DNA from: Syntrophorhabdaceae bacterium
GTDB lineage: Bacteria; Desulfobacterota; Deferrimicrobia; Deferrimicrobiales; Deferrimicrobiaceae
Direction: 5' to 3'
NCBI GenBank assembly: GCA_009783195.1
Contig: WRHP01000005.1
Coordinates: forward strand, 1-57,886
DNA: 57,886 nucleotides
Shown here: piece by piece, positions 1 through 57,886 of the stretch
Position numbering within the stretch: the stretch's first letter is position 1
Layout: each line of letters starts with the position of its first letter
Notes under the pieces: generated by a model
Told to the model about the DNA's origin: nothing
Seen by the model: the letters and a program-made list of their open reading frames with translations, nothing else
Database searches by the model: none
Program-made: the position numbers and the translations under genes

Positions 1-2
1 AA

Positions 3-392
3 TTAGGAATAGTTAGGTATCAGACAAAAGATTTTCGTATATATCATATAGATCTGGATGGCGATCCAGAAAATGGAAAAGAGTTTGTGTATTATGGCGC
101 TGGAGAGCAAATAGCATGGAGCGAAGAGTTTATTAACACATCAAGGTTTAAAGTAGTGGATTTTTCGTCGTGCAAAGAAGGCGGTTTTTATTCTACTGGG
201 ATATCACTTGATGAGAACAGCCGTAGCGGTATTATTAAGTACAGCAATACGTATTATATATATGCTTTAGATTATAGTAAACACGAAAATATGTTTTTTT
301 TGCTTATAGCAGGATGGAAAAAAAGATGGACCAGATGGAATGAGGCAGGCGAATTGTCGAGTGTTTGTGCGTTTAGATTAAATAAACCTTGA
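3..392 (+). CDS. Hypothetical protein, 5'-truncated by the window edge
   Basis: The reading frame is open from the first bases of the window to the stop at 390-392, so the gene starts outside the window. A GTG at 87 is only an internal codon. The visible ~129 residues are rich in Tyr, Asp and Asn, with no transmembrane segment and no motif I recognise. Base composition is clearly more AT-rich than the flagellar genes that follow, which suggests an accessory or transferred segment. A 43-codon ORF with a good ribosome-binding site follows 17 nt later. A role such as immunity or secreted-effector partner is possible but not supported by any motif. Confidence 0.55.
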   Translation, partial: LGIVRYQTKDFRIYHIDLDGDPENGKEFVYYGAGEQIAWSEEFINTSRFKVVDFSSCKEGGFYSTGISLDENSRSGIIKYSNTYYIYALDYSKHENMFFLLIAGWKKRWTRWNEAGELSSVCAFRLNKP

Positions 393-409
393 TTTGGGAG
401 GATATTTTC

Positions 410-541
410 ATGGATATTATAACACACTGGATGATAGAGTATTATGATGAATTATTTGAGTTTATTAGCAACTTGGAAGGGCTTGATAAAAAACATGGGC
501 TTAGAAACATCGTTGACTCACGTGGCGGATCTATACATTAG
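410..541 (+). CDS. Small ORF (43 aa), possibly a truncated gene start
   Basis: ATG at 410 is preceded by GGGAGG (396-401) at 8-nt spacing, a strong ribosome-binding site. The product begins MDIITHWMIEYYDELFEF and stops after 43 codons. Acidic and aromatic residues and AT-rich codons match the truncated gene upstream, so the two may be co-transcribed. The frame closes where the sequence changes to GC-rich hairpin-containing DNA, so this may be the 5' remnant of a longer gene cut by rearrangement. Function unknown. Confidence 0.4.
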   Translation: MDIITHWMIEYYDELFEFISNLEGLDKKHGLRNIVDSRGGSIH

Positions 542-966
542 CTGGCTTGCCGTGGCGAGGCGGTTAATGTGGTAAGGCTTTGTTTACGTATAAACCGGCT
601 GGCTGGGTCGGCGGGTCAGCCGCCGCCACAACATTCTTAGAAGGCAGGGGGTATAGCGCCGGTCAGCGTCTCATGCTTTAAGGCGTGGCGTTGGCAGGTA
701 TGTATTCTGGCAATATGCGTGTTTTGCTTGTTCACCAGAACTTTCTCAGTCAATTCCGTCATCTTATACCGGATTAAGGTCTCTCTCTTAAATTCAGCCG
801 CACAGATGGTAAACTGCTGACGAAGGGGCGCTTGCGCGAAAGCTTTGGGTTTGGCGGATGCCGCCGCCGGCTCAAAAAACCATCTATTCAAGTCATTTCT
901 TTGACTTTTGGTGCCTCGTTCTATGTTGCGCGTCTAAATTTTGCTTTAAATTCAATATGTTTTGCT
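542..966. other. Intergenic DNA with two related hairpins; possible decayed repeat element
   Basis: No convincing gene. Two GC-rich hairpins with the same stem, GGCGG/CCGCC, lie at 610-624 (loop GTCAG) and 853-865 (loop ATG). Each is followed by a further GCC, so the shared core extends beyond the stem. Between them, on the minus strand, is an 84-codon frame (637-891) whose product matches nothing I know and has no ribosome-binding site that I can see. The arrangement could be a small dispersed repeat at the boundary between the AT-rich accessory segment and the flagellar operon. The fliL promoter region begins near the end of this stretch. Confidence 0.3.
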
Positions 967-967
967 A

Positions 968-983
968 TGGCACGTTCTTTGAT
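968..983 (+). promoter_or_regulatory. Candidate sigma54 promoter of the fliL operon
   Basis: TGGCAC at 968-973, five bases, then TTGAT at 979-983. The -24 element is perfect. The -12 element has GA in place of the usual GC. The predicted start near 994 leaves a ~21-nt leader containing GGGAGG (1000-1005) before the fliL ATG at 1015, which is good geometry. The -12 mismatch limits confidence. Confidence 0.45.
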
Positions 984-1014
984 AGGCATATAAACAACAG
1001 GGAGGTAAAGTTCC

Positions 1015-1530
1015 ATGGCCGAAGACAAAGAATTGGAAGTGGAAGGAACGGAAGAGGAAGGCGCGTCCGAGAAGGAAGGCGGCAAGAAAAAATCCCCCCT
1101 CCTTCTGATCGTCGGTCTCGCGGCCCTTGTCGTTTTGGGCGGGGGAGGGTATTTCGGGTACACCACCTTCATTTCCAAGGGGAAAGGAAATTCCGAACAT
1201 TCCGCTGCCGAAGCCGAGAAGAAGGAAGCGACGAAGGTTGTCCTGTTTTCGATGGACCCGTTCGTCGTTAATCTCTCCGAGCCAGGACGCTACCTGAAGG
1301 TGACGATGCAATTTGAGCTTTCCGGGGAGGAAGACGAGAAGTCCATACCCGAAAGGATGCCCATTCTAAGAGACACCATCATTACTCTCATCGGTAATCA
1401 GACATATGAATATGCCGCAAGCGCGGAAGGAAAGATCCAGCTTAAGGAAGATATTCTTCTGCGGGCAAACCGGGTTTTCGGAAAAGAGGTTTTCCGGAAC
1501 CTCTATTTCACTGAGTTCGTGATGCAATGA
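1015..1530 (+). CDS. fliL: Flagellar basal-body-associated protein FliL
   Basis: FliL is a single-pass inner-membrane protein that surrounds the stator and supports torque. The 171-residue product has a charged cytoplasmic N-terminus (about 1-25, Glu/Lys-rich), one transmembrane helix (about 28-50), and a periplasmic domain that opens with FSMDPFVVNLSEPGRYLKV, typical of FliL. The domain ends with a phenylalanine-rich YFTEFVMQ tail, also typical. ATG at 1015 follows GGGAGG with good spacing. It is the first gene of a long flagellar operon, and its stop overlaps the fliM start (ATGA). Confidence 0.95.
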   Translation: MAEDKELEVEGTEEEGASEKEGGKKKSPLLLIVGLAALVVLGGGGYFGYTTFISKGKGNSEHSAAEAEKKEATKVVLFSMDPFVVNLSEPGRYLKVTMQFELSGEEDEKSIPERMPILRDTIITLIGNQTYEYAASAEGKIQLKEDILLRANRVFGKEVFRNLYFTEFVMQ

Positions 1531-2483
1531 CCAACGAAATCCTTACCCAAGACGAAATAGACTCCCTGTTAAGGGGAGTTCATGGCAGCTCCGATGACGG
1601 GGGCGAGCCCGACAGAACCAAAGACTTCAACTTCTATAACCAGGAACGGATCATCCGCGGCAGGATGCCGGGGCTCGAAAACGCAAATGAGCGATTTGCA
1701 AGGGCTTTCCGGAACTCCCTTACGACGATCCTGCAGCGTTTTGTCGATGTAAACATACAAGGCGTCAATATGGTCAAGTTCGGCGATTTGATGAAGACGC
1801 TTCCCTTGCCGTCGAACATCAACATCTTCAAGATGAAGCCGCTGATGGGGTTGTCGCTCTTTATCCTTGAAGCCCCGACCGTATTTGCCATGGTCGAGTG
1901 TTTCTTCGGAGGAAATCTGGAGTATTACGTCAAGGCGGAAGGGCGCTACTTCACGGCGATTGAACAGAAGATCATCCGCAAGATAATCGACAGCGCTTTC
2001 TCGGACATGGCCAACGCCTGGGCCGGGATCATCGGCATGACGCCGGAGTACGTCGGAAACGAGATCAACCCGCAGTTCGTCACGATCGTCCAGCCGGCCG
2101 AGATTGTCATCAAAGTCCAGATCGACATTGAGATCGAGAATTTCCATGGCAAGGGTTACTTTGCCATACCGTATTCTGTGGTCGAGCCGCTGAAAGAAAA
2201 GTTCTTTTCAGGGTTCCAGGCGGATCGGAGCGAGATCGACGATCGGTGGGTTGGCATTCTTAAAGAAAAGCTGGCCGCGTCCTATATCTGCCTGACCGCG
2301 GAAGTGGACCGCGTTCAAATGACTATCGGCGACATCCTGGGGCTGTCGATCGGCGACGTGATAAGCCTTGGCAAACATGTGGATGAACCCATCGCGATCA
2401 GGGTGCAGGATGTGCCGAAATACCTTGGCGTCATAGGGCAGCACAAGGGAAACCAGGCAATAAAGATTTTAGAGACTTTATAA
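1527..2483 (+). CDS. fliM: Flagellar motor switch protein FliM
   Basis: FliM forms the middle of the C-ring and binds phosphorylated CheY to switch rotation. The 318-residue product has the N-terminal CheY-binding peptide (ILTQDEIDSLL, residues 5-15), the central FliM domain (about 45-235) and a C-terminal SpoA domain (about 245-318, ending near KGNQAIKILETL). Length is normal for the family. It overlaps fliL by four bases and is followed by fliN after 18 nt. CheY and CheZ encoded downstream are its likely partners. Confidence 0.96.
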   Translation: MTNEILTQDEIDSLLRGVHGSSDDGGEPDRTKDFNFYNQERIIRGRMPGLENANERFARAFRNSLTTILQRFVDVNIQGVNMVKFGDLMKTLPLPSNINIFKMKPLMGLSLFILEAPTVFAMVECFFGGNLEYYVKAEGRYFTAIEQKIIRKIIDSAFSDMANAWAGIIGMTPEYVGNEINPQFVTIVQPAEIVIKVQIDIEIENFHGKGYFAIPYSVVEPLKEKFFSGFQADRSEIDDRWVGILKEKLAASYICLTAEVDRVQMTIGDILGLSIGDVISLGKHVDEPIAIRVQDVPKYLGVIGQHKGNQAIKILETL

Positions 2484-2501
2484 GGAAAGGAAGTCTCCGG
2501 C

Positions 2502-2954
2502 ATGGATGAAACAACAATCAACACAGCGCAGGGAAAAGAAACGATGTCCGCGGATGAAGCCGCGCAGTTAGCGGAGTTTGCCGCGGCGATGGAAGAGGAG
2601 AGCAGGAACAGGGAAGCGCCAAAAGAGGAAGTGAAAAAGGGCCAGCCGACGTTTGCCGAGGTGTCGGAAGATGGCGAAGAAAAGAGGGCCCCAAGGGACA
2701 TAGAATTCCTCCTCGACATTCCGCTTCTTGTTTCGGTAGAGATCGGCCGGACCCGGATGCTCATCAAGGATCTTCTCCAGCTCGGGCAGGGCTCCGTCAT
2801 AGAGTTTGACAAGCTTGTGGGCGAGCCGATGGAGGTGCTGGTCAACGACAAGTTGATCGCCCGCGGCGAGGTGGTCGTAGTCAACGAGAAGTTCGGCGTG
2901 CGCCTCACCGACATCAGCAGTCCGGCGGAGAGGCTCAAGCACCTCAACAAATGA
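2502..2954 (+). CDS. fliN: Flagellar motor switch protein FliN
   Basis: FliN forms the base of the C-ring and helps receive export substrates. The product is 150 residues: an acidic, Glu-rich N-terminal extension (about 1-65) then the SpoA domain (about 70-148), with LLDIPLLVSVEIGRTRM, LLQLGQGSVIEFDKLVGEP and the C-terminal KFGVRLTDI segment. The extension makes it longer than minimal FliN proteins of about 100 residues. ATG at 2502 follows AAGGAAG. Its stop overlaps the fliO start. Confidence 0.95.
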   Translation: MDETTINTAQGKETMSADEAAQLAEFAAAMEEESRNREAPKEEVKKGQPTFAEVSEDGEEKRAPRDIEFLLDIPLLVSVEIGRTRMLIKDLLQLGQGSVIEFDKLVGEPMEVLVNDKLIARGEVVVVNEKFGVRLTDISSPAERLKHLNK

Positions 2955-3274
2955 GCGCCCTTTTGCTAAAAACTATAGCCGCCCTGGGCTTTGTCGTCAT
3001 GCTGATCGCGGCAACGGCCTTTGCGTACAAGAAAAGGCAGCCGGGCATCCCCGGATTCTTCCATCTTGTGGCGTACCACCCGTTTGGCCCCCGTCGCGGC
3101 GTAGCGGCGCTGCGTGTCGGGCAGGAAGTACTCGTTCTTGGCCTGACCAACACGGATCTCAAGCTGTTGCGGGTGCTGGACGCGGACAAAGCGCAGGCGT
3201 CTCCGGTTTCGCCGCCTGTTCCAGAGGATATTGTGTCGCGACTCCGGAAGATCAAAGAGGGCCTCGATGGATAG
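2951..3274 (+). CDS. fliO: Flagellar biosynthesis protein FliO
   Basis: FliO is the small membrane protein that assists assembly of the FliP ring of the export gate. The 107-residue product has one N-terminal transmembrane helix (about 5-25) followed by a basic patch and a small cytoplasmic domain with VGQEVLVLGLTNTDLKLL, the pattern found in FliO. Position between fliN and fliP supports the call, since sequence conservation in this family is low. It overlaps fliN by four bases and fliP by eight. Confidence 0.85.
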   Translation: MSALLLKTIAALGFVVMLIAATAFAYKKRQPGIPGFFHLVAYHPFGPRRGVAALRVGQEVLVLGLTNTDLKLLRVLDADKAQASPVSPPVPEDIVSRLRKIKEGLDG

Positions 3275-3911
3275 CGCCCTGAACGTCAATAATCCTGTTT
3301 TGGGAATGTTCTTCGTCATCAGCTTTTTGTCGCTTTTACCCGCGATCCTTGTGATGTTTACTTCCTTCACCCGGATCGTAATTGTCCTTTCGTTTCTCAG
3401 GCAGGCTATCGGAGGGCAGGGTGTTCCGCCAAACCCCGTTGTCGTCGGTCTGTCGCTCTTTTTGACTCTGTTTGTCATGTCCCCTACCGTGACCGCGGTC
3501 AACCAGAGTTCGATCGTGCCGTACCTCCAGAATCAGGTCTCCGTGGTTGAGGCGGTTCAGCGGGCCGAGGACCCCGTGAAAGGCTTTATGCTGCGGCAGA
3601 CACGGGAGAAGGACATAGCGCTCTTTTTAAAGCTTGGCAACGAGAATGTGCCCGCAACGCCGGCGGAACTTTCAATGCGAATCGTGGTGCCCGCTTTTGC
3701 GATCAGCGAACTAAAGACCGCTTTTGAAATGGGATTCCTTTTGTTTCTGCCGTTTTTGATCATTGATATGGTCGTGGCCAGTGTCCTGCTGTCGATGGGT
3801 ATGATGATGCTGCCCCCCGTAATGGTGTCGTTGCCGTTCAAGCTGCTGTTGTTTGTTCTCGTGGACGGCTGGAACCTCGTCGTAGGGTCTATAGTGAGGA
3901 GCTTTCAATGA
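3267..3911 (+). CDS. fliP: Flagellar export gate protein FliP
   Basis: FliP forms the core ring of the type III export gate in the inner membrane. From ATG 3267 the product is 214 residues with hydrophobic segments near 11-33, 45-70, 155-180 and 185-207. The signature region FTSFTRIVIVLSFLRQAIG near residue 30 is characteristic, as is the FLPFLIIDMVVASVLLSMGM segment. The frame extends upstream to 3231, but that would run deep into fliO. Starting at 3267 gives an 8-nt overlap and a normal N-terminus, so I prefer it. Confidence 0.95.
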   Translation: MDSALNVNNPVLGMFFVISFLSLLPAILVMFTSFTRIVIVLSFLRQAIGGQGVPPNPVVVGLSLFLTLFVMSPTVTAVNQSSIVPYLQNQVSVVEAVQRAEDPVKGFMLRQTREKDIALFLKLGNENVPATPAELSMRIVVPAFAISELKTAFEMGFLLFLPFLIIDMVVASVLLSMGMMMLPPVMVSLPFKLLLFVLVDGWNLVVGSIVRSFQ

Positions 3912-4177
3912 GCCCTGATTTCGTCAAATCAATTGCTATTGATGCCATGCGCACCTTCCTTATTACCGCCGGCCCGATCCTGCTGGTGAGCCTGGTTGTG
4001 GGTTTCACGATCAGTCTTTTGCAGGCGGTGACGCAGGTGCAGGATTTTACGCTTACTTTTGTTCCCAAAATCCTGGCCGTTTTTGGCTTTATGTTTTTTT
4101 TGCTGCCGTGGATCGCGTCGTCGCTCATCGGGTTCGCGAGCCGCATCATCGAAAATCTGCCAAACTATGTGAGGTAA
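3908..4177 (+). CDS. fliQ: Flagellar export gate protein FliQ
   Basis: FliQ packs around the FliP-FliR core of the export gate. The 89-residue product has two transmembrane helices (about 16-38 and 51-76) joined by the conserved LLQAVTQVQDFTLTFVPK loop, the family hallmark. Length is standard. It overlaps fliP by four bases (ATGA) and is followed by fliR after four bases, as in most flagellar operons. Confidence 0.96.
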   Translation: MSPDFVKSIAIDAMRTFLITAGPILLVSLVVGFTISLLQAVTQVQDFTLTFVPKILAVFGFMFFLLPWIASSLIGFASRIIENLPNYVR

Positions 4178-4181
4178 AGAA

Positions 4182-4946
4182 ATGGTTCCGGCGGATATCA
4201 TCTCCGGAAACATCACCAAGTTCCTCATGATTCTTCTGCGCACCAGCGTTTTCCTTTCGGTCATGCCGATCATTGGAAGCGCTTCCCTGCCGGGGCGATT
4301 TCGTGTGGGTATTGCCATCGCCTTTGCCGCGCTGCTTACTCCGATTGTGGATATTCATGCCGGAAATCAAGACGTGGCGATCCTGATATTCAGGGAAATT
4401 ATATTCGGGATGTCTTTGGGGCTGACTTTCCGGTTTATCTTTCTTGGCATCGAAATGGGCGGGCAAAAGATCAGCGAATCAATGGGTTTGTCTATTGCTA
4501 CCGTCTTTAATCCCGAATTCGGCCAGATAAGCGGAATTTCTCAGTTTCTGGCTATTTTGTCCACATTGCTTTTCTTTGCGATGGATTGCCACTACGACGT
4601 AATCGCGCTTTTTGTGCGTAGTTACGATCTTGTTCCTTTTGGAACCAACTCTGATCCGGGCTTTCTTGTCAAACAAGGCATAGCGCTGATGGGCAAGATG
4701 TTCGTCATTACTTTAAAGGTTGCCGCGCCTATTGTCGTTGGCATGGTGACGATGAACATTCTGCTTGGCTTTATCGTCAAGGCGACTCCGCAGGTCAATA
4801 TCTTCTTCATTGGGCTACCGCTTTACATATGCCTTGGTTTCACGATCCTTTTGCTTGGCATCCCGGCGTACGTTGTCCTGATCGGCGGATCGTTCTCCGA
4901 GATACGCGTTGAAATGGCGCGCATCATCGGAATTGCCGGGAGATAA
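4182..4946 (+). CDS. fliR: Flagellar export gate protein FliR
   Basis: FliR completes the FliP5-FliQ4-FliR1 export gate. The product is 254 residues with about six hydrophobic segments and the typical N-terminal FLMILLRTSVFLSVMPIIGS region followed by LPGRFRVGIAIAFAALLTP. The C-terminal FIVKATPQVNIFFIGLPLYI segment is also conserved. It lies between fliQ and flhB, three bases before the flhB start. Confidence 0.95.
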   Translation: MVPADIISGNITKFLMILLRTSVFLSVMPIIGSASLPGRFRVGIAIAFAALLTPIVDIHAGNQDVAILIFREIIFGMSLGLTFRFIFLGIEMGGQKISESMGLSIATVFNPEFGQISGISQFLAILSTLLFFAMDCHYDVIALFVRSYDLVPFGTNSDPGFLVKQGIALMGKMFVITLKVAAPIVVGMVTMNILLGFIVKATPQVNIFFIGLPLYICLGFTILLLGIPAYVVLIGGSFSEIRVEMARIIGIAGR

Positions 4947-4949
4947 AGG

Positions 4950-5990
4950 ATGGCGGAAGACCGTTACGACCGCACAGAAAAAGCGACAGGCCGACAGCGG
5001 CAAAAGGCCCTCGAGAAAGGGCAGGTAGCTCGTAGCCGCGAACTGGTCTCGATGGCCGCCACCGGTGGAATCATGATGGTTATTGTCTTCTGGGGCGGCG
5101 CAACGGTGAAAAGCCTTTCCGTCACTATGCGGCGGTTCCTGTCACTGCAATATGGCACGGAGCCGATCAATGTGCTGCGCTCAGCCGGCGTGGAAATCAT
5201 AGTCACTGTGCTCCCGTTTCTGCTGTCCGCCGCCGCGCTGGCGATCGTTGCGAGCCTCGCCCAGGGCGGGCTTGTCATGAAGCCTTTGACGCCCCAGCTT
5301 TCGAAACTAAACCCCATGGAAGGGTTAAAGCGGATCTTTTCAACCCGCGGGCTCACGGAACTGGGCAAAAACCTTCTGAAGGTGATTGCGGGCGGCTATG
5401 TAACCTGGATAACAATTCGCAAAGAATTGAAAATCCTTCCGTTTCTGCCTCAATTCGATCTGTCGGAGGTTGTCCGGATCTCCGGCGGGCTCGTAATTAA
5501 AGCGTTTTTGACCGGTTTTGCTTTCTTCTTTGTTATCGCGATCCTGGACTATTTCCTCCAGTGGTGGCAGCACGAAAAGTCCCTCATGATGACAAAGAAA
5601 GAGGTCAAGGATGACCACAAGGACTCCGAGGGAAATCCGCAGATCAAGGGCAAGATCCGCAGTTTGATGCGGGAGATGGTGCGGCGGCGGATGATGCAGG
5701 AGCTTCCGAAAGCCACTGTTGTTATCACAAACCCGACCCATTTTGCCGTTGCGTTGCGGTATGACTCGAAGGACATGGACGCTCCGCAGATAGTCGCAAA
5801 GGGCATGGACTTTTTGGCCGAGAAGATCCGCGATGTCGCCAGGAAGCACGGAATCCCCATTATTGAAGATAAACCGTTGGCACGCAGCTTGTATAAAGTG
5901 GACTTAGGAGCAAGCGTGCCTGAAGAGCTTTATCGAGCGGTTGCCAGGATTTTGGCGATGATTATGTCGCGCCACAGGGAGGTCAGGTGA
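4950..5990 (+). CDS. flhB: Flagellar export switch protein FlhB
   Basis: FlhB switches the export apparatus from rod-hook to filament substrates through self-cleavage. The 346-residue product has the N-terminal DRTEKATGRQRQKALEKGQVARS region, four transmembrane helices between about 30 and 215, and a cytoplasmic domain carrying the autocleavage motif NPTH at residues 261-264. Key residues are intact. A separate 92-residue homologue of its C-terminal part is encoded at 26557, so this locus carries both full-length FlhB and an FhlB-type protein. It overlaps flhA by four bases. Confidence 0.96.
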   Translation: MAEDRYDRTEKATGRQRQKALEKGQVARSRELVSMAATGGIMMVIVFWGGATVKSLSVTMRRFLSLQYGTEPINVLRSAGVEIIVTVLPFLLSAAALAIVASLAQGGLVMKPLTPQLSKLNPMEGLKRIFSTRGLTELGKNLLKVIAGGYVTWITIRKELKILPFLPQFDLSEVVRISGGLVIKAFLTGFAFFFVIAILDYFLQWWQHEKSLMMTKKEVKDDHKDSEGNPQIKGKIRSLMREMVRRRMMQELPKATVVITNPTHFAVALRYDSKDMDAPQIVAKGMDFLAEKIRDVARKHGIPIIEDKPLARSLYKVDLGASVPEELYRAVARILAMIMSRHREVR

Positions 5991-8047
5991 GGTTTCTTGA
6001 TATTTTAAAGCGCGCGGAAGCCATGGTTGCCATCAGTGTGGTAGCCATTCTTGGCATCATGCTCGTTCCGCTGCCGACGCCTCTCCTCGATATCTTCCTT
6101 TCCCTCTCGATCGGCCTGTCCGTCGTCATCATGGTAATCTCCGTTAACATCCAGCGCCCATTAGACTTTTCGGTTTTTCCGTCGCTGCTTCTGGTGACGA
6201 CCCTTTACCGTCTTTCGCTGAGCATCGCGTCAACCAAGCTCATTCTCCTCAACGGTGCGGAAGGCCCTGGGGCGGCCGGCCATGTCATCCAGGCGTTTGG
6301 CAACTTTGTCATCGGCGGCAATTACGTAGTCGGATTTGTCGTATTTCTCATCATAGTAGTCGTCAATTTTGTCGTCATTACGAAAGGCGCGGGCCGCATC
6401 GCCGAGGTCGCCGCCCGGTTTACGTTGGACGCCCTGCCCGGCAAACAGATGGCGATCGACGCGGATCTCAATGCCGGAATCATCAATGAGACCGAGGCAA
6501 AGCGCCGTCGGCAGGAGGTCGGCCATGAAGCCGATTTCTACGGCGCTATGGACGGCGCAAGCAAATTTGTTCGCGGCGACGCTATCGCCGGTATCGCCAC
6601 CACGGCGATCAACATCATAGGCGGTTTCATCATCGGCGTCTTTCAGATGGACATGCCCGCGGTCGAGGCGGCAAAGACATTCACGATTTTGACGATCGGC
6701 GACGGACTGGTAACCCAGATCCCGGCGCTGCTCATTTCCTCCGCCGCCGGCGTCGTGGTCACCCGGACCGGCTCATCCAGCGACATGGGAAGCGATATTG
6801 CTTCCCAAGTGTTCCTGAACCCGAAAGCTCTTGGCATTTCCAGCGCTATTTTGGGCCTTATCGGCATTATTCCGGGGCTTCCGCATATTCCGCTTTTGAT
6901 GATGTCGGCGATCCTGGGAGGGGTTGCCTACCTCCTTTATAACCGCACCGGAACCGCCGAGGCGGACACCGTCGAAACGGCTCCGGCCAGAGGGGAAGAG
7001 CAGAGAATAGAGTCGTTTATCGAAGTCAACGCGCTTGCCTTGGAGATCGGCTACGGGCTTATCCCCCTTGTTGACGAGACCAGCGGCGAACTTCTCTCGA
7101 AGGTCCGGTCGATGCGCCGCCAGGTCGCCAAGGAAATGGGCTTTGTGGTTCCGTCTATACATATCAAGGACAATCTGTCGCTTAGGCCGCATGAATACAG
7201 CTTTATCATCCGCGGAATCGAAGTGGCGCGCGGCGAAGTGATGATGGGCTACCGGCTCGCGGTCTCTCCTGAAGGCAAGACGCTTGTCGGCGGCATTCCG
7301 ACCAAGGAACCGGCGTTTGGCCTGCCCGCTTTCTGGATTGAGGAAAAAGATGTCGAAGCTGCCCAGGTTGAAGGGTACATGGTGGTTGATCCGGCTACTG
7401 TTATCGTAACGCACCTGACCGAGATCATACGCCGCCACAGTTGGGAGATTCTTACCCGCGCGGAAGTCCAGAACCTGCTCGACAGTATCGCCAAGGTCTA
7501 TCCGAGGATTGTTGATGAACTTATCCCGACCCACATGACGTTGGGCGGAGTCCAGCGCGTGCTGCAGAACCTTCTCCGGGAACGTGTTCCGGTAAACGAC
7601 ATCGTCACGATTCTGGAAACGCTTTTGGACATCGCGCCGACAACCAAAGACATCGACATAATGACGGAGCATGTGCGTCAGGGGCTTTCCCGATACATCA
7701 CCAAACAGTTCTCTGGCTCCGACGGCGTTATATCGGTCATATCGCTTGATCCGCGCTTCGAGAACGCTCTTAACCGGGCTATGAGCGGCGAGCCGATGAG
7801 CCCGGATGTCGTGGGACGGCTGGTGCGCGGGATCGAGGGCTGCATGGAAGGAGTTCGCGCCCGCGGGACGCAGCCGGTGATTCTATGCTCCATGCAGGTC
7901 CGGCGTTTCTTGAGACGGCTTCTTGAAAAGTTCGCGCCATCCATTTCGGTTCTGTCCAGTGCCGAGGTTTCCCCCTCCGCGAAAATAACAACAGTGGGAA
8001 TGGTGAGATATGAAAATGAAAACGTTCCAAGCAAAAACGTTTCATGA
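5987..8047 (+). CDS. flhA: Flagellar export gate protein FlhA
   Basis: FlhA is the largest export-gate protein: an N-terminal membrane domain of about eight helices (about 15-310) and a C-terminal cytoplasmic ring that docks chaperone-substrate complexes. The 686-residue length is normal. The conserved cytoplasmic loop RFTLDALPGKQMAIDADLNA is present, followed by EAKRRRQEVGHEADFYGAMD. The cytoplasmic domain contains the VYPRIVDELIP segment. Its 3' end overlaps flhF by 38 bases, suggesting translational coupling. Confidence 0.97.
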   Translation: MRFLDILKRAEAMVAISVVAILGIMLVPLPTPLLDIFLSLSIGLSVVIMVISVNIQRPLDFSVFPSLLLVTTLYRLSLSIASTKLILLNGAEGPGAAGHVIQAFGNFVIGGNYVVGFVVFLIIVVVNFVVITKGAGRIAEVAARFTLDALPGKQMAIDADLNAGIINETEAKRRRQEVGHEADFYGAMDGASKFVRGDAIAGIATTAINIIGGFIIGVFQMDMPAVEAAKTFTILTIGDGLVTQIPALLISSAAGVVVTRTGSSSDMGSDIASQVFLNPKALGISSAILGLIGIIPGLPHIPLLMMSAILGGVAYLLYNRTGTAEADTVETAPARGEEQRIESFIEVNALALEIGYGLIPLVDETSGELLSKVRSMRRQVAKEMGFVVPSIHIKDNLSLRPHEYSFIIRGIEVARGEVMMGYRLAVSPEGKTLVGGIPTKEPAFGLPAFWIEEKDVEAAQVEGYMVVDPATVIVTHLTEIIRRHSWEILTRAEVQNLLDSIAKVYPRIVDELIPTHMTLGGVQRVLQNLLRERVPVNDIVTILETLLDIAPTTKDIDIMTEHVRQGLSRYITKQFSGSDGVISVISLDPRFENALNRAMSGEPMSPDVVGRLVRGIEGCMEGVRARGTQPVILCSMQVRRFLRRLLEKFAPSISVLSSAEVSPSAKITTVGMVRYENENVPSKNVS

Positions 8048-9131
8048 AGCCCTCGCCCAGGTGAAGAAAGAGCTGGGGGATGACGCCGTTATTCTTTCCA
8101 GCACGGAAAAGAAGGGGCAGTTGAATCCCGTCGTGGTCGAGGCGGCTGTAGACTATGAGGTCGGAGATGTCCCGGTTCCCAGGCAGATGGAGACCGCTGC
8201 CAGGCCGGTTTTAGCGAAAGCGGCGGCGCCGCCCGCTGACGATGAGATTCTTCAGGGAGGCGCGGAGGTTATCCAACTGCGTCGCGCGTTAACCGAGATG
8301 TGCGCCGAGGTCGGAACAATCCGCGGGTACCTCGAAACGGTGAAGGCCGATGCGGAAGAAGTCTCTCTTTCTCCCGAAAAACGGGATGCCCTGCGTTTTC
8401 TCAAGGAACGAGGGGTTCGCGAGGAGTACGCGCGTGAGCTATGCGGCAGGGTGAACGGACTTACCGACATTCCCCGCGCGATGCTGGATAAAGTGAATGT
8501 TCGCAAGGGCGGCTGGGACGCCTGCAAGGTTGTGATGATGATCGGGCCGACCGGGGTTGGAAAGACCACCACGATTGCGAAACTGGCGGCGGCGACCAGG
8601 GCCGGCTTGCGGACCGCGATCATCAGCCTGGACAATTACCGCATCGGAGCGCTTGAGCAGATCAGGATATACTCCAAGATCATGGGGGTGCCGCTCGAAA
8701 TAGCGACGGACGCGCGGCGGGTTAAGTCCTGCCTGGAACGGCACGCCGACAAGGACGTGATTTTCATCGACACGACGGGGCGCAACCCGTTGAACGCGGC
8801 TTTCCTTGACGAGCTTTTGCCCGTATATGAGACAGGCGTGCCGGTGGAGACGCACCTTCTCGTCAGCGCCACATGCGACTATGCTTTCCTCGAACAGGCA
8901 TGGAAGGCCTATTCGCGTCTTCCCGTTGATTGCATAGGCATCACCAAAGCGGACGAGGCTGTGCAGTACGGCGCGTTTTATAACGCGGCGGCTCTTTGCG
9001 GAAAGCCGGTCTCCTGCATTACGACCGGCCAGACAGTGCCGGGCGACATCATGTTTCCAAACTGCAAAAAACTGCTTCAGATGGTTTTGACGGAAAACCC
9101 GGCGGGCATGGAAATAGCCGCTCTTGCGTAG
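8010..9131 (+). CDS. flhF: SRP-type GTPase FlhF, flagellar placement
   Basis: FlhF is an SRP-family GTPase that positions and numbers polar flagella together with FlhG. The 373-residue product has the B domain (1-about 85, MKMKTFQAKTFHEALAQVKK), a helical N domain, and a G domain with P-loop GPTGVGKT (179-186), a DTTGR G3 motif near 254 (Thr in place of the more common Ala) and TKAD as G4. ATG at 8016 is an alternative start two codons in. The gene sits between flhA and flhG, the standard order in polarly flagellated bacteria. Confidence 0.95.
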   Translation: MKMKTFQAKTFHEALAQVKKELGDDAVILSSTEKKGQLNPVVVEAAVDYEVGDVPVPRQMETAARPVLAKAAAPPADDEILQGGAEVIQLRRALTEMCAEVGTIRGYLETVKADAEEVSLSPEKRDALRFLKERGVREEYARELCGRVNGLTDIPRAMLDKVNVRKGGWDACKVVMMIGPTGVGKTTTIAKLAAATRAGLRTAIISLDNYRIGALEQIRIYSKIMGVPLEIATDARRVKSCLERHADKDVIFIDTTGRNPLNAAFLDELLPVYETGVPVETHLLVSATCDYAFLEQAWKAYSRLPVDCIGITKADEAVQYGAFYNAAALCGKPVSCITTGQTVPGDIMFPNCKKLLQMVLTENPAGMEIAALA

Positions 9132-9162
9132 GGATAAAATAGAAGGATTCGGAGAGAAGACA

Positions 9163-9987
9163 ATGCGAAACAAAAAACCGGTCCGGACTGTTACCATCGC
9201 CAGCGGAAAAGGCGGCGTAGGCAAGACAAACGTCGTCGCAAACCTTGCGATTGCCCTGCGAAAGATGGGGAAGGAAGTCATGATCCTCGATGCCGATCTG
9301 GGTTTGAGCAATGTGGACATCCTGCTTCAGCTTACTCCCAGATATAACATCCAACACGTCATCAGCGGGGAGAAGCGGCTAAAAGACGTCATCGTGGAAG
9401 GACCCTACGGGATCAAGGTGCTTCCCGCTTCGTCCGGCGTCCAGGAGCTGACTCATCTGGACGCGCTCCAAAGGATGCAGTTGATCGAGGAGTTCGAGGC
9501 ATATGATAAAGATATCGACATCCTTCTTATTGATACCTCCGCCGGGATTTCGGAAAACGTGGCTTTTTTCTGTGTGGCGTCACGGGAGATCGTCATTGTG
9601 ACATCTCCCGAGCCGACAGCTCTCACGGATGCATACGCCTTGATAAAGGTGCTGTTTACCCGTTATCAGGAAAAGGAGTTTCGCGTACTTGTAAACTCCG
9701 CGCGCAACCAGGCGGACGCGAAAGATGTTTACCGGAAGCTCGCGGTGGCAGCCGACCGGTTCCTGAATGTATCCCTCGATTACCTTGGGTATCTTCCTTA
9801 TGACAAACTGGTCCATGAGGCCGTAAGAGCGCAACAGCCGTTCATTGATATGTTCCCAAACGGGGCGGCGTCGTTGGCGATAGAGGAGCTTGCCTTGCAG
9901 TTTGCCGAACCCGCGAAAGAGGAAATAAAAGGTGGATTACAGTTCTTCATCGGAAATATGTTTGCGATGGCTGGAGAGGCAAGATGA
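9163..9987 (+). CDS. flhG: MinD-like ATPase FlhG (FleN/YlxH), flagellar number control
   Basis: FlhG is a ParA/MinD-type ATPase that limits flagellar number and acts on FlhF. From ATG 9163 (after GGAGAG) the product has 274 residues; the frame extends to a TTG at 9124 overlapping flhF, which is less likely. The deviant Walker A motif SGKGGVGKTN is at residues 11-20, followed by LDADLGLSNVDILL, and IDTSAGIS forms Walker B. The N-terminus begins directly at the ATPase fold and lacks the DQAxxLR-type FlhF-activating helix described for some FlhG proteins, as in FleN. Its stop overlaps the fliA start. Confidence 0.93.
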   Translation: MRNKKPVRTVTIASGKGGVGKTNVVANLAIALRKMGKEVMILDADLGLSNVDILLQLTPRYNIQHVISGEKRLKDVIVEGPYGIKVLPASSGVQELTHLDALQRMQLIEEFEAYDKDIDILLIDTSAGISENVAFFCVASREIVIVTSPEPTALTDAYALIKVLFTRYQEKEFRVLVNSARNQADAKDVYRKLAVAADRFLNVSLDYLGYLPYDKLVHEAVRAQQPFIDMFPNGAASLAIEELALQFAEPAKEEIKGGLQFFIGNMFAMAGEAR

Positions 9988-10724
9988 GGACCGCCGCCAT
10001 GATGCAGTCTACAGACAACGACAGCAAAGAACGTATCATTCAGGAATTTTTGCCGTTTATCCGGTTTACCGCCCGCCGCTTCAGGTGGAGGCTGGGCCCC
10101 GGCATGTTGGAGGATGACCTTATCAGCGCCGGAGTGGTTGGGCTTTTGGACGCGCTCCAGAGGTTTCAGCCCGGCATTGTGAAGCTTAAAACGTATGCCG
10201 AGCACCGGATACGCGGCGCGATGCTCGACGAACTCCGCGCGGCGGACGTTCTCCCGAGAAATGTCAGGGACCGGGTCAATGTTATGAAAAGCGCGTATTC
10301 GAAGCTTGAGCATACGCTTGGCCGTATGCCGGAGGATTTCGAGGTTGCGGAGGCGATCGGCGTAAGCCTTGATGAATACCACAAGACGCTGCGGGAAAGC
10401 GGCGCCGCTATTCATCTGCGGTTCGAGGATTTTACAGGTCGCATGGGCGAAGAGGAAAGTGATAGTCTATTAAACACCATCCCCGACACAGAGGGTATGG
10501 ACCCGGGTACTATCGCTGAACGATCGAATTTGCAGCAGATACTGGCAGACGAGATCAAGGAACTTCCGGAAAAAGAACGTCTTGTTTTGTCGCTGTACTA
10601 CTGGGATGAACTGACAATGAAGGAAATAGGGAAGATTCTGGGACTTACGGAAGGCAGGGTATCCCAGCTCCACGGTCAGGCGCTTCTTCGGTGCAAATCG
10701 CGTTTTGAGGAACGCCGGGCGTAA
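9984..10724 (+). CDS. fliA: Flagellar sigma factor FliA (sigma28)
   Basis: FliA directs RNA polymerase to late flagellar genes. The 246-residue product has sigma region 2 (about 22-100, with DDLISAGVVGLLDALQRF and TYAEHRIRGAMLDELR), region 3 (about 105-165) and region 4 near the C-terminus (LPEKERLVLSLYYWDELTMKEIGKILGLTEGRVSQLH). The start at 9984 overlaps flhG by four bases; ATGs at 9999 and 10002 are alternatives. Matching promoters occur at 10745, 21294 and 28171, and its antagonist FlgM is encoded at 21357. Confidence 0.96.
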   Translation: MRTAAMMQSTDNDSKERIIQEFLPFIRFTARRFRWRLGPGMLEDDLISAGVVGLLDALQRFQPGIVKLKTYAEHRIRGAMLDELRAADVLPRNVRDRVNVMKSAYSKLEHTLGRMPEDFEVAEAIGVSLDEYHKTLRESGAAIHLRFEDFTGRMGEEESDSLLNTIPDTEGMDPGTIAERSNLQQILADEIKELPEKERLVLSLYYWDELTMKEIGKILGLTEGRVSQLHGQALLRCKSRFEERRA

Positions 10725-10744
10725 AGGCTAAAACCGGGTTTTTT

Positions 10745-10772
10745 TAAATAAAAACCAGATTTTTGCCGATAA
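10745..10772 (+). promoter_or_regulatory. Candidate sigma28 promoter of the HEAT-cheR-cheY-cheZ operon
   Basis: TAAA at 10745-10748, 16-base spacer, then a perfect GCCGATAA at 10765-10772. The usual spacer is 15. The predicted transcription start, about seven bases downstream, falls only ~5 bases before the ATG at 10784, so the transcript would be nearly leaderless for the first gene. It lies just after fliA. Confidence 0.6.
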
Positions 10773-10783
10773 GAAGAGGAGCC

Positions 10784-12241
10784 ATGATAAAGACAAAGAT
10801 CTCTTCCCGTGTTTTGAAGAGTCTTTCAAGCAGCGATGCCTCGAAAAGACGCGCCGCCGCCGATTCGCTTGCGAACGGTGACGTACGAGCCGTTTATCCC
10901 CTTATTCAGGCGCTTAAAGATCCTCACCCAGGGGTTCAGGAAGCGGCGGCTTCATCTCTGATTTCCATCGGCGGTGAAGTTACCGCCTGGATGGTTTTGC
11001 CGCTTCTGCGGGAAGAAGCTTTATTGAGCAATATGGCCATGGTCATTCTGAGGGAGATCGGCCCTGCGACTCTCCGGCACTTATCTCCCCTGCTGCGGGA
11101 CAAAGACGACGATATCCGCAAGTTCGCGATTGAACTGGTCGCCGACCTTGGCGGGCGCGAATATATGGACAAGCTGGTCGAGCGGTTGAAATGGGATCTA
11201 AACCCAAATGTTCGCGCGGTTGCGGCGAAAGCGCTGGGAGATCTCCGGTGCCATGAGACGCTTCCGAACCTGGTTGCCGCCTTGAAAGATGTGGAATGGG
11301 TTCGATTTGCTGTCCTGGAGTCGTTATGCCTCCTCAAGGACGCGGAGGCGGTGGAGCCGATCCTGGAACTTTTGAACGATCCGTCCTCCACCACCCGGCG
11401 TTTTGCCATCGAAACCCTTGGAGTGATAGGTTCTCCGCTGGCCGGCAAAGCCCTTCTGTCTTTCCTTGAAAAAACGAACGAAAACGAGCGGCGTGTTGTA
11501 TTGATGAGCTTGCTCAGGATCGGAATTCCCCTTCCCGGCGGCAGGTATTCCGAGGATCTTTTTGCGGCTTTTCTCGAAGAAGACGGATGGGAGAACAAGA
11601 TCATCGCCTTGCGTGGGCTTGTCGGCATTGCCGACCGAGACGCTCTGCGCGCGATCTTCGACAAGGTAGGCTCTCTCGACGCGACAAACCCACATGACGA
11701 GGAAATCTTGCGCACGATCAAGGAGATCCTGTCGTGCTGCAGTAACCGGAAATTCCTGCTGGATCTGATGGAAGACCCGACGTTGCGGTTCCGCGGCAAG
11801 GCCGTTCTTACGGAGCTTGTAGGGGAGTTGCAACTTGGAGAAGCCGTTTGTATTCTCGTGGCGATGCTGCGTGACGATGCGCGCGATATCCGTCGGGCGG
11901 CCGCGTACGCCTTGGAGCGGATCGGGGACGAAAGGGCGCTGGAAGGGCTCCTTGACTCTATCGCTGACCATGACAGCGGTGTCCGGAAGGCAAGCGTTTC
12001 GGCTCTGGGCGCATTGAAAAAGAAGGAGGCGTTTGATCCCCTGAAATCCCTTCTTCAGGAGGAGCCGTATGTCGATGTTATCGAGGAGATATTGCGCGCG
12101 TTGTACGCGATTGATCCGTGCGCGATGTCCGGGATAGGCGACGCGCTTGGAGAACAGGCAAAGGGCGTGTACGACGCGTTTGTTCACGGCGGTGTGGGGT
12201 TGAGCGCAGCGGAAAAAACTACGGATGACATACTAAGATGA
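10784..12241 (+). CDS. HEAT-repeat protein encoded in the chemotaxis operon
   Basis: The 485-residue product is built almost wholly of HEAT/PBS-lyase-type helical repeats of about 30 residues, for example AVYPLIQALKDPHPGVQEAA, NLVAALKDVEWVRFAVLESL, EPILELLNDPSSTTRRFAIE and EGLLDSIADHDSGVRKASVS. There is no signal peptide or transmembrane segment, so it should be a cytoplasmic scaffold or binding protein. I start at ATG 10784 rather than the upstream TTG 10763, which lies inside the promoter. It overlaps cheR by four bases and is preceded by a sigma28-type promoter, so it is expressed with chemotaxis genes. Its partner is unknown; binding to CheR, the receptor array or FlhF/FlhG are possibilities. 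Confidence 0.8.
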   Translation: MIKTKISSRVLKSLSSSDASKRRAAADSLANGDVRAVYPLIQALKDPHPGVQEAAASSLISIGGEVTAWMVLPLLREEALLSNMAMVILREIGPATLRHLSPLLRDKDDDIRKFAIELVADLGGREYMDKLVERLKWDLNPNVRAVAAKALGDLRCHETLPNLVAALKDVEWVRFAVLESLCLLKDAEAVEPILELLNDPSSTTRRFAIETLGVIGSPLAGKALLSFLEKTNENERRVVLMSLLRIGIPLPGGRYSEDLFAAFLEEDGWENKIIALRGLVGIADRDALRAIFDKVGSLDATNPHDEEILRTIKEILSCCSNRKFLLDLMEDPTLRFRGKAVLTELVGELQLGEAVCILVAMLRDDARDIRRAAAYALERIGDERALEGLLDSIADHDSGVRKASVSALGALKKKEAFDPLKSLLQEEPYVDVIEEILRALYAIDPCAMSGIGDALGEQAKGVYDAFVHGGVGLSAAEKTTDDILR

Positions 12242-13065
12242 CGCAGCAAGCGCCGTTGCTCAACGACAAGGCTTTCGAGAAGCTGCGGGATTATGTGTAC
12301 GATCGCTCGGGGATCCGCCTCTCGGAGATAAAAAAGCACTCCATTGAGAACCACTTGGCGCGTCGGATACTTGAGAACCACCTTTCGGGCTTCGACGATT
12401 ACCTCACTTTTATGATGTCCAGAGAAGCAACGGAACTCAAAGCTTTGTTCGGAATTATCACTACGAACGAGACATATTTTTTCCGCGAGCCGCCGCAGCT
12501 TGATGTGTTCAAGAAGCACATTGTGCCGAATGTGCTTAAAAACAAACGGACGCGGGATATTCGTGTTTGGTCCGCCGCATGCTCGTCAGGAGAAGAGCCT
12601 TATACTGTGGCGGCGATGCTCAAAGAGACCGAGCCGCTTTTGCGGACGGACATCATAGGGTCAGATATCAGCGAAGTTGTTTTGGAGACGGCAAGACGCG
12701 GTATCTTTTCGTCTTACTCAGTGCGAAACGTGCCGCCGAACTACTTGCAAAAATATTTTAAGGCTCGCGAAAACGCATACGAACTCGATGAATCTATCCG
12801 GAAAATGGTGAGATTTCTAAATGTCAATCTTGTCGACGAAAAAGCGGTTCGCGCAATTCGAAACGCTGACGTGATCTTTTGCCGCAACGTTCTGATTTAC
12901 TTTGACGAAAAATCAAAACGTAAAGCGGTGTCCTTGCTTTACGATGCGCTTGCGCCGAACGGGTTCCTGATCGTCGGCACGTCGGAGAGCTTGTATAATG
13001 TCACGCGCGCTTTACAGCCAACCGTCATCGACAAGGTTGTTCTTTACCAAAAGGCGGGGTCATGA
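12238..13065 (+). CDS. cheR: Chemoreceptor methyltransferase CheR
   Basis: CheR transfers methyl groups from SAM to glutamates of chemoreceptors for adaptation. The 275-residue product has the N-terminal helical domain (FEKLRDYVYDRSGIRL) and the catalytic domain with the SAM motif WSAACSSGEEPYTVA, followed by the DVIFCRNVLIYFD segment typical of CheR. Length is normal and no TPR extension is present. It overlaps the HEAT gene and the following response regulator by four bases each. No cheA, cheB or cheW lies in this window. Confidence 0.96.
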   Translation: MTQQAPLLNDKAFEKLRDYVYDRSGIRLSEIKKHSIENHLARRILENHLSGFDDYLTFMMSREATELKALFGIITTNETYFFREPPQLDVFKKHIVPNVLKNKRTRDIRVWSAACSSGEEPYTVAAMLKETEPLLRTDIIGSDISEVVLETARRGIFSSYSVRNVPPNYLQKYFKARENAYELDESIRKMVRFLNVNLVDEKAVRAIRNADVIFCRNVLIYFDEKSKRKAVSLLYDALAPNGFLIVGTSESLYNVTRALQPTVIDKVVLYQKAGS

Positions 13066-13460
13066 AAATACTTATTGTTGACGACGACAAAACTACGCGA
13101 AAGATTCTAAGTCTCTACTTGAAAGAGGGCGGTTTTAATGTTACAACCGCCGAAAATGGTTTGAACGCCATGGAAAAACTTGGCTCAGACACTTTTCAGT
13201 TAGTTATGACAGATCTTAATATGCCGTTTATGGATGGGATCGAATTTATCAAGGCAATTAAAGCGAATCCAGGAACGGCTCATATTCCCGCCCTGATGTT
13301 AACGGCTGAAACGGATGGAGAAGAAAAAGATAGGGCTTTTAAGGCCGGCGCCGACGGGTATCTGTCCAAACCGGTGACAGCCGAAGAACTGGCTGTCAAG
13401 ATTAGGCAGATGCTGGAAGATGCTTTAGAGAAGGGAGAAAAACCGAATGGCAAAGCTTGA
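13062..13460 (+). CDS. Single-domain response regulator (CheY-like)
   Basis: The 132-residue product is one receiver domain: acidic pocket VDDD (7-10), phosphoacceptor Asp in [11 protein letters not shown], Thr in MLTAE and Lys in YLSKP. It has a short Lys-rich tail. It lacks an output domain, so it may act as a phosphate sink or bind a partner, in addition to the canonical CheY encoded next. It overlaps cheR by four bases and cheY by fourteen. Confidence 0.9.
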
Positions 13461-13833
13461 TTTTAAAGAAAAAATTCTAATAGTCGATGATTTTGCGACA
13501 ATGCGCCGGATTGTGAAGAATCTGCTAAAGCAGCTTGGTTACGAGAACATAACCGAGGCTGAAGATGGCGAACAGGCGTACGCCAAACTCAAGGGAGGCG
13601 GATTCAAATTCGTGGTTTCCGACTGGAACATGCCGAATCTTGACGGCCTTGGGCTTGTGCAGAAGGTTCGCAGCGATCCGGAGCTTAAAACCTTGCCGTT
13701 TCTGATGGTTACCGCCGAAGCTGAAAAAGAGAAGGTAATTGAGGCCATAAAAGCCGGCGTAAGCAATTACATTGTGAAACCGTTTACTGCGGAAACCTTA
13801 AAGGAAAAAATGGATAAGATCTTCGGGCAATAG
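13447..13833 (+). CDS. cheY: Chemotaxis response regulator CheY
   Basis: CheY carries the signal from CheA to FliM. The 128-residue product matches canonical Che[23 protein letters not shown] at the N-terminus, phosphoacceptor Asp in [27 protein letters not shown], and the conserved Lys in YIVKPF. It lies directly before cheZ, the usual pairing. The start ATG at 13447 overlaps the preceding regulator's 3' end. Confidence 0.95.
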
Positions 13834-13878
13834 ATCTTCTGGCAATAAAAACGGGTAATAAAAAATCGCGAGGACGTC

Positions 13879-14673
13879 ATGGCTGACGACATTCGGGGTA
13901 CTGTTTTTTGTTACCAAGGCGGAAATCCGGTTCGATTTGTCGCGCAAAAGACAAATGGGGGGGGGACCAAAGAGATGCTAAAAGGCGTCGATACGAAAGA
14001 ACTACAAACCGCCCAAGAGTTTCTGTCGAAGAAAAAAGAATCAATAGACCCCGGAGATCCCAGCCAAAAAGCTCTCAAAGAACTGATGGCCTTTATGGAA
14101 GCGGTTGCGGCAAGAGACTATGTGACCGCGGATGCCGCCGTAGAGCAACTGGTGGAGTCCTCTGAAGGAGGGCTGTACAAGGAGGTAGGCAAGGTCACGC
14201 GGCGTCTGCACGACTCGCTGAGAAGTTTCAAGGAAGCCATTGATCCCAAGATAACCTCGATCGTCAAAAAAGATATGCCAAGCGCGGTTGACCGGCTTCA
14301 GTACTGCGTTCAGAAGACGGAAGAAGCGGCCAACAAGACGATGAGTATCGTAGAGAAGCACATGGCGTCCATGGGAGAGCTGGAGGAAAACATTCTAAAA
14401 CTCCAGGGTCCCGATAGCGCTGTTGATTACTTGAATGAATTCAGGGAACGGTACGAAAACGACCTTACCGAGATAATTACCGCGCAGTCGTTCCAGGATC
14501 TTACGGGACAAACGATTCAGAAAGTTATCCTGCTCGTGGCGGACATCGAGAAGGAATTGGTCGGAATGGTGACGGCATTTGGCCTGAAGCTCGAAGTCGC
14601 GGGCAAAGAGGAGATCCACGAGAAGGTTAACCAGGGTGAAGTTGACGACCTCCTTAAGGAGTTGGGTTTCTGA
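13879..14673 (+). CDS. cheZ: CheY-phosphate phosphatase CheZ
   Basis: CheZ removes phosphate from CheY. The 264-residue product has a long helical hairpin (about 65-225) with the active-site segment SFQDLTGQ, giving Asp207 and Gln211 as the expected catalytic pair. A flexible linker leads to a C-terminal helix ending VDDLLKELGF, which fits the CheY-docking peptide. The N-terminal 35 residues are unusual, with a Gly-rich stretch. The gene follows cheY by 45 bases and ends the operon. Confidence 0.92.
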   Translation: MADDIRGTVFCYQGGNPVRFVAQKTNGGGTKEMLKGVDTKELQTAQEFLSKKKESIDPGDPSQKALKELMAFMEAVAARDYVTADAAVEQLVESSEGGLYKEVGKVTRRLHDSLRSFKEAIDPKITSIVKKDMPSAVDRLQYCVQKTEEAANKTMSIVEKHMASMGELEENILKLQGPDSAVDYLNEFRERYENDLTEIITAQSFQDLTGQTIQKVILLVADIEKELVGMVTAFGLKLEVAGKEEIHEKVNQGEVDDLLKELGF

Positions 14674-14795
14674 TCAGGTTGTGTGTTCATTGCGGGTGAT
14701 TCTGGCTTTAGATCAAATAACTTTTTGAAATGTGTTTTATCAAGGTCATATTGGCGGTATTATCAATACTGATTGGAACAGGTTGCAGCTTTTTT

Positions 14796-14813
14796 ACCCA
14801 TGTGGGTTTTTTT
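14796..14813 (+). terminator. Weak candidate terminator after cheZ
   Basis: A 4-bp stem ACCC/GGGT (14796-14799 with 14804-14807, loop ATGT) is followed by seven T. The stem is short, so this is only a candidate. The rest of 14674-14926 is AT-rich non-coding DNA in which I see no clear promoter. Confidence 0.3.
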
Positions 14814-14926
14814 ATAATGGCCGTCAGCAAATCATATAGGCGGATAGAGCAAAAGATTTTGTTTTAGGCGGTGGCGGCAGCAAGTTAAAACTTCCCTCTT
14901 TTGGTAAAATGCCGCCGGGAGGCTGC

Positions 14927-15760
14927 GTGAGCCAAGCGGACGCACGAGAAATACGGGAATATATTCGAGGAATATATAGTTCTCGGACGCTTCCGATGTT
15001 GCTTGTTAAGATCCTTGATGTTGTCCGGGAAGAGAACTCCTCGCCACAGGAACTTTTCAGCCTCATTTCCCACGACCAGGTACTCGCGGAGCGGGTGATC
15101 CGCACGGCGAATTCGGTTTTCTTTGGGCATTCCGGCAAGATCAAGGGGCTGCCGCACGCCGTCATGTTTCTCGGATACGAGCGGATCCGTGTTATTGCGT
15201 TGGCGGTTGGCGTGATGGACGTATTTTCCGGAAAGAATTCTCTTGATATCAAAAACCTCTGGATTCATGGATACGAAGTCGCCAGTATTTCGGCGACCAT
15301 TTCGGACACGATAAGCATGGCTTCCCCCGACGAGGCGTTTCTTGCCGGACTTATTCACGATATAGGACGGGTTATCTTTTTCGAGAAGGACCGGGAGCGG
15401 TACAAACAGATAGGAATTGGCGACGACATGCTCGAAAAGGAGATGGAATTGTTCGGCTGCACCCACGCGGAAGTGGGTGCGTGGTATGCCGAAAGTGTCG
15501 GGATTCCCGAAGAACTGGTTTATGCTATCCGGCACCACCACAGCCCAATTAGCGCGGGCGAAAACCACCTCCTGGTCGCAATTACCTCCATCGGGGAGGC
15601 GCTCTCACGAAGTTTGAGGCCACGCGCAATCGACGATGGCATCTGGACTCCCGAGCACGCTGCTATTTTGCTTGAGCTTTCGATTGGGGATGACACTAAG
15701 CAGTTGGTCCGGCAAAAACTCCAGAACCTCGAAAAGGATATAGAATCGTTCTTCCCTTAG
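14927..15760 (+). CDS. HDOD-domain signalling protein
   Basis: HDOD domains are HD-type folds linked to signalling that often lack catalytic residues. The ~277-residue product carries the domain from about residue 15 to 210: LPMLLVKILDVVREENSSPQ at the start, SHDQVLAERVIRTANSVFFG in the middle, and LAGLIHDIGRVIFF with an intact HD pair. GTG at 14927 has GGGAGG four bases upstream; ATG at 14909 is the alternative. It is flanked by cheZ and flagellar genes, suggesting a regulatory role in motility, but the ligand is unknown. Confidence 0.82.
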   Translation: MSQADAREIREYIRGIYSSRTLPMLLVKILDVVREENSSPQELFSLISHDQVLAERVIRTANSVFFGHSGKIKGLPHAVMFLGYERIRVIALAVGVMDVFSGKNSLDIKNLWIHGYEVASISATISDTISMASPDEAFLAGLIHDIGRVIFFEKDRERYKQIGIGDDMLEKEMELFGCTHAEVGAWYAESVGIPEELVYAIRHHHSPISAGENHLLVAITSIGEALSRSLRPRAIDDGIWTPEHAAILLELSIGDDTKQLVRQKLQNLEKDIESFFP

Positions 15761-15781
15761 AGAGGTATGGAGTAGGCAGCC

Positions 15782-16147
15782 ATGCTAAAAAATTTGTTCG
15801 GTAAAAAGGCTCCCGCCGCCCCGGCGAACAACGAATCGGCCAAGTGGCGCTTAACGATGGAACTTGCCGAAATCGAAGAAATTTCCGAAAAGATGATACG
15901 GAAGATCGAAGAACGGATTGCCGCGCTTTCAGATATTGAGGCGCGCCTGGACAAGAAAGCCTCCGCTTTGGAGGAAATCGTGGCGAAAGCGGCCGGCATC
16001 GGTTCGGCTCAGGGCGAGATGGTTGACGTACGCCACCGGGGAGTCATTGCTCTGGCGCGGAAAGGTCTGAAAGCCGACGAGATTGCCGAGATTTTTGACA
16101 TGACCAAAGGAGAGGTGGAATTAATCCTGAATCTTCAGCGCCAATGA
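15782..16147 (+). CDS. Small coiled-coil/helix-turn-helix-like protein (DUF2802-like)
   Basis: The 121-residue product has a basic N-terminus, a long charged coiled coil (about 22-75), and a C-terminal segment ARKGLKADEIAEIFDMTKGE that looks like a helix-turn-helix (about 95-120). Small proteins of this type, often labelled DUF2802 or DUF6115, are common beside flgF in flagellar clusters. I cannot assign a function. A short hydrophobic N-terminal stretch seen in some relatives is absent. Confidence 0.6.
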   Translation: MLKNLFGKKAPAAPANNESAKWRLTMELAEIEEISEKMIRKIEERIAALSDIEARLDKKASALEEIVAKAAGIGSAQGEMVDVRHRGVIALARKGLKADEIAEIFDMTKGEVELILNLQRQ

Positions 16148-16260
16148 TCATCGCCGGGGCGGGCAAAAAATGCCTCCACCGGAAAGTTTTTCCTTCGTAG
16201 AGCCTTCAATTTATCCCTGTTTCGCGCGATAACCCCCCGTCATTTACTGTTTTTTTAGTA

Positions 16261-16277
16261 TGGCACCGAGATTGCAT
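16261..16277 (+). promoter_or_regulatory. sigma54 promoter upstream of flgF
   Basis: TGGCAC at 16261-16266, five bases, then TTGCAT at 16272-16277: an exact match to the -24/-12 consensus with correct spacing. The predicted transcription start is about 16287, only two bases before the flgF ATG at 16289. It should serve the flgFGAHIJ operon. Confidence 0.8.
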
Positions 16278-16288
16278 CTATAGGAGGC

Positions 16289-17002
16289 ATGTATAAGGGA
16301 ATCTACATAGCGCTCTCAGGGTCGATTCAGAAGCAGAACCAGATCGACACAATCACCCACAATGTAGCCAATGTCAGCACTATCGGGTTCAAGAAAAGCC
16401 GCATCTCGTTCCATGAGTGCCTGGTTTCGAAAATCAGCGGCATAGCCGACAGCGACGACGGCAAATCTATGACAAATGTTACGGAAGTACGGACCGACTA
16501 CTCGCCCGGAGCGCACTTTACCACCGGCAACCCGCTTGACGTTGCCTTGGTCGGCAATGGGTTCATGACGCTTGAAGGGGATCGTTATACGCGTTCGGGG
16601 GCTCTTGTGCTCAACCGGGAAGGGTTTCTCGTCACTTCAACCGGGCGAAGGGTTCTTGGCGAAGGCGGCCCGATTCAGATTCCACCCGGAGGAAAGGTCT
16701 TGATAGCGTCCGGCGGACAAGTAAGCTCCGACGGGGTCGTGGTCGGCACGATCAAGCTTGTCGATTTTGCGAATACGACCTCCCTCGTGGCGCTTTCGAA
16801 CGGGGAGTTCAGGTCTGACGATACACCGACTGCTTCGACTGCTTCCGTGGCTTCCGGCTACCTGGAAGCGTCGAATGTGGACGCGGTTACGGAAATGGTC
16901 CAGATGATTAACACCGTCAGGGAGTTCGAGATCTACCAGAAGGCTATCCGCATGTTCGACGATGCGGCTGCGCGCGTGAACAGCGAAATGGCGAAGATAT
17001 AA
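16289..17002 (+). CDS. flgF: Flagellar proximal rod protein FlgF
   Basis: FlgF is one of the rod proteins of the basal body. The 237-residue product begins MYKGIYIALSGSIQKQNQID and has the rod-protein signature HNVANVSTIGFKKSR (about 28-42); the C-terminal helix VTEMVQMINTVREFEIYQKAI is typical of the FlgBCEFG family. The start region is odd: AGGAGG at 16282-16287 is separated from ATG by one base, and the predicted sigma54 start overlaps it. The N-terminal sequence is conserved, so the start itself is probably right. Confidence 0.92.
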   Translation: MYKGIYIALSGSIQKQNQIDTITHNVANVSTIGFKKSRISFHECLVSKISGIADSDDGKSMTNVTEVRTDYSPGAHFTTGNPLDVALVGNGFMTLEGDRYTRSGALVLNREGFLVTSTGRRVLGEGGPIQIPPGGKVLIASGGQVSSDGVVVGTIKLVDFANTTSLVALSNGEFRSDDTPTASTASVASGYLEASNVDAVTEMVQMINTVREFEIYQKAIRMFDDAAARVNSEMAKI

Positions 17003-17041
17003 ACGCTTGGAAATACGGAATAAGGAAGGAGATTTAAAACA

Positions 17042-17833
17042 ATGATGACATCACTTTACACGGCGGCGACGGGTATGGGGGCCCAGAAGCTCAATATAGA
17101 TGTCATTGCCAATAACCTCGCCAACGTTAACACCGCCGGTTTTAGACGCTCCAGAGCTGATTTCCAAGACCTTATGTATCATACGATAAAACAGGCGGGG
17201 ACCCTTTCTTCAGACGGCACAATAATGCCCACGGGAATCCAGGTGGGTCTTGGCGTCAGACCGGTTGCGATACAGAAAATATTCGAGCAGGGCCATTTCA
17301 GCCACACCGAAAACCCGCTTGACATTGTTATTGAAGGCGACGGTTTCTTCCAGATCAACAAACCGGACGGCGAGATTGCCTACACCCGAAGCGGCGCTTT
17401 CAAGCTGGACGCCGACGGTCGGATAGTCAATACAGGCGACGGTTATCCTATTGAACCGTCCATCTCGATTCCGGCGGACGCCACGAGCATCACGATCAGC
17501 GCGGACGGGCAGATCTCTGTAACGCAATCGGGCAGTTCGGTGTCAACGGTGGTCGGCCAGATTACGCTGGCGCGTTTTGTAAACCCCGCCGGGCTCAAGG
17601 CTATCGGAAAAACGATGTTTGTCGAGACCGACGCCTCCGGCGCTCCAATAACGAGTAATCCCGGCATTGATGGCATGGGCACGATAGGCCAGGGATTTTT
17701 GGAGATGAGCAATGTGAATGTCGTGGAAGAGATGGTCAACATGATCATCAGCCAGAGAGCTTACGAGATTAACTCAAAAGCGATTACCGCCTCTGACGAG
17801 ATGCTCCGTACCGTCAGCGGCATGGTCAGATAA
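17042..17833 (+). CDS. flgG: Flagellar distal rod protein FlgG
   Basis: FlgG forms the distal rod, the driveshaft inside the P and L rings. The 263-residue product has [20 protein letters not shown], the signature [19 protein letters not shown], the FlgG region [20 protein letters not shown] and the C-terminal [20 protein letters not shown]. Length is normal. AAGGAGAT lies upstream. It overlaps flgA at TAATG. Confidence 0.97.
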
Positions 17834-18501
17834 TGAACTCCGTCCGCGGCGTTTTCCTGCTGATCCTGGTCCTGGCGGTTCTTTTTCCCGCCTCTGTGGG
17901 CGCGTCCACCGTCCTGGTCGAGACAGCATTGGAAAACTACATCCTTTCGGTGCGGCCCTGGTCGGACGTGGAAGTGCGCGATCTTTCTTTAAGCGCGCGC
18001 CCGCCGGATGATGTGCCGGAGAGGATCACGATCCAGAAAGGGCTTCCGGGGCCGACTGTTTTTACCTTGAAGTACAGAAACGGAGCGGTTGTGACGGCAA
18101 AGGCCAATGTCGGGGCATACGAGGAGATCGTGGTTACCTCCCGTCAGCTCCAGAAGAACCGTCATATCGAGGAAGACGATGTGTTCCTCGCCCGCACAGA
18201 GATCGGCAAGATTCCCGCGGGAGCGGTTCGCGACCCAAAGGAAATTATAGGGAATACCATCAACCGCTCTGTCGGACCCAACCTCCCGGTTCTTCAGCAG
18301 CATGTTGGCGGCTCAAAGCTCGTCAAGCGGGGCCGGACGGTAACTCTTGTCGCCGAAAGCGGCGGCGTGCGCATTTCCGCTGTGGGAGAAACGCGGGAAA
18401 ACGCGTATATCAATAACGCCGTCAAGGTGGCCAATCTCACATCAAAAAAGACTGTTACGGGGATACTGATTGATGAAAACACGGTCCTTGTCAGTTTTTA
18501 G
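17833..18501 (+). CDS. flgA: P-ring assembly chaperone FlgA
   Basis: FlgA is a periplasmic chaperone for P-ring (FlgI) assembly. The 222-residue product has a signal peptide (about 1-24), a weakly conserved N-terminal half and a C-terminal SAF-type domain with RHIEEDDVFLARTEIG, NTINRSVGPNLPVL and VKVANLTSKKTVTGILID. Neighbouring flgH and flgI encode the ring proteins it would help assemble. It overlaps flgH by 29 bases. Confidence 0.9.
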   Translation: MNSVRGVFLLILVLAVLFPASVGASTVLVETALENYILSVRPWSDVEVRDLSLSARPPDDVPERITIQKGLPGPTVFTLKYRNGAVVTAKANVGAYEEIVVTSRQLQKNRHIEEDDVFLARTEIGKIPAGAVRDPKEIIGNTINRSVGPNLPVLQQHVGGSKLVKRGRTVTLVAESGGVRISAVGETRENAYINNAVKVANLTSKKTVTGILIDENTVLVSF

Positions 18502-19177
18502 GTCATGCCTTGCATTGCTGGTTCTGGCCGCTGTCGTTTTCGCCGGATGCGCGACAACGACCGCGAAGCTTCCGCCTCCTCCTCCAAAATACGTCTCCGC
18601 AAAGGACGCGAAGGAGGAACTCCGAACGGCCAATTCTTTATGGCGCGAAGGCGGAGGTCTTCTGGATGACTTTCGGGCGAGGCGGGTCAACGATCTGCTG
18701 ACCATCAACGTGCTGGAGAGCATGTCGGGGTCCGGCGGCGCGAACACGGCTACATCCCGCAACTCCAGCATGGATGCCAGCGTAGGCGCGGTTTTCGGGT
18801 TGCCTACCGAACTGACAGGGCTGATGGGTAAAACACTGTCGCCTACGGTAAATGGCGAGATGAATGACGACTTCTCAGGGAAAGGCACGACCAACCGAAG
18901 CGGGACCATTGTTGGAACGCTCACAGCCCGCGTGGTGGAAGTGATGCCAAACGGCACGCTTGCCGTTGAATCCCGCAAAGACGTCACGATCAACAATGAA
19001 ACGCAGACGATGGTGCTTCGCGGTTCCGTGCGGCCAGAGGACATCTCTGTATCGAATACGATACCGAGCACCAAGGTTGCGGACGCCGAAATCTATTTGG
19101 TAGGCGACGGCGTTCTCCAGGACAAACAGAAACCGGGTTGGCTCGTTCGGCTCGTTGACAACATTTGGCCGTTTTAA
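18473..19177 (+). CDS. flgH: Flagellar L-ring lipoprotein FlgH
   Basis: FlgH forms the L-ring in the outer membrane. From ATG 18473 (a TTG lies one codon upstream) the 234-residue product has a lipoprotein signal with lipobox VFAGC, Cys26 being the lipidated residue. The conserved ARRVNDLLTINVLES region and the C-terminal VRPEDISVSNTIPSTKVADA segment are present. It shows the cell has an outer membrane. Confidence 0.95.
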   Translation: MKTRSLSVFRSCLALLVLAAVVFAGCATTTAKLPPPPPKYVSAKDAKEELRTANSLWREGGGLLDDFRARRVNDLLTINVLESMSGSGGANTATSRNSSMDASVGAVFGLPTELTGLMGKTLSPTVNGEMNDDFSGKGTTNRSGTIVGTLTARVVEVMPNGTLAVESRKDVTINNETQTMVLRGSVRPEDISVSNTIPSTKVADAEIYLVGDGVLQDKQKPGWLVRLVDNIWPF

Positions 19178-19195
19178 AAGGAAACGAGGAAACCG

Positions 19196-20311
19196 ATGAG
19201 AAAACCAGTTGCTAAAGCCATCCTGCTGTGTGTTACAGCCGCTTTATTGGTGGGCACGGCCGTTCCGTCCAGGGCGGAGCGCATTAAGGATCTGGCCGCC
19301 TTTGAAGGGGTGCGTGAAAACCCGTTGATAGGCTATGGTCTTGTCGTCGGCCTCAACGGCGTCGGCGATAAAAAAGGCCCCATCATGGTGCAGTCCACAT
19401 TAAACATGCTGAAGCGTATGGGGTTGAGCATCAGCGAGGCCGACATCAAAACCAAGAACACCGCGGCGGTGATGGTAACCGCGTCGCTGCCTCCGTTCCC
19501 AAAGCCTGGCGCTCGCGTCAGCGTAACCGTCTCGGCTATGGGGGACGCAAAAACGCTCCAGGGCGGCACGCTGCTGATGACGCCGCTTAGGGGGGCCGAC
19601 GGAAAAACATACGCGATTGCGCAGGGATCTGTTTCCATCGGCGGATTCGTGGGCGGCGGCTCGGGCGGAACCCAGACGGTCAAGAATCATCCCACTACCG
19701 GATCTGTTTCCGGCGGCGCTGTCATAGAGAAAGATCTGCCGTTTACGTTAGGCTCCGGCGACCATTTACGGCTTTTTCTCTATCGGCAGGATTTTACCAA
19801 CGCGTCCCGGATAGCCGCCAAGGTCAACCAGGAACTTAATTACGGCGGCGCCGCGGTGCTGGACCCTTCTTCTGTCCGCATAACGGTTCCCGACGAATAC
19901 AAGAACCGCCTTCCCGAACTGGTTTCCGTGATCGAGTCGTTCCAGATTCCGGTTGATACTCCGGCGCGCGTGACTGTCAACGAGCGGACCGGAACCGTAG
20001 TGATCGGCGAGAGCGTGAAAATCTCTCCGGTGGCCATCGCGCACGGAAACCTTACGATAGAGATAAAAACCGATCTTCAGGTATCGCAGCCCGCGCCGCT
20101 CGCGCCGCCCAGCGCCGAGACAGTCGTTGTCCCGCAAAGAAACGTGAAAGTAAACGAGCAGAAAGCGTCGCTGATGGAAGTTTCCGGCACATCGCTTGGC
20201 GAGATCGTCCGGGGGCTCAACGCTTTGGGAGTTTCCCCCAGAGATCTGATCGCCATCCTTCAGGCGCTACGTTCCTCTGGCGCGCTGCGGGCCGAGTTGG
20301 AGGTGTTGTAG
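19196..20311 (+). CDS. flgI: Flagellar P-ring protein FlgI
   Basis: FlgI forms the P-ring in the peptidoglycan layer. The 371-residue product has a signal peptide ending near SRA (about residue 27), then ERIKDLAAFEGVRENPLIGYGLVVGLNGVGD, a very strongly conserved start. The C-terminal RGLNALGVSPRDLIAILQAL is also diagnostic. It is preceded by flgH and its stop abuts flgJ. Confidence 0.97.
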   Translation: MRKPVAKAILLCVTAALLVGTAVPSRAERIKDLAAFEGVRENPLIGYGLVVGLNGVGDKKGPIMVQSTLNMLKRMGLSISEADIKTKNTAAVMVTASLPPFPKPGARVSVTVSAMGDAKTLQGGTLLMTPLRGADGKTYAIAQGSVSIGGFVGGGSGGTQTVKNHPTTGSVSGGAVIEKDLPFTLGSGDHLRLFLYRQDFTNASRIAAKVNQELNYGGAAVLDPSSVRITVPDEYKNRLPELVSVIESFQIPVDTPARVTVNERTGTVVIGESVKISPVAIAHGNLTIEIKTDLQVSQPAPLAPPSAETVVVPQRNVKVNEQKASLMEVSGTSLGEIVRGLNALGVSPRDLIAILQALRSSGALRAELEVL

Positions 20312-21331
20312 ATGTCTGTCCCCGGCCTACACGCTACCGACTTCTCCGGGCAGAGGCTCGAATCGCTGCGCGGACGGAAGGATGCCGAGGCTATTAAAGC
20401 TGCCGCCAGGGAAATGGAGTCGCTGTTCGCCTATGAAATGATCAAGGCGATGCGGGCTGCATCCGGCACGTCGGCCGCCGGCACGAATGGGCTCGGCGGA
20501 GAGATGTACGGGTCGTTGTTTGATATGGAGCTTGGCCGTCTCATGGCGTCAAGAGGGCTTGGCCTCCAGGAAATGATAATGAGAGGAATGGAAAAGGTTT
20601 CTCATCCGGGCCAAGATGCAAAGAAAGAATCTGAAGATGCCGACGCTCCATCATTATCCGAAGTACCGTCTGATTCTCCGAAGCGGTTCGCGTTTTTCCC
20701 GCCGGCGAGGACAGGTAATGCTACCGGCTCCAAAGACTCCGCAAGCGGCGTTCCCGATACCGTCCCCCCGGTTGTCTCCGCCGCTGTGGAAGTTAAGCCG
20801 GCTGCTCCCGTGGAAAATGCACGGCTGTCCTCGCCGGGCTTTGCCCCGCGCATACCCAATATGCCTGATATGCCAAGAAAAACCGGTCCGATCCCTTATG
20901 GGGAATGGTTGCCGCCCATACGTGAAGAAGGGCGAATCAGCTCCTCCTACGGATATCGGAAAGACCCGTTTGCCGGGACGCAGAAATTCCACTACGGCGT
21001 CGATATTGCCGCTGCGCACGGCGCGAAGATTTATCCGGTCAAAAACGGAGAAGTCACATTCAGCGGTTATCGGAAAGGGTACGGAAATATTGTAGAAATC
21101 AGCCATGGGAACGGTGTTGTAACAAGGTATGCCCACAACCGCTCCAACCTGGTTGCCGTGGGCGACCAGGTGTCTCCCAACACGATCATCGCCGAAGTTG
21201 GGAGCACAGGGCGCTCGACCGGGCCTCACCTCCACTTCGAGGTCCGCCGCGACGGACAGAAAGTCCCTCCTCAGATGATTTTTTCCGGATTTCTAAAGGA
21301 AGGAGCAAACCATCCGATAAGTAATGCGTAA
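20312..21331 (+). CDS. flgJ: FlgJ-type rod-cap protein fused to an M23 peptidase domain
   Basis: The N-terminal ~100 residues match the FlgJ rod-binding domain (AAREMESLFAYEMIKAMRAA, GGEMYGSLFDMELGRLMASRGLGL). After a Pro/Ser-rich linker (about 100-205) there is an M23 metallopeptidase domain (about 207-335) with SSSYGYRKDPF, zinc ligands in HYGVD and HLHFEV, and GPHLHF. Classical FlgJ of enterobacteria instead carries a glucosaminidase domain. The fusion should open the peptidoglycan for the rod by cutting peptide cross-links rather than glycan strands. A sigma28 promoter lies inside its 3' end. Confidence 0.9.
   Translation: MSVPGLHATDFSGQRLESLRGRKDAEAIKAAAREMESLFAYEMIKAMRAASGTSAAGTNGLGGEMYGSLFDMELGRLMASRGLGLQEMIMRGMEKVSHPGQDAKKESEDADAPSLSEVPSDSPKRFAFFPPARTGNATGSKDSASGVPDTVPPVVSAAVEVKPAAPVENARLSSPGFAPRIPNMPDMPRKTGPIPYGEWLPPIREEGRISSSYGYRKDPFAGTQKFHYGVDIAAAHGAKIYPVKNGEVTFSGYRKGYGNIVEISHGNGVVTRYAHNRSNLVAVGDQVSPNTIIAEVGSTGRSTGPHLHFEVRRDGQKVPPQMIFSGFLKEGANHPISNA
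21294..21320 (+). promoter_or_regulatory. sigma28 promoter of flgMNKL, inside the 3' end of flgJ
   Basis: TAAA at 21294-21297, 15-base spacer, then TCCGATAA at 21313-21320 (one mismatch to GCCGATAA). The predicted start near 21327 gives a ~30-nt leader containing GGGGGGAAGG before the flgM ATG at 21357. The promoter lies within coding sequence of flgJ. Confidence 0.7.
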
Positions 21332-21356
21332 GGGACTGCATTACGGGGGGAAGGCG

Positions 21357-21641
21357 ATGAAAATTAATGGCGGTGTGCCTCCAGAGAAGCCGGATGGCGT
21401 TAAGTTTCACAAGGTAAGCAAAAAATCGGATCAGGCAAGCGATACCGGGAGAGAAGCGGTCGCGGACAAAGTGGACGTTTCCGGAAGGGCTCGTGAAATT
21501 GCGGAGCTTACGGGTGTCGTAAAATCCATTCCCGATACCAGGGAGGGTAAAGTAGCGGAAATAAAAGATTTAGTGGATTCCGGCAAATACGTGGCCGATC
21601 CGTACAAAATTGCGGGAAAGATGCTAAACGAGGTGATATGA
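21357..21641 (+). CDS. flgM: Anti-sigma28 factor FlgM
   Basis: FlgM binds FliA and is exported through the finished hook to release it. From ATG 21357 the product is 94 residues: a hydrophilic, disordered N-terminal half (about 1-45) and a C-terminal half with DKVDVSGRAREIAEL, VAEIKDLVDSGKYVADPYKIAGKML, the sigma-binding helices. The upstream start at 21324 would precede the predicted transcription start. It overlaps flgN by four bases. Confidence 0.93.
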   Translation: MKINGGVPPEKPDGVKFHKVSKKSDQASDTGREAVADKVDVSGRAREIAELTGVVKSIPDTREGKVAEIKDLVDSGKYVADPYKIAGKMLNEVI

Positions 21642-22102
21642 GCCACCTGTCTTCCATTAAAGTCATCCTGCGCGAGCAGGAGGCTTGTTGCAAGACGCTG
21701 GTAGGGCTTCTCCAGAGAGAGAGAGGCTACCTGGTGGATCTCGATGTGCGCGCGGTTGAGGAGTTGACGAAGGAGAAGGATACCCTCCTTCTCCGTTTGC
21801 GTTTTTTGGATGAGGAGAGGCAGCGTCTCGTATCGGTGCTGTCTAAAGAATGGTCGGGCCAAAGCGGGAAAGAGCTTACCCTTTGCGCTATGGCCGAGAG
21901 GGCGGGGGATACCGAGCTTTCGGAAATGCGTTTGAAGCTGGTGTCGTTGGCGCAAAGCATAAACGATCTCAACAGTTTCAATAGGTATCTGGTTGATCGG
22001 TCTTTGAGCAACGCGCGATCCGCCCGGGGAGTATTCGAGGCGTTTGGCGATTGGTCTCCGGAGTACGCGGTGAGCGGAACGCTCTTGTCAAAGGAGACAT
22101 AA
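21638..22102 (+). CDS. flgN: FlgK/FlgL export chaperone FlgN
   Basis: FlgN escorts the hook-filament junction proteins to the export gate. The 154-residue product is all-helical: LREQEACCKTLVGLLQRERGYLV, EELTKEKDTLLLRLRFLDEERQRL, and INDLNSFNRYLVDRSLS, the usual FlgN pattern. Sequence conservation in this family is low; location between flgM and flgK makes the call firm. The flgK start follows two bases after the stop. Confidence 0.85.
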   Translation: MSHLSSIKVILREQEACCKTLVGLLQRERGYLVDLDVRAVEELTKEKDTLLLRLRFLDEERQRLVSVLSKEWSGQSGKELTLCAMAERAGDTELSEMRLKLVSLAQSINDLNSFNRYLVDRSLSNARSARGVFEAFGDWSPEYAVSGTLLSKET

Positions 22103-22103
22103 A

Positions 22104-23720
22104 ATGTCCCTGCTAAACATCATGAATATCGGGAAATCGGCGCTTTTTACGAACCAGGCGGCGCTGAACGTCACGGGTCACAATATTGCCAACGTAAATA
22201 CGCCCGGCTATACCCGGCAATCCGCGGTTCTCAAGGTCGCCGGGCCGCAGGAATTCGCTTACGGGTTTCTTGGCCGCGGAGTAAAAGTGGCGTATGTCAG
22301 GCAGAGCTATTCCCGTTTTGTTGAGACGCAGCTTCTTGGGCAGCATCAGAATTTTGGAAAAGCCGACGTAATGACCGATGTCTATTCCAGGGTGGAGCAG
22401 GTGTTCAACAGTTTTACCGGCTCCGGTCTTTCAAATAGCCTCCAGGCGTTCTTCAATTCCTGGAATGCGCTTTCCACAGACCCGGCCAGCTTTGCGCACA
22501 GGACCGTCCTGCTTGCCGACGCGAATAATCTTATAGACGTAGCAAAGCAGATGGAGGGCAACCTCCAGAAAACTATCAGCGAGATAGATAAAGAGATCCA
22601 GAACGATACTGACCGGATCAACGCGATTGCCTACGATATTGCCAAGCTCAACAAGGATATTGTCAGGGTTGAGGCGGGAAACTCGGAGCGCAGGGCGAAC
22701 GATCTGCGGGACTCCCGGAACACTCTTGTGACCGAGCTGGCCGGGCTGGTGCAGTTGAGCACTCTTGAGGACACCAACGGCTCCCTGACTGTCCTGGTCG
22801 GAATGCGCGATCTTGTTTCGGGCGCTTACGTAAACGAAATGACGTCGGGCGTCGATGCTTTGGGGAACGTCACCATCAAGATCGACAACACGGAGATTTC
22901 TTCCCGGATCACTAAAGGGGAGCTTGGCGGGTATCTCGAATCACGCAAGGCGATAGAGGAAGGACCGCTGAAGGAGCTGCGGAAGTTCGCGGCCGCCTTG
23001 ACGCTGGAAGTAAACGAGATTCATAACAGGGGAATAGGCCTCGATGGCTATCAGGGAGACTTTTTCTCGCCCCTTTCCGTGTCCGTAAGCACAACCTCGG
23101 TTGGCGCGTCTGTGAGCGCGGCGACGGTTACAAATCAGTCCGACCTGACGCTTTCCGAGTACGATGTCACCTTTAGCGGCGGCACCTGGACGGTGAAAAA
23201 CCGCGACACGGGCGCCACGCTAAACCCCGCGTCTGTAACTGTAACGGGGAACACAATAGAGTTTGAAGGCATATCCATCACTGTGGCTGGAGCGATAGCC
23301 AATGGCGACACTTTCGTAGTCAGCCCGCTGACCGACGCAATCGGGAAATTCTCTATGGCGATTACTAACGACAAGCAGATAGCGGCTGCTTATGATCCCA
23401 ATTCGCCGGGCGACAACAGAAACGCGCTGGATATGGCGCAACTTGCGGAGCAGTTGGTGGGTCGTCTGGGCGGCGAAACCTTTTCCAGGACTTATACAAA
23501 GATCGTAAGCATGGCCGGTTTACTGTCGTCGAATTCCATAGACATGTATAAATTCGAATCGAACCTCAGAGCCGAGCTCCAGAGCCAGCGTGACGCGATC
23601 TCCGGCGTATCTATTGACGAGGAAGCCGCAAATCTTCTGATTTATCAGAGAGGATTTGAGGCTTCGGCGCGGCTGATCACCGTGGCGGACGAGCTTATAC
23701 AAACGGTGCTGAACTTATGA
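22104..23720 (+). CDS. flgK: Hook-filament junction protein FlgK (HAP1)
   Basis: FlgK is the first junction protein between hook and filament. The 538-residue product has the N-terminal NIGKSALFTNQAALNVTGHNIANVNTPGYTRQ signature, a long helical D1 region (about 95-200), a variable Thr/Ser/Val-rich central domain (about 315-420) and the C-terminal SGVSIDEEAANLLIYQRGFEASARLI. Length is within the family range. It overlaps flgL by four bases. Confidence 0.96.
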   Translation: MSLLNIMNIGKSALFTNQAALNVTGHNIANVNTPGYTRQSAVLKVAGPQEFAYGFLGRGVKVAYVRQSYSRFVETQLLGQHQNFGKADVMTDVYSRVEQVFNSFTGSGLSNSLQAFFNSWNALSTDPASFAHRTVLLADANNLIDVAKQMEGNLQKTISEIDKEIQNDTDRINAIAYDIAKLNKDIVRVEAGNSERRANDLRDSRNTLVTELAGLVQLSTLEDTNGSLTVLVGMRDLVSGAYVNEMTSGVDALGNVTIKIDNTEISSRITKGELGGYLESRKAIEEGPLKELRKFAAALTLEVNEIHNRGIGLDGYQGDFFSPLSVSVSTTSVGASVSAATVTNQSDLTLSEYDVTFSGGTWTVKNRDTGATLNPASVTVTGNTIEFEGISITVAGAIANGDTFVVSPLTDAIGKFSMAITNDKQIAAAYDPNSPGDNRNALDMAQLAEQLVGRLGGETFSRTYTKIVSMAGLLSSNSIDMYKFESNLRAELQSQRDAISGVSIDEEAANLLIYQRGFEASARLITVADELIQTVLNL

Positions 23721-24727
23721 GAGTATCCACTCCGCAGATATACCGGCAGACTTCCGATGCCCTGATGCAGTCGATCGCCAACCTCTACAAGTTGAACGAA
23801 CAGATTGGATCAGGCAAGCGTATCAACAGACCTTCGGATGATGTAACGGGCGCCGCCCGCGCGCTGGATTACAAGGTTTTCATGGAGAACGGGAAACAGT
23901 ATTTGAGCAGCATCAGCAGCACTGCGAATGCTCTTTCCTACTTTGATTCCACGTTTGACTCCGTAGATACCGCCCTGTCGCGGCTCAAGGAGTTGTCGAT
24001 TGTGGCGGCAAACGGAGCCACATCGGACACTTCCAGGTATGCTGTTTCGGTGGAAGCCGGAGAGATCCGGGACCATATTTTGACGCTGGCCAACACGAAA
24101 GTCGGGGGCACATATATCTTTTCGGGCTTCAAAACCGATACTCGCGCGTACGACAACTCTTTTGCTTATCAAGGCGATGCCGGTTTGGTCAAAGTAGGGA
24201 TAGGCGGCGGAATGCTGGTTACGCAAAACGTCACGGGCCCGGAAGCTTTCACCTACACTCTCGATGCGGAAAAATCCGTCGATATGGGAAGCGGCCTCTA
24301 CGCCTACTATATTCCCGATCCGGGCGGCGGTCCTGTAACCACCGTCGAGATTCGCGCTTCCGACCGCACGACAGTTCTTGACACCTTCTCCTATGGAAAC
24401 GCTATGGAGATTGCGGACCTCATGACCAAGGCGATGGAAGATAACAATATCCCAAGAATTTCCGCCCTCATAGGTTCTATTGACGACATGGCGGATCATG
24501 TGTATAGAGTCCGCGCCGAGGTAGGAGCGCGGATGAATGTGCTTGACAGCCAGGATGCGCGGATCAGGGAATTGAACTACACGACGGAGGTAAATCTCTC
24601 CTCTGTCCAGGACGCGGATATTGTTTCAACCGCCAGCGATTTCGTAAAAGCGAACAGTGTGCTTTCGGCTGTGCAGTTGAGTACGGTAAGGATCTTGTCG
24701 CAATCATTGCTTGATTTTCTCAGGTAA
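23717..24727 (+). CDS. flgL: Hook-filament junction protein FlgL (HAP3)
   Basis: FlgL is the second junction protein, onto which the filament assembles. The 336-residue product has N-terminal MRVSTPQIYRQTSDALMQSIANLYKLNEQI, the flagellin-like SGKRINRPSDDVTGAARALDYK, and a C-terminal helix VQLSTVRILSQSLLDFLR. The motif GGTYIFSGFKTDTRAY is characteristic of FlgL. It is the last gene of the flgMNKL unit. Confidence 0.95.
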   Translation: MRVSTPQIYRQTSDALMQSIANLYKLNEQIGSGKRINRPSDDVTGAARALDYKVFMENGKQYLSSISSTANALSYFDSTFDSVDTALSRLKELSIVAANGATSDTSRYAVSVEAGEIRDHILTLANTKVGGTYIFSGFKTDTRAYDNSFAYQGDAGLVKVGIGGGMLVTQNVTGPEAFTYTLDAEKSVDMGSGLYAYYIPDPGGGPVTTVEIRASDRTTVLDTFSYGNAMEIADLMTKAMEDNNIPRISALIGSIDDMADHVYRVRAEVGARMNVLDSQDARIRELNYTTEVNLSSVQDADIVSTASDFVKANSVLSAVQLSTVRILSQSLLDFLR

Positions 24728-24832
24728 CCCCCGTGGTCTCGTATATACTGACGGGGCGGGAAGGAGGTTTTGAATCAGCGCAGTTTCCCGTTGCGAATAC
24801 CGGCGCGGCAGAATTTCAGGATGGAGTATGCG

Positions 24833-25057
24833 ATGCTCGTGCTGACAAGGAAGTCAGATGAGTCGTTTCTGATTGGAGACGATATCCAGGTTACCGTCCT
24901 TAGTATCCGGGGGAGCCAGGTTCAGCTTGGCGTCAAAGCTCCTTCTGATGTCCGAATTTACCGAGGGGAAGTCCACGACAGAATTAAGGCAGAGAACATT
25001 TCTTCGGCTGGTTTATCCACCGAGGATTTTTCAATCCTTAAGGAAAAGGTGAAATGA
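24833..25057 (+). CDS. csrA: Carbon storage/flagellin translational regulator CsrA
   Basis: CsrA is an RNA-binding dimer that blocks translation at GGA-containing sites. The 74-residue product starts [23 protein letters not shown] and contains [15 protein letters not shown], the conserved RNA-binding strand. The frame extends to a TTG at 24770, but MLVLTRK at 24833 is the family start and GGAG lies at 24823-24826. It overlaps fliW by four bases. Likely target: the fliC leader, which has a matching hairpin at 28300-28315 and a second site over its ribosome-binding site. Confidence 0.96.
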
Positions 25058-25443
25058 CGATGAAATTCGAAACATCTCGGTTTGGGCAGATCGAGGCTTC
25101 GGAGGACCGGATAATTAATTTCCCGTCAGGCCTTCCAGGTTTTTCGCAACTCAACCGGTACGTACTAATTGATTACAAAGATACCCCTCTTAAGTGGCTC
25201 CAGTCGGTCGATGATCCGCAAGTGGCTTTCATTGTCGCCGATCCGAAAACGGTTTCTACCGAAGGGTCGATTACCATTGGCGACGATGTGGTGCGTTTTC
25301 TCAAGATCGAAAAGGAAGAAGATCTGGCGGTTCTCATCATCTTGCGGTCTGAAGGCGATAAGGTTATCGCAAACCTGAAAGGCCCCCTCGCGATCAATTC
25401 CGACCGGATGCTCGGGGTGCAGGCTGTTATAGACCAGGCTTGA
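25054..25443 (+). CDS. fliW: Flagellar assembly factor FliW, CsrA antagonist
   Basis: FliW binds CsrA and, alternatively, flagellin; free flagellin frees CsrA to shut off flagellin translation. The 129-residue product has [23 protein letters not shown] at the start, [14 protein letters not shown] and [20 protein letters not shown] near the end, all typical. It is coupled to csrA by a four-base overlap, the usual csrA/fliW pairing. It completes a feedback loop with fliC about 3 kb downstream. Confidence 0.96.
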
Positions 25444-25450
25444 ACATCCT

Positions 25451-26554
25451 GTGCTTCCGCTGATAACACCTCTTATCCCGCCTTCCCCCGATCTGCCTAC
25501 GGGAGGGGTTGCCCGTATTGAAAACGCGGTGGCTTTTCGCTCCTCGTCCTGGGAGGGGTTGAAGCTTCGGATCGGCGACCTCGTTAAAGCTGACATTTTA
25601 TCGCTTTCCGCCGACGGGAGTGTCTCGATCCGTATTACCCGCGAATCCGGAGAAAGCGCCACGTTATTGGCGCGGTCACAGGTGCCGTTTGAAGCGGGAG
25701 AAAGCGTCCTTTTGAAGGTGACTTCCGGCGGCGATGGTGAAATACGGCTGCGCTTTGTTGGCATGGCTGACGGCGGAGGCGGCGAAAAGGCTGGTTCCGC
25801 CGATGGGGCGATGGCGTCTTCTCCGGCTTTGTCGCGTATGCTGCTGACAGATGTCCGGCAACTGCAAGCGATCTTCCGTGCTTTCCCCGAATCAGTCAAG
25901 GCGTCGATTCCTGGTTTCTCCATGCTTGAAGAAGGAACGTCTGTGGAAGGGCTGACCGGACAGGCGCTTAAAAACGCGGTGGAAGGATCAGGCGTTCTCC
26001 TCGAAACCAAACTTAAGCTGCAGCCGGACGCTGTTGCCGCCGGAGCCGACCAGAAAGACGCGCTTTTGCGCGTTGGCGCGGCGATGCGCGATACGGTCAA
26101 GTCGGCCGAAGTGCGTGGGGTGGGGATCAGCTCCGGAGAGACGGCTGTCAAGACCGAGGGAATGCTCTCGTCAATCGAGACGTACCAGGTTTTTTCATCC
26201 GCCAATGGCGTTTTGTACGCGCCGTTGACGCTGGAATGGGATGAGCTTTTAGACGGAGAGATCCTATTCCGGAAGAAGAATCGTGGAGGACGCGAGTCGT
26301 TCACATGTGAGATGAACCTCGATCTGGACCCTCTGGGTAAAATGTCAATTTCCGTGACCATGTACGAAGGCGCTTTTCTGGTCTCACTGTCGCCGGAGAA
26401 CGATACGACCCGCTCGCTTATGGCTACGCAATCTGATGACATCGGGAGACGGTTCAGGGAGGCGGGGCTACAGCTTCGGGCTGTGGCGGTCCAACAGAAG
26501 CGAAACGTCTCCTTTGGCGTTCCCTCGGCTGACGGCGTTGACCTGAAGGTTTAA
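25451..26554 (+). CDS. FliK-like hook-length control protein (probable)
   Basis: The 367-residue product starts at GTG 25451. The N-terminal part (about 35-105) has a beta-rich LRIGDLVKADILSLSADGSV region, the middle is variable, and the C-terminal part (about 245-355) with LDPLGKMSISVTMYEGAFLVS and RFREAGLQLRAVAVQ resembles the Flg_hook domain of FliK. The next gene encodes an FlhB C-terminal homologue; FliK-like and FhlB genes are often paired. I call it FliK-like rather than fliK because overall similarity cannot be measured here. Confidence 0.65.
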   Translation: MLPLITPLIPPSPDLPTGGVARIENAVAFRSSSWEGLKLRIGDLVKADILSLSADGSVSIRITRESGESATLLARSQVPFEAGESVLLKVTSGGDGEIRLRFVGMADGGGGEKAGSADGAMASSPALSRMLLTDVRQLQAIFRAFPESVKASIPGFSMLEEGTSVEGLTGQALKNAVEGSGVLLETKLKLQPDAVAAGADQKDALLRVGAAMRDTVKSAEVRGVGISSGETAVKTEGMLSSIETYQVFSSANGVLYAPLTLEWDELLDGEILFRKKNRGGRESFTCEMNLDLDPLGKMSISVTMYEGAFLVSLSPENDTTRSLMATQSDDIGRRFREAGLQLRAVAVQQKRNVSFGVPSADGVDLKV

Positions 26555-26556
26555 GG

Positions 26557-26835
26557 ATGAAGACCCCTTTTCGCCAGGCGGCGGCTCTTCGTTACGAACA
26601 GGGAAAAGATTCCGCCCCACGGTTAATTGCAAAAGGAAAAGGCGCCGTTGCTGATAAGATATTAGAGGTTGCGCGGCGCCACGGCATTCCCATTCGCGAA
26701 GACCGGGAGCTGGTTCAGATGCTGGCGTCGCTTGAACTGTACCAGGAGGTCCCGCCCGACTTGTATAAGGCGGTGGCCGAAATCCTTGCCTTCATATACT
26801 CACTGAACCGTGGGGCCGGGAAGGCAAAAATGTGA
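26557..26835 (+). CDS. FlhB C-terminal-domain homologue (FhlB/YlqH type)
   Basis: The 92-residue product aligns by eye with the cytoplasmic C-terminal segment of FlhB after the cleavage site: AAALRYEQGKDSAPRLIAKG, KILEVARRHGIPIREDRELV and LYKAVAEILAFIYSL match AVALRYDSKDMDAPQIVAKG and the rest of FlhB at residues 267-340. It has no NPTH motif. Such stand-alone proteins can partly replace the FlhB C-terminal fragment. It follows the FliK-like gene by two bases. Confidence 0.88.
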   Translation: MKTPFRQAAALRYEQGKDSAPRLIAKGKGAVADKILEVARRHGIPIREDRELVQMLASLELYQEVPPDLYKAVAEILAFIYSLNRGAGKAKM

Positions 26836-26845
26836 GGACGAGCGC

Positions 26846-28078
26846 GTGGGGTACAAGGTTTATGTGTATGGTTCGAGAAAGGCCTTTCCTGTAGACGGAC
26901 TGGCCCTTGGTACCCGTCCGCCTTTTGATGTCTTCATCTGCGAAGAAGGAATATTCACCATAGTTATTTCCGCCGGCCAGCATTATGGTCCGGAGGAGAG
27001 AAGCGAACTGTTGGCGCGCGGGATTAGCGAAGTATTCGTCGACGCCAGGGATGCTTCCGAGTTAGAGGCCTACCTTAATCGAACCTCCGAGGAAGTTCCG
27101 GCGCGTCACGAGAACCCGGAGACGGTCAGAGAATACCTTGAGCACATGCGGGACTATTACCAGATCGAACGCGCTTCCCTGGTTCCGGGAGGGCAGATCG
27201 ATTTTGGTCTCTACCGGCTCTTCGATTTGCGCCTTATGCCCGTGGCGGAGCCTGTAAGGGGCGGGTTTGCCGTCATCCCCGCCGGGCTCCCCGTTTTGCG
27301 CGGCGACATTGTTATCCGCAACGAAGATATCCCGCGGTACCAGAGATATCTCGATGCCGCCGCCGGCATGCTTGACGCCGACCCCCGGAAAAAGCGGAAG
27401 ATGCAGGCGATTGCGCTCAAAGAGAAGTCTAAAGCGATCGTCAAGGATCTGCTGGATAATCCGCGCAGTGGCGAGAATATAAAAAAAGCCGTGCAAGTCG
27501 CCGCCGATCTGACCGAATGTATCTTGAATAGCCATGATGTCTTGCAGGATCTCATTACCTTGAGCAGCTACGACCAGTACACCTACACCCATTCGGTTAA
27601 TGTGGCTGTTCTCGCTTCGGGGATCGGTGTTTCCTGCGGACTGGCAAAAGAGATGGTCCAGATCCTCGGAATCGGAGCGGTGCTGCACGATATAGGTAAA
27701 AGCGCCATTCCGTCCGAAATTCTGAACAAGCCGGGCCGGCTTAACGAGCGGGAGTTTGACATAATGAAGGGGCATGTAATGGAAGGGTTCCGGACGATCG
27801 AGTCGAATGACGCGGTTCCCGAAGAATCCCGCGTCGTCATAACCCAGCATCATGAGCGGCTCAGGGGAACCGGATACCCCAATGGTCTGGCCGGGGAGCA
27901 GATTACAATTTTTGGTAGGATCTGCGCTGTAGCGGACTGCTACGACGCGATGACGACAAGCCGCCCATACAAAGACGCAGGGACGCCATTCCAGGCCCTG
28001 ACGCAGATGAAAACAGAAAAATCCAATTACGACGCGGAGATACTGGACAGTTTCATCCGGATGCTCGGCAGGACCTAA
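26846..28078 (+). CDS. HD-GYP phosphodiesterase with N-terminal sensor-like region
   Basis: HD-GYP domains hydrolyse c-di-GMP. From GTG 26846 (GAGG eight bases upstream) the product is about 410 residues. The N-terminal ~190 residues contain YKVYVYGSRKAFPVDG and DYYQIERASLVPGGQIDFGLY, which may be a divergent sensor. The C-terminal domain (about 225-405) has YTHSVNVAVL, LHDIGKSAIPSEILNKPG, QHHERLRGTGYPNG and ADCYDAMTTSRPYK, with HD and GYP intact. It lies just before fliC, so it probably links c-di-GMP to filament production. Confidence 0.87.
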   Translation: MGYKVYVYGSRKAFPVDGLALGTRPPFDVFICEEGIFTIVISAGQHYGPEERSELLARGISEVFVDARDASELEAYLNRTSEEVPARHENPETVREYLEHMRDYYQIERASLVPGGQIDFGLYRLFDLRLMPVAEPVRGGFAVIPAGLPVLRGDIVIRNEDIPRYQRYLDAAAGMLDADPRKKRKMQAIALKEKSKAIVKDLLDNPRSGENIKKAVQVAADLTECILNSHDVLQDLITLSSYDQYTYTHSVNVAVLASGIGVSCGLAKEMVQILGIGAVLHDIGKSAIPSEILNKPGRLNEREFDIMKGHVMEGFRTIESNDAVPEESRVVITQHHERLRGTGYPNGLAGEQITIFGRICAVADCYDAMTTSRPYKDAGTPFQALTQMKTEKSNYDAEILDSFIRMLGRT

Positions 28079-28088
28079 AGGCAGGATC

Positions 28089-28111
28089 TGGGGTAAAGCC
28101 CTAATTTTTTT
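28089..28111 (+). terminator. Candidate terminator between the HD-GYP gene and fliC
   Basis: A short stem around GGG/CCC (28089-28093 with 28099-28103, loop TAAAG) is followed by A and two T tracts (28105-28111 and 28113-28119). The stem includes one G-T pair. It would separate the csrA-fliW unit from fliC. Confidence 0.45.
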
Positions 28112-28170
28112 GTTTTTTTGCAATACGATAGTATTTGGCAAAAACAGGAAAAATTATTTTTAATATTCGC

Positions 28171-28197
28171 TAAAGGTTTACATTTGCCTGCCGATAA
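28171..28197 (+). promoter_or_regulatory. sigma28 promoter of fliC
   Basis: TAAA at 28171-28174, 15-base spacer, GCCGATAA at 28190-28197: a perfect FliA promoter. The predicted start is about 28204, giving a ~136-nt leader with several hairpins before the fliC ATG at 28340. Confidence 0.93.
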
Positions 28198-28241
28198 GTA
28201 ACATTAGGAAGAGGCTGGAGAGGAGAAAAGAAAGATTAAAG

Positions 28242-28330
28242 CCGGGTTCCCCCGGTAATTCAGCCGAAACCCAGCGGGCCGAAAAGGCCCAAACAAATAC
28301 GGGCAAGGATGCCCGAATAAAATTCACGGA
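28242..28330 (+). promoter_or_regulatory. Structured fliC leader with two candidate CsrA sites
   Basis: Three hairpins follow each other: CCGGG/CCCGG (28242-28255, loop TTCC), GGGCC/GGCCC (28276-28290, loop GAAAA) and CGGGCA/TGCCCG (28300-28315) whose four-base loop is AGGA. The last is a classic CsrA hairpin. A second site, ACGGA at 28326-28330, is part of the fliC Shine-Dalgarno ACGGAGGA. The two GGA cores are 21 nt apart, suitable for one CsrA dimer. csrA and fliW are encoded 3 kb upstream. Confidence 0.75.
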
Positions 28331-28339
28331 GGAATAAAC

Positions 28340-29188
28340 ATGCCATTAGTAATCAACACCAACGTCTCGTCTTTGGGCGCGCAAAAGAACCTGGCCTACA
28401 GCAACACCAAGCTGACAGGATCAGTCCAGCGTCTGTCTTCAGGTCTTCGTGTAAACACCGCAAAAGACGATGCCGCCGGCTTGGCGGTTTCGCAGAAACT
28501 GCGGGCGCAGATCGCCAGCGTTTCGGTCGCCATCCGTAACTCGCAGGACGGCATCTCCCTTTCGCAGACTTCTGAAGGCGGTCTCAACGAAGTCGCCAAC
28601 ATTCTCACCCGTATGCGGGAGTTGTCCGAGCAGTCCGCCAACGGTACCCTCAAGGATGCGGAGCGCAGTTCTCTGAACGTCGAATACGAACAGCTTTATC
28701 AAGAAGTCTCGCGTATCGCCAACGTCACCGAATTTAACGGCGTCAAGCTGCTCAGCGGTCAAGGTTATGACACAGGTACCGGCGTTGTATTGCAGGTAGG
28801 CTTCCAAAACACGGGTGACGACAGAATTGCCTTGAAATTCGCAGGTTTGGATGTGTCGGAAACCTTAGCCGCCTCTCTTAGCCTGGGAGCGGATATCAAC
28901 ACGATGACGGGCGCGCAGAATAACCTCGATGCTATCGACAGCGCGATCGCGCAGGTTTCGTCAGCCCGCGGTATCTTGGGCGCTGTCATGAACCGTCTCG
29001 AGTCCACGATCCAGAACCTGCGTGTTACCCACGAGAACCTCTCGGCCGCGGATTCGGCGATCCGGGATGCGGACTTCGCGTTCGAAGCCTCAACCTTCAT
29101 CCGGAACCAGATCCTGGTTCAGGCTGGAACGTCGATGGTGGCGCAGGCTAACATGCTGCCTCAGGTGGCTCTCACCCTCCTGCAGTAA
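28340..29188 (+). CDS. fliC: Flagellin FliC
   Basis: The 282-residue product is a compact flagellin: conserved N-terminal D0/D1 (MPLVINTNVSSLGAQKNLAY, QRLSSGLRVNTAKDDAAGLAVSQKLRAQ, about 1-165) and C-terminal D1/D0 (about 195-282, ending VALTLLQ), with almost no D2/D3 insert. It is the only flagellin gene in the window. Expression depends on a perfect sigma28 promoter and probably on CsrA/FliW. Ser and Thr in the short centre are candidate sites for the glycosyltransferases encoded downstream. Confidence 0.97.
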   Translation: MPLVINTNVSSLGAQKNLAYSNTKLTGSVQRLSSGLRVNTAKDDAAGLAVSQKLRAQIASVSVAIRNSQDGISLSQTSEGGLNEVANILTRMRELSEQSANGTLKDAERSSLNVEYEQLYQEVSRIANVTEFNGVKLLSGQGYDTGTGVVLQVGFQNTGDDRIALKFAGLDVSETLAASLSLGADINTMTGAQNNLDAIDSAIAQVSSARGILGAVMNRLESTIQNLRVTHENLSAADSAIRDADFAFEASTFIRNQILVQAGTSMVAQANMLPQVALTLLQ

Positions 29189-29206
29189 ACGGAGGAAAAG
29201 AATCGC

Positions 29207-29236
29207 TAAGGGAGGGGGGGCGCCCCCCCTCCTTTA
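29207..29236 (+). repeat. GC-rich perfect inverted repeat after fliC
   Basis: A nearly perfect inverted repeat with G7 and C7 runs (centre at 29221/29222) lies 19 bases after the fliC stop and before flaG. The stem is about 13-14 bp with one G-T pair and a tetraloop in RNA. No T run follows, so it is more likely a transcript-stability or read-through-limiting hairpin than a standard terminator. Confidence 0.7.
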
Positions 29237-29254
29237 CGGCATGGAGTGAATAAC

Positions 29255-29680
29255 ATGAATGTAAAAACTAACATAAGCGCGCCTGGGTCCGCGCAGCTTC
29301 CGTCTTTTTCCACAAAAAACGAGTCGGTTCCCAAAGAGGTGGTTTCACTCGGCAAAGAAGTGTCTGTTTCGTTTGGCAGAGAAACATCCGCTGCCGACGG
29401 CAGGGAAAAGCGTGGGGAAGCCTCCACCAAAGAAATGGCCGAGATGCAGGATTTTTTGCGCAAAGCGTTGGATGTCGATCCGATTGCGCAGCGCAGATTG
29501 CAGCTCAGTATTGAGAAGGAACTGGACATCGTTGTAGTCAAGGTTTTAGACAAGGAAAGCGGCGACTTGGTCCGGCAGATACCGATGCCGACACAAATTT
29601 CTGTTTCCAAAGATTTGCAGGTGTTTATGGATAGACTGGCCAACAGCGAGAGCGGGATTGCTGTAAATCAGGAGGTTTAA
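29255..29680 (+). CDS. flaG: FlaG family protein
   Basis: FlaG proteins influence filament length. The 141-residue product has a Ser/Glu-rich N-terminal half and a C-terminal FlaG domain (about 75-141) with LQLSIEKELDIVVVKVLDKESGDLVRQIP, the family signature. I use ATG 29255 (GGAG at 29243-29246) rather than GTG 29246. It lies between fliC and fliD and directly precedes fliD. Confidence 0.9.
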   Translation: MNVKTNISAPGSAQLPSFSTKNESVPKEVVSLGKEVSVSFGRETSAADGREKRGEASTKEMAEMQDFLRKALDVDPIAQRRLQLSIEKELDIVVVKVLDKESGDLVRQIPMPTQISVSKDLQVFMDRLANSESGIAVNQEV

Positions 29681-31006
29681 ATGGCGACCTTTTCCGTAGG
29701 CGGGATCATGTCGGGGATCGACTACGACACGATGATCCAGCAGATCATCAAGCTGGAACATAGACCGCTCGACCTGAAAGCTGACCGGCAGAAAGTCTTC
29801 CAGACCAAGATCAGCAGTTACGGCGAGCTCTCCTCTCTCCTGGGTAAATTCAAATCTGCCGCGGATGGCTTGAAGACCGGCACCGATTTCTACGCTCGCA
29901 AGGCGGAAGCGGGCAACAAGGATGTCATCAACGTAAGCGCGTCCCCTTCCGCTGCCGAAGGGAACTACAGCGTTGTTGTAAACAAGCTTGCGCAGGCTCA
30001 CCGGATCGCTTCGTCGGGAGTTGCCGACGGCAATACGGTAATAGCGTCCGGCGCCGGCAGCTTCGCTTTTAAAGTAGGCGGCGGGGAAGAGGTTTCCGTT
30101 GACGTCAATGAAACCACCACGCTTAACGATCTTGCCGCTGCGATCAATTCGAAAACCGGCAGTGGTGTCGAAGCAAGCGTAATCAACGACGGCACCAATT
30201 CGCGCCTTGTTCTTAAGAGCGCTTCTACCGGCAGCACGAGCGAGATTACGATAACGGAAAACGGCACAAACCTTTTTTCGGGCGGACAGACGTTGCAGGA
30301 AGCCCAGGACGCGGAGTTTTCCATCGACGGTCTGTCGATGACCCGCAGCTCAAACAATATCGAAGGCGCGATCAGCGGGGTGTCGATAACGCTGAAAAAC
30401 GTGGGCTCATCCACAATTTCAGTTACAAATGACTCCGAGGCTATCCAGAAAAAGATTCAGTCTTTTGTCGATGCCTACAACGATGTCGTCAAGTTTGTCT
30501 CTAAAAACGTCTCTTACGATTCGAAAACCGGCGTTTCCGGCGCTTTCACGGGAGAGTCTACAGCAAGAGACGTTGTGAACAAGTTAAGGGGGATATTGGG
30601 AACACAGGTAGGGGGGCTTTCCGAATCATTGAGCTCTCTTTCCCAGATAGGTGTTTCTACCCAACGGGACGGGACGCTCAAACTCGACACCACGGTTTTG
30701 GCCGGCAAAATTGCGTCCGATATAGACGGCGTGTCGAAGATATTCAGCGGCGAAAATGGGATAGCCGGCGCTGTTGGCAAATATGTGGATGAAGCGACCA
30801 ACTCCTCTGGAGTTCTCTCTTTCCGCACGAAAAGCCTCCAGTCTATCGTGACCCGTCTTTCCGATGAGATCGAACGGGGCGAGGCCAACCTGAAAAAACG
30901 GGAAGAAAACCTGATTTTGCAATTTGCCAAATTAGAAGGGATGATGACGCAGTACTCGTCGCTGGGGTCTTCGTTGGCGAGTATGCTCGCGATGCCGACG
31001 TCATAG
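29681..31006 (+). CDS. fliD: Filament cap protein FliD (HAP2)
   Basis: FliD caps the filament and folds incoming flagellin. The 441-residue product has N-terminal VGGIMSGIDYDTMIQQIIKLEHRPL, a central DVNETTTLNDLAAAINSKTGSGVEASVINDG region typical of FliD, and C-terminal coiled coil ending REENLILQFAKLEGMMTQYSSLGSSL. Length is normal. It follows flaG directly and is followed by fliS. Confidence 0.95.
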   Translation: MATFSVGGIMSGIDYDTMIQQIIKLEHRPLDLKADRQKVFQTKISSYGELSSLLGKFKSAADGLKTGTDFYARKAEAGNKDVINVSASPSAAEGNYSVVVNKLAQAHRIASSGVADGNTVIASGAGSFAFKVGGGEEVSVDVNETTTLNDLAAAINSKTGSGVEASVINDGTNSRLVLKSASTGSTSEITITENGTNLFSGGQTLQEAQDAEFSIDGLSMTRSSNNIEGAISGVSITLKNVGSSTISVTNDSEAIQKKIQSFVDAYNDVVKFVSKNVSYDSKTGVSGAFTGESTARDVVNKLRGILGTQVGGLSESLSSLSQIGVSTQRDGTLKLDTTVLAGKIASDIDGVSKIFSGENGIAGAVGKYVDEATNSSGVLSFRTKSLQSIVTRLSDEIERGEANLKKREENLILQFAKLEGMMTQYSSLGSSLASMLAMPTS

Positions 31007-31036
31007 CTGACAAAAACCCACGGGGGGATTTGAATA

Positions 31037-31480
31037 ATGACGACGCAGTACGATGCGTACAGGAAAACTACGATTGACACCTCGAACAATGTTCGGATCG
31101 TATCTCTTCTGTTCGATGGGGCGATTAATTTCCTGAAAGTAGCCCGAACCAAGATGGAGCAGCACGACATAGCGGGCAAAGGCGTGTATCTCGGAAAGAC
31201 TACTGCGATCGTCAGTGAGCTTTTGAAAGCGCTTAATATGGAAGAAGGCGGCGAGATTGCTGAAAATCTGCAGCGGCTATACGACTTTGTCCTGGACCGG
31301 CTGCTGCAGGCGAACCTGAAAAACGATCTGCAGTCACTGTATGAGGCGGAACGGGTTTTGGATGACATCCGGTGCGGCTGGAAAGATATGGAACGGAACC
31401 AGATCGCGGCCGCGGCGGCTTGTCCGGCTTCTTCCCCTGTGCGCGCCTCCCATGGCGCGGGAATGGGAGTTCAGGCGTGA
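31037..31480 (+). CDS. fliS: Flagellin export chaperone FliS
   Basis: FliS binds the C-terminus of flagellin before export. The 147-residue product has DAYRKTTIDTSNNVRIVSLLFDGAINFLKVAR, KGVYLGKTTAIVSELLKALNMEEGGEIAENLQRLYDFV and a C-terminal tail. This matches the four-helix FliS family. Spacing to fliD is 30 bases with GGGGGG upstream. Its stop overlaps the next gene at GTGA. Confidence 0.95.
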   Translation: MTTQYDAYRKTTIDTSNNVRIVSLLFDGAINFLKVARTKMEQHDIAGKGVYLGKTTAIVSELLKALNMEEGGEIAENLQRLYDFVLDRLLQANLKNDLQSLYEAERVLDDIRCGWKDMERNQIAAAAACPASSPVRASHGAGMGVQA

Positions 31481-31824
31481 ATCCGGAAACGGAAGCCCTC
31501 TGGACCAGCCTGCGTGATCTGGCGCTGGAACAGAAGGCTGCCGTAGAAGCGGGAAACTTGGACGAGGCAGGCGCTATTGCCGAAAAGCGTCGTCAGATCC
31601 TCCTTGATATTCAAAAAAATGACACTCTTTCCGGGGAAGGAAAGTCATCCGCGCCGGAACTCATGGTCCGAGAGATCCTCGCCATTGATGAAGAAGCTGT
31701 GAAGGTTCTGAAAACCGGAATGCAGGAAGTTTCACAGGAGCTGGAAAATATAAATACTTTCAAGGTGTTATTCCAGGGCGCTATCGACGGCATTCGCTCT
31801 TCGGGTGGTTCGTCGGCTCCCTGA
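31477..31824 (+). CDS. fliT: FliT-like flagellar chaperone
   Basis: The 115-residue product starts at GTG 31477, overlapping the fliS stop; the open frame reaches further upstream into fliS but that part has no FliT-like sequence. It is all-helical with ALWTSLRDLALEQKAAVEAGNLDEAGAI and REILAIDEEAVKVLKTGMQE, the pattern of FliT-type chaperones for FliD. Conservation in the family is low, so the call rests on size, helical content and position after fliS. A strong terminator follows. Confidence 0.75.
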   Translation: MNPETEALWTSLRDLALEQKAAVEAGNLDEAGAIAEKRRQILLDIQKNDTLSGEGKSSAPELMVREILAIDEEAVKVLKTGMQEVSQELENINTFKVLFQGAIDGIRSSGGSSAP

Positions 31825-31862
31825 TGGTTACATAAGCTTTATTTAAACCCCCGTTGCCAAAA

Positions 31863-31903
31863 TTGGCAGGACTGTTGCACTAACAGTCCTGCCAACTTTT
31901 TTT
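31863..31903 (+). terminator. Strong Rho-independent terminator after fliT
   Basis: A perfect 14-bp stem (31863-31876 with 31882-31895, loop GCACT) is followed by C and seven T. This ends the fliC-fliT unit and separates it from the modification island. Confidence 0.93.
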
Positions 31904-31994
31904 GCGCGTTAAATTTTCGTGATGGGGGGTTGCGTGGTCGCTATATCCCTTAAAATTTTTACGCCGGTTTGCCGCGGCGCTTTCTGAAACGCCT

Positions 31995-33662
31995 ATGGAA
32001 CTGGAACTGACCCGGCGGGGAAACTATTCGCTGCGAGTTGTCTGTCCGGACGGATCGGAGAGGGTCTTTCACAGCCTTTATGACCCGGAAGGGGAAGCTG
32101 AAGCGCTTGTTGACGCTTCAGGTTTTTCCGGCAGCGGCATGCTTGTCGTGCTTGGCTTGGGGCTGGGCTACCATGTGGACCGGATGCGACGGCTGTATCC
32201 TGACGCGGAGATCGTGGTTATTGAGTCATCGCGTAAGATCTTCGATTTATGCCTGGAGCATGGGAAAGGGGCGCAGCCGTCGGAGAAGGTTCATTTCCTG
32301 GTAGACCTTGCTCCCGAAGAAGCCATATCGGAAGTTTCGCGCATCCATCTCAAAGCGGGGTTTTTGCCCCTCTCTGTTTTTAGCTTTGCGCCAGGGATAG
32401 CTTTTGCGCCCGGATACTACGATCCGATTCGCGCGGCGCTCGAAAAAAGCATCTCTTTCCGGCTCTGGGAGCGGGTCCGGTATCCTAAACTTGCGCCGGG
32501 AAATCTGACGATCGCGCTTTTTGACTTTGGCTACTTCTTGACGGAAGAAATCGCTCGCGCGCTTGCGGCGCTTGGCCATTCGGTGGTGCGCGTCCGCGGG
32601 AAAAAGGACGAAAAGTGCGGCGACATACTGGGGAGAGTTACCGAAACCATCGCTTTGAAGCGCCCCGACTTCTTTCTTACCGTGAATCATTTGGGTTTCG
32701 ACGAAGAGGGTGTGCTTGCCGACTTCTTTGAGTCGATCGGGATGCCGGCTGCTGTCTGGTACGTGGACAACCCCAATCTCCTGATGCGGATTTTTCCGCA
32801 AAATGTTTCGCCTTGCTGTTGTGTCTTCACTTGGGATGAAAGCTATAAGGAATCGCTGCGCGGGATCGGGTTTGAGAATGTGGAATACCTGCCGCTGGCT
32901 GCCGACGAGGAGATTTTCCACCCAATGCGTTTATCTATCGAGCGGAGAAACAGGCTTGGGGCTGATGTCGGGTTTGTAGGCGATTCGAGAGCTTCGTGGG
33001 CGCGGGAGCTGCTCCAAAAGGTGCGGCAAGAGTTGCATCCGGCTGTAAAGCGTGTTGCGCAGCGGCTTTCTGTTGCGCGCAATCTTGCGTTTCACGAGGC
33101 GAAGGAAGCTGAAATGCGTGACAGCGAACATGCTTTGTTTGAGGCGCTGACTGAAAGAGAAAAATCGGATTTTGAGGCGGCGGTTTTTTGGCGGGGAACA
33201 CTTCTTTATCGCCTGTCGTGTTTGCGGACTCTTGAAGAATTTTGCCCTTTGGTGCGCGGCGATGCCGAATGGGGAAAACTGTTAAACGATAAATTCCGGT
33301 TTGGCCCCAGAATCAACTATTACAAAGAGCTTCCCGCCTTTTATAACTTGTGCCGGATCAATTTAAACACGACCAGCATACAGATGGACACGGCGGTCAA
33401 CCAGAGGGTGTTCGATGTTCCTGCTTGTGGGGCGTTTCTGCTTACGGATCGCCGACCGTCTCTTTCGCCCCTTTTTGAGGAGGGGAAAGAGGTGATTGTT
33501 TACGACAGCCCGGAGGAAATCCCGGAGCTTGTGAGGTTTTATCTGCGAAACAATACCGCGCGGGAAGCTGTTGCGGCAAAAGGCAAGGCTCGGGTACTGC
33601 GGGAGCACACGTATAAGCACCGGGTAGACGCAATTATCCGGCGGCTTCGGGATGACCTCTAA
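31995..33662 (+). CDS. Maf-N-like module fused to CgeB-type glycosyltransferase
   Basis: The 555-residue product opens with a ~100-residue module: FHSLYDP (25-31) then VVLGLGLGYHV (51-61) and IVVIE. The same module is found at the start of the proteins encoded at 37179 and 38479, and resembles the N-terminus of Maf flagellin-modification proteins. From about residue 165 a GT-B fold begins (LTIALFDFGYFLTEEIARAL), and the C-terminal ~110 residues match the Glyco_trans_1_2/CgeB domain (INLNTTSIQMDTAVNQRVFDVPACGAFLL to LREHTYKHRVDAIIRRL). Location after the flagellin chaperones suggests flagellin glycosylation. Donor and acceptor are unknown. Confidence 0.78.
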   Translation: MELELTRRGNYSLRVVCPDGSERVFHSLYDPEGEAEALVDASGFSGSGMLVVLGLGLGYHVDRMRRLYPDAEIVVIESSRKIFDLCLEHGKGAQPSEKVHFLVDLAPEEAISEVSRIHLKAGFLPLSVFSFAPGIAFAPGYYDPIRAALEKSISFRLWERVRYPKLAPGNLTIALFDFGYFLTEEIARALAALGHSVVRVRGKKDEKCGDILGRVTETIALKRPDFFLTVNHLGFDEEGVLADFFESIGMPAAVWYVDNPNLLMRIFPQNVSPCCCVFTWDESYKESLRGIGFENVEYLPLAADEEIFHPMRLSIERRNRLGADVGFVGDSRASWARELLQKVRQELHPAVKRVAQRLSVARNLAFHEAKEAEMRDSEHALFEALTEREKSDFEAAVFWRGTLLYRLSCLRTLEEFCPLVRGDAEWGKLLNDKFRFGPRINYYKELPAFYNLCRINLNTTSIQMDTAVNQRVFDVPACGAFLLTDRRPSLSPLFEEGKEVIVYDSPEEIPELVRFYLRNNTAREAVAAKGKARVLREHTYKHRVDAIIRRLRDDL

Positions 33663-33700
33663 AACTATGCGGCCGACGCCAACGAAAGAATCGCAATTTA

Positions 33701-34195
33701 ATGGATATTAATAAAAAGAATATGAGTTTAAGCGAAAAGCGGCAAATGCTTGCCAATTTGCTGCTAAATCTTTATCGCAAACATCAAATCATGGAGTCTT
33801 CCAAGCTGTATTACGATAACGAATTGTACAAATTAATAAGAGATTTGCTGGCTGTTATTTCAGACGACGATCAAGCTAATGTTTTGGCGCTTCGCTCCTA
33901 CGACGCATTGCAAGATGATGAATCGAGGCGAATTCATGCTTGTTTGTTTTTGTGCAAGTGTATTGGGATAAGCGATATTGCGGGTATGTGCGCGGAGTTT
34001 GAGGCGCTTAAAGGCGCGGAAAATACGATTCGCAGATGTAAGCCGAAACTCGCTGTCTGCATATACCACAAACCATCGGATGTTGTTGAAATACCGGCGT
34101 TAATTATGAATTTTTTCCCGGAATACAAGTTGTACATAAGACAGCATCACGCAAGGGTTCTAACGGAAATTGTTTTGTATGCATTGCCACAATAG
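33701..34195 (+). pseudogene. Truncated FkbM-type methyltransferase remnant
   Basis: The last ~70 residues of this 164-residue frame match the C-terminus of FkbM-family methyltransferases: EFEALKGAENTIRRCKPKLAVCIYHKPSDVVEIPALI and ending TEIVLYALP. The preceding SAM-binding core is missing; residues 1-90 are helical and unlike FkbM. The junction reads ISDIAGMCAEFEALKG, where an intact family member would have the DIEG motif just before this point. This suggests an in-frame internal deletion. The region is AT-rich. It may still be translated, but it cannot be a working FkbM enzyme. Confidence 0.6.
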
Positions 34196-34243
34196 AAATT
34201 GTCAGCACGCGCTACCCATGCCGTATTAACGGAGGTAGTTGGA

Positions 34244-35221
34244 TTGAAAAAAATTCCCATGACAGTGTTGATTACAACGGCGAACAATCCGCCGTCGGGT
34301 GTGCCGTTTTTGGAGATGGTAAACCCGAATATTCGGATGATCGCGGCGAAAGCCGCCTTGTATTTTTGGGTTACTCAAGGAATAGAGCAAATTGTGTTGG
34401 CTGACGCGACAGCAACAAATTTGCTCAGCGAGTACGAAGTGGCGGAAATTGATAAATTACATACGCGCATAGAGCAAATAAGCTATAAACAAGCCGGCGA
34501 AGAAATAATCGAGAGAGGGAAAGGTTACGGCGAAGGCAAGCTTATTGAGTATGCAATCAACAATTCGGAACTACTTGCGCATGAAGAGTCTTTTTTCAAA
34601 TGTACAGGCAAAGTATATGTTCGAAATTTTCCGGATATCGCCGAAATCATAAAGGCTAACAGCATATCGAGCTTATTTTGGAGATACATGGGGGACGGCA
34701 CAGAGGTGAAGCATTGGGCTGATTGCCGGTTCTATTACACATCTAAAAACTTTGCTGAAAATCACCTGATACCTGCCTACCTTGAGTCTCACGATATTAA
34801 TAAGGTCGCTTGTGAAAATTATGTTTATAAAGCGCTTGAACATAATATGAGAGCCGGCAGGGGGGCTCGGCCACTCATAACAGGATATGCTGGTAGTACA
34901 GGCGAAGCGTATTTTGATTTGAGTTTAGGAAGCCTGGATAATAATTTTCCGTGTTGGGTTGGCTATGCTACTAACGTGATCGCGGAACCCGCGCTAACAT
35001 CCGGCGACCTTGAAGACGCAAGGGGAGCTTTGGAGCGGCATCTTATGGAATGCCCTCTTGATGTAGATGCCTTGATACGACATTCGGATATTCTTTTTCG
35101 CTTGGGATCGAAAGAAGCGGCGCTGGAGAGTTTAAATAAGGTGCTGTTGTTTTATCCGGGGCACGAGGAGGCGCTTCGTTGTAAGGTTGCTATCGAAAAT
35201 GCCGCTCTCCGGAGGAAATGA
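34244..35221 (+). CDS. Probable transferase with C-terminal TPR region, unknown family
   Basis: From TTG 34244 (GGAGG eight bases upstream) the product is 325 residues. The first ~240 residues have VLITTANNPPSGVPFLEMVNPN, FWVTQGIEQIVLADAT, GKGYGEGKLIEYAINNS and FFKCTGKVYVRNF; the LADAT segment and general layout suggest a GT-A-like sugar transferase, but I do not recognise the family. The last ~75 residues form TPR-like helices (GDLEDARGALERHLMECPLDVDALI, SKEAALESLNKVLLFYPGHEEAL). It is AT-rich. Its last codons and the following bases resemble the repeat junctions at 37146 and 38446. Confidence 0.6.
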   Translation: MKKIPMTVLITTANNPPSGVPFLEMVNPNIRMIAAKAALYFWVTQGIEQIVLADATATNLLSEYEVAEIDKLHTRIEQISYKQAGEEIIERGKGYGEGKLIEYAINNSELLAHEESFFKCTGKVYVRNFPDIAEIIKANSISSLFWRYMGDGTEVKHWADCRFYYTSKNFAENHLIPAYLESHDINKVACENYVYKALEHNMRAGRGARPLITGYAGSTGEAYFDLSLGSLDNNFPCWVGYATNVIAEPALTSGDLEDARGALERHLMECPLDVDALIRHSDILFRLGSKEAALESLNKVLLFYPGHEEALRCKVAIENAALRRK

Positions 35222-35275
35222 CGCCGTATATTTGGAGAAAAATTTTAAAAAAACCTGAAATACTATCGTTGCGGC
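35203..35275 (+). repeat. Decayed copy of the module-gene junction repeat
   Basis: The end of the preceding gene and the next ~50 bases align with the start of the 536-bp repeats: the stop context (AGGAAATGACGCC) is identical, and the following frame reads LKKPEILSLRL where intact copies read LKKLETLSPRL. The start codon is lost. It looks like a fossil third copy of the module start. Confidence 0.6.
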
Positions 35276-35296
35276 TTATTGTTTACGGAGATAGTA

Positions 35297-37102
35297 ATGA
35301 GCGGACATAGAAACATAACAATGATTTTGGAAATCAGTAAAAGTACCCCGGAAATTTTAAACCATACCGAATTTTTTGATGAATTTCTTCAGAAAGGCAA
35401 CCGGGCGATAGTTATACATGACGAATCGTTCAAAGCGCCTTGTGAAATCAAAGGTGATATATCGTTTTACAGCTTGTCGCCTGGAGCGACAAGCGTGGAT
35501 ATATGCAACTACGCGGTATTCGAACTGGATAAAACCGAAAACGATGTGTTGGTTGTGTCGCAGGATCTGCGCCCGGAGTCGATATCATTTTATGACGAAA
35601 TGTCTTCATGTTTATACGTCTGTGAAAAACACGCCGTTGTGTGCGCAAGAAACGAGGCTTCAGGGCCGCTTAATGATGCCGCCAAAAAATACCTTCCGTC
35701 ATTTCACGTGACCTCAGATGTTGACGCGGGTTGTGTTCTTATAAAAAGAAAAATTATTGATAATCTGGGGTTTTTGTTGCGGAAGTCGGCTAACCTTAAA
35801 TATTCCTTGATGGATTTTTGTTACACAATAAACGGCTACGGCTATAGCGCGGTTATTTCAAACCATGCCACTGTCTCATACCCGCGTGAACCGCAAAATA
35901 AAGATGAAGAAGAGGTTTTCCTTAGCACGTTCCCCGGTCGCGAAAATGTAGAACACAGCAAAGATATTTTTAATATCCATCCATGCTTGTGGTTTTTAGA
36001 TCTGCTTGCGGAAAATTACTATCCTGTGCCAAAAATATTGTTTGATTTTTCCGCGATGCCTAAAATATATTGCGGCACTTCTGAAAGCATGCTTTCATTT
36101 TTTAACGCGTTCTATAAATTATATAGAAAACATTATAATATTTATGTACTAATAAGACCAGATGTGGATAAATCTTTAGGATTGTCGAAAAAATATCCTG
36201 ATGCGCACTTTTTAGAAACGATAAAAGAAACATTTCATTTGGGCATTGCAATTAATCAGCCCTGGTATATGAATCAGAATATTATATTTAATAAGCACTG
36301 TCTTAAAGTAGTGTTTTGGATGCTGGATATTATCATGGCGCGTTGTGAATATATCGTCCCTGTCAAGGAAAGGGCAGTGCTGGTCAAGGCTCTAAGGCTT
36401 GGAATGAGGCTTGCGGACGGGATAATTTCAATCAGTGATTTTACCACAAAAGATTACAAGGCGTATTTATCCTCTTACGCGGAGGCGGTAAATAAGCCTG
36501 TTAAAACGATTTATCTTGCAAGTAATTTTTCTCCAAACGATACCAGGCATCCGGATCTTCCTTTTGACAAATATTTTCTAATAGTGGGAAATCCTTATAA
36601 GCATAAAGCCATTAACAATATCTTGAACGTACTTGTGGAAAGCCCGCATAATTTTATTGTGGTTGGAGGGGCGTATACGGGGCATGTCACTAATAACATA
36701 TATTTTTACCAAAGCGGCGCTATGCCTGAAGATTTTCTAAGTTCTTTGTATACGAATTGCGAAGCGCTGATCTTTCCCAGCCTGTATGAGGGTTTTGGTT
36801 TGCCTGTGACAATAGGGCTCAAGAATAAAAAACGGGTAATACTCTACAATAACGAACTTAACAGGGAACTGACAGCCCTTTATAAAGATTTTTCGGAATA
36901 CCTGATTTATTTTGATTACTTCCACCAAATCCCGGCTCTTATTGATTCTATAGATTTTAACGCCTCCTTGCCGAATGTAGGGTATAGTCGTACTTGGGAT
37001 GATGTTGCGGCAGACGCGGAAGTGTTTTTTAAAGATATTTTAGATACCGAAACAGATGTGGAAAGGTTATTTGACAGATGGGAAAGGCTTTCATTTTTTT
37101 AA
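35297..37102 (+). CDS. Two-domain glycosyltransferase (GT2-like + GT4-like)
   Basis: From ATG 35297 (GGAG upstream) the product is 601 residues. The N-terminal part (about 1-225) resembles the end of a GT2-type fold, with DVDAGCVLIKRKIIDNLGFL and DFCYTINGYGYSAVISNHATV. The C-terminal part (about 250-600) is a GT-B group 1 (GT4-like) domain with YFLIVGNPYKHKAINNIL, FIVVGGAYTG and EALIFPSLYEGFGLPVTIGL, where the EGFGLP segment carries the conserved glutamate. Composition is strongly AT-rich, unlike the flagellar genes, pointing to horizontal transfer. It lies between the relic junction and the first intact module gene. Confidence 0.75.
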   Translation: MSGHRNITMILEISKSTPEILNHTEFFDEFLQKGNRAIVIHDESFKAPCEIKGDISFYSLSPGATSVDICNYAVFELDKTENDVLVVSQDLRPESISFYDEMSSCLYVCEKHAVVCARNEASGPLNDAAKKYLPSFHVTSDVDAGCVLIKRKIIDNLGFLLRKSANLKYSLMDFCYTINGYGYSAVISNHATVSYPREPQNKDEEEVFLSTFPGRENVEHSKDIFNIHPCLWFLDLLAENYYPVPKILFDFSAMPKIYCGTSESMLSFFNAFYKLYRKHYNIYVLIRPDVDKSLGLSKKYPDAHFLETIKETFHLGIAINQPWYMNQNIIFNKHCLKVVFWMLDIIMARCEYIVPVKERAVLVKALRLGMRLADGIISISDFTTKDYKAYLSSYAEAVNKPVKTIYLASNFSPNDTRHPDLPFDKYFLIVGNPYKHKAINNILNVLVESPHNFIVVGGAYTGHVTNNIYFYQSGAMPEDFLSSLYTNCEALIFPSLYEGFGLPVTIGLKNKKRVILYNNELNRELTALYKDFSEYLIYFDYFHQIPALIDSIDFNASLPNVGYSRTWDDVAADAEVFFKDILDTETDVERLFDRWERLSFF

Positions 37103-37145
37103 ATGTTGAGAAAGAGATAAATAATGTGCGTATGCGCGTCTTGAG

Positions 37146-37681
37146 TTGAGGATACCGCTCCCCAAAGGAAATGACGCCATGTATTTAGAGCAAAACCTGA
37201 AAAAACTTGAAACGCTCTCCCCTCGGCTTGCAAAGCGTTTGCGCGACGCCGAATGCGCCGGAAGCGTCACCGTCGTTACGTCGAAGGCCGGGCTGCCGTC
37301 GATAAAAATAGAAGACGCGTTACTGCACAGCTTATACGACCCGGCGCGGGAAGCCCGCGATTGGGTGGAGCACCATCAGGCCGATACCGAAGCGGCATCT
37401 TCTATCGCGGTGCTTGGGGTTGGCTTTGGATATCATGTGGAAGAGTTGTTGCGCGTCACGAACAAGCCGGTGGTGGCGTTTGAGCCCCGTTTAGACGTTT
37501 TGCGGGCCGCCGCTACGGCGCGTGATATGTCCGCGCTGTTTTCGCGAGTTAAGATCGCGTGCTGCCCCGACGACCTTGAGGTTCCGACGGCGGACGGGCT
37601 GCTTTGCATACTGCGGTATGAGCCGTCCGTGCGCCTTGATCCTGCCGCTCACAAAGAAGCCGAATCCCGCATGGAGACGCT
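37146..37681 (+). repeat. Direct repeat copy 1 (module repeat)
   Basis: 536 bp repeated at 38446-38981, offset exactly 1300 bases. The first ~430 bases differ at only about a dozen positions, many synonymous; the last ~70 are more diverged. It spans the ribosome-binding site, start codon and N-terminal ~167 codons of the gene at 37179. Confidence 0.95.
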
Positions 37682-38474
37682 GCGTACCGGCGAGCAAGAC
37701 GCGTCGCAAGCTTTTACGCCTCAAGTGGTTGCGGCGCCAGAAGAAGAAAGCGCCCCGGACCGCTCCTATTACCGCCAATCCCGGCCGGATATCGAAGCAA
37801 TGATCCCCGTCCGCGCTTTACGGATACTGGATATAGGGTGTGGCGAAGGCGTGCTTGGGCGTAATCTCTTGAAAAAAAGGGCGATCGAAGTTGTCGGAAT
37901 AGAGGCGGATCCGGCGGCGGCGGAAGCCGCGCGCAAGAACTTGACGCGAGTTTTACATGGTGATGCGGAGACGATGGATTTTCCGTTTGAGGATGGGTAC
38001 TTCGATTGCGTCGTCCTTGCGGATGTTCTGGAACACATGCGTGATCCGCTCTCGATCCTTAAAAAAGCAAAACGGTGTCTTTCCGGTTCGGGTGTTGTTG
38101 TGGCAAGTATTCCCAACGTCCGGTTTATAGGTGTGCTGAATCTGCTTGTTGAAGGGCGATGGGAGTACAGGGACGAAGGGATTCTCGACCGGACCCATCT
38201 GCGGTTTTTTACGAGGAAGGAAATGGAAATCCTGTTTTGCGACGCCGGGTTTGAGCTGGAAAAAGTTTTCGAAAATATGGCCCCGGAATACGCTTCCGTT
38301 CCCTCCGGCCACAAAGGTGATATTACATTTGGTCGTGTTGCGCTTCGTGACCAGACGCTGGAAGAAATAAAGGATCTGTTCGTTATCCAATACGTATTTC
38401 GTGTCCGGAAGGTCGGTTTAGCCGCAATTTCTGTTAACGAGGCTATTGAGGATACCGCTCCCCAAAGGAAATGA
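37179..38474 (+). CDS. Maf-N-like module fused to SAM-dependent methyltransferase
   Basis: From ATG 37179 the product is 431 residues. Residues 1-170 are the module (LLHSLYDPAREA at 48-59; VLGVGFGYHV at 78-87; VVAFEP). A linker leads to a class I methyltransferase (about 205-430): SAM motif LDIGCGEG (217-224), VVGIEAD, DCVVLADVLEHMRDPLSILK and SIPNVRF. The methyltransferase could act on a glycan or on the flagellin. Its last codons (EDTAPQRK) and stop lie inside the second repeat copy, i.e. in the junction preceding the next module gene. Confidence 0.8.
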   Translation: MYLEQNLKKLETLSPRLAKRLRDAECAGSVTVVTSKAGLPSIKIEDALLHSLYDPAREARDWVEHHQADTEAASSIAVLGVGFGYHVEELLRVTNKPVVAFEPRLDVLRAAATARDMSALFSRVKIACCPDDLEVPTADGLLCILRYEPSVRLDPAAHKEAESRMETLRTGEQDASQAFTPQVVAAPEEESAPDRSYYRQSRPDIEAMIPVRALRILDIGCGEGVLGRNLLKKRAIEVVGIEADPAAAEAARKNLTRVLHGDAETMDFPFEDGYFDCVVLADVLEHMRDPLSILKKAKRCLSGSGVVVASIPNVRFIGVLNLLVEGRWEYRDEGILDRTHLRFFTRKEMEILFCDAGFELEKVFENMAPEYASVPSGHKGDITFGRVALRDQTLEEIKDLFVIQYVFRVRKVGLAAISVNEAIEDTAPQRK

Positions 38475-38981
38475 CGCCATGTATTTAGAGCAAAACCTGA
38501 AAAAACTTGAAGCGCTCTCCCCTCGGCTTGCAAAGCGTTTGCGCGACGCCGAATGCGCCGGAAGCGTTACCGTCGTTACGTCGAAGGCCGGGCTACCGTC
38601 GATAAAAATCGAAGACGCGTTACTGCACAGCTTATACGACCCGGCGCGGGAAGCCCGCGATTGGGTGGAGCACCATCAGGCCGATATCGAAGCGGCGTCT
38701 TCTATCGCGGTGCTTGGAGTTGGCTTTGGATATCACGTGGAAGAATTGTTGCGCGTCACGAACAAGCCGGTGGTGGCGTTTGAGCCCCGGTTAGACGTTT
38801 TGCGGGCCGCCGCTACGGCGCGTGATATGTCCGCGCTGTTTTCGCGAGTTCAGATCGCGTGCTGCCCCGACGACCTTGAGGTTCCGCCGACGGACGGTTT
38901 GCTTTGCGTCCTGCGGTATGAGCCGTCCGTGCGTTTTGATCATGCCGCGCACGAGGAAGCCGCATCCCGCTTGGAGACGCT
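38446..38981 (+). repeat. Direct repeat copy 2 (module repeat)
   Basis: Second copy of the 536-bp repeat. Its first 29 bases encode the C-terminus of the preceding methyltransferase; the rest gives the start of the gene at 38479. In copy 1 the same 29 bases are non-coding, so copy 1 probably once followed another methyltransferase gene. Confidence 0.95.
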
Positions 38982-40266
38982 CCATGCTGTCGCGCGAGGG
39001 TTGAATATAGCCGTGGTCGGCCCGTTCTACGGAGGATCGCTGCCTGTTGCGGGCTACTGCGTTTCGGCGCTGCAAAGTTGCGGACACAATGTGGAATTTA
39101 TCGACAACAGCGTCTATGCGGATGCATTACTCTCGATCGACGGGATGACGGATAGCCAAACTCACCGAAGGATCTTGATGGGAAAGTTGGGGGAGTTTGC
39201 GTCCGAGGCGGCAATGGCGCGGATCGTACAGTTTCGTCCCGATATCGTGCTTGCGCTGGCGCAGGCGCCGCTTAATCCGCCGTCCCTGAAGATTCTAAGA
39301 GAAAATGGAGTCGTGACCGCGTTCTGGTTCGTGGAAGATTTACACCATATGGGGTATTGGCGGGATCTCGCCGGCGAATACGATTATTTCTTCGGGATAC
39401 AAGAAAACCTCCTGGATATGCTGCGTGAAGCGGGCGCGCCACGTCCGGCATTTCTTCCTTTGGCGGCGTCTCCTGATATTCACCGAAAGATGGATCTGGA
39501 CGCGGAAGATCTTGCGGAGTTTGGCAGCGATGTTTCCTTTGTTGGCGCGGGGTATCACAACCGGCGGCAAATGTTCACGGGGCTTATAGACCTCGATTTC
39601 CGGATATGGGGCAACGATTGGGATGGATGTCCGGGCAGGCTTAGGCCGTTTCTGCAGCGGGATGGCGCGCGCGTGGACACCGAAGACATTGTGAAAGTGT
39701 TCAACGCCAGCCGGATCAATATCAATCTGCACTCCTCCAGCTACCATGAAGGCGTAAACCCCGACGGCGATTTTATAAATCCGCGAACATTTGAAATCGC
39801 GGCTTGCGGCGCTTTCCAGCTTGTGGACTCAAGAAAGAAGCTTTCCGATTTCTTTCAAATCGGAGAGGAGATCGTGTGTTTTGACAATCTTGCCGATCTG
39901 CGCGCCAAGATCGCCCGGTATCTGGAAGATCCCGAAGAGAGAAAAGCGGTAGCCGAGCGTGGCATGCGGCGGGTTCAAAGGGACCATACATATAAGCGCC
40001 GGATGGAGGAAATGATAGGCTTCATGGTCCGGTCGGGCTTGCGTCTGCCGTGGCGGGAGGAGCGAAGGCGGGAGGACCCCGGAAAGCTTATAGCCGAGGC
40101 CGGAGCGGATACCGAGCTTGGGAAATATCTGGCCCGCTTTGCCGGGGCGCGCAACCTGAAACTTGCGGACATTTTGCAGGAGATTAAGAAAGAGAAAGGG
40201 GATCTCTCGCGTGTCGAGCGGATTTTCCTGACTATGGAGGCGTTTCAGGCATGGGCGCGGAAATAA
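38479..40266 (+). CDS. Maf-N-like module fused to CgeB-type glycosyltransferase
   Basis: The 595-residue product begins with the module almost identical to that at 37179 (residues 1-about 170). It then switches to a GT-B glycosyltransferase: LNIAVVGPFYGGSLPVAGYC (about 175-195), VTAFWFVEDLHHMGYWRDLA and the C-terminal Glyco_trans_1_2 region NINLHSSSYHEGVNPDGDF, EIAACGAFQLVDSRKKLSD and RDHTYKRRMEEMIGF. A further ~75-residue C-terminal helical tail follows. It is thus a module-swapped counterpart of the preceding gene. It overlaps the next gene by 16 bases. Confidence 0.8.
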   Translation: MYLEQNLKKLEALSPRLAKRLRDAECAGSVTVVTSKAGLPSIKIEDALLHSLYDPAREARDWVEHHQADIEAASSIAVLGVGFGYHVEELLRVTNKPVVAFEPRLDVLRAAATARDMSALFSRVQIACCPDDLEVPPTDGLLCVLRYEPSVRFDHAAHEEAASRLETLHAVARGLNIAVVGPFYGGSLPVAGYCVSALQSCGHNVEFIDNSVYADALLSIDGMTDSQTHRRILMGKLGEFASEAAMARIVQFRPDIVLALAQAPLNPPSLKILRENGVVTAFWFVEDLHHMGYWRDLAGEYDYFFGIQENLLDMLREAGAPRPAFLPLAASPDIHRKMDLDAEDLAEFGSDVSFVGAGYHNRRQMFTGLIDLDFRIWGNDWDGCPGRLRPFLQRDGARVDTEDIVKVFNASRININLHSSSYHEGVNPDGDFINPRTFEIAACGAFQLVDSRKKLSDFFQIGEEIVCFDNLADLRAKIARYLEDPEERKAVAERGMRRVQRDHTYKRRMEEMIGFMVRSGLRLPWREERRREDPGKLIAEAGADTELGKYLARFAGARNLKLADILQEIKKEKGDLSRVERIFLTMEAFQAWARK

Positions 40267-41966
40267 AAGAAATTCTCGTTGTCAACACAATGCGCATGGG
40301 AGACCTCGTCCAGACGACGCCAACGCTTATGGGGCTTAGAAAAAAGTGGCCCGACGCCAGGATCACCGTCCTTGTGAATTCGGTGTTTAAAGAGATCTGC
40401 AAAGGCATGCCGTTCATCGATAATCTTATTGTTTGCAAAAAGGGCGAATTCGTAAAAATGTTCGAGAAAGAGAATAAATACTCGCTTGTTGAGTGTTATC
40501 GGCGCATTGAAGAGTTGGTAGACGAGGTAAACCAGACAGAATACGACCTGATGATCAATCTTACGCCGTCGCCCGATAGCGCTTTGCTGGTGTCGCTGTT
40601 TAATGCGCGTGAGATGCGAGGGGTAACAGCGGGCGCCGACGGCGCTCGGGTTATCCGGCATCCCTGGCAGCGGTATCTGATGAACGTGATTCCCTCCCGC
40701 AAGTACAATCCGTTCCACTTGAGCGACATCATGATAAAAACCGCCGGCATTCCTCATTCCGGCGACGGGCTTAGCCTTTCCGTGTCAGACGAGGAGAGCG
40801 CAAAGGCAAGGGCGCTTCTGGAGCAGTTTGGAGTAAACGACGGCGACTTGCTGATCAGTTTTCAACTCGGGGCAAGCAAGGAGTTGAGAACCTGGCCGGT
40901 TGCTTCTTTCGCGCGGCTTGGGGACTTGCTTACGGAGTCGCTTAAAGCGCGCATCCTGCTTACAGGATCAAATTCAGAGGAGAAACTTGGAAAAGAGTTT
41001 GAATCCGCCTTCTCCCACAAGGCAATAAATCTTATAGGGAAGACCAACTTGAGAGAGGTGGCCGCGCTTTTGAAGCGGTGCTCCATTCTGGTTACAAACG
41101 ACACGGGGCCGCTTCATATAGCAACGGCGGTCGGCACAACCGCCATCGCCCTGTTTCTTGGGCACGCCTGCTGCCGGGAGACCGGTCCTTACGGGGAAGA
41201 TCATTACGTGATAGAGGCGGACATCTTATGCAGTCCGTGCGGGCATGCTGTTAAATGCACTAATCACCTGTGTAAAAAGATGGTTACGCCGGACTGCGTC
41301 TTGGAACTTGCGGCGCGCATTCTTTCTTCGGGACGGATAGAGAAACTTGAGGATGGCCCGGTATGGGAGAGCGTCCGTGTTTTCCGCTCCTGCTTTGCGC
41401 CGGACGGCATGCAGGATTACGCTCCGCTTCTTCGCCGCACGCTGACTCCAGAGGTGTTCTATCAGTATATTTATCGGGAAACGTGGCTCCGCGTCCTTGA
41501 CGGCGATTCCGGGTTTCGCGCGGAAGAAATTTGCGGCGTGATAGAGGCGAGGGTATCCGCCTGGTACCGGGAAGGCGATCTGGTGTCGGTGCTGCGGGTA
41601 GCCGGCGAAGACCTTTCGACGCTGCGCAAAATGGAAGCATTGGCCGAAGAGGCCTCGACGAGGATATCGCTTATAAAAAACGAAATAGACAAGCCGTCAC
41701 CCGACGTTGGGTTGATTCAACGCGTCTGGAAGGATGCGCCGGTCATCGACCGTGAGATCGATACGCTGGGACGCACTCATCCCGCGCTCATGCCGCCGGT
41801 CATGATGTTCAGGTATGACAAAGAGGCGTTGGAAGGGAAAGAACTTGCGCCGATGGTGGAGGCCGCCGTAGGGTTTTATGCCGATCTCAAGAAACACTTT
41901 TCCATGCTTACGGCAACAATTGAGCTTCTCCTTGAAAAGCACGTAAAAACAGCGCGAGACTCATGA
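40251..41966 (+). CDS. GT9 (heptosyltransferase-type) glycosyltransferase with C-terminal extension
   Basis: The first ~360 residues match glycosyltransferase family 9: ILVVNTMRMGDLVQTTPTLMGLRKKWPDA, ISFQLGASKELRTWPVASFARL, LLTGSNSEEKLGKEF and VTNDTGPLHIATAVGTTAIALF, with the conserved GPLHIA segment. Typical members end near 350 residues; here a further ~210 residues follow, mostly helical (from about VFRSCFAPDGMQDYAPLL to the end), of unknown function. It is translationally coupled to the upstream CgeB gene and closes the run of transferases. Confidence 0.85.
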   Translation: MGAEIKEILVVNTMRMGDLVQTTPTLMGLRKKWPDARITVLVNSVFKEICKGMPFIDNLIVCKKGEFVKMFEKENKYSLVECYRRIEELVDEVNQTEYDLMINLTPSPDSALLVSLFNAREMRGVTAGADGARVIRHPWQRYLMNVIPSRKYNPFHLSDIMIKTAGIPHSGDGLSLSVSDEESAKARALLEQFGVNDGDLLISFQLGASKELRTWPVASFARLGDLLTESLKARILLTGSNSEEKLGKEFESAFSHKAINLIGKTNLREVAALLKRCSILVTNDTGPLHIATAVGTTAIALFLGHACCRETGPYGEDHYVIEADILCSPCGHAVKCTNHLCKKMVTPDCVLELAARILSSGRIEKLEDGPVWESVRVFRSCFAPDGMQDYAPLLRRTLTPEVFYQYIYRETWLRVLDGDSGFRAEEICGVIEARVSAWYREGDLVSVLRVAGEDLSTLRKMEALAEEASTRISLIKNEIDKPSPDVGLIQRVWKDAPVIDREIDTLGRTHPALMPPVMMFRYDKEALEGKELAPMVEAAVGFYADLKKHFSMLTATIELLLEKHVKTARDS

Positions 41967-42001
41967 GATACTTTACACAAACTTGAAGCGGGAGAAATGC
42001 T

Positions 42002-42421
42002 ATGACAAACGGCGATCCGCAGGTTGAGTTGCTTGCCACGATAAAGCAGGGAGTAGATACGGCGATATCGGTAGCGGACGAAATCGAGGCCGGAATCCTT
42101 GATTGTTCGAAACAACTGAGGGTCGATCCGTCGTTTGAGACGTTCACGTCGCTTTCTACAGGAATAAGCAACCTTGGCGACATAGTCGCCCTGATGCAGG
42201 AAATCCAAAACGGCTGCGCGCATCTGCGTAATAACCCTGTTCCCGCGGAGTCTGTTGCCGTATTTGGAAAATCGGTCGATCTGTTTCGCGAGGCGCAGGC
42301 GTCTATGGAACGGCAAGACTGGATTTCCCTAGCCGATCTGATGCAGTACGAGATTTCCCCTATCCTCAAAGAGTCAAAGCGGGAGCTTATTGCCATGCGG
42401 GATTGCCTGGAGCAAAACTGA
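42002..42421 (+). CDS. Hypothetical helical protein (139 aa)
   Basis: Starts at ATG 42002 with GGGAGA upstream. The product is almost all helix, with ELLATIKQGVDTAISVADEIEAGI, ISNLGDIVALMQEIQNGCAHL and MQYEISPILKESKRELIAM, suggesting a four-helix bundle. No transmembrane or known domain. It resembles in style the helical tail of the GT9 protein upstream and may work with it, but I see no evidence for a specific role. A strong terminator follows 40 bases later. Confidence 0.6.
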   Translation: MTNGDPQVELLATIKQGVDTAISVADEIEAGILDCSKQLRVDPSFETFTSLSTGISNLGDIVALMQEIQNGCAHLRNNPVPAESVAVFGKSVDLFREAQASMERQDWISLADLMQYEISPILKESKRELIAMRDCLEQN

Positions 42422-42461
42422 TTAGACCAAAACCATATTAATGGAAACAGAATACTTTTTT

Positions 42462-42498
42462 AGGCTTTCCTGACAACAGTCTCAGGAAAGCTTTTTTT
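42462..42498 (+). terminator. Rho-independent terminator closing the modification island
   Basis: A 12-bp stem (42462-42473 with 42482-42493, one G-T pair, loop of eight) is followed by a T run to 42498. It ends transcription after the hypothetical helical gene. Confidence 0.9.
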
Positions 42499-42622
42499 AT
42501 TTTTTCGACGGCGTTTGAGTGTTGAAAAAGGTGTTTGGAACATTCGAAATTCGTGAAAATCTAATCGAAAATCATTACTTCTTTTTCTTTGATACGACAG
42601 CAGATTTGCGTATTGTTTCGCG

Positions 42623-42645
42623 CTTGTTCTTCCGAAAAGAACAAG
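42623..42645 (+). repeat. Perfect 9-bp inverted repeat upstream of the HD-GYP regulator
   Basis: CTTGTTCTT (42623-42631) and its exact complement (42637-42645) flank CCGAA. It is not followed by a T run and lies 41 bases before the ATG at 42687. It could be an operator or a leader hairpin. The rest of 42499-42686 is AT-rich, and I see no clear sigma28 or sigma54 promoter there. Confidence 0.6.
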
Positions 42646-42686
42646 GTAGTTTAAGAATTTAAAGCATTTTCGGAGAGCATTGACGT

Positions 42687-44198
42687 ATGCCGATTATGGA
42701 AAATGAAAGGAAAGGCCAGATACTGATCGTCGATGATGACGCAAGTGTTCGCGGTCTCCTTTCACAGGTTCTTGCGGAAGCGGTGAATTACGACATAGAT
42801 ATGGCTGCCGACGGCGTGGAAGGGCTTGAAAAGGTTTGCTCCAAACAGTACGACCTCATATTTACAGATCTCACGATGCCTCGCATGAGCGGTATGGATT
42901 TCCTTCAGAAAAGTAAAGAAATCAACGCCTCCATTCCGGTAATTGTCCTTACCGGGCTTTCCTCAATGGAAGTCGCCGTTTCCGCAATGCGCAAAGGGGC
43001 CTCCGATTTCCTGACAAAGCCGTTTACAATCGACAAGATTATACAAACCACCAGACGTGTTCTCGGCGAGTGGAAACTGTACGGTCGGCTTGTCTCGAAG
43101 CAAGGCTCCGACGAGTCGCTAAAGATGTTGAACGCCGAGTTGTTCAAGCGACTTCAGGAGATAGGGGCGCTCCACTCGATCGGCCTCGAGGTTGACGGCT
43201 GCCTCGATAACCGGGAGATCTACAGCCGGGTGGCGCAAATGGCGGCGAAACTTTTGGCGGTGCGCGAGGCGTTTTTCGGCATCGTTGAGGGAGATCGCTT
43301 GAACATCCGCTCATCCGTCGGAATCAACAGCGATTTATTCCCCATCTCCGGGCGCTTGTTTGATACTGTCATTCGTGACAAGAAACACTTTATAGCTGAT
43401 ATAAAAAAGCCGCATCCCTATACCGGCGTTGAGCTTATGTCCCAGTTCCTGGCGATTCCGTGCCTCGTCGGAAACGACGTGTTCGGTATCCTGAATCTCT
43501 CCGGAAAGACGGACAGCGCTTCTTTTACCGAGGAAGAGATCTTCATCGCTATCAATCTGGCCCGGAAGATCTCGTCAAAGATCGAAAATAACGCGCTGTA
43601 CGAGGCTTTATTCAATAACGTCGCCGATACGATGAAATCAATCATCACCATGGTCGGCGCGCGGGATTCCTATACGAAGGAGCACTCCGACCGGGTTACG
43701 ATGTACTCTGTTCTGATTGCGGAGGCTATGGGGGTTCCCCAGGGAGAGATAAGCACACTACGGTTTGGCGGATACCTGCACGATATCGGTAAGATCGGGG
43801 TCCGCGACACGGTGCTTCTCAAGCCGGGCAAGCTGTCGCTGGGAGAGATAGGCGAGGCGCAACTTCATGCCGTCATCGGCGACGAAATCGTAAAGCCCAT
43901 GAACTTCTTCGAGAAGGAACGCAAGGTCATACGGAATCACCACGAGCGATACGACGGAAAAGGTTATCCTGACGGTATCGGAGGCGAGGACATCCCGATC
44001 ATAGTCCGGATTCTGACCGTAACGGATGCGTATGACGCCATGACGTCTCATCGCCCTTACCGGAGGGCGCTTTCGGTCCAGATGGCAGTCGAAGAGCTGG
44101 AACGTTGCGCGGGTTCGCAGTTTGATCCGGCGGTAGTGGAGGCTTTCAAAGCGATACTTAGTGAAAAGGAGATTTTAGATGGCACTGGACATCGGTAA
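42687..44198 (+). CDS. Response regulator with receiver, GAF-like and HD-GYP domains
   Basis: The 503-residue product has a receiver domain (about 10-125: LIVDDDASVRGLL, TDLTMPRMSG, VLTGL, FLTKPF), a GAF-like domain (about 160-300: ALHSIGLEVDGCLDNREIYSRV to IFIAINLARKI) and an HD-GYP domain (about 315-495) with EHSDRVTMYSVL, LHDIGKIGVRDTVLLKPG, HHERYDGKGYPDG and TDAYDAMTSHRPYR. All catalytic signatures are intact, so it should degrade c-di-GMP under control of a kinase not seen here. It precedes a PilZ gene and two stator pairs. Confidence 0.92.
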   Translation: MPIMENERKGQILIVDDDASVRGLLSQVLAEAVNYDIDMAADGVEGLEKVCSKQYDLIFTDLTMPRMSGMDFLQKSKEINASIPVIVLTGLSSMEVAVSAMRKGASDFLTKPFTIDKIIQTTRRVLGEWKLYGRLVSKQGSDESLKMLNAELFKRLQEIGALHSIGLEVDGCLDNREIYSRVAQMAAKLLAVREAFFGIVEGDRLNIRSSVGINSDLFPISGRLFDTVIRDKKHFIADIKKPHPYTGVELMSQFLAIPCLVGNDVFGILNLSGKTDSASFTEEEIFIAINLARKISSKIENNALYEALFNNVADTMKSIITMVGARDSYTKEHSDRVTMYSVLIAEAMGVPQGEISTLRFGGYLHDIGKIGVRDTVLLKPGKLSLGEIGEAQLHAVIGDEIVKPMNFFEKERKVIRNHHERYDGKGYPDGIGGEDIPIIVRILTVTDAYDAMTSHRPYRRALSVQMAVEELERCAGSQFDPAVVEAFKAILSEKEILDGTGHR

Positions 44199-44925
44199 AA
44201 AGGTCCTCTTCAAGGCGATGCCGGAGATCGTCTTTCAGCAGGCTACGATAATATCCTCGGATGAAGACACGATCGTGCTTGATGTCGCGGGGAAAAAGGA
44301 CATCAGTATCGGTCAGCGAATCATGATCTCCGCCGACGGGAGCCATCTGTTCACAAAAGTTGTTGCTTGCGAACAGGGCGCGGTTAAAGTGCGCAAAACA
44401 TGGTCGAACAACCGCAGCTATTTCCGGGTGGATGATGTTGTGCCGCTTGTAATCAGAAAAGTGATGCCGGGCGAGCCGGTAGGCGTGTCGCGGTCGTTCC
44501 CGTTTAGCGACGTCGTCTCTTCCACCGCAAAGGAAACGGTCGTCCCGGATGTGGACCCGCGTGTTTGGCAGATGCTCGTCAATATCCATGCGATGCTCGG
44601 GATGATTCTGGAGCGCCTCGACATGCGGGCCGAAGGGTTCCTGAAAGCGGAGAATACGCGGGTGAATATGAGCGCGACCGGGATGGCTTTCCGCACGAAG
44701 GAGCGTTTGGAACTGGGGGATCTGGTCGAAGTCAAGATGCTCCTTCCGGCCCGGCCGTCTTTGGGTATGATCGTGTACGGAAATATCGTCCGCGCTGACG
44801 ATGTGGGGAATGGGGAAATAGAGATAGCGCTGCATTTTGGGGAGATGAGCGAGGATCTGCGCAACGAGATCAACCAGTATTCGCTTATGCGCCAGCGAGA
44901 GATTATCCGCAGCGCCAGGGAATAG
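44179..44925 (+). CDS. PilZ-domain c-di-GMP effector (YcgR/FlgZ-like)
   Basis: PilZ proteins bind c-di-GMP and in several species act as flagellar brakes. The 248-residue product has an N-terminal beta-rich region (1-about 75) and the PilZ motifs RSYFR (79-83, RxxxR) and NMSATG (163-168, NxSxxG). About 80 residues separate the two motifs, much longer than usual, with a predicted helical insert (about 125-150, VWQMLVNIHAMLGMILERLD). It overlaps the HD-GYP gene and is followed after 15 bases by the MotC-like gene, suggesting it acts on that stator. Confidence 0.82.
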   Translation: MALDIGKKVLFKAMPEIVFQQATIISSDEDTIVLDVAGKKDISIGQRIMISADGSHLFTKVVACEQGAVKVRKTWSNNRSYFRVDDVVPLVIRKVMPGEPVGVSRSFPFSDVVSSTAKETVVPDVDPRVWQMLVNIHAMLGMILERLDMRAEGFLKAENTRVNMSATGMAFRTKERLELGDLVEVKMLLPARPSLGMIVYGNIVRADDVGNGEIEIALHFGEMSEDLRNEINQYSLMRQREIIRSARE

Positions 44926-44940
44926 TGAGGTCGGGATAAG

Positions 44941-45690
44941 TTGGACCGCTCAAGCATCATAGGGATCCTCCTGGGAATTACCGCGATAGTTGCGGGAAAC
45001 ATGCTGGAAGGCGGCGCGATAGGATCCATCGTCCAATGGACAGCCGCGGTGATAGTTTTCGGCGGAACAGCAGGAGCTACTCTTCTGAGCTTCCCTTTCT
45101 CGGACATAAGCCGGGCGGTGTTGTCGCTGCGTTCTGTTTTCTTTGGCGCCCCTCCCCATTCCGAGCAGATCATACGGCGGATCGTCGATTTCTCGGTTAT
45201 CGGACGCAGGAACGGCCTGATCGCTTTGGAGTCTGAGCTGGTGTATGTCGAAGACTTGTTCTTGCGTCGGGCTATCCGGCTGGCGGTTGACGGGATGAAC
45301 CACAAGATGCTCCGGGAGACGCTGGAGCAGGAAATCTCGACATACGAGGATGAGAGGCGAAAAGAAGCGAAAGTGTGGGAAACGGCGGGCGGCTTTGCTC
45401 CGACCATCGGAATCCTCGGGGCGGTCCTGGGGCTTATTCATGTGATGGAAAACCTGTCAGATCCGTCGAAGCTGGGCGCGGGGATTGCCGTGGCTTTTGT
45501 GGCTACGGTATATGGCGTAGGTTCGGCCAACCTCTTTCTGCTTCCATTGTCAAAGAAGCTCCACAGCCGGATCGACGATGAGCTGTACAAGCGCGAGCTG
45601 ATCCTCGAGGGAGTAATCGGAATCCAGTCGGGGGTAAATCCGTACTATCTAGAGCAAAGGTTGCGGTCATTCGTGGAGAATGGACGATGA
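44941..45690 (+). CDS. motC: Flagellar stator protein, MotC/MotA family
   Basis: The 249-residue product (TTG start) has four transmembrane segments, with about 7-23, 28-50, 150-175 and 180-205 as likely positions. The cytoplasmic loop and the proline-containing GGFAPTIGILGAVLGLIHVMENL region are typical of MotA-family proteins. The partner encoded next has an MotD-like membrane helix, so I assign it to the MotC branch. It overlaps the MotD-like gene by four bases. Confidence 0.85.
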   Translation: MDRSSIIGILLGITAIVAGNMLEGGAIGSIVQWTAAVIVFGGTAGATLLSFPFSDISRAVLSLRSVFFGAPPHSEQIIRRIVDFSVIGRRNGLIALESELVYVEDLFLRRAIRLAVDGMNHKMLRETLEQEISTYEDERRKEAKVWETAGGFAPTIGILGAVLGLIHVMENLSDPSKLGAGIAVAFVATVYGVGSANLFLLPLSKKLHSRIDDELYKRELILEGVIGIQSGVNPYYLEQRLRSFVENGR

Positions 45691-46370
45691 GGCGACGGAG
45701 ACGCGGCACTGAACACGAAAACTCGGACCGCTGGATAATACCGTACGCCGACTTCATTACGCTGATGTTTGCTTTCTTTACGGTTATGTACTCGATCAGC
45801 CGGGTCGATTCCGTGCGGCTGAGCGAGTTTGTCGGTTCGACAAGGGAGGCCTTCGGGCCGCGCGCCCAGGGCGTACCGTCCGTTGTCGAGGAAATCGCGC
45901 CGGTCGTGCCGATTAAAGAGCGTATGAGGCAGGATGCGATGCGGGTGATCAATATGACGGGAGCGTCGGGTCTTGTCTCCGTTCGCGCAGACGAGAAAGG
46001 GCTTGCGCTGTCCATAGGCGAGCATGTGTTGTTTGATTCGGGACAGGCGATAATCAAGCCTTCCGCCGCCGGCGCCATGGGCGCGGTGGCTTCTATTTTG
46101 AGGACCGCAGGGTGTAATGCGGTAGTGGAAGGACACACGGACAGCTTGCCGATCTCGAACGAGCGGTATGCCTCCAACTGGGAACTTTCCACTTCGCGGG
46201 CCACGAACGTGCTTGTGCTGCTTGTTAATGAGTACGGCGTGGCGCCGGATCGTGTCGGCGCCGCGGGTTACGCGGAGTTCCGGCCGATCGCCTCCAACGC
46301 TACACCTGAAGGACGCGCGCGGAACCGCCGTGTGGATATCGTCCTCCTTGCGGAGGACAAGGAGGAGTGA
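45687..46370 (+). CDS. motD: Flagellar stator protein, MotD/MotB family
   Basis: The 227-residue product has a basic N-terminus, one transmembrane helix with WIIPYADFITLMFAFFTVMYS (the Asp in YADF is the expected proton-carrying residue) and a C-terminal OmpA peptidoglycan-binding domain (about 105-220) with VEGHTDSLPIS, NWELSTSRATNV and GRARNRRVDIVLL. The FAFFTVMYSIS segment resembles MotD of Pseudomonas more than MotB. The second pair follows 37 bases later. Confidence 0.88.
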   Translation: MRRRRRGTEHENSDRWIIPYADFITLMFAFFTVMYSISRVDSVRLSEFVGSTREAFGPRAQGVPSVVEEIAPVVPIKERMRQDAMRVINMTGASGLVSVRADEKGLALSIGEHVLFDSGQAIIKPSAAGAMGAVASILRTAGCNAVVEGHTDSLPISNERYASNWELSTSRATNVLVLLVNEYGVAPDRVGAAGYAEFRPIASNATPEGRARNRRVDIVLLAEDKEE

Positions 46371-46407
46371 CCGGAATCAAGAGAGTTTCAAACGGGGGTA
46401 ACTTCGT

Positions 46408-47262
46408 ATGGCGATAGTCGGAATTGCGGTTGTTGCCGCCGCGATCGTCGGCGGTTATCTGATGGAGCACGGAAACCTGTCGGTTCTGTTCCAGCCCGCG
46501 GAACTTGTTATCATCGGCGGTACGGCAATCGGAGCGTTTCTGATTTCCTCGCCGCCAAAGATCGTCAAGCACGTTGTCGGCAATATCGGAAGCGTTTTCA
46601 GCATGAAGAGCCACGGGAAAGACCATTACGTCGAGTTGCTTTCCCTGCTGTACCGGATATTCTCCAAAATCCGCAAAGAGGGGCTTATTTCTATCGAGGC
46701 GGATGTCGAGCATCCGGACAGGAGCGCTTTGTTTCGGAGATTTCCGTCGGTTGTCAAAGAGGAGCGTATCATGAACTTCATCTGCGACAACCTCAAGGTA
46801 GTCGTAACGACGAGTATTCCCCCGCACGAGCTCGACGGGTTACTTGACCTGGAGATCGAGACCGGTTCACACGAGGCGCAGGTGCCGTCCCACGCGCTTA
46901 CAAGCGTTGCCGACAGCCTTCCGGGCATCGGCATTGTCGCGGCGGTCTTGGGGATAGTTATTACTATGGGCAAGATCAACGAGCCGCCGGAAGTCCTTGG
47001 TCACAGCATTGGCGCGGCACTCGTCGGAACTTTTCTTGGCATCCTTCTTTGTTATGGTTTTGTCGGACCAATGGCAACCAACATTGGCTATAAGGTAAAA
47101 GAGGAAGAGGTGTCGTTCCAGGTCGTCAAACTGGCTATCGTCGCGTTCGTGGGAGGGTCTGCCCCGCAGATTGCCGTTGAGTTTGGGCGGCGCGCGATTC
47201 CGGAAGGCGACAAGCCCACTTTTGCCGAGCTTGAAAAAGCCGTGAGGGCTGCGTCCAAGTGA
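46408..47262 (+). CDS. motA: Flagellar stator protein MotA
   Basis: The 284-residue product matches MotA: first helix MAIVGIAVVAAAIVGGYLME, GNLSVLFQPAELVIIGGTAIGAFLIS, cytoplasmic loop with EADVEHPDRSALFRRFP, and SLPGIGIVAAVLGIVITMGKI near 170-195 with the conserved prolines. Length is normal. It overlaps motB by four bases. This second stator pair resembles the proton-driven MotAB of E. coli. Confidence 0.93.
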   Translation: MAIVGIAVVAAAIVGGYLMEHGNLSVLFQPAELVIIGGTAIGAFLISSPPKIVKHVVGNIGSVFSMKSHGKDHYVELLSLLYRIFSKIRKEGLISIEADVEHPDRSALFRRFPSVVKEERIMNFICDNLKVVVTTSIPPHELDGLLDLEIETGSHEAQVPSHALTSVADSLPGIGIVAAVLGIVITMGKINEPPEVLGHSIGAALVGTFLGILLCYGFVGPMATNIGYKVKEEEVSFQVVKLAIVAFVGGSAPQIAVEFGRRAIPEGDKPTFAELEKAVRAASK

Positions 47263-48044
47263 GCAGCCAGAAAAACATCATCATCAAGCAGGTAAAGAAG
47301 AAAGTCGGCGGTGGACACCACGGCGGTTCCTGGAAGGTCGCTTACGCGGATTTTGTCACCGGAATGATGGCGTTTTTCCTGCTGATGTGGCTTCTCTCGT
47401 TAACGGCGTCCGACCCGGAGAAGCGGGCTCAGATGGCAAACTACTTCAACAGTTTCAGCTTGTTTGATCAGGGCAGCATTTCGTTGATGGAAGGATCTGG
47501 CGGTGAATCGGTGATTCTGAAAGAGACCGAGCCCGCGGAAATTAACTTGAGTGATATTTCTCCCGAGGAACTTCATGATAAATTGCGCGACGAGATCCAG
47601 TCCAAGCTTGAAGGACTGGAAGACCAGTTGATGATAGAGGTATTTTCTGGCGGCGTCCGAATCCAGTTGGTGGACAAGGATGGACAGCCGCTGTTTCCGC
47701 TGGGCGGATCCTCGCCCACGCCGCTTGGGAAGAAGATGTTAGGGGCTGTCGCGGAAAGCATAAAAGGTGTTCCCAACAAGATTGCCATCGAAGGGCACAC
47801 CGATGCTTTGAGCTATTCTTCAGGCAAATATACGAATTGGGAGTTGTCGACAGATCGGGCGTCCGCGGCCCGAAAGGAGCTTGAGTTGTCCGGCATAACC
47901 CCTGACCAGCTTGCGATGGTTGCCGGCTATGCGGCTACGTCACCTCTTGTCAAAGATAACCCCAACGACCCGAGGAACCGGAGGATCAGCATAATCATCC
48001 AGTATTCGGGCGGTGAGGACAAGATCGCAAAAACCGGGGAATAA
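47259..48044 (+). CDS. motB: Flagellar stator protein MotB
   Basis: The 261-residue product starts at GTG 47259. Its membrane helix SWKVAYADFVTGMMAFFLLMWLL (about 26-48) closely resembles E. coli MotB and includes the proton-binding Asp. The C-terminal OmpA domain (about 125-255) has AIEGHTDALSYS, NWELSTDRASAARKEL and DPRNRRISIIIQ. It ends eight bases before the 3' end of the convergent Fur-family gene. Confidence 0.93.
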   Translation: MSSQKNIIIKQVKKKVGGGHHGGSWKVAYADFVTGMMAFFLLMWLLSLTASDPEKRAQMANYFNSFSLFDQGSISLMEGSGGESVILKETEPAEINLSDISPEELHDKLRDEIQSKLEGLEDQLMIEVFSGGVRIQLVDKDGQPLFPLGGSSPTPLGKKMLGAVAESIKGVPNKIAIEGHTDALSYSSGKYTNWELSTDRASAARKELELSGITPDQLAMVAGYAATSPLVKDNPNDPRNRRISIIIQYSGGEDKIAKTGE

Positions 48045-48052
48045 GAGCGCTG

Positions 48053-48478
48053 TTAATGTGTGGAGCCTTGATCCTCTGTGGTAAAACTGGAACACGGGGC
48101 GCATTTTGCGCACTCCCCCATGATGTTTAGGTCGATAGATGTTATTGTTGATGCCATATCCATCTGGTTGAGTTGAAACTGTTCAAAGCCTTGCGGCAGC
48201 GCGATGTCAAAAAGGATGCCGCAGCGTACGCAATGAAAGTGGGCGTGTGGGGCCAAGATGCCGTCAAACCGTGTTGAGCTTCCGTAGCAGGAGTGGATTT
48301 CGCGAACGAGTCCCTGATTTTGCAGGAAGTTAAGGTTTCGGTATACCGTACCCAGACTTATGTTTGGTATGATTTGCCGTGCGTTCTGGTAGATTTTTTC
48401 CGCAGTGGGGTGTTCCCGCGTTTCCTGAAGGATTCCGAGAATCACACCACGTTGACGCGTGTTGCGAGTCTTTTTCAT
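48053..48478 (-). CDS. Fur-family transcriptional regulator (PerR-like)
   Basis: The ~141-residue product starts at the ATG complementary to 48476-48478, preceded by AAGGAG; the open frame extends further upstream but lacks family sequence there. It has the winged-helix region (EHPTAEKIYQNARQIIPNISLGTVYRNLNFL), metal ligands APHAHFHC and the structural zinc motifs CVRC and CAKC. Presence of two CxxC pairs fits PerR or Fur. It is divergent from tolQ, so the promoters share one short intergenic space. Confidence 0.88.
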   Translation of the reverse strand: MKKTRNTRQRGVILGILQETREHPTAEKIYQNARQIIPNISLGTVYRNLNFLQNQGLVREIHSCYGSSTRFDGILAPHAHFHCVRCGILFDIALPQGFEQFQLNQMDMASTITSIDLNIMGECAKCAPCSSFTTEDQGSTH

Positions 48479-48513
48479 GCCACACTCCTTAAATGGTACA
48501 ATGGATATTAGTA

Positions 48514-48541
48514 ATGTTATGTCAGTTGCGTTATTTGTCAA
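48514..48541 (-). promoter_or_regulatory. Candidate sigma70 promoter of the Fur-family gene
   Basis: On the minus strand TTGACA (48541-48536), 16-base spacer, TAACAT (48519-48514). The -35 box is perfect and the -10 box matches 4 of 6. It is back-to-back with the tolQ promoter. Confidence 0.5.
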
Positions 48542-48546
48542 GATTA

Positions 48547-48575
48547 TTGAATAGAAATCCAAAAGTCGTTATAAA
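48547..48575 (+). promoter_or_regulatory. Candidate sigma70 promoter of the tol operon
   Basis: TTGAAT (48547-48552), 17-base spacer, TATAAA (48570-48575). It lies 41 bases before the tolQ start and starts just after the opposing Fur-family promoter, so one bound regulator could affect both. Confidence 0.55.
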
Positions 48576-48615
48576 AATAGATTTGGCAATCTTTTTGTTA
48601 AAGGAGGCATAATTA

Positions 48616-49344
48616 GTGCTTACCATGGGAATTGTTTTGCCGGTTTTTCCTGCAGCAGCCGGGGGGTTAGACACTCAGGTGTTGCATCATGTAATGCTGG
48701 CCGGGCCAATCGTCAAATTAATTTTGCTTATCCTTATCGTTTTCTCTGTCGTCTCTTGGGCCGTTATTTTCATGAAAATAAAAATGTTTAGCGGTATCAA
48801 CCGGATCCATGATGATTTTGCGCGCGCTTTTGCCGAAGGCAAAGGACTTCCCGCTTTATACGAGCGGGCGCAGAAAGGAAGCAGGGCGCCTATGACCGAA
48901 GTGTTCCGCGCCGGGTATATCGAGCTGACGCGGATTAACAGGGAGCGGGGCGAAATGCCTCCGCCAGGCAGCCGGTTTCCCACCGAGAACGTGACGCGGG
49001 CCATGAACAAGGCGGCGTACGAGCAGATCGGCACGCTGGAGGAATTTCTTCCTTTTCTCGCCACAACGGGCAGCGCTGCTCCGTTCATCGGTCTTTTCGG
49101 CACCGTGTGGGGCATCATGAATGCTTTTTCAGGGATTGCCTCGTCAGGCAGCGCGACGCTTGCGACAGTGGCTCCCGGCATTGCCGAGGCTCTTGTCGCC
49201 ACGGCGATCGGGCTCATGGCGGCTATACCGGCTGTTATCGCGTACAATTATTTCCTGAACCGCATACGCGTAATTCATACGCGGGTAGACGGCTTCACCG
49301 TGGAATTTATCAACTTCCTCGATCGCAAGATTGATAAGGGCTAA
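48616..49344 (+). CDS. tolQ: Tol-Pal inner-membrane protein TolQ
   Basis: TolQ and TolR form a proton-driven complex that energises envelope constriction. The 242-residue product starts at GTG 48616 (GGAGG eight bases upstream). It has three transmembrane segments (about 25-50, 145-170, 185-210) and FLPFLATTGSAAPFIGLFGTVWGIMNAF, typical of TolQ/ExbB. ExbB is a possible alternative, but tolR, tolA, tolB and pal follow. Confidence 0.94.
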   Translation: MLTMGIVLPVFPAAAGGLDTQVLHHVMLAGPIVKLILLILIVFSVVSWAVIFMKIKMFSGINRIHDDFARAFAEGKGLPALYERAQKGSRAPMTEVFRAGYIELTRINRERGEMPPPGSRFPTENVTRAMNKAAYEQIGTLEEFLPFLATTGSAAPFIGLFGTVWGIMNAFSGIASSGSATLATVAPGIAEALVATAIGLMAAIPAVIAYNYFLNRIRVIHTRVDGFTVEFINFLDRKIDKG

Positions 49345-49349
49345 ACGCT

Positions 49350-49772
49350 ATGGCCATGACAAGCTTTTCCAGCCGGTCTGGAGCCCGCAGAGAGATGTCG
49401 GACATAAATGTTGTTCCGCTGGTTGACGTAATGCTCGTTCTCCTGATCATCTTTATGGTCACCGCGCCGATGCTTACGCAGGGCGTCGATGTGAATCTCC
49501 CGAAAGCCTCCGCGAAGTCTTTGCGCGGCGACGAAGAACGGCTCGTATTGACGGTGGATGCCAACAGCCGCATTTTTATCGGAAAGCAGCCGGTCGAATT
49601 CAATCGCCTAAGCTCGGTGCTTAAGCAAATCGTTTCTCAACGGACGGACCGCCAGGTGTTCTTCCGCGCTGATCGTTCCGTCCCTTACGGCTTCGTGGTG
49701 AAAGTCATTGCGGAGGTCAGAAATTCCGGGATCGAAAAACTTGGCATGGTCACAGAACCCCTCGAACAGTAG
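49350..49772 (+). CDS. tolR: Tol-Pal protein TolR
   Basis: The 140-residue product has one transmembrane helix with EMSDINVVPLVDVMLVLLIIFMV (about 15-40; the Asp in LVDVM is the proton carrier) and a periplasmic domain with VFFRADRSVPYGFVVKVI. It follows tolQ by five bases and precedes tolA, matching the normal operon. Confidence 0.95.
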   Translation: MAMTSFSSRSGARREMSDINVVPLVDVMLVLLIIFMVTAPMLTQGVDVNLPKASAKSLRGDEERLVLTVDANSRIFIGKQPVEFNRLSSVLKQIVSQRTDRQVFFRADRSVPYGFVVKVIAEVRNSGIEKLGMVTEPLEQ

Positions 49773-49787
49773 AGGAATAAAGCGTCG

Positions 49788-50681
49788 TTGAGTCCCTCCG
49801 CCCATCCGCGTTCGCGCATTAAGTGGATGCTGGTCTTGTCCGTGATGTTTCACATCGCTCTCGGGCTTGCTTCCATGGCGGCATCATCGTATCGGCCGTC
49901 CAGGTTTCTTGAGCCGGTCACGGTTGTGGACCTGATCGGCGGCGGCATTCCACAAAGTCCAACGAAGACGGTTGCGCCGCAGGACGCGCCCCCGTTGGCC
50001 CCGAAGACGAAGGCTCCTCCCTCGGAGCCGGCCGGCAAGGACGACCTGCCTGTCAAGAAAGCCAAGGAAAAACAGGCGAAAAAAGAGAAACAGGAGAAAG
50101 AGCCGAAAGCGCCCGCGAAAAATAAAAAGCCGGAGATAGATCTCAACGCGCTGGCCTCGGTGTCGGAGCGGCTTCAAAAGATGCGTGAGGAGCGGGATAG
50201 AGATAATGCGGCTCGTAAGGCGATCGAAGAGCGCCGGAACGCGGCGGCTGCGCGCGAGGCGGTGCGCGGTGTTGGGGAGCGCGCGGTTCACCGGATAGAA
50301 GGCCCCACTGTGCGCGACATGTCTTCGGGATCAGGCGGAGGATACGGCGGAGGCTCGCGCGGGACGGTGCGGGTTTCTCCGGAAATGATGGAGTTTTTCA
50401 GCCGGCTCGAGGAGCGGGTCCGCGAGAGTTGGATACTTCCAGAGGCGCTGGTTCGCGATGCGTCGGGGCTGATGGTTGAGGTGCGAATTACGATAGAAAA
50501 GGATGGGCGGGTGTCTGATACACGGATCGAAAAAGGATCTGGCAATGTCTATTTCGATGAATCGGTAAGGCGCGCCATACGAAAGGCAAGCCCTCTCCCT
50601 ATCCCGCCGGAGCGGCTGCGTGGCGGAGAGGATCATTACGAAGTAGGTTTCCGATTCCACGGAACTGGAGGAAAGGGATGA
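49788..50681 (+). CDS. tolA: Tol-Pal protein TolA (TonB C-terminal family)
   Basis: TolA spans the periplasm and links TolQR to TolB/Pal. The 297-residue product (TTG start) has an N-terminal membrane anchor (about 9-28), a Lys/Glu/Ala/Pro-rich middle (about 55-165, with a long helical stretch) and a TonB-like C-terminal domain (about 200-295: LMVEVRITIEKDGRVSDTRI). The low-complexity domain is shorter than in E. coli. It overlaps tolB by four bases. Confidence 0.88.
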   Translation: MSPSAHPRSRIKWMLVLSVMFHIALGLASMAASSYRPSRFLEPVTVVDLIGGGIPQSPTKTVAPQDAPPLAPKTKAPPSEPAGKDDLPVKKAKEKQAKKEKQEKEPKAPAKNKKPEIDLNALASVSERLQKMREERDRDNAARKAIEERRNAAAAREAVRGVGERAVHRIEGPTVRDMSSGSGGGYGGGSRGTVRVSPEMMEFFSRLEERVRESWILPEALVRDASGLMVEVRITIEKDGRVSDTRIEKGSGNVYFDESVRRAIRKASPLPIPPERLRGGEDHYEVGFRFHGTGGKG

Positions 50682-51982
50682 TACGACGGATGGCAGGGGC
50701 GGCCGGTGTGCTTGTTTTCGCGCTGCTGCTCCCTTCCGTAGCGTGCGCGCTTATGTACATTAACATCAACGCGCCGGGCGGCAAGCGGATGCCGCTGGCT
50801 ATAAGCGATTTTGTGGTGGTTTCCGGTCCTCCGGAATTTTCCAGGGAAATACCGAAAATCATAGAGTCCGACCTCGGGATGACCGATCTGTTCGAACTGA
50901 TTCCCGCCGACGTACAACTCGAGAAGATTATCCCCGCGCACTTTTCAGGGCGTCGGCTCGATTTCGGCTCATGGAAGATGATAGGCGCCGACTCGGTGGT
51001 CATAGGCAAGGTGGAATCGCGGGGAGACCAGGTTTCCGTGGAGATGCTTATCTTTGATGTAACGCAAGGGGTGTTCATTACGGGAAAACGGTACTCCGCC
51101 GATCCAAAGCAGATAACCCGGCTTGGCCACCGATTGGCAAACGACATCGTTTTGGCATTCACAGGCATCAAAGGCGTTTTTGGCACAGATATCGCTTTCA
51201 CCGCGCGCAACGGCCGGGCGAAAGAGGTCTTTCTGGTAGGCATGGACGGCCGCAACCTCCGGAGAGTTACAAGCAATCGCAGCTTCAATCTGTTCCCGCG
51301 CTGGTCTCCAGACGGCAACTGGTTGTCGTTTACTTCTTTTCGCACCGGCGTTCCGATCATCTATTTGAGGAACCTTTGGACCGGAGTGGAGAAGGAAATA
51401 GTCCGAAACGGCGGCACGAAAGCGCCCGGAAGCTTTTCGCCGGACGGCAACTGGCTTTATTACTCGGTTAGTTTCAGCGGCAACTCCGACATTCTGCGAA
51501 ACCGGGTGGTGGGCGGCGAGACAGAGAAGGTGGCAACCGGATGGGGGCTTGAAGTATCTCCCTCTGTATCGCCCGACGGGAAGCGACTTGCCTTTGTCTC
51601 GGATCGTAGCGGTTCTCCACAGATATATGTCAAAGAAATAGGAACGTCGGAGGAGCGACGGATATCCCAGAGCGGCAGGTACGCCACTTCGCCGTCCTGG
51701 TCCCCGACCGGCAGCCGGATCGCCTATACCATGAGAGCAGGCGGACGTTTTGCCATTTACGTGGTGAATCCGGACGGTTCGGACAACCGGCTTGTCGTTT
51801 CCGCGCCCGACGCCGACTGCGAAGATCCTTCGTTCTCTCCGGATGGGCGTCAATTGGTTTACACATTCCGAAAAAAGGGTTACTCTGGCCTCAAAATCGT
51901 CTCTTTGGATGGCAGACGAGAACGGACTCTGATATCTGGAATGGAAGATGCGGGGTCTCCTGCATGGTCTCCGGCTCGCTAA
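50678..51982 (+). CDS. tolB: Tol-Pal periplasmic beta-propeller TolB
   Basis: TolB binds Pal and TolA in the periplasm. The 434-residue product has a signal peptide (about 1-23), an N-terminal alpha/beta domain (about 25-155) and a six-bladed WD40-like propeller with repeated SPDGNWL, SPDGKRLAFVSDRSG and SPTGSRIAYT strands. It follows tolA and is followed by pal after 49 bases. Confidence 0.95.
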   Translation: MIRRMAGAAGVLVFALLLPSVACALMYININAPGGKRMPLAISDFVVVSGPPEFSREIPKIIESDLGMTDLFELIPADVQLEKIIPAHFSGRRLDFGSWKMIGADSVVIGKVESRGDQVSVEMLIFDVTQGVFITGKRYSADPKQITRLGHRLANDIVLAFTGIKGVFGTDIAFTARNGRAKEVFLVGMDGRNLRRVTSNRSFNLFPRWSPDGNWLSFTSFRTGVPIIYLRNLWTGVEKEIVRNGGTKAPGSFSPDGNWLYYSVSFSGNSDILRNRVVGGETEKVATGWGLEVSPSVSPDGKRLAFVSDRSGSPQIYVKEIGTSEERRISQSGRYATSPSWSPTGSRIAYTMRAGGRFAIYVVNPDGSDNRLVVSAPDADCEDPSFSPDGRQLVYTFRKKGYSGLKIVSLDGRRERTLISGMEDAGSPAWSPAR

Positions 51983-52031
51983 CACAAGCGTTTGAAATAC
52001 TACCTGGCAGATATTTTAGGAGGATGAATCT

Positions 52032-52586
52032 ATGTGTAACAACTCATGGAAATGGGTAGCCGTTGTAGTGCTTGTTCTGGCTGTTTCATTGACGGGATGC
52101 GCCAAGAAGCAAACCGTGAAATCAGATGTCGATCCCGGCTCCGCTCCCGCTGTTACGGAAGAAGCCTACGTGCCGCAGCCCGTTGAACAGCAGCCTGTGG
52201 AAGCGACGACCCCTGTCGATGCCGACCCCGGCGTGGCGGTTACCGAGGAGCAGGTTTCTTCTTTTGCCGACGTGCTGTTTGATTTCGACCGGTTCGACCT
52301 GACCGAGCCCGGAAAGAAGATATGCCAGGATGTGGCGGCGTACATGCGGAAAAATTCAGGCGCGAAGCTTTTGATCGAAGGACATTGTGACATCAGAGGC
52401 ACGGCGGAATACAACATGGCTCTCGGGGACCGGCGCGCGGCGTCTGTGCAAAATTACCTCGTTTCGCTTGGCATTCCCGCTGCCGCTCTTTCCACAACGA
52501 GCTATGGCAAAGAACGGCCGCTGGATTCGGACGCAAACGATGCGGCGCACGCGAAAAATCGCCGCGCCCATTTTGTGCTGAAGTAA
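52032..52586 (+). CDS. pal: Peptidoglycan-associated lipoprotein Pal
   Basis: Pal anchors the outer membrane to peptidoglycan. The 184-residue product has a lipoprotein signal with lipobox LTGC (Cys at about 23), a Pro/Glu-rich spacer (about 25-70) and an OmpA domain (about 80-184) with VLFDFDRFDLTEPGKKICQD, LIEGHCDIRGTAEYNMALGDRRA and the closing KNRRAHFVLK. It follows tolB with AGGAGG at 52018-52023 ahead of the start. Confidence 0.96.
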   Translation: MCNNSWKWVAVVVLVLAVSLTGCAKKQTVKSDVDPGSAPAVTEEAYVPQPVEQQPVEATTPVDADPGVAVTEEQVSSFADVLFDFDRFDLTEPGKKICQDVAAYMRKNSGAKLLIEGHCDIRGTAEYNMALGDRRAASVQNYLVSLGIPAAALSTTSYGKERPLDSDANDAAHAKNRRAHFVLK

Positions 52587-52605
52587 ATTTTTTAAGGTCA
52601 CGATC

Positions 52606-53418
52606 ATGCGCAACGCGATCCGATTTCTGTTTCTTGGTTTTCTTGCCGCTTTGGCAATGGGTTGCGCGGTGGCTGACACCGGCGCTTTTGGCCGGCTCAG
52701 CGACGAAGTGGGGGGGTTGCGTAAAGACGTGAACACCCTCAAGGCGACTTCGTACGCTTCTCCGGCCGGAATGCAGGAGATCCCGGGGCTGCGAAGAACC
52801 GTTGCGGATCTGGGAAACGACTCAGACCGGTTGCGGTCCGATCAGCTCGCCATGAACTCGCGACTTGACGAGATTCAGGCGGAGATGGAACGGACAGTCC
52901 GAGAAAATCGCCGCATGTCCGATCGTGTACAAGAACTTGAGAAACGAATAATCGCAATGGAAAGCGGCAGACAGGCGGGAGCGGATTCCAGGCTTCCGCC
53001 TGACGCCGCTTCAGGATCTTTGAACGTTGGCTCGGACGAATGGAAGAGTCCGGAAGAGATGTACGAATATGCCGTGGGGCAGGTGAGAGCCGGCAGTCCA
53101 AAGAAGGGCCGCGAGGTTATAACCGCTTTCGCGGCGCAGTACCCGGATCACAAGCTTTTGCCAAACGCCTTGTACTGGAAGGGAGAGTCCTACTACTCGG
53201 AGAAGGATTACGAAAACGCCATCCTGTCTTTCCAGGATGTGGTTGACAAATACCCCGATGCGGACAAGGCGTCAGATGCGATCTACAAGCAGGGATTATC
53301 GTTCATGTCGCTCAAGGATGGTAAGAACGCAAAGATCCTGTTTAATCTGGTTGTGACGAAATACCCCAACTCCAGCGCGGCCGCGCTGGCTAAAAAGCAG
53401 TTGAGCCAGATCAAATAG
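52606..53418 (+). CDS. cpoB: Tol-Pal-associated TPR protein CpoB (YbgF), predicted lipoprotein
   Basis: CpoB coordinates peptidoglycan synthesis with Tol-Pal constriction. The 270-residue product has a signal with lipobox-like LAMGC (Cys about 20), an N-terminal coiled coil (about 30-115) and C-terminal TPR repeats (about 145-268) with MYEYAVGQVRAGSPKKGREV, NALYWKGESYYSEKDYENAILSFQDVV and DAIYKQGLSFMSLKDGKNA. E. coli CpoB has no lipobox, so this version is probably membrane-tethered. Position after pal is standard. Confidence 0.9.
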   Translation: MRNAIRFLFLGFLAALAMGCAVADTGAFGRLSDEVGGLRKDVNTLKATSYASPAGMQEIPGLRRTVADLGNDSDRLRSDQLAMNSRLDEIQAEMERTVRENRRMSDRVQELEKRIIAMESGRQAGADSRLPPDAASGSLNVGSDEWKSPEEMYEYAVGQVRAGSPKKGREVITAFAAQYPDHKLLPNALYWKGESYYSEKDYENAILSFQDVVDKYPDADKASDAIYKQGLSFMSLKDGKNAKILFNLVVTKYPNSSAAALAKKQLSQIK

Positions 53419-53501
53419 AACTTTTTTGAGCCTGCAGTTGGCAAACTGTAAGTTTTTAGGCAGCGGTTTTTCGCTTTGACAACCTGAAGGGAGAAAGAAT
53501 C

Positions 53502-53834
53502 ATGTCGGATTCTGATGTCGAAAAAAACAAGGCAATGGCGATTATTGGTTACATCGTTCCGATTCTGTTTTTCATCCCGCTGGTTACCGATGGAAAGAAC
53601 AGCCCCTTCGCCAAGTTTCACGCTAATCAGCAACTACTTCTTTTTATTTGTTACATAGCAATAGGTATTGCCATCAATATTCTCTTTGGCATCATTCGGC
53701 TTTACCTTATCTTTTCCCTCGGCCATCTTTGCTCTTTGGGCTTGTTTGTATTGGCAATAGTGTGGGCCATCAGCGCCTCGCGCGGCGAGATGAAGCCGCT
53801 GCCGGTTATCGGCGGTATCGAAATTATCAAATAG
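53502..53834 (+). CDS. DUF4870-like small membrane protein
   Basis: The 110-residue product has about three hydrophobic segments (12-28, 45-65, 67-90) and the motif SPFAKFHANQQLLLF, typical of DUF4870/Tic20-like proteins. Function is unknown. GGGAGA upstream of ATG 53502 supports the start. It sits between cpoB and tsaD with no clear functional link to either. Confidence 0.75.
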   Translation: MSDSDVEKNKAMAIIGYIVPILFFIPLVTDGKNSPFAKFHANQQLLLFICYIAIGIAINILFGIIRLYLIFSLGHLCSLGLFVLAIVWAISASRGEMKPLPVIGGIEIIK

Positions 53835-53848
53835 GCGAGGCCGTTCCG

Positions 53849-53879
53849 CGAACGCCGCGGTTTGGGTTTGCGGCGTTCG
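53849..53879 (+). terminator. GC-rich hairpin between the DUF4870 gene and tsaD
   Basis: A perfect 10-bp stem (53849-53858 with 53870-53879, loop of 11). No T run follows, so it is a hairpin of uncertain function rather than a typical terminator. The tsaD start lies 20 bases further on. Confidence 0.4.
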
Positions 53880-53898
53880 TTCGTGGTAATGTGTTCCG

Positions 53899-54900
53899 AT
53901 GCGTGTTCTTGGTATCGAAAGTTCCTGCGATGAAACCGCCGCCGCTGTCTATGATCGAAGCGTAGGGTTGCTTTCAAACGTGGTGTCTTCACAGGTTGCC
54001 GTGCATGAGGTCTACGGCGGCGTGGTTCCGGAGCTGGCTTCGCGCGAGCATCTGAAATCCGTCGTGCCGGTGGTCGAGAAGGCGCTCTCCGACGCTTCAT
54101 GTGGATATGCGGACATCGACGGGATCGCCGTTACCGCTGGGCCGGGGCTGATAGGGTCTTTGCTGGTGGGCTTGTGTTTTGCCAAATCGCTTTCCTTTTC
54201 CTGGGGCAGGCCGGTCTACGGCGCCGATCACTTGGAGAGCCATATTTTTGCTGCTTTCCTGGAGAACCAGGTTGAATTTCCTTACATCGCGCTTTTGGTT
54301 TCCGGCGGCCACACTTCCTTGTTCCGCGTACAGGGCTGGAACGATGTGCGGCAGCTTGGCGGCACCCTCGACGACGCGGCGGGAGAGGCGTTTGACAAGG
54401 CGGCCAAGATGATGGGGCTTGGTTATCCGGGGGGCGTTGTCATAGATCGGCTGGCCGGAAGCGGAGATCCGCGGCGGTACTCATTTCCACGCGCCCGGCT
54501 CGCCGCCGGCTCTGCGGATTTTTCTTTCTCCGGGTTAAAGACGGCGTTGCGGACTTTTCTTGTTTCCAACGAGGGCGGATCGGCCAGGATGGAGGATATC
54601 GCGGCGTCGTTTCAGGAGGCTATCGCCGATGTTCTCGTCACGAAGGCGATCGAAGCCGCGCGTCGGGAGAATATAGGAAGGCTTGTTCTCTCCGGCGGCG
54701 TCTCCGCGAACTCCCGTCTTCGGGCATTGGCGGTTTCGCTTGGCGCGGCGGCGGGTGTGGATGTGTCGCTTCCTTCGAAGGCGCTTTGCACTGACAACGC
54801 CGCCATGGTGGCGCTGCTCGGGGAGCGCCGGATGTCCGAGGGAATATTTTCCGGGCCGGAGCTTAACGCCTATGCCGCTTCCAGGTTTTCCCGCGGATAA
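53899..54900 (+). CDS. tsaD: tRNA threonylcarbamoyladenosine transferase TsaD
   Basis: TsaD transfers the threonylcarbamoyl group to A37 of ANN-decoding tRNAs. The 333-residue product has the ASKHA fold with MRVLGIESSCDETAAAVYD, VTAGPGLIGSLLVGL, the metal ligands in DHLESHIFAAF, GGTLDDAAGEAFDKAAKMMGLGYPGG and the C-terminal SGGVSANSRLR. All signatures are intact. Its 3' end overlaps rsmA by 29 bases. Confidence 0.97.
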   Translation: MRVLGIESSCDETAAAVYDRSVGLLSNVVSSQVAVHEVYGGVVPELASREHLKSVVPVVEKALSDASCGYADIDGIAVTAGPGLIGSLLVGLCFAKSLSFSWGRPVYGADHLESHIFAAFLENQVEFPYIALLVSGGHTSLFRVQGWNDVRQLGGTLDDAAGEAFDKAAKMMGLGYPGGVVIDRLAGSGDPRRYSFPRARLAAGSADFSFSGLKTALRTFLVSNEGGSARMEDIAASFQEAIADVLVTKAIEAARRENIGRLVLSGGVSANSRLRALAVSLGAAAGVDVSLPSKALCTDNAAMVALLGERRMSEGIFSGPELNAYAASRFSRG

Positions 54901-55723
54901 TCCTCGCCGGACGCTGGCGTCGCTTAATCTTTCCGCGCGCAAATCGCTTGGACAGAACTTTCTGCACGATAAAAACATCATCGGCAAGATAGTTGCCCTT
55001 GCGCGTTCTTTTTCGCCCCCGTACCTTGAGATAGGGCCGGGGCTTGGGGCGTTGACCCGCCCGCTGGCGGAAACGGGCGCGCCAGTTGTCGCCGTCGAGG
55101 TGGACCGTGGTTTGGCGGCTTACTTGCGGGATGAGTTTTCTGGCGGCGCGGTCGAAATCGTCGAGGCGGATTTTCTTTCCTTCCCCGGCGAGGAATGGAA
55201 AAAGCGCTTTCCTCATGGGGGAACGGCGGTCGGGAATCTTCCGTATTCAATCTCCTCGCTTGCGATTTTGCGACTGATCGAGCTAAGGGAATTCTTCCCG
55301 AAGGCGGTTTTGATGCTGCAAAAAGAAATGGTGGAACGGCTTTGCGCTCCTCCCGGCTGCAAGGATTACGGTATTTTGTCGGTATATCTGTCGGTGCTGT
55401 CGGAGACAAATAAGGAGTTCTCCATTCAGAGAGGCAGCTTTTACCCATCGCCTGATGTCGATTCGGCGGTCATTACCATACGCTTTTTCGGAGATTTTCC
55501 TGATGATCTGCTGCGCTCCTTGCAGACCGTGGTCCGCGCCGGATTTGCCCGCCGCCGTAAAATGCTGCGCAATGCTCCTGTTCCGTTTATGCCGGGGGGG
55601 GCGAAGCAGTGGTGCGAAATGCTTTGGTCCGAGGGGATCGACCCTTCGGCGCGAGCGGAGGAAGTGCCGCCCGCGTCATGGCTGGCGCTGGCCCGGCGGC
55701 GCCTTCTCCCTGCAAGCTTATAG
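54872..55723 (+). CDS. rsmA: 16S rRNA dimethyladenosine transferase RsmA (KsgA)
   Basis: RsmA dimethylates two adenines near the 3' end of 16S rRNA. From ATG 54872 the 283-residue product has SARKSLGQNFLHDKNIIGKI, the SAM motif LEIGPGLGALTRPLAE, VAVEVDRGL, and GNLPYSISS with the NLPY catalytic motif. The frame is open far upstream inside tsaD, but that part is a shadow. It overlaps the tsaD 3' end. Confidence 0.95.
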   Translation: MPLPGFPADNPRRTLASLNLSARKSLGQNFLHDKNIIGKIVALARSFSPPYLEIGPGLGALTRPLAETGAPVVAVEVDRGLAAYLRDEFSGGAVEIVEADFLSFPGEEWKKRFPHGGTAVGNLPYSISSLAILRLIELREFFPKAVLMLQKEMVERLCAPPGCKDYGILSVYLSVLSETNKEFSIQRGSFYPSPDVDSAVITIRFFGDFPDDLLRSLQTVVRAGFARRRKMLRNAPVPFMPGGAKQWCEMLWSEGIDPSARAEEVPPASWLALARRRLLPASL

Positions 55724-55786
55724 GGCTTGAAAGCGGTTTGAAATGTAGTGGAAAAACGGTTTGTTCCCGCATACAATTACCCCGAA

Positions 55787-56437
55787 ATGGCCGAACAGAA
55801 GATCCCTCGTTATATTGCGATTGAAGGGCCTATCGGGGTGGGAAAGTCCTCCCTCGCCAAGCTTCTCTCTCAGAAATTCGACTCTCGTCTCATACGGGAA
55901 GAAGTCGCCAATAACCCGTTCATGGAGCGGTTTTACGAAAGTCCCAAGAAATACGCCTTCCAGACTCAGCTTTTTTTCCTTTTGTCGCGCTACCGCCAGC
56001 AGAGGGAACTGGCGCAAGGCGATCTGTTCCAGGAAGGGATTGTTTGCGACTACATCATGGCAAAGGACAAGATCTTTGCCCTCATCAATCTCGAAGAAGA
56101 CGAGATAATGCTTTACGAGTCGATATACAAGCTGCTCGTGCCCACGCTGGCCAAGCCCGACCTGGTCATCTACCTCCAGGCGCGTTCAGAGGTGCTGCTG
56201 TCGCGTGTTCGCAAGCGTGGTGTTGATTATGAACGGAACATTTCGCTGGATTACCTGAAAACCTTGAGTGATGCTTATAACGAATATTTTTTCCACTATA
56301 ATGAAACTCCGTTACTGATTGTGAACACGAGCGAGATTGATTTTGTGGAAAGCTCCCGCGACCTTGAACATCTCATAAAGGAAGTCAAGAGTGTGAAACG
56401 CGGGGTGCAGCACTACATACCGCTGGGATCTAGATAG
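55787..56437 (+). CDS. Deoxynucleoside kinase
   Basis: The product is about 216 residues from ATG 55787; a GTG at 55748 would add 13 residues, and neither start has a clear ribosome-binding site. It has the P-loop EGPIGVGKSSLAKLL, a LIREEVANNPFMERFYE region, the RYRQQRE segment, and PDLVIYLQARSEVLLSRVRKRG with the lid arginines. This matches the dNK/dGK family, which salvages deoxynucleosides. Position just before panB-panC recurs in several deltaproteobacteria. Confidence 0.85.
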   Translation: MAEQKIPRYIAIEGPIGVGKSSLAKLLSQKFDSRLIREEVANNPFMERFYESPKKYAFQTQLFFLLSRYRQQRELAQGDLFQEGIVCDYIMAKDKIFALINLEEDEIMLYESIYKLLVPTLAKPDLVIYLQARSEVLLSRVRKRGVDYERNISLDYLKTLSDAYNEYFFHYNETPLLIVNTSEIDFVESSRDLEHLIKEVKSVKRGVQHYIPLGSR

Positions 56438-56449
56438 GACCGGACCAAG

Positions 56450-56565
56450 ACGGAAAGCCGTTTTTTGTGGCGTGGGCTTTGGGGCATGCTTTTCCCGGAC
56501 TGCCGGGAAGCCTGTCGGCTCTGTCTTTTTAAGGCCTTCCGGAACTGGTTTTCGGGAGGCCTTTT
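56450..56565 (+). other. Structured leader with three hairpins before panB
   Basis: Hairpin 1: ACGG/CCGT (56450-56461) followed by six T, a weak terminator. Hairpin 2: TTCCCGG/CCGGGAA (56492-56509, loop ACTG). Hairpin 3: 11-bp stem 56531-56541 with 56553-56563, one G-T pair, followed by TT and a T-rich stretch. The set could terminate the kinase transcript and regulate panB by attenuation. No known riboswitch was recognised. Confidence 0.4.
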
Positions 56566-56623
56566 GAATTTTCAAGAACGCCGGCACCTGTTTTTCAAAG
56601 GGTTGGACGAAAGGAGAAAAGCA

Positions 56624-57418
56624 ATGAAGAAGGTCACCATTCCGGATGTGGTTGCGATGAAGGCCAAGGGGCGCAGGATAGTGATGGTTACCGCTTATGA
56701 CGCCGCGTTTGCGCGGATTTTCGACGAAGCGGATGTGGATGTTATTTTGGTGGGAGATTCGCTGGGCATGGTAGTCCTTGGTTTTCCTGACACGCTCTCC
56801 GTTACTATGGAGGATATGATCCGGCACACCGAAGCTGTTGCCCGTGGAAGCAAGAGGGCGCACCTGGTGGCGGATATGCCGTTTTTGTCGTACCAGACAT
56901 CCATTCCGGAGGCGATCCGTAACGCCGGACGGTTGTTACAGGCGGGGGCGGCGGCTGTGAAGCTGGAAGGCGGGCGCTCGATGGAGGCGACGATCCGGGC
57001 GATAGCGCAATGCGATATTCCGGTGATGGGGCACATCGGCCTGACTCCGCAGTCGATCCACCGAATGGGTGGCTATAAGGTGCAGGGGAAGACCGACTCG
57101 CAGCGGGAGCGGATCATTGATGACGCGAAGGCTGTGCAGGACGCGGGAGCGTATTCGGTGGTGCTCGAGGGGATTCCGACCGCTCTGGGCGACGAGATCA
57201 CAGCTTTGCTTTCAATTCCAACCATCGGTATCGGCGCGGGCGTACATTGTGACGGGCAGGTGCTTGTAATGCATGACTTCCTTGGGATGTTCGACGACTT
57301 TATGCCGAAATTCGTCAAGCGTTTTACCGAGTTGCGCAAACCAGTCCGGGACGCGGTCGACTCGTTCTCAAGGGAAGTCCGCGATGGGACATTCCCTGGA
57401 GAGGAGCACTCTTTCTGA
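56624..57418 (+). CDS. panB: 3-methyl-2-oxobutanoate hydroxymethyltransferase PanB
   Basis: PanB makes ketopantoate, the first committed step of pantothenate synthesis. From ATG 56624 (AAGGAG upstream) the 264-residue product has MVTAYDAAFARIFDEADVD, VGDSLGMVVLGFPDTLSVT, ADMPFLSYQ, KLEGG, MGHIGLTPQSIHRMGGYKVQGK and IGIGAGVHCDGQVLVMHD, all canonical. The upstream in-frame extension to 56465 is non-coding. It overlaps panC by one base (TGATG). Confidence 0.97.
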   Translation: MKKVTIPDVVAMKAKGRRIVMVTAYDAAFARIFDEADVDVILVGDSLGMVVLGFPDTLSVTMEDMIRHTEAVARGSKRAHLVADMPFLSYQTSIPEAIRNAGRLLQAGAAAVKLEGGRSMEATIRAIAQCDIPVMGHIGLTPQSIHRMGGYKVQGKTDSQRERIIDDAKAVQDAGAYSVVLEGIPTALGDEITALLSIPTIGIGAGVHCDGQVLVMHDFLGMFDDFMPKFVKRFTELRKPVRDAVDSFSREVRDGTFPGEEHSF

Positions 57419-57886
57419 TGGACATACTCCGGACACCCGAGCGGATGCGCGAGTGGGCCGATGCGCGCAGGGCGGCGCATAACCGGATAGGCTTGGTTCC
57501 AACGATGGGATATCTCCATGGCGGACACATCAGTTTGCTGAATGTCGCGGCGGATTGCGGCTGTGACGCGATCGTGGCATCTATTTTCGTCAACCCGGCG
57601 CAGTTTTCCCCAGACGGGGATTACGAGAAGTATCCGCGGGACGAAAAGAATGATCTGGCGATGCTCGAAAACGCTAAGGTCTCCGCAGTGTATCTTCCGT
57701 CGGTTAGAGATATGTATCCGGATTTATACCAGACGTACGTTGAGGTGAGGAAGGCCTCGCAGGGGCTGTGCGGCGACCAGCGCCCAGGCCATTTCCGCGG
57801 GGTGGCTACGGTGGTGGCAAAGCTGTTCATGGCGGTCAAGCCGCATGTGGCGGTATTTGGAGAGAAAGACTATCAGCAGCTTGTGG
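57418..57886 (+). CDS. panC: Pantothenate synthetase PanC, 3'-truncated by the window edge
   Basis: PanC joins pantoate and beta-alanine using ATP. The frame starts at ATG 57418, overlapping the panB stop, and is still open at the window end (~156 codons). It contains VPTMGYLHGGHISLL (the GGH nucleotide-binding motif), IFVNPAQFSP, LCGDQRPGHFRGVATVVAKLF and VFGEKDYQQL. The normal protein is about 280 residues, so roughly half is visible. Confidence 0.96.
   Translation, partial: MDILRTPERMREWADARRAAHNRIGLVPTMGYLHGGHISLLNVAADCGCDAIVASIFVNPAQFSPDGDYEKYPRDEKNDLAMLENAKVSAVYLPSVRDMYPDLYQTYVEVRKASQGLCGDQRPGHFRGVATVVAKLFMAVKPHVAVFGEKDYQQLV

What the first reader, a model, noticed from the sequence alone, without database searches (positions are those of the whole stretch)
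31995..40266. A shared Maf-N-like module is fused to three different catalytic heads
Seen: the proteins at 31995, 37179 and 38479 share an N-terminal module (HSLYDP, then a Gly-rich VLG-GYH segment and IVV/VVA-E/F-P/S). It is followed in turn by a CgeB glycosyltransferase, a SAM methyltransferase and another CgeB glycosyltransferase. Known: the module resembles the N-terminal domain of Maf flagellin-modification proteins. Inference: the module may bind flagellin or its export complex, and heads are exchanged to diversify modification. I know of no description of this module-head swapping.
Basis: partly seen in the sequence, partly recalled or inferred. Interest (0 to 1): 0.75.

Follow-up and report, generated by a model that had tools for sequence, protein, structure and literature searches.

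The report
Portable Maf N-domain on different enzymes
A domain of unknown function, known so far from the Maf enzymes that decorate bacterial flagella, turns out to be a portable part that sits beside flagellar genes on several different sugar- and methyl-transferring enzymes, or entirely alone, so its role can now be tested by itself.

Summary
The three proteins share a ~165-residue N-terminal domain, followed by a CgeB-type GT-B glycosyltransferase (31995), a class-I methyltransferase (37179) and a CgeB glycosyltransferase of another clade (38479). The domain is the Maf N-terminal domain (PF20157); catalytic Maf domains were found neither in this genome nor in 12 relatives. The 37179 protein is a recent chimera: its module is a 536-bp, 95%-identical DNA copy of its neighbour's. 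In three congeners the same methyltransferase is part of a larger protein with a TPR tail and no module. The copied core is under purifying selection. Elsewhere the module occurs on Maf, on two CgeB clades and on methyltransferases with at least three origins. It also stands alone in Bdellovibrionota, in the order fliD-fliS-(fliT-like)-module-GT9 in all 23 loci examined. Of 80 module-bearing genomes in the window's phylum, 78 carry flagellin (p = 5e-17). Heads are mostly inherited with their module; swaps are rare, so 'exchange to diversify' is overstated. Flagellin docking is the best guess but untested: conservation centres on a degenerate methyltransferase-like Rossmann motif, so ligand binding is a serious rival. 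I found no published description of this portability.

The parts
31995..32492 (+). Module A (Maf N-terminal-like domain, residues 1-166)
   Evidence: A1 profile E 1.7e-55 (the profile includes this sequence); hhalign of A-type modules to Maf N-domains 99.9%; AlphaFold2 pLDDT 94
32493..33662 (+). CgeB-type GT-B head of A (DUF3880 + Glyco_trans_1_2, clade A)
   Evidence: Pfam PF12996 2.8e-8, PF13524 1.2e-34
35182..35259 (+). Relic of a third copy of the C-gene start (end of the TPR coding sequence plus first module codons), degenerate
   Evidence: ~77% identity to 37152-37212 and 38442-38511; local alignment score 60 against a maximum of 26 in 300 shuffles
37146..37681 (+). Direct repeat copy 1: 33 bp upstream plus module of B
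   Evidence: 95.3% identical to 38446-38981; core dN/dS 0.12
37179..37688 (+). Module B (PF20157), residues 1-170
   Evidence: Pfam 2.6e-7, above cut-off
37761..38400 (+). Class-I SAM methyltransferase head of B; its last ~16 residues (to 38474) align with the end of a TPR tail otherwise deleted
   Evidence: Pfam PF13489 3.6e-22; PDB 3cc8 9e-44; 67-73% identical to the MTase domain of the protein upstream of C in relatives; tail alignment
38446..38981 (+). Direct repeat copy 2: end of B coding sequence plus module of C
38479..38988 (+). Module C (PF20157), residues 1-170
   Evidence: Pfam 1.1e-6, above cut-off; best PDB hit 5mu5 (Maf) for C-type modules alone, 1.3e-4
39001..40266 (+). CgeB-type GT-B head of C (clade C)
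   Evidence: Pfam PF12996 2e-11, PF13524 1.5e-40
40251..41966 (+). GT9 (heptosyltransferase-like) with long C-terminal extension, conserved downstream partner of module-CgeB_C and of stand-alone modules
   Evidence: PF01075 3.2e-28; present beside the module in most CgeB_C and all stand-alone loci fetched
34199..35221 (+). ORF that now carries the TPR tail found in relatives on MTase or GT4 proteins directly upstream of C
   Evidence: 54-65% identity of residues ~257-337 to tails in L011, L012, L013, L015
28340..31824 (+). fliC, flaG, fliD, fliS and a FliT-like gene immediately upstream of A

Best explanation
The shared N-terminus is the Maf N-terminal domain used as a portable part of flagellin-modification enzymes. 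Each protein would be a cytoplasmic enzyme of flagellin modification: A and C transfer sugars through CgeB GT-B heads, B methylates (most likely a sugar) through its methyltransferase head, and a GT9 enzyme encoded next to C belongs to the same pathway. The module most likely provides the common contact with the acceptor (flagellin, or flagellin with its chaperone FliS/FliT), so that any head joined to it works on the same target; in Bdellovibrionota it would do this in trans for separate GT9 enzymes. B arose recently when a copy of C's module was joined to a methyltransferase domain released from a neighbouring multi-domain protein. Shown: domain identity, portability, stand-alone existence, flagellar linkage, the duplication, and purifying selection on the copied core. 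Inferred: acceptor docking, enzyme activities, order of the reactions.
For: Domain identity: Pfam, hhalign with control, PDB profile hit to Maf 5mu5. Portability: heads Maf, CgeB_A, CgeB_C, methyltransferases in L112, L150, L187-L189, extra GT2/GT4/GT9/GT17 or TPR parts, with at least 3 origins of methyltransferase heads. Stand-alone: single ~200-277 aa ORFs in about 75 of 192 Bdellovibrionota genomes, in the order fliD-fliS-(fliT-like)-module-GT9 in 23/23 loci. Genome-level link to flagellin, p=5e-17. The same conserved residues in all four contexts argue for one head-independent function. Recent chimera and selection. Lineage lacks Maf catalytic domains. Precedent: FlmG has a separate TPR flagellin-binding domain and GT domain (PMC7591256).
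Against: No binding or activity data exist. The conserved residues (HSxYDPxxEA, GxGxGYH, acidic end of strand 2) look like a cofactor pocket rather than a broad protein-binding surface. CbMaf glycosylates short mini-flagellins and chimeras (PMC11339370), so acceptor recognition need not involve a large interface. Gene neighbourhood cannot tell flagellin from another flagellar-regulon target. The window genome is an 88%-complete draft assembly, probably from a metagenome, and B was seen in this one genome only.
Confidence: 0.55

Rival explanations
1. The module is a small-molecule (SAM-, nucleotide- or nucleotide-sugar-like) binding Rossmann domain, a degenerate methyltransferase, that regulates or feeds the attached enzyme; flagellar linkage reflects the pathway, not acceptor docking.
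For: Foldseek against the PDB returns almost only class-I methyltransferases and spermidine synthases for both the fused and the stand-alone module, over a partial core at TM<0.5. GxGxG and the acidic residue at the end of strand 2 are nearly invariant in all contexts. The Maf crystal structure, as summarised in PMC11339370, has a degenerate Rossmann fold with weak methyltransferase-like motifs.
Against: The acidic residue of motif I is absent; no catalytic motif is visible; profile similarity to true methyltransferases is weak (15-21%). A purely regulatory ligand site would not obviously explain the tight linkage to fliS/fliT and the stand-alone form.
Confidence: 0.3
2. The modules are non-functional or purely structural baggage: B is a recombination by-product and heads are carried along by chance.
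For: B was found in one genome only, next to relics of the same rearrangement.
Against: Core dN/dS 0.12 since duplication; intact frame and complete methyltransferase motif I; independent module-methyltransferase fusions elsewhere; a stand-alone conserved family.
Confidence: 0.08
3. The enzymes decorate something other than flagellin (for example LPS or another surface glycan) and sit in flagellar loci for co-regulation.
For: GT9 is the LPS heptosyltransferase family; CgeB and GT9 acceptors are unknown here.
Against: Position directly after fliD-fliS-fliT in two phyla; 78/80 co-occurrence with flagellin; Maf, the best-known carrier of the domain, acts on flagellin.
Confidence: 0.07

Closest known systems
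Maf (motility accessory factor) glycosyltransferases; Pfam PF20157 + PF01973; structure 5mu5 from Magnetospirillum magneticum
   Same: N-terminal domain homologous over most of its length; flagellar gene neighbourhood
   Different: No MptE-like/Maf_flag10 catalytic domain; heads are CgeB GT-B or methyltransferase, and in Bdellovibrionota there is no head at all
FlmG of Caulobacter crescentus (PMC7591256)
   Same: Modular flagellin-modifying enzyme in which one domain carries acceptor binding and another the glycosyltransferase
   Different: FlmG uses TPR repeats as its N-terminal flagellin-binding domain; here the N-terminal part is a degenerate Rossmann domain whose binding partner is untested
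CgeB / Glyco_trans_1_2 glycosyltransferases (PF13524, PF12996)
   Same: Heads of A and C belong here
   Different: N-terminal Maf-type module and flagellar locus; no solved structure matched A by sequence
Class-I SAM methyltransferases (Methyltransf_23; PDB 3cc8)
   Same: Head of B matches the family and has motif I
   Different: Carries the Maf-type module in cis; the relatives' homologue is part of a GT2-GT4-MTase-TPR protein

Membership tests
PF20157 Maf N-terminal domain | Score above the curated cut-off | tested here: met
   B 30.8 and C 28.8 bits against 23.5; A gives no PF20157 hit even at E 0.1
PF20157 Maf N-terminal domain | Profile-level homology to the N-domains of catalytic Maf proteins | tested here: met
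   hhalign A-type 3.4e-31, C-type 2.4e-35, stand-alone 9.7e-16; control against methyltransferases 1e-3
PF20157 Maf N-terminal domain | Sequence match to the solved Maf 5mu5 N-domain | tested here: met
   C-type profile: best hit, 1.3e-4; A-type profile only weak, 0.0048
PF20157 Maf N-terminal domain | Fold match to 5mu5 | tested here: inconclusive
   5mu5 not among the 50 listed Foldseek hits, which are methyltransferase-like
Maf glycosyltransferase (whole enzyme) | Central MptE-like/Maf_flag10 catalytic domain | tested here: not met
   No PF01973 in A, B or C, nor in the genome (88% complete) or 12 relatives
Maf glycosyltransferase (whole enzyme) | CMP-nonulosonic acid donor pathway | tested here: inconclusive
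   Only a weak NeuB-family match, probably another aldolase-type synthase, in the incomplete genome; two congeners have a full NeuB match
CgeB-type GT-B | PF12996 + PF13524 above cut-off | tested here: met
   A and C
Class-I SAM methyltransferase | Motif I and family score | tested here: met
   B head: PF13489 3.6e-22, ILDIGCGEG
FlmG-type modular flagellin transferase | N-terminal TPR flagellin-binding domain plus GT | tested here: not met
   No TPR in A, B or C
Flagellin-modifying enzyme | Modifies flagellin | not testable with these tools
   Only genomic linkage is available

The most novel reading that the evidence does not exclude
The Maf N-domain is an autonomous flagellin-modification adaptor: a pseudo-methyltransferase Rossmann protein that presents flagellin (or flagellin with its chaperone) to modifying enzymes, in trans in Bdellovibrionota and in cis on interchangeable heads elsewhere, with Maf itself being only one of its products.
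Probability: 0.4. Interest if true: 0.75.

Novelty: new variant of a known kind. Interest (0 to 1): 0.6.

Why it matters
The role of the Maf N-terminal domain is an acknowledged unknown (PMC11339370). A stand-alone version in Bdellovibrionota, including Bacteriovorax sp. BSW11_IV, and natural fusions to a methyltransferase and to CgeB enzymes let that role be tested without the Maf catalytic domain. They also widen the set of candidate flagellin-modifying enzymes beyond Maf and Flm to CgeB, GT9 and methyltransferase heads. The B gene shows a domain fusion caught soon after it formed, with relics of the rearrangement still readable.

Tried and rejected
An alignment mixing module rows with methyltransferase rows was misaligned and not used for folding, so a structure of full-length B was not attempted. 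Foldseek did not list Maf 5mu5, so fold comparison neither supports nor refutes membership. A high-ranking PDB hit to a de novo TIM barrel is a repeat artefact. The PADLOC hit of B to 'mad2' lies in the methyltransferase domain only and was not taken as defence. Frequent cassette-style head exchange was considered and rejected because heads cluster on the module tree; in that tree L187 and other long branches are uncertain. Literature searches found no description of CgeB or methyltransferase fusions to the Maf N-domain in the held library; most subscription papers were not searchable.
Full report
CHECK. A (31995) and C (38479) carry CgeB-type GT-B heads (PF12996 + PF13524). B (37179) carries a class-I methyltransferase (PF13489; best PDB relative 3cc8, 9e-44). 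B and C match Maf_flag10_N (PF20157) above the curated cut-off; A does not. With relatives added, A-type, C-type, stand-alone and Maf N-domains match in profile-profile comparison (98.6-99.9% probability, E 1e-15 to 1e-35). The same modules against genuine methyltransferases give 15-21%, so the match to Maf is not a generic Rossmann signal. The Maf structure 5mu5 is the best PDB sequence hit for C-type modules and for the combined profile.

FOLD. AlphaFold2 gives a confident single domain (pLDDT 94): short N-terminal strands followed by a small alternating alpha/beta core. Foldseek returns class-I methyltransferases and, for the stand-alone form, many spermidine synthases, with TM-scores under 0.5. 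This agrees with the published description of the Maf N-domain as a degenerate Rossmann-like fold of unclear function with weak methyltransferase-like motifs (PMC11339370).

HOW B AROSE. Modules B and C are a 536-bp direct repeat, 95.3% identical, beginning 33 bp upstream of the start codon. The methyltransferase there carries no module: in L011, L012 and L013 it lies directly upstream of C with a TPR tail, and in L011 it was read in full as part of a ~1019-residue GT2-GT4-linker-methyltransferase-TPR protein. In the window that arrangement is broken up. B's methyltransferase is joined through the linker to a copy of C's module, and its last residues align with the end of the TPR tail. The TPR tail itself now ends ORF 34199-35221, followed by a degenerate relic of C's start at 35182-35259. 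Since duplication the module core has 8 synonymous and 3 non-synonymous differences (dN/dS 0.12, Fisher p=0.001) and the linker end is looser (0.35), so the copies have been kept under selection as protein. The TPR tail is itself portable: directly upstream of C it ends a methyltransferase in the congeners, a GT4-like protein in L015 and another ORF in the window.

HOW WIDESPREAD. Among 118 module ORFs of the named scan, 59 have CgeB clade C, 29 clade A and 21 Maf as best head. Further combinations are GT2-GT2-module-CgeB, GT4-GT17-module-CgeB, GT4-module-CgeB, GT9-module-CgeB and module-Maf-TPR. Methyltransferase combinations independent of B are module-Methyltransf_25 in a Thermodesulfovibrionia genome, between module-CgeB_A and module-CgeB_C (L112), module-RMNT_CmcI (L150), and methyltransferase-module tandems followed by methyltransferase-module-Maf (with TPR repeats in L187) (L187-L189).

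STAND-ALONE FORM. In Bdellovibrionota the module is, almost always in single copy, a protein of about 200-277 residues in about 75 of 192 genomes. In all 23 loci examined (20 fetched plus 3 from the named scan) the order on one strand is fliD, fliS, often a FliT/FlgN-like gene, module, GT9 (usually two). This mirrors the window: fliC, flaG, fliD, fliS, FliT-like, module A ... module C, GT9. The stand-alone model has the same core with extra C-terminal helices (pLDDT 91).

HOW OFTEN HEADS CHANGE. On a tree of 98 modules, head types cluster strongly (17 changes, 54 in shuffles). B sits beside C (100*) and the L112 methyltransferase module sits inside the CgeB_A clade (97*). Methyltransferase heads need at least three origins on starred branches. 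Swapping is therefore real, repeated and rare.

MECHANISM. The same residues are conserved whatever the head, and mostly also without a head: HSxYDPxxEA, GxGxGYH and an acidic residue at the end of strand 2 (the residue numbers printed there are 5 too low). In the more divergent stand-alone proteins of L180-L186 the HSxYDP part has decayed while the glycine motif and, usually, the acidic residue remain. The module thus appears to have a function of its own, tied to flagella. Acceptor docking explains portability, the trans form and the linkage to chaperone genes, and has a precedent in FlmG, whose separate TPR domain binds flagellin (PMC7591256). A ligand-binding role is the main rival because the conserved residues lie where class-I methyltransferases bind their cofactor. 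Sequence data cannot decide between them. In the window lineage no Maf catalytic domain was found in 13 genomes, so here the module serves other heads only.

LIMITS. The genome is an 88%-complete draft, probably from a metagenome; B is known from it alone; enzyme activities and acceptors are inferred from families; tree rows with long branches are uncertain; Bdellovibrionota and Nitrospirota are my names for the phyla that the tool groups with L164 and L112, taken from record titles.

Noticed in passing
L167-L186, L147, L151, L164: A conserved stand-alone protein family (~200-277 aa) between fliS/fliT-like genes and GT9 in Bdellovibrionota, for which I found no description; the members from L168 and L180 give no Pfam hit.
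   Followed up: yes
window 40251-41966: GT9 heptosyltransferase-like protein with a ~230-residue C-terminal extension, consistently next to the module; a candidate flagellin glycosyltransferase. In L131 it is fused directly to module-CgeB.
   Followed up: partly
window 34199-35221; L011:8946-12002; L015:9524-10867: A TPR tail directly upstream of the module-CgeB_C gene is attached to three different proteins in three lineages, a second portable part at the same locus.
   Followed up: partly
L187:4476-10859, L188:5223-11708, L189:7473-13001: Methyltransferase-module proteins followed by one methyltransferase-module-Maf protein of ~1180 residues, in tandem.
   Followed up: partly
window 29207-29236: 30-bp inverted repeat (93%) between fliC and flaG, probably a terminator.
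   Followed up: no
window 35279-37102: GT4-like gene between the relic and B, with no homologue in any fetched relative locus.
   Followed up: no
window 42687-44198: Response regulator-HD-GYP protein followed by a PilZ protein and motAB, conserved next to the module locus in several relatives: a possible c-di-GMP link to motility.
   Followed up: no
L058:6332-7072: Stand-alone module directly beside a full module-Maf gene in a genome of the window's phylum (G037, also G074).
   Followed up: partly
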